The notes under the pieces are model-generated. The model ran no database searches. It was given only the letters and a program-made list of their open reading frames with translations, and had not been told where the DNA came from. A stretch of 64,000 nucleotides of DNA from Cristatella mucedo. Lineage: Eukaryota; Bryozoa; Phylactolaemata; Cristatellidae. The stretch covers positions 1-64,000 of the forward strand of contig WPIO01000175.1 of assembly GCA_009760855.2 (NCBI GenBank). The letters run 5' to 3'. The position numbers were made by a program, and so were the translations under genes. This document shows, piece by piece, positions 1-64,000 of the stretch; positions within the stretch are counted from its first letter, which is position 1; each line of letters opens with the position of its first letter.

Positions 1-739
1 GCGCGCAGAAGTCGAGACGAGATGTCGCGAATGCATGGACCAGCTTGGACGTGGTATCCTTATCTAAACAAGCCCTAATTTTAGCATGGTTATGAAGCTG
101 AAAATAGGCGGATTTGAGTGTGGAGCTGATGTGGTCGTCTAACGAGAGGTCGATTTGGAATATGACACCTAGATTTCGAGCTGATTCAACTGGAGATATG
201 CTGGCAGAGCCAATTTTGAGGGTCAGCCTTTCCAATTTCTGAATCACACTGGGTTTACCCATAACTAGTAAGTTAGTTTTATAATCGTTTAGTTTTAGAA
301 AATTTGCTGCCATCCGTGTGCATATGTCATCAACGCATGCAGCTAGTGAGTTGAGAGAATTAGAGGTGCTCGAAGGCTGGGAGGGATCAAAGCAAAGATA
401 CAACTGAGTGTCATCCGCATAGAAGTGAAAGCCTAGATTGTGCTTGGCAATCACATCAGCAAGAGGCAGAGTATAAACCGTGAAAAGAACCGGACCTAGC
501 ACAGAGCCCCGAGGTACTCCATATTTTAGAGGTACTTCATATGATCTTTGTCCATTCACGTCAACACTCTGGAGTCTTCCACTGAGATAGGATCTGAACC
601 ACTGCAGAGCAGTGCCAGTGATGCCCAGGCGAGATGAGAGGCGCTCTAGAAGTACTTTGTGATCAATGGTATCAAAAGCTGCCGAAAGATCGAGCAAAAC
701 AAGCAGAGACACTCTACCCATGTCTGCATTCCTACGTAG
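1..739 (-). mobile_element. LINE-B fragment, reverse transcriptase part
   Basis: Read on the minus strand this is the middle of the LINE-B reverse transcriptase, from the motif A region (near 680) to the C-terminal part at the window edge. It is closely similar to 52920-53660. The sequence leaves the LINE-B pattern at about 739, so the 5' part is missing, and the 3' part lies outside the window. It is a non-LTR retrotransposon fossil with no host role visible. Confidence 0.9.
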
Positions 740-859
740 TAGTACGAGGTAGCTAAAAGGCCAGACGGATTTGTATTAAGGCTGTGGAAGTCACACGTCA
801 CTTGTTGGAACCCGTGTGTCCGGCCTAATAGGATCTAAACTATGCGGTTATATTGCAAG

Positions 860-2093
860 TGCAACGCCGAAGGCTCGGCGGGGTAGGCTTGACCTGCCGC
901 TTACCTAGCGGCGTAGCCTAGCGCCTAATGCCGTTCTGTGCGCGCCTACGCCCAATAAGATGGCCGCCATGAAACTAGCGCTTCTGACGCTGACCTGCTT
1001 ACAGTTACTAAAGGGGGTCGTGAGTCCGCGGCGTGAATTGAAAAGCGAGACACAGTAATTGGGGATTTTACTGTGCTTGATTCGCAAGCGCACAAAGTCG
1101 CTGTGCGTCTAGCTCAGTTTTATCTCCACACTCCTCGCACGTTCTCAACAGCACCAACACTTTTGCGGAGGGAATAATTCTCCATGCTGAGCTCGAACTG
1201 AGCCTAAACCATAACCGGAGAACTAGGACTCCGTTTCTAATTGTGCGGAAGGAATACTCCACACACGCCAACTTAAGCACTCCTGCGGCGGAAACACGTC
1301 TCCACACTTAAGCTACTTACATCTATACTGGGGAACGACCCAAATAGACAGAGCTTTAACTGGAGCCTAAATCTTAACCGGAGAACTAGGACTCAACACG
1401 TGCCAAATACGTCTAGCTAGCACTGGCAAATCCCAATGCCAAGACCATGTGCTAGCGCGCACACTCAAAACACAAAAGAATCACCAAATGCCAGCTCGGG
1501 CGCGAAACGACCGTATTCGGTGGAGTTCCGCCGAATCCTTCTAGTACTGTCTCGTCCTGTTCCGTTAATTGCCGGCGAACAACCCGCCCTTCTCCCTCGC
1601 TTCCAGAGAAAAACAAGTAAGACGGCGTCGAAGCTCGGAGTCGGACAGAAGACCAAAAAGAAACCATGAGCAAGTGTCACTCGACTCTTAAATACCTAGC
1701 TGAGACAATGGGGCAGCAGCGTAGTGGTATTGGGCCCGACACCATGGCCCATTACGGTAAGAAACTAACACCGGCACTGGGCCATTCGAATGTCCCCTCT
1801 GTCCAGCTTGAATGGCGAATGGGTTCAAGACGATTCTTTCTTGGAACGAGTGAAGGCGGAGGTTGACAGGCCAGCCAACATCAATCAGCAGCTTCTGCGG
1901 GTATCGGACCAATTCTAAAGGCCGAATCGCCACCGCTGGTCTCAGAGCTTCCTGGCTTGCTCTTAAGCTCTTGCTCTCTAACCACACTGGCACTCCTCTC
2001 TGGCTCACTACTCCAGGACAGAGAAGTTGTAGCCCGCCTCTGAACAGCTCTTGTTCGCTCTAAAATTCCAGCCAAGGTCAGCAAAGTGCTACA
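860..2093 (-). mobile_element. Solo LTR, copy 1 (Gypsy-like)
   Basis: On its own strand the element starts TGTAG and ends CA. It is flanked by the 4-bp duplication CAAG at 856-859 and 2094-2097. It is homologous in inverted orientation to 3981-5287 and directly to the reverse complement of 43672-44974. A TATA-like TATTTAAG lies at 1687-1694 (minus strand). No internal region or second LTR adjoins it, so it looks like a solo LTR left by recombination. TG..CA ends and a 4-bp duplication suit a Ty3/Gypsy-type element, but without internal genes the family is not settled. It is old: the copies differ visibly from each other. Confidence 0.82.
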
Positions 2094-2097
2094 CAAG

Positions 2098-2579
2098 TAA
2101 TCATCATTTCGGCCATTTATTTCTCTAGAGAAACGATTCCTTTAGTAGCGCTACAAGCGTTTCTAGTCAGTAACTGAATTCTACTAAAAAACCGGTTTTC
2201 GCGAAGATCGTATACAAAAAAAGATATAGCTAGCTACGAGCTGTTTAAAGCTTACTAGTTTGTTGCTTCGACCGTAACCCGTAGGAAATTGCATGCAATG
2301 AATTGCATTTCAATTCTTATCACTTTGGCCTGACAGGTCTACTGAGCCTGCTGCTTTGTTAAATACACCTCATCATAGTAACGATAGTGCATACCAAGTG
2401 TCGATTCTTTATAGTTGTTCAAAGCATTGCTAGATGTTATTGCTGTTTCTACGATCCTGGACTTACTGATCTACAGAAAAAAGCGCCCAGGAGCCATGGG
2501 GGAAGGAGCTATGAGCTGAGATGCAGCTCCTTTGGCGGCAGCAGCGAGCTGAGTACCGGCTTGTTATATTTTTCTAGCT
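2098..2579. other. Stretch without recognised feature
   Basis: This lies between the LTR and the cox1 copy. No homology was recognised. It could be further mitochondrial DNA too decayed to read, or the original nuclear flank. Confidence 0.5.
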
Positions 2580-3925
2580 GTGTTTCGAATCGCTCCCCAC
2601 TTTATCGGAATAATCAAAATTAATAAGAATGTCGATGAGGTATACCTGTCAATCTCAGGAAGTTTTGACGAAAGAAGGTGAGCTTTAACATTTAAAGTTA
2701 ATGTAAAAGTATAATTTAGATCATCAATCGATAATCATTGTCTATGTGATCGGCTAACCCTGCAAAGATGGCAAATACAGCTCCTATACACAGTCAATAT
2801 GGGAAGTGAGCTAATACATAGTAGGATCATGTAGAAAAACATTAGGAGAGAAGTTAGACTGTAGAGTACCTGTTAACCCCCTTTGAGTGAAGAGGAAAAT
2901 TAATCCTATTCTTCAAAGCACAGCTGTGGACCACTTACTTACTGTACCAGTCAAGTTAGCCAGTCTTATAAATAACTAAACTCCTGTGGGAACAGCAATA
3001 ACTATTGTGGCTGCTGTAAAGTAAGCTCTCGTATCGCATCCATACTTACTGCAAATGTATGATGAGCTCATGCAATGCACATCTATAGTGGCCTAGAAAG
3101 CACGTCATAAGTTATCCCCCCAGTGTTCCAAACACTTCCTCTTTCCCTGAGCAATGAGAGACTATGTGAGAAACTAACCCAAATCTAGAAATAATTCGAA
3201 TGCATACCTCTGGATGACCAAAGAATTACAAGGGGTGTTGATAAAGATTGGGATCACCTATTCGAATAGGGTCACAGAAGGAGGCATTTAAGTTACGATC
3301 TGTAACAAGTATAGTGATGGCACCAGCGAGGACAGGAAGGAAGAGGAGTAATACAGCTGTAGTTAAGATTGCTCAGGCGAAGAGGGGAACTCGTTCAACG
3401 GTTATTCCTCCTCATATATTTACGATTGAGGCGATGCAATTTCTAGTATCTAGAAAGGAGGAGATCCCTGCAAGATGAAAGGAGAAGATTGCCAAATAAA
3501 CGTACCCTCCTGCATGGGAGACGTTGGAGGAAAAAGGAGAATAAACCAGTAGTTCTTTTCCTGCTCCTTCTTTAACGAGAGCAGAAGAAAGGAGTAGCAA
3601 TAAGGATAGGGTAGAAGTTCAGAATCTAAAGTCATTAAGGCGAGGGAATGCCGGGTCAGGAGAACCCAGCGTTAGGAAAACAAGTGAATTTCCAAATCCT
3701 CTTAATATAGCAGGCATAATGAGGAAGAAGATGCATGTGCAGTAGCAATAGCATTTTAGATCTGATAATTACTGAGGATAGCTCCTGGTTGACCTTGTTC
3801 AGCTCGAAGAAAGAATCTTGACTTCCTCTCAATTAATCCAGATTAGATTCCGAATAGAAAGTATATAGCTCCGATATGGATGTAATTTGAACAAATAAGT
3901 CAATACATCTAGCATTACACTCTTT
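2580..3925 (-). pseudogene. cox1: Nuclear copy of mitochondrial cox1 (NUMT)
   Basis: The minus strand encodes a decayed cytochrome c oxidase subunit I along nearly its whole length. The N-terminal match begins near 3925, with residues like HIGAIYFLFGIWSGL (about 3830-3880) and AEQGQPGAILS. The middle shows PAFPRLN, SSALVKEGAG, SNVSHAGG, YLAIFSFHLAGISS and the run [16 protein letters not shown] ahead of LPVLAGAIT. After TDRNLN and DPNLYQHP come TRAYFTAAT and IFLFT, then AVFAIFAG and a PRRYSDYPD-like end near 2590-2640. TGA stands at Trp positions, ATA at the Met of GAITM, and AGA at a conserved Ser. Several frame changes show that it is dead. In life the protein is the core subunit of respiratory complex IV. 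It lies between two solo LTRs in opposite orientation, each with its own target duplication, so the LTRs did not carry it. Confidence 0.93.
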
Positions 3926-3980
3926 TAGAAAGACAAATGCCTCTTGCTTACTTCTTAGAAGGGAAATCATCAAAGTACGT

Positions 3981-5287
3981 TATAGCGCCCTGCTGGCCGT
4001 GGCTGAATTTTAGAGCGAACAAGAGCTGTTCGGAGGCAGGCTAGAACTCCTTTGTCCTAGAGCAGTGAGCCACAGAGGAGCGTCAGTGCGGTTAGAGAGG
4101 AAGCGCTTAAGAGCAAGCCAGGAAGCTCTGTCACCAGCGGTGGTGATTCGGCCTTTAGAATTGGTCCGATACCAGCGGGAGCTGCTGATTGATGTGGGCT
4201 GGCCTGTCAACCTTCGCCATCACTCTGTCCAAAAAGAATCACCTGGAACCCATTCGCTATTCAAGCTGGACAGAACATTCCAGTGGCCTAGTGCCGGTAT
4301 TAACTCCTTACCGTAATGGGTCCTTGTGTCGGGCCCAATACCACAAAGCTCTTGCCCCATTGTCTCAACTTAGTATTTAAGAGTCGAGCGACGCTCGCTC
4401 TGGGTCTTTTGTTTATTCAGGTGTTCGGTCTGGCTCTGAGCTTCAACGCCGTCGGACTCGTTTCTCTGAAAGCGAGGGAGGAGGGCAGGCTGTCCGCCGA
4501 CGATGGACGGAACAGGACAAGACAGCGCTAGGAGAATTCGGTGGACTCCACCGAATACGGTCGTATCGCGCCCGAGCTGGCATTTTGTGTTTCTTTTGTA
4601 TTTTGTGGGTGCACGCTAGCACGTGTGTGGAGGCCTAGTTCTCTGGTTAGGGTTTAGGCTCCAGTTTGAGCTACGTCTATTCGAGTCGTTCCCCAGTATA
4701 GATGTAAGCCGCTTAAGTGTGGAGACGTGTTTCCTCCGCAGAAGTGCTTGAGTTGGCGTGTGTGGAGTATTCCTGCCGCACTGGTGGAAACCGAGTCCTA
4801 GTTCTCCGGTTAGGGCTTAGGTTCCGGTTCGCGCTTCAGTGTGGAGACGTGTTTCCTCCGCAGAAGTGCTTGAGTTGGCATGTTTTGGGCATTTCTTCCG
4901 CACAGGTAGAAATGGAGTCCTAGTTCTCCGGTTAGGGTTTAGGCTCCGGTTTGCGCTTCATGTAGAGAAGTATTCTCTCCGAAAGAGTGTTGATGCTGTT
5001 GACAACGTGCGAGGAGTGTGAAGATAAAACTGAGCTAGACGCGGAGCGACTTTGTGCGCTTGCGAATGACGCTCAGTAAAATTCCCGATTTGTGTGTCTC
5101 GCTTTCCAATTCACGCCGCGGACTCACGACCCCCTTTTGTAACGGTAACCAGGCCAGCGCCAGAAACCCCTCGTTTCGTGGCGGCAAGCTTATTGGGCGT
5201 AGGCGCGCACCGAACGGCATTAGGCGCCAGGCTACCCGCTAGGTAAGCGGCAGGTCAAGCCTACCCCGCCGAGCCTTCGGCGTTACA
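3981..5287 (+). mobile_element. Solo LTR, copy 2 (Gypsy-like)
   Basis: This is the same family as 860-2093 in the opposite orientation. The 3' end is CA at 5287. The flanks ACGT (3977-3980) and ACAT (5288-5291) are a 4-bp duplication with one difference. A TATA-like TATTTAA lies at 4374-4380, followed by a probable transcribed part. The region 4690-5000 has internal repeats. The right flank is the 3' tail of a LINE-A copy. No internal retroelement genes are attached, so it is a solo LTR. Length is about 1.31 kb. Confidence 0.82.
4690..5000 (+). repeat. Tandem subrepeats inside the LTR
   Basis: About three imperfect units of roughly 110-125 bases are seen. Each carries GTGTGGAGACGTGTTTCC, a CGCAGAAGTGCTTGAGTTGGC-like run (shortened here) and a version of GGTTAGGGTTTAGGCTCCGG. 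The copy at 43672-44974 has related units near 44,400-44,650. Copy number probably explains part of the length difference between LTRs. Confidence 0.75.
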
Positions 5288-5563
5288 ACATTCTAATGTA
5301 ATGTAATGTATCTCCGTCAGTAACTCCAAAAAGTCAAAAAGACCATGTGGGTGTTACGCAGGAGAGTTTTTTTTATAGCCCACTCACAGCCTAAGCGGCT
5401 TTCGGTACGCATTCGGTAGCCAACAGACTTCGTCTCACGCAACAAAGAGAAAGTGGGAAGCATAGCAGAGTTAGGAGAGCAGTTGAGGTAGTGAGTAGCA
5501 TAGAAGTAGCAGTTCAGGACCGCTGAAAAAGATGTGCCATAGTAGGCAGTTGGAGAGTAGATC
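5288..5563 (-). mobile_element. LINE-A 3' end
   Basis: The 3' end of a LINE-A copy on the minus strand is seen, with ACATT-type pentamers at 5288-5310. The conserved 3' region runs to about 5563, where similarity to 20223-20520 stops. It is strongly 5'-truncated and abuts the LTR at 5287. Confidence 0.85.
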
Positions 5564-5744
5564 CTAATAACAAGTATAAAGATTTAAGCTTGAATAATTC
5601 CGACCCAACATAAAAGTAGTAGTACAGAAGCCTTAGAGTTGAGATTAGAATCGAGTAAGAGGAGAACGTTACACATAGGTAGGAGTAAGAGATAGTGCAA
5701 TATGCCCAGCTGTCAGGAAAGAATTTGTGAAAGAAGGCTTGACC

Positions 5745-7361
5745 TGCTCGCCTAGGCTGAAACTTGGCAAAAATCGGTAAAATTAAAGACAATTAAAGAC
5801 CCTAATCCGAATGGTTTCAGCTTCTTTTGCATCAGTTAATCAATCAAAATTGAAGGCAGAGTTTCTATTATCTCGCACTCCAAATTCGACTTCAACCCAT
5901 TTGCAGTACCAAAAAAGCAGACGACTAAGTTTTCTTGATTTCAACTAACTACATGCTACCAGTGGAGGCAGTCTTCAACGGCAAACCGTGTAATAACTTC
6001 TCATTTATCTCAGATTTCTATCGAATTTCAATTCGTTGTGCAAGAAGTTGATCTTTCATTAGTAGTCATTCATTTTGATAACTTATAAGATACCTTCAAC
6101 ACAGAATTTAGTGTAGTGACTGACTCATTATCTGTTTCGGCTCATGTGCATGGCCATACTCACATCAAAGGTCACACACTCGACCCAATTTCCCTATGCA
6201 ATTGCCCTTGGTCATCGCCAAGTATTACTAAATAATGCTTTTCTGACCACATGAAGATATCATTCGATCTGCACTGTTTGCCTGCTCCTGCAATTTATCT
6301 ATAATAATCTGTGAATTGCGAAACCCAAAGACAATTTATATCAGTGCTGTCCGTGCGAGAATATCTTTTTATTCACTTGTGCTCAATCTTCGCTCCAATC
6401 TGTTATCACTTGTAGGTTGCCAAATAAGGCACTAGCCGTTATGCCCGACGATTTTGCACCACTGACGAAGCATTGTGCTCTTTCTCCCAGATGGCCTCTG
6501 GTTTACCATGGACGTTAAACTAGTTAGGTCAACTAAGTAAAAGCTTCAAAACGCATACAAAAGATCTGTGCTGTCCTTAGACTGACCTAGTGAACTACTG
6601 TAGATTGTAATAATCGATCCTAGTCAAGCCCAATTATAGCTTCTAAAAACGTTGTTGAATCACTGAAGTACAATGTGAAAATAATAATTTTGACGAGAAT
6701 CCATCTACTTTACTGCTCTCAGGTTAGCTCCTAACCTCGTGATTCGTGTGATGATCTAGCTGATGGCTTTAATAGCTTCTCCGTCGACAGAGATCAGGGA
6801 TCAGGAGTCAATTCCTTATATGTCAGCAAACCTCTGAAATCCCACCTCTCAATTCTATTTAGCTCCTCAATGCTGATATTCAAGGAGGTCACGGGTGACC
6901 TTGTCCAGATGTTCGTACCCCAATTAAAAAAGGCAACTAGTTCTTTGTACCATATTTCCACTATCATGCTTAAGCATGGTAGCTTTGATCTGCTGGTTCC
7001 ATGGATAACTAAAGTAGGAAATATTTCATTAGCCAGAGATCACGTCCCAGCACCTTTCACAAAGGCTGTAGTCGGGGCACTTCTCAAGAAAGTAAAAAAA
7101 AAGACAAAGAGAGCATGAGTAAATTCCGATCAGTCCCCTTCTTCTGCTTTCGTAGAAGACACTGATACTAGTCATGCCAGACCATATGAACTCATAAATT
7201 GAAAACTCAAAGCTTGCTAGTAAGTTTTGGTGTAGTTTTAGAGATAATTACTCCACAGAGTGGGCATTTTATATTTTTGTAACGTCCTTCTTAGGAATGC
7301 TGAATCTTGTAGAGTCTGGCTGAGCGTTCGCTTGATCATTTGTCTGCTTTTGATACTATCG
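5745..7361 (+). mobile_element. Old LINE-B copy, 5' part (endonuclease to RT)
   Basis: A diverged LINE-B copy. The endonuclease part is recognised from GCTCATGTGCATGGCCATAC (6139-6158) and the following ACATCAAAGGTCACACACT. The linker region follows, and the sequence breaks at the motif A region near 7361, exactly where a LINE-A copy is inserted. It resumes at 9523. No long open frame remains. Decay is greater than in most LINE-B copies here, so it is among the older ones. Confidence 0.8.
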
Positions 7362-9522
7362 TCGAAATTGCTTTCAATTTACAAAAAAACTCCTTAAGAC
7401 GCACTGTGTTAAGCACAGGCTGGAACGTCGTTTCAAGAAATCGGGGTCTGAGGCAGACCTAGTCAATTTTAAAGACTTCCTTCGAGTTTACACCCGAAAG
7501 CTTAAAAAAGCCAGGGCTTCTTTTTTCATTAGAAGACTGAATTCCTGCCAGTCGGACACTAAACAGATTTATAAGACAGTAAACCGTTTACTGGCCAATG
7601 CTGTGAGGTCTGACTCCCCAGATATTAAGGGCTCAGCCGAAACGTTTTCAGCCTTCTTTACTGAAAAAATTGTGCACATTCGTGCCTCCATTAAGCCCCC
7701 TCCGACCAAAGCAATCGCCGTTCCTCAACGTGTGACCTTTCTTGAAAGGTTCTCTGATGTTTCTGCCTGTGATATGGCTGCCTTAATAAGGTCTAGCAAA
7801 AAGAGCTCGTCTCCTGAAGACCCAATACCTTCATCTCTGTGGTCTTCACTTGCAGACCAACTTAGCCCTGCCATAACCAAGATTTTTAATGCTTCCTTGG
7901 GAAAAGGGGTCGTCCCCAAGTCCTTCAAATCGGCAATCATTAGACCTGTTCTTAAAAAGCCTGGATTAGACATAGAGGTCCTAGCAAACTATCGTCCAGT
8001 TTCCCTTCTTCCGTTCTTATCAAAGATTCTTGAAAAAATTGTTGCTAAGCAGCTAGTTGAACATATTGAAAATAATGGAATGTCAGAAGCATTTCAATAA
8101 GGTTTCAAGAGGCAGCACTCTACTGAAACTGCTCTCCTCCGTGTTAACAATGACATTCTACGTGGCAACGACGACGGGAATGTCACTGCCTTAGCTCTGC
8201 TAGATCTGTCTGCAGCCTTCGACACTATTGATCACGAAGTTCTGCTTGAACGATTGAGAACAACGATCGGTCTGGCAGACGAAGCACTGGCGTGGTTTAA
8301 ATCATACTTGTCTGATCGTGTTCAATCCGTGTCGTGTGGGGGTCAGGTCTCAGACATGAGAAGGCTCACCTGTGGAGTCCCTCAAGGGTCTGTACTTGGT
8401 CCCTTGCTGCTCTCTATTTATACGCAACCTCTGGGAAAAGTTATTAAGGCCTATGGAAAAGGATATCACTTCAATGCTGACGATACTCAGTTGTATTTGT
8501 CATTTAAACCGTCGGAATCTGTTGCAGCAACTGTGAAACTGAACGCTTGGCTTGCCGATTTTCGATCCTGGATGTCGGAAAACTTCCTGAAATTAAATGA
8601 CGATAAAACCGAACTGCTGCTCATAGGACACCCTAAGCGTGTGGCTGGGTTAAAAGGCTTTGCTGTTCTAATAGGTGATGCTATTGTGCGACCTTCACCA
8701 CGTGCTCGTAATCTAGATGTCGTGTTCGACAGCTGCCCCAATTTCGAAAGCTGCATTCAGAAGACTACCTCTACAGCTAGCCATCACATCCGATACCTAT
8801 CCAAGATTAGAAGCTGTCTCCCACAGTGGCTTGTAAAAAATTTAACTAGCTATTTAGTTCTGTCTCGGCTTGATTATTGTAATTCCCTTTTGGCTGGGCT
8901 ACCAAAGAAAGCTATTATGCCACTACAGCGGACTATGAATATGGCTGCAAGGCTGGTCTTCAAGTCCCAGCGGTTTGAGCACGTGTCACCTTTGCTGGAA
9001 GAGCTAGGATGGTTGCCGGTTGAGCAAAGGATACAGAGTAAAGTTCTTAGGCTGACCCACAAGGCCGGCCTCCGCTTGGCTCCTTCATACCTAGCTGAAC
9101 TGCTGCATCAGTTTTAGCCTGTTCGCGCCCTCAGGTCCTCTGTGGACAAAAAATTAGCCGTCTCATTCCTCCGCTTAAAGACAGTTGGCTACAAAAGCTT
9201 GAGCTCTGCAGGTCCTAGACTGTGGAACTCGCTTCCACAATTCTTACGCAACGACATCTACTCTCCAACTGCTGACTATGGCACATCTTTTTCAGCGGTC
9301 CTGAACTGCTACTTCTATGCTACTCACTACCTCAACTGCTCTCCTAACTCTGCTACGCTTCCCACTTTCTCTTTGTTTCGTGAGACGAAGTCTGTTGGCT
9401 ACCGAATGCATACCGAAAGCCGCTTAGGCTGTGAGTGAGCTATACAAAACTCCCCTGCGTAACACCCACATGGTCTTTTGACTTTTTGGAGTTACTGACG
9501 GAGATACATACATTAAATTACA
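7362..9522 (+). mobile_element. LINE-A copy with nearly open reverse transcriptase
   Basis: This is the best LINE-A copy. One frame runs from about 7363 to 9438, with TAA at 8098-8100 and TAG at 9115-9117 as the only stops noted. It covers the linker after the endonuclease, then the RT. RT motifs are RPVSLLP (about 7993), LLDLSAAFDTIDHE (motif A, about 8200), GVPQGSVLGPLL and FNADDTQLY (motif C, about 8475-8500; family members usually have Y or F before ADD). Near the end come YCNSLLAGLP, AARLVF and RLWNSLPQ, typical of the CR1/L2 group. The 3' end has ACATTAAATTACATTTCATT-like pentamers. The 5' end is truncated, without endonuclease. It sits inside the LINE-B copy 5745-10845, with ATCG on both sides as a likely short target duplication. 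Confidence 0.92.
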
Positions 9523-10845
9523 TTTCATTATCGATCACTGAGCCCTTCTTGAGTGCATTTCATCTTGCCTCGGCATCTATGGCACTACATTGCGACGGTT
9601 CAGCTCCCATCTTCTTGAGACAATCCAGCGTATTGATATGCATGAGCGAAGATCATCCGAGGAACCTCTAAAACATGGGGTAACTCAGAGATATGTGCTT
9701 GGTCCTAGTCTTTTCAGGGTTTCTACTCTCACTCTGGCTGATGTGATTGCCAATCACAATTTAGATGTCACTCACTTGTACGTTTGCTTTAATTCCTCCG
9801 GGCCATCTAAGACGTATAATTCTTTCAACTCATTAGCTGGATTTTTTAATGACATCTTCAAACGGAAGAAGTAAGTTTGTTTAAGTTAAATGATAATGAA
9901 ACCGACTTAATGGTTACGGGTAAACTAAGCTTTGAATCAGAAATAGCTGCCGCTTAAAATCAGCTTTGCCAGCATAACCAATGTTGAAACTGCACGAAAT
10001 CCAGGTGCCACGTTCAAAAGTAAGCTTTCATTAAAAGATAATGTCAGGATAACAACCAAGTCAGCCTACTTGCAGCTACATAGCATTGCTAAACTACTGG
10101 CTTGTATAGACAGTGATACACATATATAAAATTAGTCCATTCTTTTTTGACATCCCGTGTCGTCATCTATAACTTACTGCTTGTTGGTCTACCAGCCTAT
10201 GCCCAGGCGGGTTACAGATGGTTCAAAACTGTAACTTTTCTTGTCTGCCGTGAGCTTCCCGGTTGCCACATCTTGTCACTTCTAGCCGATCTGCAGTGGC
10301 TTTCAAGCCATCAAGGCATCGACTTTAGGGTTTTTCAAATGCTTTGAGGTCGCTTCGTACTTTAGCTCCACTCAACCTCTCAGATCTACTCCTCCAACGG
10401 GCTAAGAATTGTTCCGCCGCTTTTCGTAATCTAGCAGTCGACCGTTAACTCGTAGGAATCTCAAATTTCTTTATTGCCTTTGCGTTTAGTTCGTATGCTC
10501 CAAACACCTGGAACTTATGCCGATTTGCACCACGACACCTCGTGGCTTCCCAAATTTATAAAGGTGCTAAAAGCCTTCAAAGGCCGCATTTAGTTGGTAC
10601 TAGATGATAGGAAATTCTACCTCTATGCGCTCACACGTACTGACTCTTCATGCTGCCACTAACCATACTTGCTGAGACCACGTGCATGCCAGCTCCAACC
10701 ATCTATTCTGGTTTATCAAGCGAGATATCATTAAACCCTTCGACCATGATGCCTTTCCAGCAAATATAAAGTGTCTAGAGAAAGAACGAGTCCTCTAAGG
10801 ATGCTATATCAGAAGCAGCTATTTTAAATATTCCGACGCAATACT
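9523..10845 (+). mobile_element. Old LINE-B copy, 3' part
   Basis: This continues the LINE-B copy interrupted at 7361. It starts within the sequence after RT motif A (ATCACTGAGCCCTTCTTGAG) and continues through the VLGP region near 9700 and the RT C-terminal part to a degraded 3' hairpin around 10760-10800. All frames are broken. Confidence 0.8.
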
Positions 10846-11455
10846 AAGGAAATGATTATAGATTCGCATGGCATCCACAGGGAATTCAATAATTTCCCCA
10901 GGACTTATACATGTGCTGTAAAATAATGTCAGTACACTTAGTGGTCAAATTCATAGTGGCAGCTCGTACAAGTGCTCATGGCTCGATTAAAAAATAATCT
11001 GATAATACAGGGAGAAATAATTGGTTTTTATTATGGATGAAATATACTTCAAAACAGGCCCCGATCTGACTTTGGTCGGGAGTGAATTCCGTGGTAGAGT
11101 AACGGAATAATTAGAAAAACACAATTCCAACAGATTAGATAGTCGAATGAGACAGTAGCTAAACGATTTGGGACAACAAAGGAAGGAAGTGTGACTCCAA
11201 GCCTGCTGGGGGAGGCGTACGTATGATAACTACCCTGGAGCCGAAGATGGAGATAAGCTAAATATGAGTTGTATAAGCTTGCCGGCGATAGGCTGCTTGA
11301 TTAGCTTGCAGTTTTAAGTTATAAAAAATTCACAAAGACAAGGTGAGCATTTTACGGCGGAGCTCTCTATAGTCCACACACTGCCAACATGGCTTTTGCC
11401 ATCTGTTCGGCAAGCTAAGAGACTGCATCTCACTGTACGTAGCGAAAAAAGAAGA
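10846..11455. other. Stretch without recognised feature
   Basis: AT-rich sequence with no convincing open frame, RNA gene or match to the repeat families of this window. Confidence 0.5.
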
Positions 11456-12120
11456 AACGTAATGCAATTTAAACATATCTCCTTATGTTCTCCAAAAAGC
11501 CATACAGATTATGTGGATGTTACACAGGAGAGTTTTGCAAAGAGCGCGCTCATAGCCTAACCGGCTTTCGGTATGGATTTGGTAACCAATAGACTTCATC
11601 TCACGCAGAAAAGACAAAGTGGGATGCAAATCAGAGCCCCACGAGCGGTTGAGGTAGGGAGCAGCATGGAAATGGCAGCTCAAGACCACTGGATATAATG
11701 TGTCATACTGGGCAACCAGAGAGTAGTTGTCATCACATTAGAACTCTGGAAGCGATTCCTAAAGTCTAGGACCTGCAGAGTTAAAGCTTCTCTCGGCAAC
11801 GGTCAATAAGCGGTGGAAGGATGCAGCTATTTTATTGTCCATATAGGGCCTGAGGGTACAAAGAGGCTGAAACTGGTGCTTCAATTCAGCTAAGCATGGA
11901 ATAGCCAAGCTGTGGCGTGCCTTGTGGGCGAGCGTAAGAACTATGCTCAATCTGTTGATCAATCAGCATCCATCCTAGCTCTTTTGGCAAAAGAGACATG
12001 TGCTCAAACCTCTGGGACTTGAAAACCAGCGTCGCATCCATATTCATGGCCATTTGTGGTGGCCTGGTTGCGTTTTTTGGTAGCTCAGCCAATTGGTAAT
12101 CAAATAATCAAGCCGGGCAG
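11456..12120 (-). mobile_element. LINE-A fragment, 3' half of RT and 3' UTR
   Basis: The minus strand encodes the C-terminal part of the LINE-A protein in broken pieces: LVFKSQRFEH, LTLAHKARHSLA, LAELKHQFQPL and FNSAGPRL. The 3' UTR-like part with HTESRLGYE runs to about 11456. It is truncated at the 5' end near 12120. Confidence 0.88.
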
Positions 12121-13335
12121 GTGATTTTAAGTTCTCATTTATGTCGTTACTAGTTGGATATTTGTATTGGCGAATGCCGGTGAGCCGCCCAGCTGTAGCC
12201 GGGATTGCCGGCCTGAGGTATGAGACCTATCGCGGATATAATCTGCTTAGGCTGTATAAGGATCTTGTTAGGTTGACCTATTGCTAAGATCCATATTTAT
12301 CTATGTATTGAATATGTTGAATGTTGAATAATATTGGATGTTCGTGCGATGATAGCGTTTCCTAGTGCTGCCTCTTGGTTATAGCTTGGAGTTCTCAAGT
12401 TTATCTGCAAACGACAGTCCAATGCCTGCTGTCATTTATGTCATATCTCCTAAAATAATGATCCGATAACGGAATATATGATTGATTGTAGCTACATAAT
12501 CATTCCGCCTTCTCGCATGCGTATTGGACCTTAGTAGATTGACTTGTTTTGGTCAAAACTGGCTGTGTTTGTCATGCTAAGCCTTTGTCGTCCTTTCACT
12601 CACATGGCGTAAAAATGTCACAGGTAGGCTACTTGTGACCCAATCAACGTGACATTTGAAGTACATGCTCCTAAGTATATGTTTCAATGTTTTATGGCGA
12701 CAAATAAAGTAACACTCTTGTTATTCCATGTCACCTGCATGCTTTGGCACCTTAAGTTGGCTTCTCTGAGTGCTGTCACAACAGTAGTACTTGGTACCTG
12801 GTACATCGTACAACCTGGTTGATACTGGGCCAATCTGTGTGAAACTTGGAATATAGGTGGAGCTCACCAGTATCCACACTTCCCACCTGGGCATGTATGC
12901 ATGATAGGTGTATATGCATATAATGTGCCTGTCACAAAGTGTCCGTGGGCAGTGTTCATGATGACAGTCAACAGTTTGAGATGTCAAACATTTTTTAAAA
13001 AGTTTTTGTAGGAGGGAGTGTCCAGTGGAATGTCTTGCATTTTTTGAGTGGTTTGCTATATTTTTACAAAAACATTTTTCTGACCGGAAAACTGAGGAGC
13101 TGCCTTTTACCAGCAGTGCTGTACGTGACCTTGGACCTTTAAAGGTCATCATAAGGTCAAATCATCAGGTACATTATATCAAACGATAGCTAGTGCTACC
13201 AGTGTTCTTCCTGCCAATTTTCATACCAATTAGTTTACTCGTCTTTGTACAATATTTTTTAAACATGCTTTTGAAGTGACAACTCCCCTAATGGCGGCCA
13301 TCTTGAGGGATAACTCCTACTACTGCCGGACTTAC
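12121..13335. other. Unclassified stretch, possibly an unnamed repeat
   Basis: No known family was recognised. The sequence has the look of noncoding dispersed repeats of invertebrates, with short direct elements such as AAGGTCATCATAAGGTCAAA (13142-13161) and GGCGGCCATCTTGAGGG near 13295. A minus-strand open frame of 143 codons (12721-13152) lies inside. Confidence 0.35.
12721..13152 (-). CDS. Doubtful open frame, 143 codons
   Basis: The frame is open for 143 codons but has no recognised domain. There is no signal peptide or clear hydrophobic segment, and the composition is mixed, with scattered Cys and His (for example CHHEHC). No splice or promoter context supports it. It lies in a stretch that looks like a dispersed repeat, so chance or a fragment of an unknown element is more likely than a host gene. 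Confidence 0.1.
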   Translation of the reverse strand: MMTFKGPRSRTALLVKGSSSVFRSEKCFCKNIANHSKNARHSTGHSLLQKLFKKCLTSQTVDCHHEHCPRTLCDRHIICIYTYHAYMPRWEVWILVSSTYIPSFTQIGPVSTRLYDVPGTKYYCCDSTQRSQLKVPKHAGDME

Positions 13336-13339
13336 CCCC

Positions 13340-13480
13340 TTTTAAGGCAACTACGATTTAAACCAAGCTAGTGCCACGTCTGCCAGACTGAGTATTGTTC
13401 TCAATCTATAATATAGGATATCGTGTTCACTGGTATCGAAGGCAGCAGATAGATCTAGTACAGCTAAGTCAGGAAAGTAG
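13340..13480 (-). mobile_element. LINE-A fragment around RT motif A
   Basis: The reverse complement encodes a LAVLDLSAAFDT-like motif A with its upstream context. It aligns with 8165-8300 of the LINE-A copy at 7362-9522. It is a short isolated piece. Confidence 0.7.
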
Positions 13481-13530
13481 TTGGCGTGTAGACCTGGAAA
13501 TAGCAGCTGAAAACGGCTAGAAATCAACTA

Positions 13531-13800
13531 CATTGATGCTGCCAATTGTTGTATTTACTTTCCAGCTGTCCTGAGCTGCTTCTCTAGTGTTACTCACTAC
13601 CTCAACTGCTCGCCTGACTCCTAGTTGCGTATCACTTTCTCTTCGAGTGTGAGATGAAATCTGTTGGGTAATGAATGAGAATCGAAAGTTGCTTAAGCTG
13701 ATGCTGGGCTATGCAAAAATCTTCTTCATAATAACCACATAGTCTTTGTATATTCGTGCAGTAGCAGAAGGAAATAAATTGTATTAAATTACATTGAAGC
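13531..13800 (+). mobile_element. LINE-A 3' end
   Basis: Plus-strand LINE-A 3' region: TGTTACTCACTACCTCAACTGC-like sequence (shortened here), the region matching the TESRLGCE end, and a tail of TTAAATTACATT. It faces the fragment at 13340-13480, so an inversion or two insertions occurred. Confidence 0.8.
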
Positions 13801-13914
13801 CGGTTTTGGCTTGATCGGCTTCTGTAATTAGCGCTTTCAGATATTTTAATTTTGGCAAGTGAATTCTGCAACTAACCGGAAACCCTTGTCACACTTGGTG
13901 CTGGGAGAAACCAT

Positions 13915-14785
13915 TTCAATAATGATAATAATTCACTTGATAAAGCGCCCTCAGAGAAATTAATCTCTCTCTAGGCGCTTTACATTTGCTGTAAAGTGAA
14001 ATGCAATTGAATGGTAAGTAAACTCATGCTTGAAAAAACAAACGAAATGAATAATATGGTTAGGGGTGACATGCACAAGGTCAGCATGCAAATGTAGTTA
14101 GTGGCAGCATGCACAGTGTCAGCACGCATGAGCACATCAAGGACGAATCTCAGGGACCCATTAAATGCTGTCCTAAATAGGTGTGTTTTTAGGTTCCTTT
14201 TAAATGTGGTCAGGTCAGGGGATGTTCTGACGCAGGTCGGGAGGGAGTTCCAGGCTTTGGGAGCGTGTGAACTAAATGCACGGTCTCCAAAGGATTTGAG
14301 GTTTGTATTAGGTATTTCTAGACTGTTGGATTCCGAAAAGCAGGTGGTACGATGCTTAGCCTGATGGGGTAGTATATCTGACAGATAGGCTGGAGCCATA
14401 GAATGAATGGACCGAAAAGTGAGGGACAAAACCTTGAAGTCAATCTGTTGCTTGACTGGTAGCCAGTGCAGGTCGGCGAGAAGTGGAGTAATGTGGCAAC
14501 TGGCTCACGACAGACAAGCCTAGCTGCAGAGTTTTGCACCGGCAGCAATTGCCTGATTGCACATGCTGGTAGGCCAGTGAGCAGTGAGTTGCAGAAGTCG
14601 AGACGAGATGTCACGAATGCATGGACCAACTTGGACGTGGTATCTTTATCTAAACAGGCCCGAATTTTAGCAATGTTATGAAGCTGAAAATAGGCAGATT
14701 TGACTGTGGAGCTGATGTAATCGTCTAACGAGAGGTCGCTTTGGAATATGATACCTAGATTTCGAGCTGATTCAACTGGAGATTA
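13915..14785 (-). mobile_element. LINE-B 3' part with hairpin
   Basis: A 5'-truncated LINE-B copy on the minus strand. It starts with the AATAATAATT tail and the 3' hairpin, then the C-terminal RT region: AWNSLPTCVRTSPDL, YLSDILPHQAKHR, and FVTSRLDFCNSLLTGLPACA. The copy ends near 14785 in the segment before the RNA-binding end of the RT. Confidence 0.92.
13942..13981 (-). other. LINE-B 3' hairpin (example copy)
   Basis: Perfect inverted arms AAAGCGCC and GGCGCTTT enclose a second pair, AGAGA and TCTCT. The same structure recurs just before the TTA/TAA tail in most LINE-B copies (for example 56725, 50590, 47265, 56235 on either strand). In this class of elements such a stem-loop is commonly what the element's own reverse transcriptase recognises; that role is inferred here. 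Confidence 0.75.
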
Positions 14786-16020
14786 ATACTTTAACTAAGC
14801 TTGAACACCTATCTTCAAAATCGCCTCGGTTGCTCTTATAAAACACTCGTTTAGCCTGCAAAATGAGGAGCAGTTCATTGAAACGGAAAGAAGCTTAATC
14901 AACCAAGTTATGATTCGCATCATGGTTCGCATCTGTTATAAAGTCTAGAAACAGACTATGAGACGATCTACGGCATATAAATCATTTAACGGAGGTCGAG
15001 AGAGATAACCAGTTGTGCTTACAGATTTTGCCTTGTCGTTGCATTTGAGTACATTTGACCTCCACAAAGTTGGGCAGTTGGCATAGACCAAAAGGGTCTA
15101 TTGAACACATATAACCACGAGGCTATGTAATCTAGACTTTCCTATACAGCAGATGCTAACTTGCTCAGCAGTTTATTGGCAGTCAGGTCATATTCGCCTA
15201 TACCCTAGCTCCAGCTTCTGGTCTCATTAACGCTCTAAAAATGTCCATTTAATTATCGGTGGGAAGAGTTGTTTAGTGGGGAACAGTGTCTCATTATGCA
15301 GGTTCACAAGCTTTGCTAGGTATAGGATTGCTTTAAGTTTCTGTTATGATTGAAAACGGCATCTAAGCTTTCGTTGACTATTCGTCATTAGAATGTTTGC
15401 TAAGAAATTTATTACGTATTAGTATTGATAAGACTCATATCATGTTATCCTAATGTGTACTCTTGTGAACGCCAATATCATACCGGCTGCAAAGGCTTTA
15501 AACAGATGGCGAATTGTTCCATACATCACAAAGTGTTAAAATTCGAACGTGATACTGGCTTAATGTACTTTGATAAAAAAAAATTAGTTATTTACACCTA
15601 AGGCTGTGTATTTTATCGTAGTAATAATTGGAATTGTAGAATGTCTTTTACCAAACGGCGCATATGTTACATTTTATCAGCTATCAGGTAAGGTTCAATC
15701 GGAGCACAGCACTAACTAATTCCGGGAGAACAAAAAATCTTGGACTCATTGCTTCAAACCAGATTTATCACAAATTTTGGTTAAGATTGAACCGGGCATA
15801 GCTACGAAAAGTTTTATTTTAGCCAATTATATCAAATTCCCTAATCCAAAATAATATTTTCTTTCTAAGTAAAGGAGTAAGTTTCAATTGAAGCTGAAGC
15901 TATTAAGAGTTTCACTATGCCCGAAAATTATTGGCATGGAAATAAAAAATGAAGTTGCGAATTTCTGGATGAATGTAGCTTTGATCGATAGATTCCATTA
16001 ACGTGGACATAAAAAAGTGC
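14786..16020. other. Stretch without recognised feature
   Basis: No repeat of the families above, no open frame of interest and no RNA gene was seen. Confidence 0.5.
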
Positions 16021-16215
16021 TTTACATTCTGGCGCATACTATTCTAGCTGATTAAACAGCCTATTTTTGTATAGCGACAGAAGAGCCTTTACGGCTATCA
16101 CCACCGCTTACAGTGGCTATATAGAATCGCCCACTGCAGAAATCGAACCCAAGACCTCGGGACCGAGGTCGAGAAAGCAACCACCTTACCTAGTGTGCCA
16201 TCACGGCTCAGTAAA
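16021..16215 (-). mobile_element. tRNA-derived SINE (SINE-1)
   Basis: The reverse complement begins GCCGTGATGGCACACTAGG and carries a B-box-like GGTTCGATTTC, so the head derives from a tRNA gene. The body continues with GGTGGTGATAGCC and TGTATAGC-type words and ends near a CTGATTAAACAG-like segment. This matches the copies at 22617-22803, 45225-45290 and 47350-47452. No TTTA tail remains in this copy. Confidence 0.85.
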
Positions 16216-18060
16216 TAGTTGTGAAAATTAACTATGTAAAGTCTTTTATTTTGATAGATGTGGAGCTGACATGTCATCTAGCCTGGTTAAGACCTAGTTC
16301 GGTTCACATGGTTCAGTTTTGGAAAGTGAAGTGAGCTGACGGTTAATTATGAAACCATAAGGACGGTAAGGATCTGCTTACATAGCAAACAAGCATAGGT
16401 TAGTAAAAGCAGGTTTTAACGAAAATGAGAAGCCTATACGAATAGCCAATGACGTTTACGTGGTCGGTATGTGAGAGGCTCAATAGACAGGCTACATACT
16501 CTGTAAAAATTTGCTCGAACAACATAGGCTGGATTTAAAAAATGCACTCACTATATTGGAAATAACATCCAGCACAACGTACCCTCATTTTCGGCATGTT
16601 GCATATTTTTATGAGTAGGATTCTATAATTGGCTCAAGATGAAGTCGTAAAATGATAGTCCTACCTGCATTTTTTAACAGGAGTCGTATCACATACTCGA
16701 TCTTGCAGATTTATTTTAAAACGCGTTTCCATGCCTAATGGGTCTAAAGGACTAATCAATCCCGAACATTATAAATATGCAGGCAGAACTCGGCTAACTA
16801 TTTATTAACTGAACTACAGAAAGCTCTTCGCTCAGAGTTTTAGATCTGCAGAGATTAGGTGAGATAGCAAGGAGTTAGTTGAAGTATCCTTTAAGGCCTA
16901 CCTCAATTTACTATCTATATACCCAACACAATTGACCGCAGCAAAATGATACTGCAGAGGATCTTAAACCATGAACGTTACTGAAATATTTCACACAAAG
17001 GACCATTGATTGTTCGAAGTAATGTTGACTACGCAGGTTTACATATTAGAAATTAAAAACAGCTTAAAGTAAGCATACATGTATGTACCATATACGGATG
17101 AAAATTTACATATATCGTTTTTCGTAGCTGTAACACTGAACAATGCAGTTTACAAGTTAGAGGGAAGAGCGCACTACCAGATTAAATACCCCACCTTAGA
17201 TATTCTAGTTGTATTAGCCTCTCTTCTCCTCTAGTTGAATGCTAGATTAGACTGTTTTGTTCCAGAACAACCACGGCAATCAATATTGGTGAATTTGTCA
17301 AGTTGCTGAGAGACATTTGATGAGGAAACCATGTTCCTATTAATCATAACCATAGGATTTCAAATAGAGTGGTTAACAAGTGTTATCCTGCCAAGAAGTC
17401 TATAGCACAGAAGCAATCAATTCAATTTTAAAACTATTTCCGGTTACTGTTAGATAAATTTGTCCACTTTATTCTACTGCATTTTCCCCGTGATGTGACA
17501 CAATTCATAAAACGTACTGGAAAAATATAGCGTCCTCAGAGAACTTGATATTTTTCTATGCTACTAACATTCGCTGCATAAAAATTAAGATCAATAGCCT
17601 GTATTGTTATTCTATTGCGTACAATAATTTACGACGTTGGAGAAATTGAAAACAAAATGTTAGCAATTCAATGTCTAAAATACAGGGCAGGAAAGGTAGT
17701 CAAGCACGTTAAAAACCGATTTACAGCATCTCATTCAACGTGACACTGTGATCTTTACTAGCTCATCTCGTTATTGTCCTAAAATAGTTCTGGTTACGAT
17801 GACATGTCGATATTTAAATACACTAATTAATTTAATTTAATTTTGGGATTTTTAAGATGCCATACCGTCTGTTACTCCACATACGTTTAAGAGTCAGAAG
17901 GGTGTAAGTATTTTCTCATCAACCGAATAATTTTGATTTCAAACTTCATCCTATGTCTGTATAGGGTAACTAATAAATACTTAGGAGCCGATGGTATTTC
18001 CAACCAGATCTATATCTTATTTAATAAAATATAATTGATATTCATAGAGAACCTAATTTT
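16216..18060. other. Stretch without recognised feature
   Basis: AT-rich, with no long open frame and no match to the repeat families here. It is probably ordinary intergenic or intronic sequence. Confidence 0.5.
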
Positions 18061-18064
18061 TATT

Positions 18065-18150
18065 CAGTCGCTTCCCGTATGCTGCTGGGCTCAAACCAAC
18101 GACCTCGGTCAGACCTTGGTCGGTCCGATACCATAACCATTTTAATCTCT
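18065..18150 (-). mobile_element. tRNA-like head of another SINE
   Basis: The reverse complement reads TGGTTATGGTATCGGACCG then, after an anticodon-arm-like part, GGTTTGAGCCC, which fits A and B boxes of polymerase III promoters. It lacks the SINE-1 body. It could be a SINE remnant or a tRNA pseudogene; a working tRNA is unlikely because the arms do not pair fully. Confidence 0.5.
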
Positions 18151-18429
18151 GGACGGATACAAACATCCTCAGCATATGGACATGTGCCACACTCTCATCA
18201 TGCTGACGTGTCGGCGCACCTATGCTGCCCATCATTTCAATTGTACCATAAGCCTAATTGAGGCGTAGGGTTTGGTACGCTAAAGACTTCCGAATGGAGT
18301 AATAAAGCTTCCGTGTAAGCTAAATTGATATCGCTTTGGTACCTTGTCAGTGGAATCTTCAATTTAGAGACCGTTCCGCTGGAATACATAGAGAAGTCGT
18401 TGCAAGTTGGTGTACAACTATGCATCTTG

Positions 18430-18575
18430 GCTGCCCTCTCATGAATGCCTCAGTTGCAACATCACACTAACTTGTCGCCGACAAGCACTCACTCCAAATC
18501 AAACAGTGTATTGACTTCGTTGTGATACTTCTTTTAAGGTCCCCTCGTGTTCTGGATGCAGCCTACCTATTCAAA
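18430..18575 (+). mobile_element. LINE-B scrap
   Basis: A short, decayed piece of the C-terminal RT region on the plus strand. It matches the segment encoding HFSPTCTGYQSSN in better copies. It directly precedes a minus-strand LINE-B copy. Confidence 0.6.
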
Positions 18576-18595
18576 CTATTCAAACTATGTAGTGA

Positions 18596-20222
18596 CGAGA
18601 GTCGGGAGTAAGCACCAGGCTTTACGAGCATAATAACCAAATGGAAGGTCTCCAAAAAATTTGAGGTTCTTGCGAGGTATTGATAGATTGTTGCATTGCG
18701 AATAATTGGGTGGCACGATGCTTGGCTTCATGGGGGAGTAGATCTGAGAGATAAGTTAGAGCCAAAGACTGAGGCAACCTAAAATTGAACGACAGAACCT
18801 TGAAGTATATCCATTGCTTGACTGGAGCCAGCGCAAGTCTGGGAGAAGTTGTGTGATGTGGCAACTGCAAGGCTCACGACAGATCAGCATAGGTGCAGAG
18901 TTTTGCACCAGTTGTAATCGCCTGATCGCACATGCCGGTAGGCCAGCATGCAGTCAGTTACAGAAGTCGAGACGAGATTTCACAAATATACGGATCAACT
19001 TAGACGTGGTATCCTTATCTAAACATATGAACTTTACCAATTTTATGTAGCTGAAAGTACACCGACTTGATTGTGGAGCTAATATGGTCGTCTAGCGAGA
19101 GGTCAATTGGGAACATGCACCTATATTTCGAGCTTATTAAACCGGAGCCATGCTGGCAGAGCCAATTTTTAGCATTTGCCTTTCCAATTTCTGAATCACA
19201 CAGGGTTTTCCCATAACTAGTAAGTTAGTTAAATCATTGTTTGGTAATCAAAAATTTGTTGCCAATAACGAGCGGATATAATCAATGCATGCAGCAAATG
19301 AGTTGAGAGAGTTCGAGGTGCTCGAAGGCAAGGAGGGATCAAAGCAAAGGTACAACTGAGTATCATCCACATAGGAGTATAAGATTATATTGTGCTTGGC
19401 AATCACATCAGCGAGAGGGAGAGTATAAACCATGGAAAAAGCCGGACCTAGCATGGAGCCCTGTCGTACCGCATGTTTTAAAGGTGCATAAGAGGATCTC
19501 TGTCCTTTCAAGTCAACACTCCGGAATCTCTCACTGAGATAGGACCTGAACCACTGCAGAGTGATGCCCATGCGAGATAATAGGCGCTCTAGAAAAAAGT
19601 CGGAGATCAATAGTAAGGAAAGCTGAAGAAAGAATGAGCAAAAAAGAGCAAAAATACTCTACCCAAGTCTGCATTTTTAAGTAGGGCGTTGTACACCCTT
19701 AGCAATGCTGATTCCGTACACTGTTTAGCTCTTAAGCCAGACAGGAACTTACCAGAAAGACTCGAAGTTTCAGTATATGAGTTCAGGTGGTCCGCCACGA
19801 CCCGTTCCAGCGTCTTTTTGATAGGGGTGGTAGAAGTTAGACTGGGCGGTAGTTCTCTTGGTCAAGTTCTCTTGGTTAAGTGTCACTTTCTTGAGAAGTC
19901 GAATTACTACAGCTTTTTTAAAAGATGCTGGGACATGACCTGCGGCTAATGACATGCTATGATGTTAGATATGCATGGCAGCAGCAGATCAATGCAACGT
20001 AGGAGCAAGACAGTGGGAATAGGGTCCTGAGGACTTGTCTTCTTTGATTGGGATATGAACTTCTGGACGACGTCAGTAGTGACTTGCTTGAATGTAGACA
20101 TTTAGGTTCAGCTAGGAATCTGAAGAAAGCATTCTAGGAGGATTTGGACATCGCAGGGATTGAATCCCTGATCTTGTCTATCTTCTGAACAAAGAATAGA
20201 GAGAAGCGATCAGCTAGATCAT
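18596..20222 (-). mobile_element. LINE-B copy, RT part (3' piece)
   Basis: The minus strand carries the LINE-B RT from the C-terminal region (18600) to the linker (20222). Motifs seen are SYVDDTQLYLCF (motif C; the usual residue is A before DD), GSMLGP and the finger region RLLKKVTLNQENL. The 3' hairpin is absent. At 20222 the copy is interrupted by a LINE-A insertion and continues at 20706. Confidence 0.9.
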
Positions 20223-20705
20223 GTAATGTATCTCCGTCAGTAACTCCACAAAGTGATACAGACCATGTGGGTATTACGCTGGAGAGTTTTGTATAGCCCA
20301 CTCACAGCCTAAGCGGCTTTCGGTACACATTCGGTAGCCAACAGACTTCGTCTCACGCAACAAAGAGAAAGTGGGAAGCATAGCAGAGTCAGAAGAGCAG
20401 TTGAGGTAGTGAGTAGCATAGAAGTAGCAGTTCAGGACCGCTGAAAAAGATGTGCCATAGTCGGCAGTTGGAGAGTAGTTGTCGTTGCGTTAGACTTGTG
20501 GAAGCGAGTTCCCCAGTCTAGGACCTGCAGAGCAAAAGCTTCTGCCGCCAACTGTCTTTAAGCGGAGGAATGGGACAGCTAATTTATTGTCCACACAGGA
20601 CCTGAGGGCGCGAACAGGCTGAAACTGATGCAGCAGTTCAGCTAGGTACGAAGAAGCCAAGCCGTGGCGGGCCTTATGGGTCAGCGTAAGAACTTGGCTC
20701 TGTAT
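20223..20705 (-). mobile_element. LINE-A insertion nested in LINE-B
   Basis: A 5'-truncated LINE-A copy with its 3' tail (TACATTACAT on its own strand) at the left. The coding end encodes LTHKARHGLASSYLAELLHQ and the RLGNSLPQ segment. The LINE-B sequence on both sides joins perfectly when it is removed, with ATCAT repeated at the two ends (20218-20222 and about 20706-20710). This dates LINE-A activity after this LINE-B copy. Confidence 0.9.
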
Positions 20706-22015
20706 ATCATCATTGGGATCAACAGGTAAGGAGCTAATTTGTGAGCGGTAGAGGAGATGGTTGATCATGGAGATCAGCATTTTTTGATTCTGCATCTGCG
20801 ATTCTGCAGTGTTTGCATGGAAGCTAGGCTTTGTCTTTGCTAGGATCGATAGGTATGACCTACAGTCGTCCTTATATACCTGTTGATGGACATTCAGTCC
20901 TCATCTGTTGTCTGCTTTTTCAAGCTTGGGCTTAGTAGACTTAGCCAAATTAACGTCTGTGGTAAACCATAGGCTGTCCGAGCGAGGGCGCACTGTGCAA
21001 TTAGTCAGAGGTGCAAAATGGTCGGGCTTGTCTGCTAGTGTCGTGTTGTAGCTCTCTAACAATGATGGCAGATCTGAGGGAGGACTGAGCAGTAGAGGCA
21101 AAGCAGACAGTGTTGCACGGACAGCATCGATGTCAAGGGTCTTGAGGTTTCGCGATTCACGGGAGTTTTGAGAGGAGGTGGTGAGCAGACCCTGTTGGTT
21201 GAATGAGATCTGCATGTGGTCAGATAAGCAGGATTTAGTAACTATTGGTGATGACAAAGTGCAGTTGTATGAGAAAATCTGGTCGAGTGTGTGACCCTTG
21301 ATGTGAGTAGGGCCATGTACATGAGCCGTAAGAGACAATGAGTCAGTCAATGCACACAATTCAATAATGATGTCCTCAGATAAGCTATCAAAGTGAACAT
21401 TGAAATCATGTATAACGAAGAAGGATCGATTCCTAGCACACATAATTGAAATGAGATTGGATAAATCTGAGATAAAGGAGGATTGGGTACCTGGCGGGCA
21501 TTAGACTACTGCCAGTATCGGTAGCTTGTGTTCGGGTGAGACCAAGACAATCGATTCAAAAGACTTCTTCGACGGTACTGAAAATGGCTCGAAGTCTAAT
21601 TTCGAGGGCATGATAACAGCAACACTACCTTCATTTTTAATTGATCTAGGGGTGCAAAAGCACAAGAAACCAGTTGGGGTTACGTCTGTAAATGTCGGGA
21701 AGTATATTGATTTTAGTGAAGTTTCAATCAGGGCGAGCAGGTCGATACCATTTTCAGAAATAAGGTCACTTTTTACCCGAGATTCATTTTACATTGACAG
21801 ATGATTCCGAAGGCTAGCGTTAAGCCGGGCAGATGCATTGATAACAGGCCTGATGACCACTAAGGTAGAGATACATACAGTGGCGAATTTGAGGGAGTGT
21901 GCTGAGCGGTTCGAGACAATTCTACGAATATCAAGTGGGTACTCAGCTCCCAGTTCCAGCCCAACGACCGGCGTCTGACCTGGATGTTCCGGCCTCCCTG
22001 TAGGCCCTCGATTAA
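20706..22015 (-). mobile_element. LINE-B copy, endonuclease part (5' piece)
   Basis: Continuation of the copy at 18596-20222. The minus strand encodes the APE-type endonuclease and the linker. The N-terminal part has GIDLLALIETSLKS (near 21700-21740) and FLPTFTDVTPTGF-like sequence. After the usual middle come a DFNVHFD (GDFN motif, one residue changed) and SDHMQISF, the catalytic histidine motif, within an open frame at 20901-21443. This is the most complete LINE-B endonuclease in the window. Confidence 0.9.
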
Positions 22016-22289
22016 TCAAATTTACAAGCTGAGTTTCCGTTATTAAAGGCCTGTCTTTTTATTTCAAGTCATTTACAGTGGCCTTAAAAACAGCTTCTCG
22101 ATTCTACTAGTTTGAGTTCGCAGGACTACAAGCTACCAACGACAGTGAGAGTTGTCTATTGCCCCAGATACAAGTCCACCAGTACGTCAAATTTCACAGA
22201 TCGCATTTATATTCTATGTGCAATAAATCGATCTTTCATCGGTATTTGTGACCTTCAAATTTATTTTGGTAACTGATGCGACCCCTTTA

Positions 22290-22440
22290 GCACATATTGT
22301 AGTTCGCTTGCTTGTTTAGCCTAGTAATACAGGTGGTCGCCCAGTCAAACTTTTGGCATAGGTCGTGTGCTTGAGCCCTGTGAGTATGTGAAGCGTCTGA
22401 ATAGAGCTTAGATTCTCTCAGGACGCTATAAAAATGAATG
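22290..22440 (+). mobile_element. SINE-2: tRNA-like head with a LINE-B-like tail
   Basis: Inserted inside LINE-B. The head has TTTAGCCTAGTAATACAGG (A-box-like) and GTGCTTGAGCCC (B-box-like). It is followed directly by GAAGCGTCTGAATAGAG and TTCTCTCAGGACGCTAT, which fold like the LINE-B 3' hairpin (GCGTC pairs with GACGC where LINE-B has GCGCC and GGCGC). This is the build expected of a SINE mobilised by LINE-B enzymes. Only one copy is clear. Confidence 0.65.
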
Positions 22441-22616
22441 TATGACTGGCTTACTGTTTCCTGTGGTTCAAGTGCACGTAGTTCATGTCCAGGGCTCTAC
22501 TCACATCAAGGGTCACACACTCAACCAAATTTTACCCAATACCTGCATACTATCATCACCAATTATTACCAAATTAGACTTAAATGACCCCAATTAGATC
22601 TCATGATGTTTAAAAT

Positions 22617-22803
22617 GCTTAAATAAATAAATAACCAGCTGATTAAACGGTCTCTTTTTGTATAGCAACAAAAGAGTCTTTTCGACAATCACCACCTCTT
22701 GCAGTAGCGATAAAGGATCGCCCACCACAGGATTCGAACCGATGACCTCGGGGCCGAGGTCGTGAAAAGCACCCGCCTTACCTAGTGAGCCATTACGGCT
22801 TGC
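22617..22803 (-). mobile_element. SINE-1, most complete copy
   Basis: On the minus strand the head reads GCCGTAATGGCTCACTAGG, then GGTTCGAATCCTGTGG (consensus B box). The body follows with GGTGGTGATTGTCG and TTGCTATACAAAAAGAGACC, and the 3' end is TTTAATCAGCTGG plus a TTTA-repeat tail (22617-22634). Length is about 187 bases. It interrupts a LINE-B copy. Confidence 0.9.
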
Positions 22804-24339
22804 CAAGCTTGCCCCCTCCTCATCTGAAATCGCATGTGAGTCGCGAAACCTCAAGACATATGACATCGGTGGTGTCTGGGCAAGAGTATATTCTTCGCTT
22901 CTGCTGCTCGTCCACTCCTACGTTTCGTCATTGTGAAATTTCAACAACAAGACATTGGCTTATTTACTCGACGAGTTCTCAAATCTGACTAGCCACGGAG
23001 CTCCAAAATGTTTCCATTCAAGAAATTAACCAGTGACCTCATTCTGAAGTTTATATCACGATCAAAGAATGCAAGTCCTTTGGAACCTATTCACCTATCT
23101 GCTTTTACGATGCATAGATCTGCAGGTTTCATGCATAAATGAAATAATAACTATGTCTTTATTCTTAGGTTATGACATATCACCTTTCAAAAAGGCTGTA
23201 TTCAGGCCTATTCTCAATAAAGTGACACCAGACCAAGAGAACTTCAGCTAATTCCGCCCAGTCTCCCTTCTGTCATTAATATTGAAAACAGTGGAACGGG
23301 TCACAGCAGACCAGCTGTACTCATATTTTGAAATCTTATAAGCATTGCTAGTAAGTTCCTGTCTTGTTTTAGAGCTAATTAAAACGAAAGCTGGTGCTGC
23401 TTTTGGCGTAGAACTACCTACTTAGGAATGCTGGCTTAGGTCGAGTATATATGCTTGTTCTGATTGATCGTTTGGAAACTGTTAATGCTATCGATTGCAA
23501 AATCGTTCCCGAGAGCCTCTAATCACGCATGAGCTTCGTTGGCATTGCACTACAATTGTTCAGGTCCTATCTCAGATGGAGACTCCTGAGTATTGATGCA
23601 GAACGAAACTCTGAGGAATCTCTCAAGCACAAGGCACCTCGGGGTTGTGTGTTTGGTCCAGTTCTTTTCGTGGTTGATACTCCCCCTCTTGCCAAGTTGG
23701 TTGCCGGGCACAATGCAAGCCGTCACATCTGTGCAGATGATACTCACCTTTACCTTCGCATTTTGTCCCATCCCAACCCTGTAGCATGTCAATATCTCTT
23801 TACTCCCTCGCAGCATATATTGAGAACATCGGTGCATTGATAACATTACGCTCTCTTAAATTAAAACACGTGACAACCAACCTAATTGTTTCGGGAAAAC
23901 CTATTAAGGTTCAGACATTGGAGAGCTTAAAGCTCGCGATTAGCACTGCCCGCATATTTGGTGCCAATCTGCACGAAATATTGGTATCATGTGCCAAAGT
24001 TATCTTTCTTTACTTGACCTCATAAGCTTTGCAGTCAAGTAATGGTTACTTTCAGCTGTCAGCAACGGTAAAATTCATGTTTGTTAAGAGAATATACCTC
24101 GTGTAAATTGGATCCTGAATTGTTGACAACTTTTGTAAGTGATTGCTAGTTAATGTAATTGCCTGATAAATCAATCTCTTACAGCTGGTGAAATACTCTG
24201 CAACTAGGCTTGCCTGTCTTGAGAGTAGTAGTTGTCACATTAAACCAATTATTGCTGACGTGTGCTAGCTCCAAATCAAGCAAAGCACTGACTTAAGGTT
24301 TCAGTTGTTAACTTGTAGGTTTGTTGATTCTCAGGTTAC

Positions 24340-25138
24340 AGGTAATAACAAAAATAATAATAATAATAACCATACATTTGAAATAGCACCATCGAGCAAA
24401 TCAATCTCTTCCTTGGCAGTTTACATTTGCTGCAAAGAGAGTACGATCGAAGGGTTAGCTGTAGAGTACTCATAAGACAACAAGAACAACATGGATACTC
24501 TGACCTGCACATGGTCAGCATACAAGTATGGCTAGTGGCAGTATGCTCAGTCCCAAAAAACGAAAACAAATTGAGGTCAAATTTCCTGACCTTAATACTA
24601 CGATAAATAAAAGCATTTATAATTTCATTTACAAGGTGGTCAAGTCAGGAGATGTCCTAAACCAAGTGTAGAGCGAGTTTTCGGCGGTTAGAGAATACAA
24701 ACTCACTGGCACTGTACTGCACGAACGCACTCTAATTATAAGATTTGAGGTTTTTACGAGGTATAGGTTGTCAGTTTAATTCCTAAATGCGGAAAGCGCT
24801 GTGTAGAAGATGGCGGGGGTTTGATTTAACAGATAGGCTGAATCTAAATAACGAAGGGACCTAAATTAAAATAACACAGCCTTGAAGTCGATGCATTGCT
24901 TGACTGGGAGAAAGTGCAGATCGGCGAGAAGTAGTGAAAAGTCGCAACTTTGAGGCTCATTACATACAGTACAGCTTAGCTGCAGAATGAGCACCAGCAA
25001 TAGGCACCTGATTGGACATGCCACGAGACCATCAAGCACTGGGTTGTGTAAGTCAAGACGGGATGTCAGAAATACATTGACCGATTTAGATGTGGTATTC
25101 TTATCTGAGCAGGCCCGAGTTTTAGCAACGTTAGCCAA
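24340..25138 (-). mobile_element. Old LINE-B, 3' part
   Basis: Decayed LINE-B on the minus strand, with an AAT-rich tail at 24340-24365, hairpin remnant and C-terminal RT. It turns at 25138 into plus-strand LINE-B. The same inverted junction occurs in unit 2 at about 33035, so it predates the duplication. Confidence 0.8.
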
Positions 25139-25680
25139 TCTATCAGACCTACTCCCTGTCTAGTGTAAGCCTCCTACCGCCCGCTTTTCGGAACTACTCT
25201 TTTTACCACTAGATCGCTCAAGCTATAAATTCTCTGACGGCCATGCCTTTAGTCAGTAGTCTCTGACAGCCTAGAGCTCTCTCTCTCTCTCTCTCACTCT
25301 CTCTGTCTCTCTGTTTCTCTATGTCTCTCTGTCTCTGTCTCTGTGTCTCTCTCTGTCTCTCCGTCTCTGTCTCTGCCTCTCTCTCTCTTCGGACTGGAGT
25401 CACGACATACCCTAATTTGACGACTAATAAAAGCAATAAACGCACGTATTTATAATATCTTTTAGTAGGTCCATACGAGTCGTACTTCACTTGCTAACGA
25501 GATCCGAATCTGTGACTGCTGCCACTGCCCAGTACTTTCTTGCCGACCCTGGACGTGCAACCTCTAATCAAGTTAAGCTCGTTGAGGTTGCTACTACTGA
25601 CTACTAGATCGTGTTTTCTTTTCAGCAAGTAAAAATTCCTTGAAAGAGATCGAGTTCTCTGCTGGCATTAGAATACTTGT
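25139..25680 (+). mobile_element. Old LINE-B, 3' end with expanded CT repeat
   Basis: The plus-strand 3' end of LINE-B runs from a CTATCAGACCTACTCCC segment to a hairpin-like GAAAGAGATCGAGTTCTCTG near 25640. It is interrupted by a CT-rich microsatellite. Its counterpart in unit 2 is 33920-34320. Confidence 0.7.
25275..25390. repeat. CT-rich microsatellite
   Basis: Mostly CT dinucleotides with CTGT and CTCTGC variants. It is absent from the corresponding place in unit 2, so it arose or expanded after the duplication. Confidence 0.95.
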
Positions 25681-28265
25681 TGTAATATATTTCTGATAAA
25701 ACATTGTTTTGATTTTCATGGACTAGTCATCGCCACATTCCTGGAGAGTTTTCAATTCCACATTAATAAGAAAAGACTTTTACCGCATAATCCTAACATC
25801 AATTGTTAGCAGACGTAATATTAAGCCTAGAAACCTAATATTATACACCATCCTATGACACTATGGAAATAATGTGAGGAAATGATAGGTTTTAAACATC
25901 AACTGTCAAATAGATCATGAATAAGTTTAATAAATAAATATCAAGTAGACAGATCTGAATATAATTTTTTCAAATGAGTTATACGCTACAGTAATAAATA
26001 TTTCTTCCTGGCAATACTTTTTTAGTGTAGTAATATCAGCAAAACCATTACTTTTGGATGAGCGTAAAAAGCCTACAAATAAAATAGACATGAAATCGTT
26101 TCGAAGTCACGAATTGAAAAAATTGCGTGCAGCATGGCTTAGGGCTAAGATCTAACCTCTTTAAAGTGTTCCATGATGTATAATTACCTATGTCTAATGT
26201 GAATGCGAGTCTGTCAGAGGTTGAAGTTCAAATGTGTGTAGTGGGTGCAGAGCAAAACAAATGGCTCAATTACACAGTTAAATGTACACCAGCTCTGCTG
26301 ATACAAACGTGTGGAATCATGCCAATGGAACAATAAGATCAAAGCAGAACTGCCAGACTCAACAATGAGGGCTTCTACTGATTGCTACAAGCAACCGATA
26401 GAGGTAAGAGAGAATCTGCAGTAAAGTAGCTTGGTTGACTCCACCAGTTCCTGGGTTTTCCAGACTACCAGCACCATACTGACCTATGATTTAGTAGCAA
26501 TCGGAGAAGTTCCAAGTAATTAGCTAGGTATTATGCTGTTTTTTACCTCTAGTCATTTGTTACTCGATTTCTCGGCTGCCTATTAACTTAACAGGTACTG
26601 CAGGTATTTCTTATCAATATATTTGAACGGTTCTCTGAGGAATACGAAAAAACACGTTTTACTGTAACCGATGAAAACGTTTTAACGTTTCAAGTTAAAA
26701 GGGAAGGAATAAGTGGTATTTGAAAACGAGGCGATGCAGAGTTCGGCATGCAGGGAGATGATTTTCATCCAACGCGAAAATTACACGATAATAACTGAAT
26801 GGCTGTTAAGCTGCTTAGTAACTTTCATCAACATACAAAATGTCTGTCAGAAACAAGCTCTCTGATTTTAGCGTTTAGTAAATGACCTAATACTTTAAAA
26901 ATGAATACTTTTAGAGAATGATATTTTGACAGAATACCTGGTGAAATCACATCTAGACAGGTTAGGAATTATTGTGGAAATGACGTTCATGTGACTTAAA
27001 CAGCCAAGATTCAAAATGCGAGTGGGTAACATCTTCGATATCTGTATTGATCAGTTATACGTTTCTATAGCAGCAATGTTATTTACTATTCGTATCTAAG
27101 CGTGCGAAAAATGTCTCTAGCATTACAAAGGCAACAGTTATTTCTTCTTTATTGGATTTAATTATTAAATATTTGAAGTAAGACGTGACTTATGATTTGA
27201 ATATCTGTACAAGAATTGGCATGATGTTTCCTAATACATTTGCATTGCACTGTCTAGTTTATTTTCTACTCTTTACACAGAGCGATTGTTGAGGCCTTGT
27301 ACATGAAAAAGGTATTTTCACGAATAATTACTCTGCCATTGTCTATTAGCAGGTGGCAGCCATTCGTTGACCTAGCCCAGCATTCGATTTATCATGCTAG
27401 ATTTAACCCTAATATTTCAAAGCTCTGTTTCTTGCTCTGCATTAGGCTGCCAGTTTGCAGAACCTACCTCGCATGCACCAGGTCGTATAGAAAAAATCAA
27501 GTCATGCCGTTCATGCAGTAATGCAGTCCATGTGGGAATAGATTTCCATGACTGTCTGTACACATGGAGGAAGTAATTCTTTTTTACAGTTATTTCACAT
27601 TATTTTCCCAAGTCATTTAACAATTGTCATCAAAATCAACCTCATCAGCATCCTAGCAACTACGTTTTTTGTACAGAGACTTTTAATCGTTCAACAATTT
27701 TCCTTTGTGTGTTTTCTTATCATTGTCAGCATCCTCCTTCACGTATTTAATTGTCGTAATAATTTACAATCTCGTCCAGTTCTCCTAATATTGTTAATTG
27801 ATCGGGACTTTTGTATAAAAACTTGGAACATTTTTCAGGCCATATCCAGTACTAAGAAGCTTGTTTTATTGCTTTAACGTTTACTACTCTAGACTAAACT
27901 GTAACATTATGGCTGAGGATTCTGTCAAACAAGAATTTATAATTTAAACTTTCTACCTATGAACTGCTAAGAAAAAAGTAATTTAATTGAAGTTGGTTGA
28001 TAGGCTTAGAATATCTACCTGAGTATTTAAAAAACTGCTCTGACAGCAAGCTTTCAGAGGAAGTACACAGATTGCTCAAATGAATCAATAAAATAAGGAC
28101 CCACCATTTTTCTTAATGATTCATAATCAAACAGTTTTGTAAAAACATAACAGTGCCATACCTGAGTTAAACACGAAGGCGATTAGGCTATAATTTTCTT
28201 TCTTCCCTTGATAATTTTAGGACATGCAAAAACATATACATATAAATATGGTATATTGGATAATA
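25681..28265. other. Single-copy part of duplicated unit 1
   Basis: AT-rich sequence shared with 34321-36880. No convincing gene was seen. The frame 26199-26336 keeps similar residues in both units (CxVGAEQxKW, then CTxALL), but it has no start codon, no recognised domain and ordinary nucleotide divergence. The segment 27353-27590 resembles part of the defensin-gene intron (58719-58960). Confidence 0.6.
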
Positions 28266-28269
28266 TTCA

Positions 28270-28560
28270 TATTAGTAACACGCTTTTATGGCACCATCAG
28301 AGAATTGAATCTCTTTCTCGCCACTTATAGACACTGTATAGAAACCATTGGCAAATTATCGGTGGTATGATCTGCAAGCAGCGGTCAAAGTGTTAGCAAG
28401 TACATGCACACGAAGAACGAAGTACGAAGACCAATCAAATGCTGTAATATACAGGTACGTTTTAGCTTCTTTGTGAATGATGTAATGTCAGGCGACGTTG
28501 TGACGTGCATCGGTAGTGAGTTTCAGGCTTCGGGATCTTAATCTGCAAGAATTATGACAG
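28270..28560 (-). mobile_element. Ancient LINE-B-like 3' end
   Basis: Diverged relative of the LINE-B 3' region on the minus strand. It has a hairpin remnant near 28300 and a GACGTTGTGACGTGCATCGG segment followed by TTTCAGGCTTCGGG. It is present in both duplicated units (the second at about 36885-37360). Confidence 0.6.
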
Positions 28561-29329
28561 CCTAATATCGATGATAAACTTATATGTCCAGATTACCTGG
28601 GTGCTGCATGTAGGCTCACTCGACATTAGTTGCCTGTCGTACTTAAGAAGGCCATATGAGTGGCAGTAACGAGGATTCTTAGTTATACGGATGAACTTCC
28701 ACTCAGTCTTCTTATAGCATGCCATTAAAATTCTCAAACCTCTCTAGTGCAAACGTGCTGTAGTATGAGTACGGTCACCACGGTTTTTGAATTTCCCTTG
28801 ACTTCTTTAAATACCCTTAACCATTAATGATCGGTAGGCTGCACTATAGGAGCCCTGGTAATATTTCAGATGATCAAGGGAGCAGTTGGCACCATAGGAT
28901 ACGTTCAAAACGTAGTAGTTGTTGTGTTAATATATGCAGTTCTTGCTTTTCTACTTGACTTGAAATCAAACGTGCCAATAATCGAGGCTGAGATCGGCCA
29001 AAAGGAGCAGGAGATCGAAGGGATGGGAACATGCTCAGGTGCAGCTTAAAAATATGAGATTGCTCTGCTCTCGATTGAGAGACATGAGGCTTGGAAGAGA
29101 AGCGAAATATTTTATACAACCAAGCGGTTACTTACAATAATAAGTGACGAAGTTAGCTCACGGTTTTTGTTTGATAATTCTCACCATGGAACTGGCGTCT
29201 GGACTTGATTAGTACTGTGGAAGCTTTAAAAAAAGTAAATGGTATAATGACTATCAATTCAGGTAGTGGATCTTAAATTTTGCCACGTTATCATAGCCAT
29301 TTCGACTACTTTTTAAGTATTACTCTTAA

Positions 29330-31990
29330 TACAGATATTAATAATGCAGTTGATGAAGCCCCTCAGAGAAATCGATGTCTCTCTAGGCTCTTTACATTTG
29401 CTGCAAAAGAAAACGCGATTCACCGTGAGTTATATGACGCTAGAAAAACAAGACGAATAACATGGTTAGGGGTGAAAGGCACAAGGTTAGCCTGCAAATG
29501 TGGTTAGGGCAGCATGCACAGTGTCAGCACACATAAGCAAATGAAGGGCGAATCACAGGGACCCACTAAATGCTGTCCTAAATATATGTGTTTTAAGTTC
29601 TTTTTAAATATGGACAGGTCAGGGGATGTTCTGACGCTGGTCAGGACGGAGTTCCAGGCTTTTAGAGCATACGAACTAAATTCACGATCTCCAAAGGATT
29701 TCAGGTTTGTGCGGGGTATTTCTAGAGTGCTTGATTCAGAAAAGCGGGTGGTACGATGCTTGGCCTGATGGGGGAGTATATCTGAGCGATAGGCTGGAGC
29801 CAATAAATGAAGTGACCTAAAAGTGAGCGACAAAACCTTGAAGTCCATCCGTTGCTTGGCTGGGAGCCAGTGCAGGTCGGCGAGAAGTGGTGTGATGTGG
29901 CAACTCCGACGCTCACGACAGACAAGCCTAGCTCCTGACGTCTGCAGAGTTTTGAACCAGCTGTAATCGCCTAACTGCAAGCGCCACTTCATCAGCAAGC
30001 AGTGAGTTGTAGAAGTCAAGACCGGATGTCACAAATGCATCGACCAACTTTGAAGCTGTATCCTTGTCTAAACAAGCCAGATTTTCAGTAATGTTATGTA
30101 GCTGAAAGTAGGCGGACTTGACTGTGGAGCTGATGTGGTCGTCTCACGATAGGTAACTTTGTAACTTGATGACTAGATTTCGAGCTGATTAAACAGGAGG
30201 TATGCTGGCATTGCCAATATGTAGGGTAAGCCTTTCCGATTTCTTACTCATATTGTGTTTGCACAAACCTAGTAAGTTATTTTTATCACCGTTTAGCTTT
30301 AAAAAAAAATCTTTGCTATCCATGTGTGGATGTCGTCAATACACCCAGCAAGTGACTTAAGAGAATTCGAGGTGCTTAAAGGCTGGGAGGGATCAAAGCA
30401 ATGGTACGACTCAGTGTTATCTGCATAGAAGTGAAAGGCTATATTGTGCTTGGTAATCACATTAGCAAGCGGGAGAGTATAAACCGTGTAAAGGACGGAC
30501 CTAGTACGGAGCCCTGTGGTACCCCATATTACAGAGGTACCTAGGCTGATCTTTGTCTATTCACGTCAAATCTCTGCAGTCTCCCACTGAGATAGGACCT
30601 GAACCATTGCAGAGCAGTGCCAGTGATACCCTGGCGAGATCAGAGGAGCTCTAGAAGAACTTTGTGATTAATAATTTCAAAAACTGCCAAGAAATCGAGC
30701 AAAACAAGCAGAGACACTCTATCTATGTCTGTATTCCTAAGTAGGTCGTTGTACACCCTAAGCATTGCCGATTCTGTATATAGATTAGCTCTAAAGCCAG
30801 AATGGAGCTTACTAGAAAGGTTTGAAGTTTCAAAATATGAGTTCAGCTGGTCCGCCACGATCAGTTCTAGTGTTCTATGATAGAAATGATAGAAGGGAGA
30901 CTGGGCGGTAGTTGCTTAAACTCTCTTGGTCTAGCGTCGCTTTCATGAGAAGTGGCCTGAGTACAGCTGTTTTTTAAAGCTCTGGGACATGACTAGTGGC
31001 TAATGACATATTAATGATGTTGCTTATGCTTGGCAGCTGTAAATCAGTGCAACGTATGGGCAGGACAGTAGGAATAGGATACAGAGGATTTGCTGTCTTC
31101 TTGGATTGGGATATAAACTTCAGGACGAGATTACGAAGGACCTGCTTTCATTTAGACATGGAGGTGCAGCCAGGAATCGGGTCACAAAATTTCAGGGGAG
31201 ATGTTGTCATTGCAGGGATGAACTCATTGACCTTGTCTATGTTTTGCACAAAGAATCGAGAGAAGCGATCGGCTAGATCATCCAAAGGATCATCAGGTTA
31301 GGAGGTAAGCTGGGAGCGTTTGAGGAGATGGCTGATCGTCGACGTCAGCATTTTTGCACTGTGCATCTGTGATTCAACGATCTTTTTATAGAAGCCAGAT
31401 TTGGCTTTTGCTACGATTGATTGGAACGACCGACAGTAGTCTTTAAATGCCTGTCGATGGACAGTCAGTCCTGATCTTTTGTATGGTTTTTCAAGCTTTT
31501 GCTTAGTAGACCTAGCTAGTTTATAGTCCGTGGTAAATATTAGACTGTCCGGGCGATGATGCACAGTGTTTTTATTCAGAGATGAAAACTCAGCAATCGT
31601 GTCAGCTAGTGTCGTGTTGTAGCTATCTACCAAAGATGACAGAACGGAGGGAGGACTGGAGCAGCAGAGGCAAGGCAGATATTCTCGCACGGACAGCATC
31701 GATGTGATCCTTGATGTGTGTAGAGCCATGCACATGAGCTACAAGAGACAACGAGTCAGTCAATGTATGAAATTCAGTGCTGAAGGTGTCAGATAAGTTA
31801 TCAAAGTGAACGTCGAAATCACCCTTAACGAGGAAGGATCGATTTCTCTCACACAGAATCAAAATGCGATTGGAGCGGTCTGAGATAAGGAGGGTTTGGT
31901 ACCTGTTTGGCAATAGACTACTCCCTCTATCGGTAGCCTGCTTTCGGGTAATACCAAGACAATCGATTTAAAAGACTGCTTCGAGGGTAC
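29330..31990 (-). mobile_element. LINE-B copy, endonuclease to 3' end
   Basis: Long minus-strand copy inserted only in unit 1. From left: the tail, then hairpin (29365-29400), C-terminal RT with open frame at 29504-30019 (YRSDILPHQAKHR), RT motif A region (VLLDFLAVFEIINHK, near 30690), linker, and endonuclease with GDFDVHFDNLSD (GDFN motif, one change) and VAHVHGSTHIK near 31700-31850. Several frame breaks make it inactive. It postdates the 24-38 kb duplication. Confidence 0.9.
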
Positions 31991-32194
31991 TGCAAATGGA
32001 GATGAAGCGGCAGCTAAGTTCGATTCACCTTGGCTGCAGTGAGCGTATTAGTGAGCGCGTTCCTCTCAACCCGGCGAGATATCAGCCTGATACCCATCGA
32101 CCGGTTTACCGCCAAGTCGACCGCCTCTGCAAGATCTTAGCCTTGGGGTGCTGCAATTTGGCCACATCCGAGCAGGCTTATATGAGTGCTACCA

Positions 32195-32290
32195 CTAATA
32201 ATTCGATCGGTCTTCCTTTGCAGCTAATGCAAAATGCCTAAACAGAGATTGAGTTCTCTGAGTGCTCTATATCGAGTGTTTAATTGTTAT
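32195..32290 (+). mobile_element. LINE-B 3' end scrap
   Basis: Plus-strand 3' terminus only, with CAGCTAATGCAAAATGCC, a weak hairpin around GAGATTGAGTTCTCTGAG and a short TTATTA tail. It abuts the minus-strand LINE-B that opens unit 2. Confidence 0.7.
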
Positions 32291-33035
32291 TATACTATCT
32301 CAATACAACTGATCTCAGGCCATCAGAGACCTCATTCTCTATCTAGCACTCAACGTTTCATGCAAAGGGAGTACGATCGAAGGGTTGTACAAGAATGCCC
32401 AATAAACAAAAGAATAACATATTTAAATTGACATGCACTGGGTCAGAATACAAGTACAGCTAGTGCCAGTATGCAAAGCACCAGCAGAGATAAGCACATC
32501 AGGTAAAATAGCAGGGTCCTACTAAATTCTGTGCTAAATACATCCATTTTAATTTCATTTTGAATGTGATCGAGTGAGGAAATATTTTGACGCATATTTA
32601 TACTGAGTTCATGGCTCCGGGAGCATACCAACTATGTTAATATGATCTGTGGTTTGCACAAGGTATTGGTGAACGGTTTGAATGCGAAATGCGGGTTGTA
32701 CGACACTTACCATGGCCGGAGAGTTGATCTGATAGGTAGGTCGGGGCCCAAAAACGAGAAGATGAAATTACTGCGAATAAACCTAAAAGTCGACACGCTG
32801 CTTGACCCGGATCCAATGCAGGCCAGCGAAAAGAAGTGAGATATGGCTACTCTGAGGCTCACGAAAGAACAACTTAGCTGCAGACTCGTGAGCCAACTGT
32901 ACTTACCTGATAGCACCTAACAGTAGTCAAGCAAGTAGAGAGTTGCGGAAGGCAAGACAGGATATCACAAATGCATGGGCCGATTTACATGTGGCATACT
33001 CTTCCGAACGAGCCCGAATTTTAGCAACGTTAGCC
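32290..33035 (-). mobile_element. Old LINE-B, 3' part (unit 2 copy)
   Basis: Counterpart of 24340-25138, decayed to a similar degree. It ends at the inverted junction near 33035, followed by CTATCAGATCCACTCCC in plus orientation. Confidence 0.78.
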
Positions 33036-33054
33036 TTTCTATCAGATCCACTCC

Positions 33055-33905
33055 CTATCAAGTCTAAACTAGGTGTCACATTCCAAAGCGACCTCTCGTT
33101 AGACGACCATATCAGCTCCATGGTCAAATCTGCCTATTTTCAGCTTCATAATATTGCTGAAATTCGGGCTTGTTTAGATAAGGATACCACGTCTATGTTG
33201 GTACATGCATTCGTGACATCTCATCTCGACTTCTGCAACTCACTGCTTACTGGCCTCCCAGCATGTGCGATCAGGCGATTGCAGCTGGTGCGAAACTTTG
33301 CAGCTAGGCTTGTCTGTGTGAGCTTCTCAGTTTCCACATTACTCCACTTCTCACCGACCTGCACTAGCTACCAGTCAAGCAACGGATTGACTTCAAGGTT
33401 TTGTCGCTCACGTTTAGGTCCCTTCATTCTATGGCTCCAGCCTATCTGTCCGACATACTCCCTCATCAAACCAAGCATAGTACCACCCGCTTTTTGGAAT
33501 CCAACAGTCTAGAAATACCTCGTACAAACCTCAAATCCTTTGGAGACCGTGCATTTAGTTCACATGGTCCCAAAGCCTAGAACTCCCTCCCGACCTGCGT
33601 CAGAACATCCCCTGACCTGACCACATTTAAGAGCAACTTAAAGCACACCTATTCAGGACAGCATTTAGTGGGTCCCTGTGATTCGTCCTTCACGTGCTTA
33701 TGGTGCTGACACTGTGCATGCTACCACTAACCACATTTGCATGCTAACCTTGTGCCTTTCGCCCCTAACCATGTTATTCGTCTTGTTTGTTTTTCAAGCA
33801 TGATTTTACTTACCATTTAATTGCATTTCCCTTAGCAGCAAATGTAAAGCGCATAGAAAGAGATTGAGTTCTCTGGGGGTGCTTTATCAAGTGCAGTAAT
33901 ATTAT
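33055..33905 (+). mobile_element. Young LINE-B copy, 5'-truncated
   Basis: Well-preserved plus-strand C-terminal RT with an open frame at 32943-33512 that runs in from the flank. Visible are SDLSLDDHISSMVKSAYFQL, FVTSHLDFCNSLLTGLPACA and the 3' hairpin at about 33848-33890, with a short tail. It is inserted inside the older plus-strand LINE-B of unit 2. Confidence 0.9.
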
Positions 33906-33919
33906 CAAACATGCAACCA

Positions 33920-34320
33920 CCGGCTTGTATAAACCTACCCCTTTACCTAGTCATAGCACCAGCCTCAAATCTTGGGACGACCGAGCCTTAAGTTCATAGT
34001 CTCCCAAAGCCTGGAGCTTTCTTCCGCCTGGCATCACGAGATAACCTGATTTGAAGACATTTAATGAAAGCTATAAAAGCATTTAGTTACTAGATCTTCT
34101 AGATGGTCTATGTGATTCGTCCTTTATTTGCTTACGGGATCTGACAATGAGATTCCTGCCACTTATTGTGCCAGCCCAGGGCATGGCACCTCCGATCAAA
34201 TCAGGATTGTTGTTTATTGAGCTTGCTACCACTAAATATTACATCGTGCTTTGTTTTTAGCAAATGAAAAGTGGCCTGCAAGAGAATGAGTAATCTGACG
34301 GTGCAAAAACTGAGGTCTTA
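33920..34320 (+). mobile_element. Old LINE-B, 3' end (unit 2 copy)
   Basis: Counterpart of 25139-25680: the AWSFLPPGIT-like region, then 3' UTR and a hairpin remnant CCTGCAAGAGAATGAGTAATC near 34280 (shortened here). Confidence 0.7.
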
Positions 34321-36884
34321 ACTTTTATTGTAATGAAGTTATAGATTTTCATTTACTAGTCACTATCAGGTTCCTCAGTGTGTGAAATGATGCATAATAT
34401 TTAAAAAAAGAGCACTTCTCATACTGTCCGAATGTCAAATATATTGGATGCCAATATTAAGTCTAGAAACGCCGCTTATTAACACTACGGAACTCTGAAA
34501 ATAACCTGGTGACAGACGATGTCTAAAAAATCAACTGTCAAATTGATTGTGAATAGGTTTAAGAGTGAAAAGATCAAGTAGATAACATTTTAAGTTCCAG
34601 CTGAGTTAAAAGTTACAATAATAGATAATTTTCCTAGCAATGCTTTGATTTATGTGGTATAATCAGCGAACGGATGAAATTAAATAAGTGAAAACAGCCT
34701 ACCATTTCAATGGACAGGAGATTACTTAGGAGCCACGAATTGATTAAACTGTGTGTAGCACAGATCTTGGCTAGCATCCAACTTCACTAAGGTGCTCTAT
34801 TAGGTAGAATAGCCTCTGTCTAGTGTGAATGTGGTTCTATCAGATTTCCCAATTCTAATTTGTGCTGTAGGTGCAGAGCAAAAAAAGTGGCTCAGTGGTG
34901 CTATTAACTGCACACAGGCTTTGCTGGAACGAAAGGTTAGGAATCCTGCGGTTGGACGAAATCGAATCGTAGCAGCACTGCGGGGCAATACAAATGAGGG
35001 CTTCCACTAACTACAGCAAGCATCCCATAGAGGTGAGAGAATCGCTAGGAAAATAACGCTTTGCATTGCCCTAATTCCTGGCTTTGCAAGACTACCAGCA
35101 TCATTACGATCACCTATTTAACAGCTACTGCAGGAGTTCCAGTTAGTTAGCTAGGCAGTAATATGTTTTTTCATAAACTATTCAGAAGGTTTTCATTTGT
35201 TTAACCGCCTATAAACTTTTCAGGCACCTTGAATTTTGCTAATCGACACGTTTGAACAGTTCTTATATGAAGTAAACAAGGCAATTTTTGCTATCACCGG
35301 TGAAAAAAGTTGAACGTGTGATTAAACATGCAATTTATATTTGAAACTGCCGTTGTGCAGAGCCCCGGATAGAGAAACATGATTTTCAACCTCAGCGAAA
35401 ATTACGCAATGAGAGCTGAACGGTTGTTTAGCTACTTGGTAGCATTTATAAATCTGAACATTTTCAGTTGAAAACGACTTTGCTGATTTCATTGTACGCT
35501 AGTTGGCCAAATACTTGAAAGAATAAGAGGATTTTACAGTCTAATATTTCAATAGAAGTCCTGGAGACATGACACCTAGCCAGGCTAGTAATCATTTAGG
35601 AGATGACGTTCATGTGACTAAAAAGGTCAAAGACTTAAAATGGAAGTGGGTATCGATGAGAAAATCTTTATTGATAGGCTAGAGGTTTCTAGTGGAAATG
35701 GTCTAAGCTATTCCTAACTGAGCCATGCTAAAACTGTTTTTAGCATTACTAGAAAATGTATTGTTTCACTATAAGGTGTTTATACTTCAAAAATGTTCAA
35801 AAAACGTTCAAAAAACGTTCAAAAATGAAATTTGACGCATGATTCGGACAATCTACAGAATAATTTTAATGATAGCTCCAAATACCTTTGCATTGCATTG
35901 TCCAGTTTGTTTGGTACTCTTTACATCAAGACATTTCGAATTATCGTTTTATAAAAAGATATTATTAGCTAATTATTACTATGCAACTGTCTTTCAAAAG
36001 ATTGCAGCCATTCTTTCACCCAACCCCAGCTTTCGATTTGTCCTTCTATTATGAATCCTGGCCTTTCAACTCTCGGTTTCTCGCTCTGCACCTTGCTGCC
36101 AGTTTGCTGGAACTACCTAACTTGCTCCAGGTCATCCACCAGAAATTTTATCTTGCTGTTCAGTGCTTGTGGGATTAGAATTATATATAAATAAATATAA
36201 TTGAATTCCTTGACTTCGTGCGCCCATCGCTGAACTAATTAGTTTTATTGAAGTTTTTTCGGATTACTTCACTAACATATCTAAGAATTGCCGTCAAAAA
36301 ATCTACTTTATTAGCATCCTAGCAGCTACCTTTTGTTAACAAAGATTTTAGTCATTTCATCCCGTTCCTCTGTGTGCTTGCTAATGAGCATCGGCATCCT
36401 TGGCATGCTTTATTGTTATTATACTTAATATTTTTATACTTTTATACTTTAACGATCTCGTGTAATCCTCCTAATATGGCTCATAGATCGGACCCTTGGT
36501 ATGCACCTTAGTCCCTTTTGAAGCCAAGTCTGGTAGCAAGAAACTTGTTAAGTTTTATTCCGCGACTTTTGAGAAAAAAAGCGCTTTAATTGATTGCAGT
36601 TTATGGGCGTAGAATATTTACCTGAATTAGCTAGAAAATAGTCTGCCTGCAAGCCTTTGTAGGATGCACTCAGATAGCTTAGATAAATTGCTAAAATAAA
36701 TGCCTAAAAGCTTTGTAACCGTGAAGCAATCATGTTTTGGAACAGTTTTGTACCTGAGGTAAACATTGCAGCGAGTAACACTAAAACTTTCTTCCTTCAA
36801 CTGATTATATTCGTATTTGGGAAGGAATATATGTATATGCACATATATACATACTGTATTTGATGAAATTAAAACTGAGACATT
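34321..36884. other. Single-copy part of duplicated unit 2
   Basis: AT-rich, matching 25681-28265. A frame at 34825-35010 is the counterpart of 26199-26336 but is longer and has no recognised domain. Repeats of ACGTTCAAAA are seen at 35790-35825. No gene can be supported. Confidence 0.55.
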
Positions 36885-37029
36885 CGTATGACAACCTCAG
36901 TGTACCAGAACTAATTCTAGGCACTTTATAGACGCTGCTCAGAATAGATTGTCAAATCATTAGGGGTAAGATCTAAAAGCAGTGGGCATTGTGTAAACAA
37001 GTAAATGCCCACCAATAACGAGTTACACC

Positions 37030-37215
37030 ACTGTTCTTCTGACTCTGCTATGCATCCCATTTTCTCTTTGTTGCGTGAGACGAAGTCTGTTGGCTACCGA
37101 ATGCCTACCGAAAGCCGCTTAGGCTGTGAGTGCGCTATACAAAACTATTTTGCCTGACACACACATAGTCTCTGTGGCTTTATGAAGTTACAGACGGAGA
37201 TACATTACATTGCAT
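37030..37215 (+). mobile_element. LINE-A 3' end
   Basis: Plus-strand 3' end with CTACCGAATGCCTACCGAAA, GCTTAGGCTGTGAGTGCGC and the tail GGAGATACATTACATTGCAT. It is a young, strongly truncated insertion present only in unit 2. Confidence 0.88.
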
Positions 37216-38989
37216 TTCTAAAGAACCAACAAACGCTGTGACAAACAGATGCCTTTTAAGCTTCTTTTTAAGTATCGCTATGTCAGATGACATTGTGACA
37301 TGCATCGGTAATGTGTTTCAGGCTTTGGGAGCATTATCTTTAAGAATTGTGCCAGTCTAAAATCAAAAGAAGACCAAACGATATCTGCAGATTACCTGTG
37401 GTGCTGCAATTACGTTTGCTTGAAATTAGTTGTCGGCCGTACTTGAGAAGGCCATATGAGTCACCTTAACTAGGGTTCTTAGTTGTCCAGCATCAACATC
37501 CATTAAGGCTTCTTATAGCATGCCTAATTAATTCTCAACCGCCCTCTTCAGTAATCGAAATTACACAAAATGAACATGGTCTGATATTTATTTTGAATTT
37601 ACATTGCCCAATGCAAATTCTCTCAATTGTTTATGATCTCTAGGCATTACTATGAGATTCCTGGTAATATTTTGAATGACCAAGTGGGCAGTTGGCACAA
37701 TCGGAATGTTCATAGCCTAGTTGTTTTTAGCGTTAATGTGTGGCTTCCGTTTTTCTACTAGATTTACAAGTGAACATGGAAATTATCAGGGCCAAGATTG
37801 GCCAACAAAACATACAAGGTCCAGAAGTTAAAATATGCTCGCTAGCTGCTCAAAAAAGATGGAATTGCTAGGCCCCTGTCTACCTGGCATAATGCTTGAA
37901 AGAGAATTGACAATTTTTCAATAGTCTATCGGATATAAAAATGATTACAATGATGAGTAACACAATTAGCTCATGGCTTGTTTTCTTTAATTATTACCAA
38001 CGAGACTGCCATCTGGAGATTATAGGTACAGAGTAAGCTTCACAAGTAATTTCTATAATGGCTGTGAAAATCAGGTACTGAAGCTTAAACATTTGCCACA
38101 TTCCATTAGCTATATCAACCACTTTTTAAATCTGGCTCTTTTTGCAGTTTTAGGCCCTAAAATTTGGTATCCTACAATGTAGTGCAACAGCAGATAGAAC
38201 CAATATGGACGCATTCAGTAGGTACAACCACCTCTCTTCATATATCGCCTGATATCTTTAACTGTCGTCGTTATCGTCGAGTTTCTACTGCCGCTTTTGC
38301 TAGTGAGTAGCTGTTCTCAATTACGAATTTCATCTTACAATTTAGCTTTTCCATCTTTATGAACTTGGCATGGTGGAACTTTTAAGCGGCTGGAAATCTA
38401 TCCATTCAAGATGGCTGAGCCCTAGGTGGACCTCCTGCCAACAATGAATGCCACACTGCAGATGTTCCGTCGTAATTATTGCCCATATGCCTAGCCTACA
38501 GAACACTGTTGATATCATCTGAGGTATAACTGCCCGGCTTTCGGCATCTGACGGCCACTGTGAAGACCTCGGCAATAGCAGATCAGACTTCATCTAGTGA
38601 ACTGGCACTAAGCTCTTGGCAGTCTGCTTCCTCAAGGCTGGGTGATGATGCTGTAGCTGCTGCTAAGTTGGATTTAAGAGAGCAGCAGTGAACATTCCCT
38701 CTCCAAACCCGGCGGGACAGCAGCCTGTTATCCGTTGAACGGTTCACCACCAGGTCAACCAGCCCTGCAAGCTCTCAGCCTTAGGATGTTGCAATTTCGA
38801 CACATCCGGGCAGGCTCTGATAGGGGATACTGAGTACTCAGCAGCTGCAGCCAGTTCTACTGGCAGGGCATATGTGCTCACTGGACCTGCAGCTGCATAG
38901 ATGCTCAAGAATCCAGTCAGTGAATACTCAACATTGTGATGCCCGGTCGGCATAGTGATAGATTTTGTCGCTAAGCTTGTAATAATAAC
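37216..38989. other. Rest of unit 2 and its right flank
   Basis: This includes the second copy of the ancient LINE-B-like piece (to about 37360) and sequence matching 28560-29325. The stretch 38650-38825 is shared with 32010-32190; its minus strand keeps RACxDVxKLQHPKAxxLQ in both units. That may be a relic of coding or repeat origin, but no family was recognised. Confidence 0.5.
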
Positions 38990-39085
38990 AACAATTATAC
39001 ATTCGGTAAAGAGCCCTCATAAAACTCAATTTCTTTATAGGCGCTTACATTTTCTGCAAAGAAAGCACGGTCAAATAGCGTCGGG
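38990..39085 (-). mobile_element. LINE-B 3' end scrap
   Basis: Minus-strand tail (AATAATAACAACAATT) and hairpin remnant AAAGAGCCCTCATAAAACTC followed by TAGGCGCTTACATT. Nothing upstream of the 3' UTR is kept. Confidence 0.75.
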
Positions 39086-39835
39086 TGAAGTTTCCTAAAG
39101 GCTTCCAGGACCTGGCTTTGACGATGAGACCGACTGACAGGGTTGTCCACCGAGTTACGCGCCAAGCAGAGGATGTACATTCATTTGAATTTCACCCGAG
39201 AACCTATTTCGGCGGCTTGCAGCTAGAACAGCTGCAGATGACCTTATTCTGGTCATCTGCGTGACTACGGACTTGTTCCCAACGTTCGAAGACGACGAGT
39301 GGTTCACCCAGCTGCAAGCCTTTGACTGTGCTAGGACAGTTCGTAGCACGTGTTTAAAGCTTAGATACATGGCAATAGACGTCTAAACGCTTACCACTTT
39401 GGGCTGCTAGGTCTGCCACTCAGGTGTTGGCTATCAAAACTCCTGTAGCTAGTAACTGCAGGTTAGTTATGATCATGCATACTTAGTAACTCTTCGCAAT
39501 AGTAGTTCAAACCAGTTCTGTGGTTTTATTGTTGTTGCTAAGATTCGTGAAATTTGCAGTAAGACAAAATAACGCCCGGAGCAGCTGCTGTACCTGGGCA
39601 GCTACAGAATAAGCCCCTCATTTGACTGCAGCCACGAGCAGAATAACCTCTCGTTTGGTATTACTACCACTGTCTGGAACCCATCTCGGAGTTCTATTTC
39701 AAACGTTACTTTAAGTTTCCTTTACCTAGTGGCCATCTGGCCTTTTCTGTCTCTGGCGGCCCAACTTAAATCCCAGTCTTTAGAATCCTCGCACGATGTG
39801 CAATAAACCCCAAGATGAACTTTTCTTGAAAAAGG
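39086..39835. other. Stretch without recognised feature
   Basis: Locally GC-richer. A short inverted word around CAGATGACC / GGTCATCTG (39235-39265) is the only structure seen. Short open frames on the minus strand (39155-39370) show no known domain. Confidence 0.45.
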
Positions 39836-39839
39836 TCTT

Positions 39840-42800
39840 AACTCTCACGCCTTGACTGAAACTTGGCTGATATCAGTGAACTAACCGATGATTGAAGACG
39901 TTGCTTTGGCTAAGTTAGTCTCCTTTCGCAGTCCTAGATTGATAAAAACTGGATGTGGAGTCACTATTATGACACACTAGAGCGTCGCGCCGGTTTCAGC
40001 ACCTCCGAAGCGGTTTTTCAGTTGTATATTCAGATGCATATTCCTCATTTCACCCGGCAACTCGCTACCTGTAGTGTCAGTAGTCAATCGCCCACCAGGT
40101 ATAATGTCCACCGTTATCTCTGGCTTGTTTACCTCATTTTTATTAAGTGCTGGGGAAATCGAGCTTTCCTTATTCTAGGTAGTTTCAGCATTCATTTTGA
40201 AAACACTTCTGTCACCAGCTGCACAGACTTTAATGCACTGACTGACTCATTTTCTATCTTAGCTCGTGTGCATGGCCATACTCACATCAAGGTACACACA
40301 CTTGAATAACTATTTCATACAACAGCGCTTTGTCATCACCAATAATTACCACAGCCTGCTCATCTGACCATATGCAGATCTTATAAGTCTAACAAGTGGA
40401 CTCCAACCTCCTCATCTTAAATCATCTATGAATGCAAAACCTCAAGATCACATCTAAATTGGTTCACGCGTTCGTGACATCTAATCTTGAAATTTGTAAC
40501 TCAGTGATTGCTCGCCGAACTGTCTGTCCACTCAGGCGCTGCAGCTGCTGAAAAACCCTGCAGCCAGGCTTGTCTGTGGTCGGCGTCTCAGTTGCCTCAT
40601 CACACTACTTCTTGGAAACCAACACTGGCTCCCAGTCAAGTGATGCCTGACTTCCAAACCTTGTCACTCAATTTTAGGTCCTTTCATTCTTTGGCTCCAG
40701 CCTACCTATAAAATCTACTCTCAGACCAGGCTGTGCACCGTACCATCCACTTTTCGGAATAGGACCGGTTAACGATTTCTCTTAAAAACCTCAAATCCTT
40801 CGGAGACAGCTCTGTTAGTTTGTTTGCTCCCAAAGCCTGGAACTCACTCCCGACCTGCGTCAGAACATTTCTGGACTTCAACACGTTTAAAAAGAAATTA
40901 AAAAAGGATCCATTTATCACAGCAATTAGTGGGTCCCTTTAATTCGTCCTTCATGTGCTTATGCTTGCAGACACTGTGTATGCAGACACTAACCATTTGC
41001 ATGCTGACCCTGTGCATCACCTCTAAATATATTAAAATTTCTATATCGAGCGTGCTACCACTGGACACTCTTTCACGTCTCATTTGCATTAAATGTAAAG
41101 CACCTATAACGATATTGAGTTCTCTGATGGCACTTTGCAATTGTAATAATAATAATGTTATTATTAAGACTGTCATTATTATTAGGACACGTGACATCAG
41201 TCCTGTCGATACGAGAATATCTGCTTTGCCTTTGGTGCTCAATCTGCCAAACGACCTGCCGTCATTGGTAGATTACTACAACATGAAATTAGCTGACATG
41301 CTCAACGAGTTTGCTGCTCTGACTAAGCAAGCAGTGTACCCACGCCCCGACGGCCTATAGCTTAACAAAGTCTTCAAACTAGCTGGGTCTACTTAGCTCA
41401 AGCTTTAAACCATTTACACATAGTCAAGACTGCCATTCCATCTATAGGTGTACGAGGGCAGCTGTAGATCACACCAAAGGCAAAGGCTAAGTCTTTATTC
41501 CATAAAAACATTGTTGAATCGCTGGTGCACAATCCGTAAATGCTGATGGTGACGATCAACCATTTCCTTAACTACTCCCTAGAGAGCTTTTTACGTTAGC
41601 TCCTTAATGATCCCTGTGATGATCTAGCTAATCAATTCTCGAGTTTCTTTGACAACAAGATAGGAGAGATCAGGGAGTCTATTTCAACGGTGGCAGAATT
41701 TATCTAGAATTCTGTCCCTCAATTCCTTGCAGTACCCTAGTGTGTGAATACAAGAAGGTCGCTAGTGACCTCGTTCAGGAGCTCGTATCCTAATCAAAGA
41801 AAACTATGAGTCCTCTGGACTCTTTCACCACTGTCCAGCTTCTACGTTGCATCGGTCTGCTGCTTCCATGCATAACCGACATCATTAGTGCGTTATTAGC
41901 CTCAGGTCACGTCCCTGCTCCTCTCAAAAAGGCTGTCGACAGGCCGTTACTCAAGAAAGCCACAATAGACCAAGAGAATTTGAGCAACTACCGTTCAGTC
42001 TCTCTTCTACCCTTAATATAGAAAAAAGTTAAAAAAGTCATAGCAGATCAGCCAAACTCACATATTAACAGTTCCAACATTGCTACAGAGTTCTAGTCTG
42101 GTTTGCAGCTGATGCCTCCACAGAGTCAGCATGCATTTGGGTGCATACCGACCTACTCAGAAATGCAAGCATAGGTAGATTCGCTCTTGCTGTTTTACTC
42201 AATCTTTCGGCAGCTTTTGATGCTATCGATCACCAAGTCCTTCTTGACCGCCTCTGATTTCGCCTGGGCATTTTTAGTCCTGCATCACATTGTTTCAGGC
42301 CCTATCCCAGTAGGAGCCTCTAGAGTATTGATGTGAATAGACAAAGATAATTTGATTCGATAAATCAAGCCTCGGAAATATGAGGTAACTCAGGGCTCTG
42401 TGCTTGGGCCCAATATTTTTACGGTTTACACTCTCCATGTTACCAATGTGATTGCCAGGAGCAATCTAGGCTTTCATTTCAATGCAGACGGCACTGAGCT
42501 GTACCTTTGCTTTGATTTCTCTCAGCTCTTTAGTATGTCATTTTCTCTTAACTCCATTGCTGCTTGTATTGATTACATACGCATATTAATGGCGATAAAC
42601 TTTCTTGAATCGAATGATGATAAAAGTAACTTCACGGTAATGGGCAAAAAAGTGTGATTCATAAACTTGAAAAGCTAACGCTCCAAAATTGGCTCTGCCA
42701 GAAAATCTACTGTTGAATCTGTGTGCAATCTAAGTGTCAGGTGCCAACGGGATGTTTTGCTAGACGATAACATCAGATCCACAATCATGTGTGCCTAGTT

Positions 42801-43440
42801 TCAGTTACATATCGTTGCTTAAAATTTTGGTTTGTTTAGATAGGGTTACTGCATCTAAATTATTACATGAATTTGCAGCATCAAGTCTCGTCTGCTGTAA
42901 CTTTCTGCTTTCAGGTCTACAGTTCGGTGCAATCGGGTGCTAACAGCTGGTGAAAACTCTGCAGCTATGCTTCCTTGTCGTAAGTGCCACATTTACCACA
43001 TCTCCCTACTTATCATGAATCTACGCTCGTTCCCATTCAAGAAATCCATGGTCTTCAAGACTTTCTCACCTAAATTTAGTTCCCTCAATTTTTTCGCTTT
43101 AGTCTACCATTAGAACTACTACCCCAGTTCATATGTCCAACCAAAGGCCTGGAACTCACGACTTACGTTACAAAATCTCATAACTTGATAATATTTAAAA
43201 ATAAACTAAACATGCATCTACTTATTGTGATTCGACCTCGATGTGCTAATGCGTGTCCACGCTGTTGCTTGTTGCCACTAACTAACTTGCATGCTGACCC
43301 TGTGCATGTCAGCCCTAACCACGGCGTTACTGTTGTTTGTTGAGCATTCCAACACTAACCACTAGACGATTCTTTCTTTGCAGGAGGTATACAACCCCTA
43401 GAAATGTATTAAGTTCTCTTAAGGCTCCACATCACATTTT
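39840..43440 (+). mobile_element. Nearly full-length LINE-B, with a nested LINE-B
   Basis: Plus-strand copy beginning in the endonuclease: ALTETWL at about 39855, an IHFE segment near 40195 and ARVHGHTHIK near 40270. It is interrupted at about 40448-41195 by a second LINE-B. It then continues with the linker (ISALPLVLNLPNDLPSLVD), fingers (KKAVDRPLLKKATIDQENL), motif A (LLNLSAAFDAIDHQV-like, about 42205) and motif C region FNADGTELYLCF (42480; the second Asp is lost). The 3' hairpin remnant is near 43400. It is inactive, with many breaks. Confidence 0.85.
40449..41195 (+). mobile_element. LINE-B nested in LINE-B
   Basis: A 5'-truncated copy starts in the C-terminal RT (HAFVTSNLEICNS-like) and ends with the 3' hairpin at about 41093-41135 and a TAATAATAATGTTATTATTA tail. 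ACATC appears at both borders (40445-40449 and about 41191-41195), as expected of a target duplication, and the host LINE-B frame region resumes directly after. Confidence 0.82.
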
Positions 43441-43454
43441 TTTACTGTTATTGT

Positions 43455-43650
43455 GAATCAAATGTAGGCAGACTTGACTGTCGACGGGATTTTAATGACT
43501 TTCGACAGGTGACCTTCTCAATCGTCAATAGAGCCCCATGCTTCATCATATAGGCTTGCAGTACCAATTTTGAGCATGACATTGTCTGATTTCTGAATCG
43601 ACCTAGGCTAGCCTGTGACTACTAAGTTGATTTTACAATCATCTAGTTGT
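43455..43650 (-). mobile_element. LINE-B fragment
   Basis: Minus-strand piece from the region before the RT C-terminus, with AGGCAGACTTGACTGTCGA and a decayed GCCCATAACTAGTAAGTTAG-like word. It provides the immediate left neighbourhood of LTR copy 3. Confidence 0.75.
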
Positions 43651-43671
43651 CATGTTCGCTATCATTAGTAT

Positions 43672-44974
43672 TGTCGGGCATTGCTGGCCTTGGCTGAATT
43701 CTAGCGAAATCAAGAGCTGTTCGGCGGCAGGCAAGAACTTCCTTTTTCCTGGAGCAGTGAGCCAGACAGGAGCATCAGTGTGGTTAGAGAGCAAGAGCTT
43801 AAGAGCAAGCCAGGAAGCTGTGAGACCATCGGTGGCGATTAAGCCTATAGAATTGGTCCGATACCCACGGGAGCTGCTGATTGATGTTGGATGGCCTGTC
43901 AACCCCCACCATCACTTTGTCCAAATAGAATCGTCTGGAACCCATTCGCCATTCAAGGTGAACAGAGGTGCCCTTCCAGTGGCCTAGTGGAGGTATTATT
44001 TCCTTGCCGTAAAGGGCCATGGTATCAGGCCAAATACCACAAAGTTCTTGCCCCATTGTCTCAGCTAAGTATTTAAGAGTCGAGCGACGACCGCTCTTGG
44101 TCTTTTGTTCGGCACCTAGCTTCGGCCTTGCTTCGATGCTGTCGGACTCGTTTCTCTGAAAGCGACGGTGGAGGGCCTGCTGCTAACCGGCGATGGACGT
44201 AACAGGATGAGGCATGGCTAGGAAGATTCGGTGGACTCCACCGAATACGGTCGTATCACGCCCGAGCTAGCATTTTTTTGTTTCTTTTGTGTTTTGTATG
44301 TGGGTGCTCGCACGTGGTCTCGGCATAAGGATTTGCAGGTACGAGCTAGATGTGGTTGGTGTTCATGAGGTATGCCTGCAGCAAGCTGGAAACGGAGTGC
44401 TAACGGAGTTCTCCGGTGAGGGTTTAGGCTCCGGTTCGGGCTCTGTGCATTTGGGTCATTTCCCATTATAGACGTAAGCAGCCTCAGTGTGGAGACGTGC
44501 TTCCTCCACAAGAGTGATTGAGGTTGCCTGTGTGAAGTATTCCTGCTGCACTGGTGAAAACGGGAGTCCTAGTTCTCCGGTTATGGTTTAGGCTCTGGTT
44601 CGGGCTCCGTCTATTTGGGTCGTTTCCCACTATAGACGTAAGTAGCTTCAGTCAGGAGAAATATTCCCTCTGCAAGAGTGTTGGTGCTTCTGAGAGCTTG
44701 TGAGGTGGAGATAAAACTAAGCTAGACGAGCAGCGACTTTGTGCCCTTGCGAATAAAGCTCAGTAAAATTCCTAGCTTGTGTCTAGCTTTCCAATTAACG
44801 CCTCGGACTCACGACCCTCTTCAGTAACAGTAAGTAGGTCAGAGCTAGTAATGCTCGTTTCCTTGCCGTCAGCTTTTTTTTAGCATAGGTTCGGGCCTAA
44901 CGGCATCCGGCGCAAGGTTACTCCACTATGTAAGCAGAAGGTCAAACCTGCCCTGCCGATCCTTCGGTGTTACA
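43672..44974 (+). mobile_element. Solo LTR, copy 3 (Gypsy-like)
   Basis: Starts TGTCGGGC, ends GTTACA, and is flanked by the perfect 4-bp duplication GTAT (43668-43671 and 44975-44978). Length is 1303 bases. A TATA-like TATTTAAG lies at 44070-44077 and a polyadenylation signal AATAAA at 44752-44757, which orders the parts as U3, R and U5. It has the same family and orientation as copy 2. No internal region adjoins. Confidence 0.87.
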
Positions 44975-45224
44975 GTATGCCGATGTATGCTGTACAAGTC
45001 ATGCAGTTGTTCTTTCACATTTACTGCTCTTTTCGTGACAGTCGTCAGTTTTATTTCCACCAACCGAGCCACAAATTGCAATCCTGATTATTTTAATCCA
45101 TAATACGCACGTTAGTACTATCTGTTAGCCAGGTAGGATGTCTATGAATGTTCGTTACCAAGATAAGTCAAACTGAAAAGTCTGGAAACGCATCGACTGC
45201 ACCGACAGAAAAGATGATATTTTT

Positions 45225-45290
45225 TTGTATATAGCACTACGTTTATACAAAAAAAGGCTGTTAAATCAGCTTGTATTTATTTATTTGAGT
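45225..45290 (+). mobile_element. SINE-1 3' end
   Basis: Only the tail part is present: TATACAAAAAAAGGCTGTTA, AATCAGCTTG and TATTTATTTATTTGAG. The tRNA head is missing, so the copy is 5'-truncated. Confidence 0.75.
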
Positions 45291-46135
45291 CAATTAATGT
45301 TAGCTCAGATCATAAATGATCAGCTTTTAATCATCCGTCCCTTGGCCAATTACAATCTTTTTATGTGGCATCAGTTGCAGCTTATAAGACTTTGTTTTTT
45401 TAAAGAAGCAACCGGCAACAAAACACTTGTACTTGATACATTACTCATCAAATAGTGATCTGTATCTGCTAATTTATATTGAATCTGCATTTCTAATATT
45501 CTATTTTAGTTATCCCATTGGTGCATTTTTTTCTAAGCGACATTTTTTTGAAATCCTAATATTTTCTCAACAATTAACTAGTGAATAGCTTCACTTGTAT
45601 AGCATATCTCCTATGTATTAGCACTACTAATTCAGACTTGTTAAACTCTAAATTCATCGTGGTATTACATAACTAGTTAACTTCAAAGAATGTGGATTGG
45701 GCGTACCAAAAAAGACAAGGTTACTATAGCCATCATAATTTAAAATAAAACGTTAGGTTTATGGAAAATCGTAAAGCCCAGACAAACATTTAGGACATTT
45801 CAATTTTAAATCATATAAAAAAGATCTTCATGTAAGAATATGGAAAGTCATGGTTCAGTTATTGTGTGAGCTGTTACCCTAAACTTTCCCTGGACCTCTT
45901 TGCATCACTATTAAAAGCATGACTGCCGTAGATAACTTAAAGTAGAGCGTGGGCAATTATACGTACTAATACGCATAAATGGTATAAAAAAGAAAGGAGT
46001 TCCAAGTGAATAATTTAATTTATTATCCTCTGATGGATATCTACGTTATTAAACTTTGCCGTTTCCCAAATACATCAATGTTTAACAATCATGTGAGGCA
46101 ATGGGACCACGTCACACACTTAATGAAATGCAAAG
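45291..46135. other. Stretch without recognised feature
   Basis: AT-rich. No gene, RNA or known repeat was seen. Confidence 0.5.
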
Positions 46136-46139
46136 TACA

Positions 46140-46733
46140 TCCATCTATAGCTCCACAGAATCTTAAAGACCATGTGGGTGTTACGCAGAAGAGCTTTGTA
46201 CAGCCCACTGACAGCCTAAGCAGCTTTCAGTAGGCATTCAGTAGCCAACACACTTTGTCTCACACTACGAAGAGAAAGTGGGAAGCACAGAGGAATCAGG
46301 AGAATGGTTGAGGTAGTGAGTAGCATGGAAGTAGCAGCTAACGACTGCTGAAAAGAATGAGCCAGAGTCGGCAGTAGGAGACTAGTTGTAGTTGCATAAG
46401 AATTGTGGAAGCGAGATCCACAGTCTAGGAACTGCAGATCTAAAGCTTCTTTCGCTAAAAGTCTTTAGGATGAGGAATGGAACAGCTAATTTCCTCACCA
46501 CACAGGATCTGAAGACCTAAACAGGCTGAAAGTGATGCAGCAGTTCGGCTAAGTATGAAGTAGCCAAGCCGTGGTGATCCTTGATGGCCGGCATAGGACC
46601 TTTGCTCTGAATCCGCTGGTACACCGGCATTCATACTCGCTCTTTTAGCACAGGAGATACGTGCTCAAACCTCTCGGACTTGAAGACCAGCCTTGCATCC
46701 ATAATCATAGTCAGTTGCAGTGGCCTAGTTGCG
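46140..46733 (-). mobile_element. LINE-A fragment, 3' part
   Basis: Minus strand: 3' UTR-like part with GACCATGTGGGTGTTACGCA, then the end of the RT (segments matching AELLHHFQPV and the LVFKSQRFEH region near 46690). It stops at about 46733 beside a tRNA-like element. Confidence 0.85.
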
Positions 46734-46810
46734 AGGCGAGATGGCACACTAGGTCAGGCGGTTGCATTAACGACGGCGGTCCTGATGTCGTGGGTTTAAT
46801 TTCAAGGTTT
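46734..46810 (+). mobile_element. tRNA-like SINE head
   Basis: GAGATGGCACACTAGGTCAG (A-box side) and GTGGGTTTAATTTC (weak B box), followed by a T-rich run. It resembles the SINE-1 head but lacks its body. It is followed by LINE-B sequence at 46826, so it may be another LINE-tailed SINE or a truncated head. Confidence 0.55.
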
Positions 46811-46825
46811 TTTTATTTTCTTTTA

Positions 46826-47335
46826 GGTCACTTCATTCTATGGCTCCAGCTTATCTCTCAGATATACACCCTAATCATGCCAAGCGTCGTACCACCCGCT
46901 TTTCGGAATCCAACAGATTACAAGAACCCTTACAAACCTCAAATCTTTTGGAGACCGTGCATCTAGTTCGTATGCTCCTAAAGCATATTAGTCCCTCCCG
47001 ACCAGCATCAGAACATCCCCTCACCTGACCACATTAAAAAAGAATTTAAAAACACACCTATTTAGGACAGCATTTAGTGGGTCCCTGTGATTCGTCCTTG
47101 ATGTGCTTATGCGTGCTGACACTGTGCATGCTGCCACTAATCACATTTGCATGCTGACCCTGTGCATGTCGCCCCTAACCATGTTATTCATTTTGCTTTT
47201 CTATCAAGCATGATTTTACTCACCATTCACTTACACTTCCCTATGAAGCAAACGTAAGGCGCCTACGGAGAGATTGAGTTTTCTGGGGGCACTTCATTAA
47301 GTGCATTATTAATATTATAATTAATATTGTTATTT
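46826..47335 (+). mobile_element. LINE-B 3' part
   Basis: Plus-strand C-terminal region (MAPAYLSDIHPNHAKRRTTR), 3' UTR and the hairpin at about 47250-47290, followed by a TTAATATTATAATTAATATT tail. It is 5'-truncated. Confidence 0.88.
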
Positions 47336-47349
47336 CTGAGGTGGACAAT

Positions 47350-47452
47350 GCTTTATCACCATTGCAAGCTGGGGTGATAGCCTTAAAGGCCTCTCTGTCG
47401 CTATGCAAAAACAGGCTGTTTAATCAGCTGGGATTTTTTTATTTATGATTCT
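47350..47452 (+). mobile_element. SINE-1 body and tail
   Basis: Plus-strand body (GGTGATAGCC, CTATGCAAAAACAGGC) and the end TGTTTAATCAGCTGGG with a T/A-rich tail at about 47430-47450. The head is missing or decayed. Confidence 0.7.
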
Positions 47453-48652
47453 CAGGTAGCCCAGCAAAAGAGAATGGCAGTAAGCAAGCCGACACAGACA
47501 CCAGGAGCTAGTAAAATTTTTACAGGCCACTGTGGAAGACAGCACCTAATCGTTTATAGATGTAGGACGTAACGGCTAGCTGTAGAAATAGTCTCCTGAA
47601 TGAAGTTTCAAAATTGAGGCAGCTGTCGAAAACGACAACTACATTTCGAGCACGTTGTGATAGCCACACAACAGCATCACCTATAAGAAGAGCAAGATTT
47701 TTTTATCCAGCCACACGCTTAGGGTGACCTATGAGCGGCAGATTAGTTTTATTGTCATTATTTCTCAAAACGTTTTCAGAAATCCAGGACCGAATATCGG
47801 CAAGGCAAGCATTCAGTTTCTCAGTTGCTGCAGGATATTCCAACGGTTTGAATGAAAAATACAACTGAGTATCGTCAGCATAAAAGTGATATCCTATTCC
47901 GTGGGCCTTAATCACATTTCCCATAGGTTTGGAATGTATGGAGAACAGCAATGGACCGAGTAAATACCATTGAGGGACTTCACAGGTGACTCCTCTCGTG
48001 TGTGAGACCTGAACCCACACGATGCGGACTGAACACGATCAGACAAGTACGATTGAAACCATGCCAGTGCTTAGTCTGCCAGACCGATCGCTGTTATCAA
48101 TCGTTCAAGTGCAAAACCATGATCAATGATGTCGAAAGCAGGAGACAGATCTACAGTGCTAGGGCAGTGACATTCCAGTCTTCGTTGGCATGTAGAATGT
48201 CATCGTTAACACGGAGGAGAGAAATTTCAGTCGAGTGTTGCCACTTGAACCTTGATAGAAATGTCTGAAATTTTATTCTTTTCAATATGTTTGATAAGCT
48301 GCTTGGCAGAATAATTTTTTAACAATCCTTGACCAGAAAAAAAAGAAGGTAAAGTGGGCGATAGTTAACAAGGACCACTGTGTCTGATGCAGGCTTTTTA
48401 AGTGTCCAACGATTGCCGATTTGAAGGAATTGGGGACGACACCTTTTCTCAGAGAAGCATTGCAACTCTTGGTTATGGCAGGGCTAAGTTGGCCTGCTAG
48501 TGAAGACCACAGAGATAAAGGTATAATGTCTCCAGGAGACAAACTCTTTTTGCTAGACCGTGTTATGGTAGCCACATTGCATGAAGAAACCTCGGATAAT
48601 CTTTGACGGAAGGCCACAGCTTGTGGAACCGTGATTTCTTTAGTCGGAGGTG

Positions 48653-48755
48653 TGTACCGAAAGCCGCTTAGGCTGTGAGTGGGCTATACAAAACTCTCCT
48701 GCGTAACACCCACATGGTGTTTATGACTTCGTGGAGTTTCTGACGGAGATACATA
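48653..48755 (+). mobile_element. LINE-A 3' tail nested in LINE-A
   Basis: About 100 bases of plus-strand LINE-A 3' end (TACCGAAAGCCGCTTAGGCT, then GACGGAGATACATAG) interrupt the minus-strand copy. This is an extreme 5' truncation. Confidence 0.85.
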
Positions 48756-49622
48756 GGTGGCTTAATAAAGGCACGAATGTGCAAATTCATTTCAGTAAAG
48801 AAGGCTTAAAACGTTTTGGCTGAGCCTTAATATCTAAGGAGTCAGACCTCACAGCATTGGCCAGTAAATGATTTAATGTCTTGTTAATCTGTTTAAGGTC
48901 TAACTGGCAAGAATTCAGACTTCGAATGAAAAAAGAAGCCCTGGGATTTTAATCTATCGGGTGTAAACTCAAAATAAGTCTTTGTAATCGACTAAATCTG
49001 CATCAGACTCCGATTTCTTGAAACGACGTTCAAGCTGTGCTAAACCCGGTTCGTCTTTTTGAGTATTTTTAAACTGAAAGGAATCTCAACGACTTTTAAT
49101 AGATAGAATGAACGGGAGCATGCTTGTCAAGACCACTTCTGAGTGTCACGTTTATTGCATCAGTGAGGGTGTCGAGGCTGCCGGTCGAGTCTGAATGCAG
49201 ATCAAGAAGACCTGCATCACAAACAGATTTCTAAACCTTATCTATGCCAATGCTTCGTAAGTTACATCGTTTGACAAGTTCGACATCGACGTACGTGCAA
49301 GGAAGCAGGAACAGTAAACGAGATTGAACAATGATCTGAGAGGGTCAGTGAACACATCACAAGGTCAGTGGAGAGGACATTCTCAGTGATCACGACATAT
49401 AGAATGTGGCCACCGACTTGGGTAACATGATTAAGATGTTGGGCCAAACCCAAATTCTCCAGCCAGTCAAGAAATGTGTGGACCAGGCTGTTGCTACGTT
49501 TGTCGACGTGAATAATGAAGTCTCCTACAATCAGTAACGGCCCCTCTCAAGCAAATATTTTAGTGAGGAACTCTGAACACTCCTCTATACACAAGTTCAG
49601 ACAGCCAGAAGGAAGCTGGTAC

Positions 49623-49815
49623 ATTATGTATATCATGCTGACCTTGTGCATGTCACCCATTACCTTGTTATTCATTTTGTTCGTTTATCTAGCATGATAT
49701 TACTCACCATTGTATGGCATTTCCCTTTGCAGAAAATATAAAGCGCCTAGAGAGAGATTGAGTCGTCTGAAGACGCTTTATTAGGTGCATTATTAATAAT
49801 AATATTATTATTATA
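49623..49815 (+). mobile_element. LINE-B 3' tail nested in LINE-A
   Basis: The last part of LINE-B (CATGCTGACCTTGTGCATGT, hairpin at 49738-49782 with arms AAAGCGCC and GACGCTTT) with an AATAATAATATTATTATTAT tail. Confidence 0.88.
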
Positions 49816-50520
49816 TTAAAAGAGTGAGGCCTTGTCTTTTATGAAGACCTGGTTGCAACCAATTGAAAAGATGGTCTAGGCAAGAAACTGCACATCTTAT
49901 ATCCAAGCGATTCGGGAACAACAATTGGAACCTGCCTCCAGCTTTGTCAGAACGCATGGACTGATAAAATGAGAACCCGGGTGGAGTGGTCTCAGAAATA
50001 CAGCTACTGGAACAAGGCTTTATCCAGGTTTCGGTAAGCAGAAATGCAAATAGCTTCTCATGGATAAGCTGATAGCGGATAGGTAACCCCTTTGTTTTTA
50101 GCTAACTGAAAATTCGTAGGCGGAATATAAGAGGCTGTCCAACGACTTGAAGCAGCTTGGCCTGGCCCTTAGCCTCTCCTGTCGGAATTCCTTGCATGCA
50201 ATCAGGGCTAGACGCAATGAAGTCCTGTCCATCGTCTGCAATGCACTATCGGTTGACTGACCGTATTGGTGAACGACTATTGATGGACGCTGCCAGTGAT
50301 ACCCAGCTACTAGTGGACATAGCCACTGCCGTCTAGACCAGGTTCAGCGATTCCCACCAGCCGGCCAGCTTGGAAACGTCGATCAGGCCCTGACGAAGGC
50401 TGTGTACCTGAAAAAAAAACATATGCCGGCCTTTCTTGTGACTTCTTGAAAAAGGCGTGAAGTTCTGCGTCTTTCCTAAACTTAATCGAAAGACGGTTCG
50501 GCTCGAGTGATATGGTCAAT

Positions 50521-51235
50521 GGAGAGTATTAATAATAATGTATTAATAATGTACTTGATAAAGTTCCCTCATAGAACTCAATCTCTTTCTAGGCGCTTTA
50601 CATTTGCTGCTAAGGGAAATGCAATTAAAAGGTAAGTAAAATCATGCTTGAAAAAGAAAAATGAATAACTTGGTTAGGGGTGACATGCACAGGGTCGGCA
50701 AGCAAATGTGGTTAGTGGCAGCATGCACAGTGTCAGCATGCATAAGCACATCAAGGACGAATCACAAGGACCCACTAAATGCTGTCCTAAATAGGTGTGT
50801 TTTTAAGTTCCTTTTTATTGTGGTCAGGTCAGGGGATGTTCTGATGCAGGTTGGGAGGGAGTTCCAGGCTTTGGGAGCATACGAACTAAATGCACGGTCT
50901 CCAAAGGATTTGAGGTTTGTACGAGGTATTTCTAGACTGTTGGATTCCAAAAAGCGGGTGGTACGATGCTTAGCTTGATGGGGGAGTATGTCGGACAGAT
51001 AGGCTGGAGCCATAGAATGAAGGGACCTAAAAGTGAGCGACAAAACCTCGAAGTCAATCCGTTGCTTGACTGGTAGCCAGTGCAGGTTGTCGAGAAGTGG
51101 AGTAATGTGGCATTTGGGATGCTCACGACAGACAAGCCTAGCTGCAGAGTTTTGCACCAGCTGCAATCACCTGATCGCACATGCTGGTAGGCCAGTGAGC
51201 AGTGAGTTGCAGAAGTCGAGATGAGATGTCACGAA
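50521..51235 (-). mobile_element. LINE-B 3' part
   Basis: Minus strand with the ATTAATAATAATG tail, hairpin at about 50560-50605, and a 134-codon open stretch (50762-51166) of the RT C-terminal region: TPLLDNLHWLPVKQRIDFEV, then YLSDILPHQAKHRTTRF. Good preservation suggests a young copy. It is inserted next to or within the 5' part of the LINE-A copy. Confidence 0.9.
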
Positions 51236-51665
51236 GATTGACCGGATGTTTCAGATGCAAAATTGGCCTACTGGGTATTGTTCCGGAAGCTGAGTTAGTC
51301 ATGCTGTATGCATTTGCCCACATCCTGGCCCCTGGAAGCGACCATATCTTCGGTTGAAGCCGATGAGCTCAGCCTGAAGGGGACGAAGCCACACCGCCTG
51401 CTGCTGCCTATGCCGTAGCATTGAAACTATAGAAAGTGACGATGCACGTTTGGGCCATTCGCGATGCCCCTTTGAAAGACCTCCATACGAAAAGCAGCAC
51501 CGTTCTTAGTGGTAAATGCCTCCGTAGGGAAAGATACATTGTCTCGGACTTTGTTGTAGTGTCACTTCCTCCAGTGAGTATTGGCAATCCTCATTGGTCT
51601 TAAATTTTAAAGCACAGATAAAGTGCCGGGAAATCCCAAAGGTTTTACCCTGTGTCTGTTTCGCT
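51236..51665 (-). mobile_element. Probable LINE-A 5' region
   Basis: Minus-strand frame pieces, including one open at 51506-51742 (GKTFGISRHFICALKFKTNE and more), show no known domain. The position on the 5' side of the long LINE-A copy, across a LINE-B insertion, suggests they belong to its ORF1 or leader. This is inferred from position only. Confidence 0.4.
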
Positions 51666-51671
51666 GAAGAA

Positions 51672-52190
51672 GCTTGGATGGCTGCTGGTTGATCAACGGA
51701 GGAAACACCAAAGTTATGTGGTTGAAACATAAGGAGCGACACGGCATTGCTCCTTCAAATCGAGCTGAACTGCTGCACTCGGTTCAGCCTCGTCATGCCC
51801 TCAGCTACGGTATGGGTAATAAATTAGCTGTTCTACTCATCTGCTTAAAGACCGTATCGACAGGAAGTTTTGCTCTTCAGGTTCTAGACTGTGGAACTAA
51901 CTTCCCCAGCTCTCATGCAACGACAATTGCTACCCTGCTGCCGACTACGGGTCATCCTTTTCAGTGGTCCTGCGGTGCTACTTCTATGCTACTCACTACA
52001 TAAACTGCTCCACCGTCTCTGCAATGCTTTCCACTTTCTCTTGTTTGTGTGAGACGAAATATTTTTGCTAGCGAATACGTACCGAAAGCCACTCAGGCTG
52101 TGAGTGGGCTATTCAAAACTCTCCGTTTAAACACTGTTATAGTATTTATGAGAAGTCTTTATGAATTTGTTGGGTTACAGAGACACATTA
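51672..52190 (+). mobile_element. LINE-A 3' end
   Basis: Plus-strand end of LINE-A: GWLLVDQRRK, a segment matching SNRAELLHSVQPRHAL, then the 3' UTR with ACCGAAAGCCACTCAGGCTG and GTTACAGAGACACATTACC. Confidence 0.85.
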
Positions 52191-52390
52191 CCATAATGAT
52201 GGTAAATACTTAAAATATCATATCAAGTATTGCTTTTGAGACATTCTTAGCAAGTTACACCCGTATTGCCAATCCTGATGCATGGGACCCAGACATGGCA
52301 TTCGATATATCTTCATATAACGTATTGTGTGTGTCGTGTTTCTTTTAAGGCGACGTCGCTTAATTTGTATGCCATATCGCTACTGATTAT

Positions 52391-54430
52391 ATGGTTAGGG
52401 GTGACATGCACAGGGTCAGCATGCAAATGTGGTTAGTGGCAGCATGCACAGTGTCAGCACGCATAAGCACATCAAGGACGAATCACAGGGACCCACTAAA
52501 TGCTGTCCTAAATAGGTGTGTTTTTAGGTTCCTTTTGAATGTGGTCAGGTCAGGGGATGTTCTGACGCAGGTCAGGAGGGAGTTCCAGGCTTTGGGAGCA
52601 TATGAACTGAATGCACGTCTCCAAAGGAATTAAGGTTTGCAAGAGGTATTCCTAGACTGTTGGATTCCGAAAAGCGGGTGGTACGATGCTTAGCCTGATG
52701 GGGTAGTATATCTGACAGATAGGCTGGAGCCATAGAATGAAGGGACCTAAAAGTGAGGGACAAAACCTTGAAGTCAATCCGTTGCCTTACTGGTAGCCAG
52801 TGCAGGTCGGCGAGAAGTGGAGTAATGTGGCAACTGCGATGCTCACGACAGACATGCCTAGCTGCCGAGTTTTGCCCCAGCTGCAATCGCCTGATCGCAC
52901 ATGCCGGTAGGCCAGTAAGCAGTGAGTTGCAGAAGTCGAGACGGGATGTCACGAATGCATAGACCAACTTAGATGTGGCATATTTATCTAAGCAAGCCCG
53001 AATTTTAGCGATGTTAGGAAGCTGAAAATAGGCGGATTTGACTGTGGAGCTGATATGGTCGTCTAGCGAGAGGTCGCTTTGGAATATGACACCTAGATTT
53101 CGAGCTGATTCAACTGGAGATATGCTGGCAGAGTCAATTTTGAGAGTCAGCCTTGCCAATCTCTGGATCACACTGGGTTTGCCCATAACTAGTAAGTTAG
53201 TTTTGTCATCGTTTAGTTTGAGAAAATTTCCTGTCATCCATGTGCGGATGTCATCAATGCATGCAGCAAGTGAGTTTAGAGAATTTGAGGTGCTCGAAGG
53301 CTGTAAGGGATCAAAGCAAAGGTACAAGTGAGTGTCATCTGCATAGAAGTGAAAGCCTAGATTGTGCTTGGCAATCACATCAGCAAGAGGCAGAGTATAA
53401 ACCGCGAAAAGAACCGGACCTAGCACAGAGCCCCGAGGTACTCCATATTTCAGAGGTACTTCAGATGATCTTTGTCCATTCACGTCAATACTCTGGAGTC
53501 TCCCACTGAGATAGGACCTGAACCACTGCAGAGCAGTGCCAGTGATGCCCAGGCGAGATGAGAGGCGCTCTAGAAGAACTTTGTGATCGATGGTATCAAA
53601 AGGTGCCGAAAGATCAAGCAAAACAGGCAGAGACACTCTACCCATGCCTGCATTCGTAAGTAGGTCGTTGTATACCCGAAGCAATGCTGACTCTGTGGAG
53701 TGATTAGCTCTAAAGCCGGACTGGAACTTACTAGCAAGGTGTGAGGTTTAGATATACGAGTTCAGCTGGTCCGCCACGACCCGTTCGAGTGTCTTTGATA
53801 GGAATGGTAGAAGGGAAACTGGGCGGTTGTTGCTCAAGTTCTCTTGGTCAAGTGTAGCTTTCTTGAGAAGTGGCCTGACTACAGCTTTTTAGAAAGGTGC
53901 TGGGACATGACCTGAGGCTAATGACATATTAAAGATGTTAGTTATGCATGGCAGCAGCAGATCAATGCAACGTAGGAGCAGGACAGTGGGAATAGGATCC
54001 AGAGGACTTGTTGTCTTCTTTGATTGAGATACGAACTTTAGGACTAGATCACTAGTGACCTGCTTAAATGCAGACATTGAGGTGTAGCCAGGAACCAAGG
54101 AACAGCATTCTAGTGGGAAGTTTGTCATCGCAGGGATGGATTCCCCGATCTTGTCTATATTCTGCACAAAGAATCGAGAGAAGCGATCGGCTAGATCATC
54201 ATTAGGATCATCAGGTAAGGAGCTAATCTGGGAACGGTTGAGGAGATGGTTTATTGTCGACATCAGCATTTTTGAATTGTGCATCTGTGATTCAACAATT
54301 TCTTAAAAAAAATAGACCGCCTTTGTTAGAATCGATTGGTACGACCTACAGAAGTCTTCATATGCATGTCGATGGACAGTATTCCGGAATCAACTGGGAA
54401 TGAGCAGTTAGTCCGGAATCAACCATATTT
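52391..54430 (-). mobile_element. LINE-B copy with the best-preserved RT
   Basis: The minus-strand open frame 52572-53684 spans 370 codons. Within it are motif A LLDLSAPFDTIDH (residues 22-34, catalytic Asp at 24), GVPRGSVLGPVLF (81-93) and motif C FYADDTHLYLCF (113-124). Also seen are LKLNDDKTNLLVMGKP, a thumb-like SDLSLDDHISSTVKSAYFQL, LDFCNSLLTGLPACAIRRLQ and LADLHWLPVRQRIDFKVLSL. An upstream piece (53889-54284) encodes the linker and fingers. The 3' hairpin and tail are missing at 52391. The protein would copy the element's RNA at a nicked target. The frame is closed upstream and the endonuclease is missing, so the copy is dead but relatively young. Confidence 0.93.
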
Positions 54431-54439
54431 CAGAGGTAC

Positions 54440-55185
54440 CTTCATAAAACATGAATAACATGGTTAGGGATCACATGCACAGGGTCAGCATGGAAATGTG
54501 GTTAGTCGCAGCATGCACAGTGTCAGCGTGCATAAGCTACGTGAAGGACGAATCACAGGGACCCACTAAAAAGTGTTCTTAATAGGTGTGTTTTTAAGTT
54601 CATTTAAATGAGGTCAATTCAGGGGGTGTTCTGACGCAAGTCGGAAAGGATTTCCAGGCTTCGGGAGCATAAGAACGAAATGCACGGTCTCCAAAATATT
54701 TGAGGTTCGTACGAGGTATTGGTAGACTGTTGGATTCCGGAATTCGGGAGGTACGATGCTGGGCCTGGCGGGGAAGTGGATTTGAGAGATAGGCTAGAGG
54801 TAAATAATGAAGTTCGCCAAAAGTGAACAACAAATTTGTCGTTCTCAAGGGCTACGAGAAACCGAGGCAAAGGTACAACTCAGTCTCACATGTATAGAAG
54901 TTAAAGACTAAATTACGCTTAGCAATCGCATCGGCCAGAAGTAGAATATAAACCGTGAATAGAATTTGACCAAAGAAAGAGCACTGACGTACCCAATATT
55001 TCAGAGGTAACTTCAATAATCTTTGTCCATTCACATGGATTTTCGTAAGTCTCCCGCTGGGATAGGAGCAGAATCGTTGCAGAGCAGTAGGAGCCATGCC
55101 CATGCGAGTTTAGAGGCCCTCATGAGAGACTTGTGATCAATAGTATCAAAACCTTCCGAAAGCTTGAGCTTAACAAGCAAAGACA
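54440..55185 (-). mobile_element. LINE-B copy with internal deletion
   Basis: Minus strand. The part 54448-54847 is the C-terminal region and 3' UTR. At 54848 the sequence jumps to the RT motif C region (CETELYLCLGFS) and motif B side up to 55185. The segment between them, present in other copies, is missing. Confidence 0.82.
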
Positions 55186-55204
55186 CTCAAACAAAGACAC
55201 CCAA

Positions 55205-56290
55205 CCAATTGTACCTTTGCTTTGATGCCTTCCAGCCTTCGAGCACCTAAAATTTTCTCGACTCACTCACTGCATGCATTGATGAAATCCGCACATGGAA
55301 GGCAGCAAATTTTCTAAAACTAAACGATGACAACACTTACTTACTAGTTATGGGTAAACCCAGTGCAATTCACAATATGGAAAGGCTGACGCTCAAAATA
55401 GGCTCTGCCAGAATATCCCAAGTTGAATCAGCTCGAAATCTAGGTGTCATATTCCGAAGCTTCCTCTCGTTAGACGACAATACCAGCTGCACCGTCGAAT
55501 CTGCCTATTTTTAGCTTCATAATATTGCTAAAATTTAGGTATGTATAGATAAGGATACCATGTCTAAGTTGGTCAATGCATTCGTGACATCCAATATTGA
55601 CTTCTGCAACTCACTTCTTACTGGCCTGCCAGCATGTGCATTCAGGTGATTGCAGCTGGTGCTAAACTTCGCAGCTAGGCTTGTCTGTCGTGAGCTTTGT
55701 AGCTGCCACGTTTCGCCACTTCTCACCGACCTGTGCTGGCTACCAGTCAAGCAACGAATGGCTTTCAAGGTTTTAGTCGCTCAGTTTTAAGTCAATTCAT
55801 TTTTTGGCTCCAGCCTATCTCTCCGATGTACTCTACCATCAGGCCATATACCGTAGTACCTGCTTTTCGGACTCCAAAAGTCCACAAATACTCCGTAAAA
55901 ATCTTCAAATTCTTTGGAGACCGTGCATTTAGTTTGTATGCTCCCAATGCCCGGAATTCCCTCCCGACCTGCGCCAGAACATCCCCTGACCTGACCACAT
56001 TAAAGAAATAACTAAAGAACACACCTATTTAGGAAAGAATGTAGTGGGTCTCTGCGATTCTTCCTTGATATTCTTATGCGTGCTGACACTGGGCATGCTG
56101 CCACTAACCACATTTGCATGCTGACCCTTTGCATGCCACCCCTAAATATGCTATCGATTTCTTTTATTTGACAAACACGATATTACCCACCATTCACTTG
56201 CTTTTCCCTCTGCAGCAAATGTAAAGCACCTAGAGAGAGATTGAGTTCTCTGAGGGCGCTTTATCAAGTGTATTATTATTGTTATTATTA
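55205..56290 (+). mobile_element. LINE-B 3' half
   Basis: Plus strand from just after motif C (LYLCFDAFQPSST-like) through the RT C-terminal part to the 3' hairpin at about 56222-56262 and a TTATTATTGTTATTATTAAT tail. All frames are broken. Confidence 0.87.
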
Positions 56291-56298
56291 ATATTATT

Positions 56299-56450
56299 GA
56301 CAAATGTTTGCATTCCTAAGTTGGCCGTTGTAAACCTGAAGCAATGCCTGCTTTGTGGGGTGACTAGCTCTAAAATTAGACAGGAACTCACTATCAGGGT
56401 TAAAGGTTTCAATATATGAGTTAAGCTTGTTAGCTTCGACTCGTGCAACG
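56299..56450 (-). mobile_element. LINE-B scrap upstream of motif A
   Basis: A minus-strand segment with GCATTCCTAAGTTGGCCGTT and GAGTTAAGCTTGTTAGC matches 53650-53790 of the better copy. Confidence 0.75.
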
Positions 56451-56460
56451 ACGAATGACT

Positions 56461-56565
56461 ACGAAAGCAGCATAGGCTGTTTGAGAACTAAGCAAAACTC
56501 TCTTGGATAATGCAAAATCGTCTTTGCAAAGATAAGGCCTGAAATACATACGTACGTTATTACAG
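56461..56565 (+). mobile_element. LINE-A 3' tail
   Basis: Decayed plus-strand end: GCATAGGCTGTTTGAGAAC, AAACTCTCTTGG and GCCTGAAATACATACGTACG. Confidence 0.65.
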
Positions 56566-56676
56566 AGAGATAAACCGGTTTTTAGAGCCGTAGTGATAGA
56601 GTAAATACTGTTTTTAGGTAATCCTGATTAGAAAATCACCTCTAGGCAAACCGATTCTAATTCAGTGTGGCCTAAT

Positions 56677-57556
56677 AATAATAATAATAATAATTCACTT
56701 AATAAAGTGCCCTCAGAGAATCTAATCTCTCTCTAGGCGCTTTACATTTGCTGTAAAGTGAAATGCGATTGAATGGCAAGTTAAATCTGTCTTGAAAAAC
56801 AAACGAAACGAATAATATAGTTAGGGGTGACATGCACAGGGTCAGCATGCAAATGTGGTTAGTGGCAGCATGCACAGTGTCAGCACGCATAAGCACATCA
56901 AAGACGAATCACAGGGACCCACTAAATGCTGTCCTAAGTAGGTGTGTTTTTAAGTTTATTTTAAATGAGGTCAGGTCATGGGATGTTCTGATGCTGGTCG
57001 GGAGGGAGTTCCAGGCTTTAAGAACATATGAACTAAATGCGCGTTCTCCAAAGGATTTAAGGTTTGTATGAGGTATTTGTAGACTGTTGGATTCCAAAAA
57101 GCGGGTGGTACGATGCTTGGCCTGACGGGGCATATATCTGACAGATAGGCTAGAGCCATAGAATGAAGGGACCTAAATGTAAGCGACAAAACCTTGAAGT
57201 CAATCCGTTGCTTGACTGGTAGCCAGTGCAGGTCGGCGAGAAGTGGAGTAATGTGGCAACTGCGACGCTCACGACAGACAAGCCTAGCTGCAGAGTTTTG
57301 CACCAGCTGCAATCGCCTGATCGCACATGCTGGTAGGCCAGTAAGTAGTGAGTTGCAGAAGTCGAGACGGGATGTCACGAATGCATAGACCAACTTAGAT
57401 GTGGCATATTTATCTAAACAAGCCCGAATTTTAGCAATGTTATGAAGCTGAAAATAGGCAGATTTGACTGTGGAGCTGATGTGGTGGTCTGACGAGAGGT
57501 CGCTTTGGAATATGACATCTAGATTTCGAGCTGATTCGACAGGAGATATGCTGGCA
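56677..57556 (-). mobile_element. LINE-B 3' half, young copy
   Basis: Minus strand with an AATAATAATAATAATAATTC tail, hairpin at 56702-56745, and a largely open C-terminal RT (SPVESARNLDVIFQSDLSSD, then VYAFVTSRLDFCNSLLTGLP). It is truncated at 57556. It is the last large repeat before the defensin gene. Confidence 0.9.
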
Positions 57557-58314
57557 TAATTCCTTCGATCGTATAAGTATCCCCAGTCAATGTCAGCAGT
57601 AGAATGGCAAAGACAGACACCAATTCCTACGTTTCCAACGCATCGCAACTGAGCGAGGTGCCCTATAAGCGATTTAAAAAGTTTATATAACAAATTTCAT
57701 TACTTTACATCAACGGTAATTAGTCTGTACAAGCCATTTGCAAACACTGCTGAAAAGACAATTTGGCCAAACATAACTATTTGTGCTAGAAGTTATCTAG
57801 ACTAAAAATATTCAGAAGGGGTACTTGAATGATAGCAATTTTTGCATAAACCAGAGACGACACTTGTTTTTCGTGCAGGTCGTGGCAGTACAAGAGCTAT
57901 GAGTTGCAAGCACATCGGTGGTCTGAAAATAGCTAATACTCAGCTAGCGATCATGGGGTATTTTAAATTAGTTTTGTGAACCTCCCTTGATAGCAGTCGA
58001 TCATTTGCCCTACATTACAGTACCTACAGGGTAGCACATATCGCCATTCTGCTTGAATGGCACCGTCGGCAATGTGGCACTGATGTTACAAACCATTGCA
58101 GTGCAGAAGGTTTTTATGAGGGTTTTTATGAGGGTTTTTCGTTGTCACCGGATTAGATTCTAAGAAAGGTACTGGATGCACGCCACCATCGCTTTCTCTC
58201 TCCTTATCACTATTCTGAAAAAAGCTAGTAATCTAAATCTAGTGTTGGCGTTTTTTAGCACTCGTCATGCCAGCAACAAACCTTTTTACCTATGCATGAT
58301 TGGTGGCTAGCTAC
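57557..58314 (+). promoter_or_regulatory. Upstream region of the defensin-like gene
   Basis: Non-repeat sequence between the last LINE and the TATA box. Two and a half copies of GGTTTTTATGAG lie at 58109-58140, and an inverted CCAAT word (ATTGG) at 58299-58303 sits 12 bases before the TATA box. No clear NF-kB-type site (GGGRNNYYCC) was found by eye. Regulation cannot be inferred further. Confidence 0.4.
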
Positions 58315-58322
58315 TATATAAA
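58315..58322 (+). promoter_or_regulatory. TATA box
   Basis: TATATAAA, followed 33 bases later by an initiator-like TCAACT (58346-58351), with the ATG at 58366. This predicts a very short 5' leader of about 18 bases. Confidence 0.75.
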
Positions 58323-58365
58323 GGCACCGACAATCTTTAGGCTGATCAACTGAACAGCAGGCACA

Positions 58366-58492
58366 ATGGCGTGCATTCGCTACCTACTCTGTGCCGCTTT
58401 ACTGGGCTCGGCTATAGCTATTCCAATGGACGACGATGCGAAAACGGAAGCAGCCGAGATCGTTAATGGCGAACAGATAGAAAAACGACAAG
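58366..58492 (+). CDS. Exon 1: signal peptide and propeptide
   Basis: ATG at 58366 is the first after the TATA box. Residues 1-19 are a typical signal peptide, MACIRYLLCAALLGSAIAI, with a short basic start and a hydrophobic core. The propeptide (PMDDDAKTEAAEIVNGEQIE) is acidic and may neutralise or shield the peptide before release. It ends Lys-Arg at residues 40-41, a convertase site. The exon ends CAA G, followed by the donor GTAATA at 58493, leaving phase 1. If it is not spliced, the frame runs 23 codons further to a stop at 58561, with three more Cys, a read-through form judged unlikely. Confidence 0.88.
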
Positions 58493-61400
58493 GTAATAGT
58501 TGCGCGACAGCGACTTGCAAAGACGCAAATGCTAGGTCACTCTGCGACAAGCATATTACTTGAAAGAGCCAAAGTTCACATTTATAAACTGTCGTTTATC
58601 GATGGGTTAACGTTTACAATATCGAAATGTATATCGTCCTGTAGCCTTGGCGTGTAAGCAAAGTGCATAAGTTAAGTAGCAATTGCTGTTTCTTCTCCGT
58701 CACTTACTCTTGAAGGGTGGCAGCCATTTGTTGACGGCCCCTGCATTCGATGTTCCATTTCCTCAATTAAACTCTTGCATGCCAACGCTGTCTGTGAAGC
58801 ACTTAAAGCAAACGAATTTCCGGCCTGTGTGACTTCGCATAACAAGGTCGCATAAAATAATGCAAATTCTGCTCTTTAGTTCTGGTGTGGAACGTCTCCC
58901 GGCGTATCTACACTCGTGGTGAAGATAATAAGTTTTTTTCACACATTTAAAATTTATTTAAACAGTGTAATCCTCACGGATAAATGATAATATTTTAGTT
59001 GCTATCCGATACTCTTTTGAGCTCAAAGAGATTTATTTTTTATTATCGCAGTTTGTTTCAGGTTTTTTAACTGGATGAAGCTTGTGTGTGTGCAGGCTTT
59101 ATTATTTCTAAATGCATTCGTCACAGGCCAGCCATTTCAACCAACGGAAATATTCTTCATAACCTTACAACTTTTTTATAGATTGCATCAAGTATTCAGT
59201 AGATTTTCTACCGTACTACTTGTGAATTTGCAACAATGGACCGCACTTTAATGTTGGTGCTGCAGATTTTCGCGTTCCGTTATTTGGAATAATATGGTGA
59301 AAGCATACAAACGTGATACAAAGAGCATATTTGTACAGTAATTTATATTGTGATAATATTCATTTGAAATATCAAAAGGTTTCTAACTGCAAGGTATTTT
59401 AGCGGATTTTAAGTATTTCTCAGCTGAATAAGTAGTATAAAGTATTCAATATTTGGTTGTCACTGCTGAATGAATATCTCGGAAATAATCACCTAAAGTA
59501 GTAACCACTGATTGGGCGATCGACACCATTCAATTCCGTCCTCATGGGACTATTCGGACTTTGCAAAGACAAATTAGTACTTTGCTAATGGAGATGCAAT
59601 AATTCTGGCAGAAAATTCATATGATTGCCATTGAAAGTGTGCTGATTTATGTTGTTTTTAAACATTTCTCTGCTGTACCTGCACAGGCCACGTGATTTCT
59701 AGTAAAGGGGCTTCTTCGTCATACCGGGATTAACTTCTATAGAGGCTTCTAGGGGTATGATGTTATAATTCTTACCTTTTTTTAAATTCTGACCGATGCT
59801 AATGTATGAAAGTTTTGATTTTTCGAGTTTTTCCCATTAGCAGTCTTTCCGTCCTATGCGTATGCACGTCTAGATGAAATTCAGCAAAAGGTTACTGTTT
59901 TATATTCGACCCGTGATAAAGCAGTTCACGTCGACAAGGAGTCCAGGTCAATGATACGTATTACCAAGGTGATGGGCTCGGGAACGCGGCATATGTAAAG
60001 CGCCTGAGTTATTCTGTTATCTTAAGCCGTCAGAGTAATAATTTATGTATTATTCTCGCGGGTAAAAATTAAAGGAACCTCACGTTGCGACTGCCGACGA
60101 GTATCAGGTCACGATTGCGTACGTGGTGTGTGGTGCTCCCTTTCGAAGTCCGAGGTCGTGGTATCGATTACTACAGCGGACGATTCTTTTTTGCTAACAC
60201 AGCAGGCGGAGGAGACAGGTCGCTAAACGCTCCTCTGCATCCATACAAATGTTGCTGTCATCATCATCATCGCAGCTAATACTTCTTTTTGAACAACTAT
60301 TCGCACGGCAAAACCCTCAGTACCGTGGCGTTTAAGATGCTTAGTATTTATAATTCCACGTGAATCACAACAAACTAGATTGACTAACTGTGGCATCGTC
60401 AACTGTCACGCAAACGTTTCGCCTCGGTGGCGATTTTGTATACGGACTTAAGTGACTGAAATTTGCTCTCCTTTATTCACAAAGACGGGCAGCCAAATGT
60501 AAGGCGGAAAGGCTAATGCTTTAGTTACAAGCGCAAATTTCGGAAAGCATATAGTTGTGAATGAAAATGCGAAGGCTTACTTTTGTTACCACCTGATATT
60601 CATTTAAGGTACATATTAAGTCATATATAACTATTCTTTCAGAAGAGGAGCTAAGAATTTAAACCGCAAAGTAATCGATTGTGTAGACCTCGCGAAGTCC
60701 CGTTTATCCAACATATCTCGCAAGGTTAGGCTCGGACAGAGGTTGCAGTATTTTAAGTATTCACCAAAAGCAAGAATTTTGGTTTTCATTATTATTATTA
60801 TCAGTGATAATAATAAACTTGATAACGCCCCTCAGAGCACTCGATCTCTTTCTAGGCACTTTTCATTTGTTGCCAAGGAAACAGTTACCGATAAGTCCTG
60901 TAAGAGGAAAACGATTAAACATTGTTATGATAATAGGGTTTATGCTGAATGTTATGGAAATATCTCACTTCTATTGAACAAGCCTCGAATTCATCGTCGG
61001 GTGTTTTGGCATATAATTGATAAGGCTCAGCGTCAAATTTCTCTAAAAAATAAAAACAGACGAATAGGCTCTGGCTCACTTTTTTGCTAGCTTGGCGAAA
61101 ACATTCAGAAATATGCCACACTTAATTTGCTAGGGAGCTGTATTTTCGAGCATCACAAATGAAAAATATTACTGCAACCTAGTGAACTTCTACGAGATTG
61201 TTCATCATAAGCCTCAAAAATATGTGCTCTGTTATTCACTGGGTCACTAGATCACTGCACGTCGAAAAATGGAGAATGCAATTGGTATAAAGCTGGATGC
61301 TGGCAACCTGAGGAGATTGATCCAACCTTGTGGTGCCCAGCCGAATTCATTTGCTGCAGGACAAGTAAGTTTTTCTTTACGTATTTTTGAAGGCATAACC

Positions 61401-63943
61401 AAACCCACTAAATCCTAGTGCTAAATGGCGGCTTGTTTATCTTTTTCTTCATTTTTTGAAGCTATTTATTAATTTGCATTTTGTTGTGGGTTTATAAGTT
61501 GATGGCAGATCGGTCGTTTACTGGCTTTGTTACGAACGAATGCTCCAAAACCTTATATATTCCGGCTAAGTTACGATCATATAAAGAAATCTGGCGAATG
61601 GATTTTAATTATGGAAGCCATATTAAGTATTCAGAAATCTCTTTTAATCCTTAGGTTTTGGCTTTTGACCTAACTGCATTCTCAAAAGACATTGATTTTA
61701 CCTTTAGAGCGTTTCAAAGTTTACAGCGGGATCAAATGAAGAAGAAGTAGAGAATAACATACCTAGAAATTCTTCTTCAATTTTAATATGCATTTTTTTA
61801 AATTAAAAAATAATTATAGCAAGTTAAGAATATCAGCTTTGGAGGACTTAAGTAAGATTGCTCAGCAGAGTCGATAGAATGAGGCATTTAACTTGTTCTG
61901 CCAGAGCGGAATGAGGGTACATAGCTTTTTGAAAAACGAGCTTTTTGAAGAACGAGTGCCAGAACAGATTAGTCACATAGTGACACAGTTTCCGTAAGCT
62001 TTACCATGACCACTAACCTTCGCTGGATGTTTCATGAACTGGTAGTGCCTAACTGCATGATAACAGAGCTTTCCTTTTGGCAAACTAGGGCAGCACGTTG
62101 TGTGATTATCTTCACTTTCAAGCGTAATAATAATGACAATAATAAAACATTTGACAAATCACCCTCAGCGAACTGAATCTCTTTCTAGACGCTTTATATT
62201 AGCAGCAAAGGAAGCGCGATCTAATAGTCACCGTTAGAATTCTCCCTAAAAAATAACAACATAATGGCTACAGCCACACGCCCACGGTCAGCAAGCAAGT
62301 ATGGTGAGTGGTAGCTTGCAAAAGTGTGGGGGCGCATAAGCACATAAAGGATGAATCGCAGGGACTCAGGAAATGCTGAAATAAATAGGTGTATTTCAAT
62401 TTTCTCTAAAAATGTAGTCAAATCAGGAGTTGTCGTGAGCATTTTGGGATTGCGTTAAAGGCTTTGGGAGCATACGAACTAAAGGCACGGTCTCCAAAGC
62501 AGTTGAGGTTTATACGAGGTATAGTTAAACAATTCTATTGTAAAAAGTGGGTGGCGCAATGCTTAGCCTAATGGGGGAGTTGATCTGATAGGTTTATTTT
62601 TGGTTGAGTCAAATGATGAATTTATTTAAGAAGGAGTAACAAAACCTTGAGGTCAATGCATTGCTTGACTGGGAGCCAGAGCATGTCGGCGAGAAGCAGT
62701 GCGATGTGGCTACTTGTATCAATCGGAAGCTAAAGTTGTGCAGATTAAGCTACTTTTGTGTTAATACAATTTTGCAATAAACTGCAACCGTTTTCCAAGC
62801 AATTAAAACAATGACAAAACAGCAACATATCATTTGTTTAGTCGAAATTGCTCATTAGCTTTTCACCATTAATGTAGCATTAAATAAGAAATTCACTACT
62901 CCCGAATCACACCACTTCTTGCTGACCTTCACTGGCTAAGAGGCAAGCAAAGGATCGATTTCAAAGTATTTTCGCTCACTTTTTGGTCACTTCATTCTTT
63001 GGCTCCAACCTATCTCTCAGATCTACTCCCCCACCAGACCAAGCATCGTACCACCTACTTTTCAGAATGTAACAGTTTACCAATACCCGGTACAAAACTC
63101 AATTCCTCTGGAGACCGTGCAATCAGTTCGTATGCTCTCAAAGCCTGGAACTCCCTCCCGACTTGCTTCAGAATACCTCCTTGCGTGATCCAATTTAAAA
63201 AGAACTTAAAAACACACCTATTTAGAACAGTATTTAGTGGGTTCCCGTGATTTTTCCTTTATGTGGTTAGTCGTGCTGACACTGTGTATGCTGCCGGTAA
63301 ACGTACTTGCACGCTGACCAGGTGCAAGTAAACCCTAACTATGTAATTCATTTTGTTTACCAAGCAAGATACGACCAGGCATGATACTCACCATTCAACC
63401 GTATTTACTTTGTATCAAATGTCAAACGAGTAGAAAAAGATTGAGATCTAAGTGGCTTCATCAAGTGCATTGTCTTTATTGTTAGAAGCAAACAAGTATT
63501 GTTTATTGCCGTGACATTGTTTTCGTGAATTCTCGTATGCGGTTGTAGAAAACGTTAGTGTTGCTGAATTATTTAAAAGTAATCTCGAGATGCCGTCATA
63601 TAAGCAGTATTAGGAATTTTTCTGTTGAGTAAGCTTTCGGAAATACTGTAGGTCCTTGTGTTGCACTAGCACGTTTTATAGGCTAACCATTTATACTTGC
63701 ACAGAGATCGCACAGTATTAAAAATAATTGCTTTCGTATTTCTAACTGTGCATACGACGTTTTACCTCGATGGCCATTGTGTGGTTGCTCTTAACCTACC
63801 GAATGTTGAATTCTTTAAATTTCACAGAGACCCAATGCGAGAGACAAGGTGGAGATTGCATATGGACGGGTCGTCAGTGCGACTATCCAAAAGCGTGGAA
63901 TAGCGGCTACGCGTGCAACGGCTTTTTGCGGTGCTGCATTTGA
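58366..63943 (+). CDS. Defensin-like secreted peptide gene, split, with cassette exon
   Basis: Three exons are supported: 58366-58492, 61251-61364 (cassette) and 63828-63943. Exon 1 plus the last exon gives 80 residues; with the cassette, 118 residues. Order: signal peptide (residues 1 to about 19), acidic propeptide, Lys40-Arg41 processing site, then one or two six-cysteine domains. Both domains fit C-x4-G-[DE]-C-x-W-x4-C-x2-P-x8-C-x5-C-C, close to the beta-defensin pattern with its G-x-C and terminal Cys-Cys, but with six rather than three to five residues between the second and third Cys. Defensins of this fold are secreted peptides, mostly antimicrobial; here the role is inferred. The predicted mature one-domain peptide is about 39 residues, begins with Gln and has four acidic and four basic residues, so it is not cationic. 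All splice sites are GT/AG and phase 1. The gene lies alone at the end of a LINE-rich tract. Confidence 0.85.
58719..58960. repeat. Intron segment similar to the 24-38 kb duplicated units
   Basis: GGTGGCAGCCATTTGTTGAC (58714-58738 region) matches 27353-27372 with a single difference, and CATTCGAT follows at the same distance in both. Weaker likeness continues past AAGGTCGCATAAAATAATGC. Unit 2 has a more diverged version near 36003. It is either an old shared repeat or a sign that these loci are related by duplication. Confidence 0.55.
58961..60784. other. Intron 1, part without recognised feature
   Basis: No repeat family was recognised. Two frames behind AG sites were considered as further exons and not accepted: 59841-59997, without cysteines, and 60085-60279, cysteine-containing but with the wrong spacing. 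Confidence 0.5.
60785..60885 (-). mobile_element. LINE-B 3' tail inside intron 1
   Basis: Minus-strand tail (ATTATTATTATTATCAGTGA) and hairpin (GCCCCTCAGAG and CTCTTTCTAGGC), with nothing upstream. It lies about 370 bases before the cassette exon. Confidence 0.82.
61251..61364 (+). CDS. Cassette exon: first six-cysteine domain
   Basis: The acceptor is TCACTAG before 61251. The first two bases join the G of exon 1 to make Asp, then His and the first Cys. Cysteines follow as C-x6-C-x6-C-x11-C-x5-C-C, spacing identical to the last exon, with Gly-Glu before Cys2 and Trp two residues after it. The donor is GTAAGT at 61365, a strong match to consensus. At 114 bases (38 codons) and phase 1 at both ends, skipping or including it keeps the frame. 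Joined to the last exon it gives Cys-Cys-Arg-Thr-Lys-Thr-Gln-Cys between domains. The domain is acidic (six acidic, three basic residues). The polypyrimidine tract is weak (TGCTCTGTTATTCACT), which would suit regulated inclusion. The intact frame, conserved spacing and both splice sites make a decayed exon unlikely. Confidence 0.8.
61371..62125. other. Intron 2 (cassette to last exon), part without recognised feature
   Basis: AT-rich, with no repeat or exon recognised. The words GAAAAACGAGCTTTTTGAAG and its neighbour at 61930-61955 form a short tandem duplication. Confidence 0.5.
62130..62720 (-). mobile_element. LINE-B 3' part inside the intron
   Basis: Decayed minus-strand copy: AATAATAATGACAATAATAA tail, hairpin at about 62160-62200, and the C-terminal region to about 62720. 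Confidence 0.82.
62880..63475 (+). mobile_element. LINE-B 3' part inside the intron
   Basis: Plus-strand copy with an open stretch (62999-63250: MAPTYLSDLLPHQTKHRTTY, then ALKAWNSLPTCFR), the 3' UTR and a decayed hairpin near 63440. It faces the copy at 62130-62720. Confidence 0.85.
63828..63943 (+). CDS. Last exon: second six-cysteine domain and stop
   Basis: The acceptor TTCTTTAAATTTCACAG ends at 63827. The first two bases complete Glu (after exon 1) or Lys (after the cassette). Then Thr-Gln-Cys opens a domain with Cys at 46, 53, 60, 72, 78 and 79 of the 80-residue form: C-x6-C-x6-C-x11-C-x5-C-C. Gly-Gly-Asp precedes Cys2, Trp follows at plus two, and Pro is third in the x11 loop. The peptide ends Cys-Cys-Ile with TGA at 63941-63943. 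No AATAAA lies in the last 57 bases of the window, so the 3' UTR continues beyond it. Expected pairing, if it is a true beta-defensin, is 1-5, 2-4 and 3-6; this is inferred. Confidence 0.88.
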
Positions 63944-64000
63944 TGAACTTCTCAATCAATGTTACAACTGTAAATACAGCTGTGCATTTTATACTGTTTG

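Follow-up and report, generated by a model that had tools for sequence, protein, structure and literature searches.

Tandem beta-defensin-like domains are a known kind of protein of scattered occurrence, to which the gene analysed here most likely adds a member. In passages of PMC9138766 AvBD11 is described as a double protein, an avian double-beta-defensin with one exon per domain, and the monodomain AvBDs are given the spacing Cx4-7Cx3-4Cx9-10Cx5-6CC. According to parts of PMC6339383 no structure with a pair of beta-defensin repeats had been described as of 2019 apart from that of the tick carboxypeptidase inhibitor; the repeats paired in rusticalin follow Cx6Cx6-7Cx8Cx7CC. Sections of two further papers provide background on sea urchin peptides (PMC4805251) and cysteine-rich repeats (PMC7379824). 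A phase-1 intron just 5′ of the cysteine-rich region is a feature of beta-defensins and trans-defensins (PMC7203481).

The locus compared with these systems is a small plus-strand gene near the right end of the 64-kb window, the term used here for the whole stretch of DNA that was analysed. Its layout is as follows:

58315..58321, plus strand: TATA-box-like sequence found by pattern scan, one of three matches in 57300-61251, about 50 bases 5′ of the start codon
58366..58492, plus strand: coding part of exon 1 from translation, 127 nt, beginning with the ATG at 58366 and ending in phase 1
61251..61364, plus strand: candidate exon 2, 114 nt, first six-cysteine domain (Cx6Cx6Cx11Cx5CC), phase 1-1
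63828..63943, plus strand: coding part of exon 3 with the stop codon, second six-cysteine domain (Cx6Cx6Cx11Cx5CC), TGA at 63941-63943

Xiao et al. reportedly described a double-beta-defensin from a marine invertebrate in 2023; judged by the title alone, this invertebrate protein would have two beta-defensin domains, like the product proposed here. The gene resembles AvBD11, as presented in the passages of PMC9138766, in its two six-cysteine domains on separate exons, their low sequence similarity to each other and the predicted secretion of the product. It differs in spacing, which is Cx6Cx5Cx9Cx6CC and Cx6Cx6Cx7Cx6CC with a linker of nine residues in AvBD11, whereas here both domains follow a single pattern and the linker has five. 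The tick carboxypeptidase inhibitor and rusticalin, as covered in parts of PMC6339383, also carry tandem beta-defensin-like repeats and are not necessarily antimicrobial; rusticalin has a peptidase domain, unlike the product here. The lobster beta-defensin-like peptide panusin, as presented in sections of PMC10301333, shares with the domains described here six cysteines, a CC end and a glycine two residues before Cys2 in a peptide of 39 residues. It differs in its spacing (Cx6Cx4Cx9Cx5CC), its single domain and its net charge of +4 (Table 2 of that paper).

Exon anatomy and reading frame

The earlier note had delimited exon 2 as a 114-base segment with an AG acceptor, a GTAAGT donor and phase 1 at both ends, all of which, like its open frame, is read directly from the DNA. 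With junctions marked by a slash, the exon 1 donor reads AAG/GTAATA, exon 2 is bordered by ...TCACTAG/AT at its acceptor and ACAA/GTAAGT at its donor, and the exon 3 acceptor reads ...TTTCACAG/AGACC.... With these predicted sites both introns of the gene are in phase 1, and a phase-1 intron lies right before each cysteine-rich region, at 58492/61251 and at 61364/63828. Translation showed that the frame is kept whether exons 1 and 3 or exons 1, 2 and 3 are joined, giving a precursor of 118 residues with exon 2 and of 80 residues without it. Judged by eye, the product of exon 1 consists of a hydrophobic leader and an acidic propeptide (net charge −4) that runs into EKR followed by Q. In GC content, exon 2 (0.474) comes closer to exons 1 and 3 (0.504 and 0.534) than to the introns (0.388 and 0.382). 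A strict NF-kB-like site (GGGRNNYYCC) was absent from 57300-58366 and from either intron.

The frame of exon 3 is open in the 5′ direction to 63746, and within 63746-63943 an ATG lies in frame at 63770, with hydrophobic residues following it; it is conceivable that a leader for domain 2 begins at this ATG without splicing.

The six cysteines of exon 2 are spaced exactly as in exon 3. Both domains further have a glycine two residues before Cys2, a tryptophan two after Cys2, a proline three after Cys3 and an acidic residue (E or D) directly before Cys2. On each of these points the DNA agrees with what the earlier note had claimed.

Chance, selection and descent of the two domains

With base frequencies modelled to first order on the introns, the 5.2 kb of intron should contain the exact motif 1.9e-6 times, and the two strands of 64 kb 4.7e-5 times. 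Random first-order sequence of 20 Mb, scanned on one strand in three frames, yielded no exact motif and 11 looser ones. Motifs of the loose class occur twice in the six frames of the window, both times in the defensin-like gene (exons 2 and 3). The exact motif is thus far rarer by chance than seen, and its presence in exon 2 is no accident.

Drift was simulated over 102 sites with substitutions only, from a start sequence assumed to be exon-3-like, in 20,000 runs for each number of substitutions. The six cysteines and an open frame survived in 13% of runs at 10 substitutions, in 2% at 20, in one of 20,000 at 60 and in none of 20,000 at either 80 or 100, figures that are compatible with an exon that was long functional and died recently. 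Mean DNA identity fell to 52% and 46% at 80 and 100 substitutions; the observed value for exons 2 and 3 is 46%. Most likely, 61251-61364 is a real, long-selected exon whose limits had been rightly drawn, and judging by its sequence it is probably still functional.

The two domains are identical at 9 of 34 positions, namely the six cysteines and the G, W and P, and the DNA of exons 2 and 3 agrees at 47 of 102 positions. With the cysteines held fixed, 5.1% of 100,000 shuffles reached the BLOSUM62 score and 22% reached three identities. That phase and spacing are equal suggests that the two exons share an ancestor. Phase and spacing make exon duplication, which had been offered as the origin of exon 2, plausible, but the match outside the cysteines is barely above that of shuffled sequence and a recent event is excluded. 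Given this borderline similarity and the low DNA identity, any duplication within the gene is old. Fusion of two older domains is a possible alternative origin. For AvBD11 the view taken in passages of PMC9138766 is that different ancestors fused or that the double gene is ancient, as opposed to a recent internal duplication. A transposable-element origin of exon 2 was considered and rejected, as the window holds no second copy of it; 61365-62130 too lacks a second copy in the window.

Splice signals, repeats and the probable inclusion of exon 2

Splice sites were scored with generic matrices, whose training was not on this species. On this scale the exon 2 acceptor at 61251 is poor (score 0.47, equalled or bettered by 27% of the 4,478 AGs in the window), its donor falls among the best 0.3% of the 3,680 GTs in the window, and the exon 3 acceptor is good, among the best 1.8% of AGs. 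The AG before 61134, which lies 117 bases upstream of the exon 2 acceptor, scores higher (4.1 versus 0.47); an exon starting at 61134 would meet an in-frame stop just before 61211, because the open frame begins at 61211. A branch-point-like YNYTRAY sequence was absent from the 60 bases before exon 2 (61191-61250), and a simple scan of intron 1 found no alternative first exon with an ATG, a hydrophobic start and a phase-1 donor.

The main hint in the sequence that exon 2 might be skipped is its combination of a weak acceptor with a very strong donor. If exon 2 were a regulated cassette, one gene could make either a 39-residue one-domain peptide or a 77-residue two-domain protein, perhaps depending on tissue or challenge. 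We treat this reading as tentative. It agrees with the symmetric phase of exon 2, with both forms being in frame and with their common leader and KR/Q site. For a crocodile gene two transcripts have been predicted, and one may encode a double defensin, according to passages of PMC9138766. Of the one-domain/two-domain switch proposed in the earlier note, the in-frame symmetric exon and the common leader exon are supported; phase 1-1 would let skipping pass without proving it, and symmetry is to be expected whenever a domain exon of phase 1 is duplicated.

The weak acceptor, next to the good acceptor of exon 3, would also be expected of a once functional exon 2 that is now silent and decaying, skipped through its weakened acceptor so that a one-domain gene is left. 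We consider this improbable, as the frame, the six cysteines and the near-perfect donor are all intact and the simulation indicates that free drift ruins the motif fast. Still less credible, and in our judgement very improbable, is that exon 2 serves as an alternative last exon, read through to the stop at 61388 to give its own one-domain peptide while exon 3 gives another. Its frame is indeed open to 61387 and intron 2 contains seven hexamers of the AATAAA or ATTAAA type, the first at 61802. This arrangement would leave the GTAAGT donor at the end of the domain idle, and the nearest such hexamer is 438 bases off.

Repeats on either side of exon 2 bear on the cassette reading as well:

60780..60885, plus strand: LINE-tail repeat fragment in intron 1, with copies elsewhere in the window, partly complementary to 63381-63490
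62125-62714 and 62906-63484, in opposite orientation: two inverted LINE 3′ pieces in intron 2

A duplex of 60780-60885 with 63381-63490, which would span exon 2, was calculated at −50.3 kcal/mol; 300 mononucleotide shuffles averaged −27.8 and went no lower than −42.2. When 51 windows of intron 1 were paired with 63381-63490, the best value was obtained at the 60780-60885 site (−49.2, the next being −39.0). Against a role in skipping, pairing within intron 2 reaches similar (−46.8) or much greater (−165.8) stability, the best inverted match between the introns reaches only E 0.84 in blastn, and the repeat pair was chosen after looking. With competitors of equal or greater strength, looping-out of exon 2 by the repeats stays no more than an idea. 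The LINE arms of intron 2, 62438-62591 and 63014-63167, are 76% complementary and could fold into a strong RNA hairpin 5′ of exon 3.

The introns of the window and its many LINE fragments suggest animal genomic DNA, and LINE reverse transcriptase open reading frames lie at 52572-53747 on the minus strand and 7354-9117 on the plus strand. The former had 4,928 matches at E ≤1e-20 among 8,000 scored candidates. Among the 120 matches listed, identity was 40-52% except for JGI protein P0114 (92% over 49% of the query), which perhaps stems from the same species as the window or a near relation, and those with names were mainly from fish. Two further open reading frames, 1688-2059 on the minus strand and 43631-43987 on the plus strand, contain a similar translated stretch, LESKSLRASQEA..., and are probably copies of one repeat; 1688-2059 had no Pfam match.

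Since the literature presents both AvBD11 and the tick carboxypeptidase inhibitor as double proteins, we place normal inclusion of exon 2 first and a regulated cassette second. A single-leader gene that toggles by skipping, with products of charge 0 or −1, E or K as the junction residue and perhaps a bias from the repeats, appears doubtful to us. Alternative splicing of exon 2, which would add the one-domain form, is a testable guess. The gene probably makes a double-domain protein, and the simplest reading is a secreted one of beta-defensin-like type.

Family membership and proposed product

A search of the 118-residue product against 5.8 billion proteins returned one candidate and zero hits, and Pfam and the PDB held no significant match to the gene product. 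Three stretches in a pattern scan of viral contigs, a set from which records of the window's own genome may be missing, fit, and none of them encodes a relative. None of the four sequences scanned matched a Pfam defensin model at E up to 10, a limit at which the HMMER filters drop most matches above about 0.1. One of the four matched PF10468 (tick carboxypeptidase inhibitor, I68) at 8.3 bits and E 4.2, below the curated cut-off of 25. The match places residues 74-118 on positions 41-85 of the 87 in the model and touches the second domain. Being so far under the cut-off, it leads us to claim no membership of PF10468. With exon 2 included, the cysteine pattern of the product would fit two tandem beta-defensin-like repeats, the I68 trait.

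The best weak matches of exon 3 are of toxin type and not defensins: the Ptu family (E 0.24 in Pfam, 0.057 in the PDB) and a conotoxin (E 0.57). The Ptu matches raise the alternative of a pair of six-cysteine knottins (inhibitor cystine knots) instead of beta-defensin-like domains, which we rate as improbable. The Ptu-1 match doubles the third cysteine, whereas the adjacent pair here is Cys5-Cys6 and a glycine stands two residues before Cys2. The adjacent Cys3-Cys4 of a Ptu-type knottin (PF08117) is absent here, and the E values are only 0.24 and 0.057. Both domains have the beta-defensin or trans-defensin arrangement of six cysteines, the last two of them adjacent, with glycine two residues before Cys2, and this glycine is a beta-defensin motif. 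The Cys2-Cys3 spacing of 3-4 seen in monodomain AvBDs was not found, the value here being 6; AvBD11 itself has 5 and 6.

The charge speaks against taking the label 'defensin' of the earlier note in the antimicrobial sense. Net charge is −3 for domain 1, 0 for domain 2 and −1 for both together, so that neither domain has the cationic character of most, though not all, mature defensin peptides, and antimicrobial action is not to be assumed. With respect to disulfides 1-5, 2-4 and 3-6 and a three-stranded sheet, the model of the exon 2 domain was poor (mean pLDDT 50.1, pTM 0.20) and is uninformative about the fold.

We consider it reasonably likely that 61251-61364 is a true coding exon and that the gene, with three exons, specifies a secreted beta-defensin-like protein of two domains, a reading in which exon anatomy, frame, cysteine pattern and charge are observed and splicing, cleavage, disulfides, fold and function are inferred. 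Exon 1 would provide the signal peptide and the acidic propeptide with its KR end, and exon 2 would be included as the likeliest default. A cut after KR would free a 77-residue protein beginning with Q, in which two compact three-disulfide domains would be joined by the five-residue linker RTKTQ. For the peptides in reduced form and without modification, average masses of 8878.9 Da (two domains) and 4462.0 Da (one domain) were calculated; each disulfide would lower these by about 2 Da and a pyroglutamate by 17. The tandem pair may work jointly in binding or inhibition, like the tick carboxypeptidase inhibitor, and not as a cationic membrane-killing peptide; for a non-cationic beta-defensin-like scaffold, binding or inhibition fits at least as well as membrane killing. 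The tick carboxypeptidase inhibitor acts via a longer C-terminal tail, unlike which the chain here stops one residue past its last cysteine.

When open-licence PubMed Central was searched for defensins in connection with alternative splicing, duplication, exon skipping or cassette exons, the AvBD11 paper was, going by titles, the only one about defensin domains; such a switch may nonetheless have been reported. Why 'polydefensins' arose is treated as an unanswered question in passages of that paper (PMC9138766). If the gene is simply a double-domain gene, it would be one more member of a scattered family. Two phase-1 domain exons of the same spacing would mean that the double form may be gained or lost through splicing alone.
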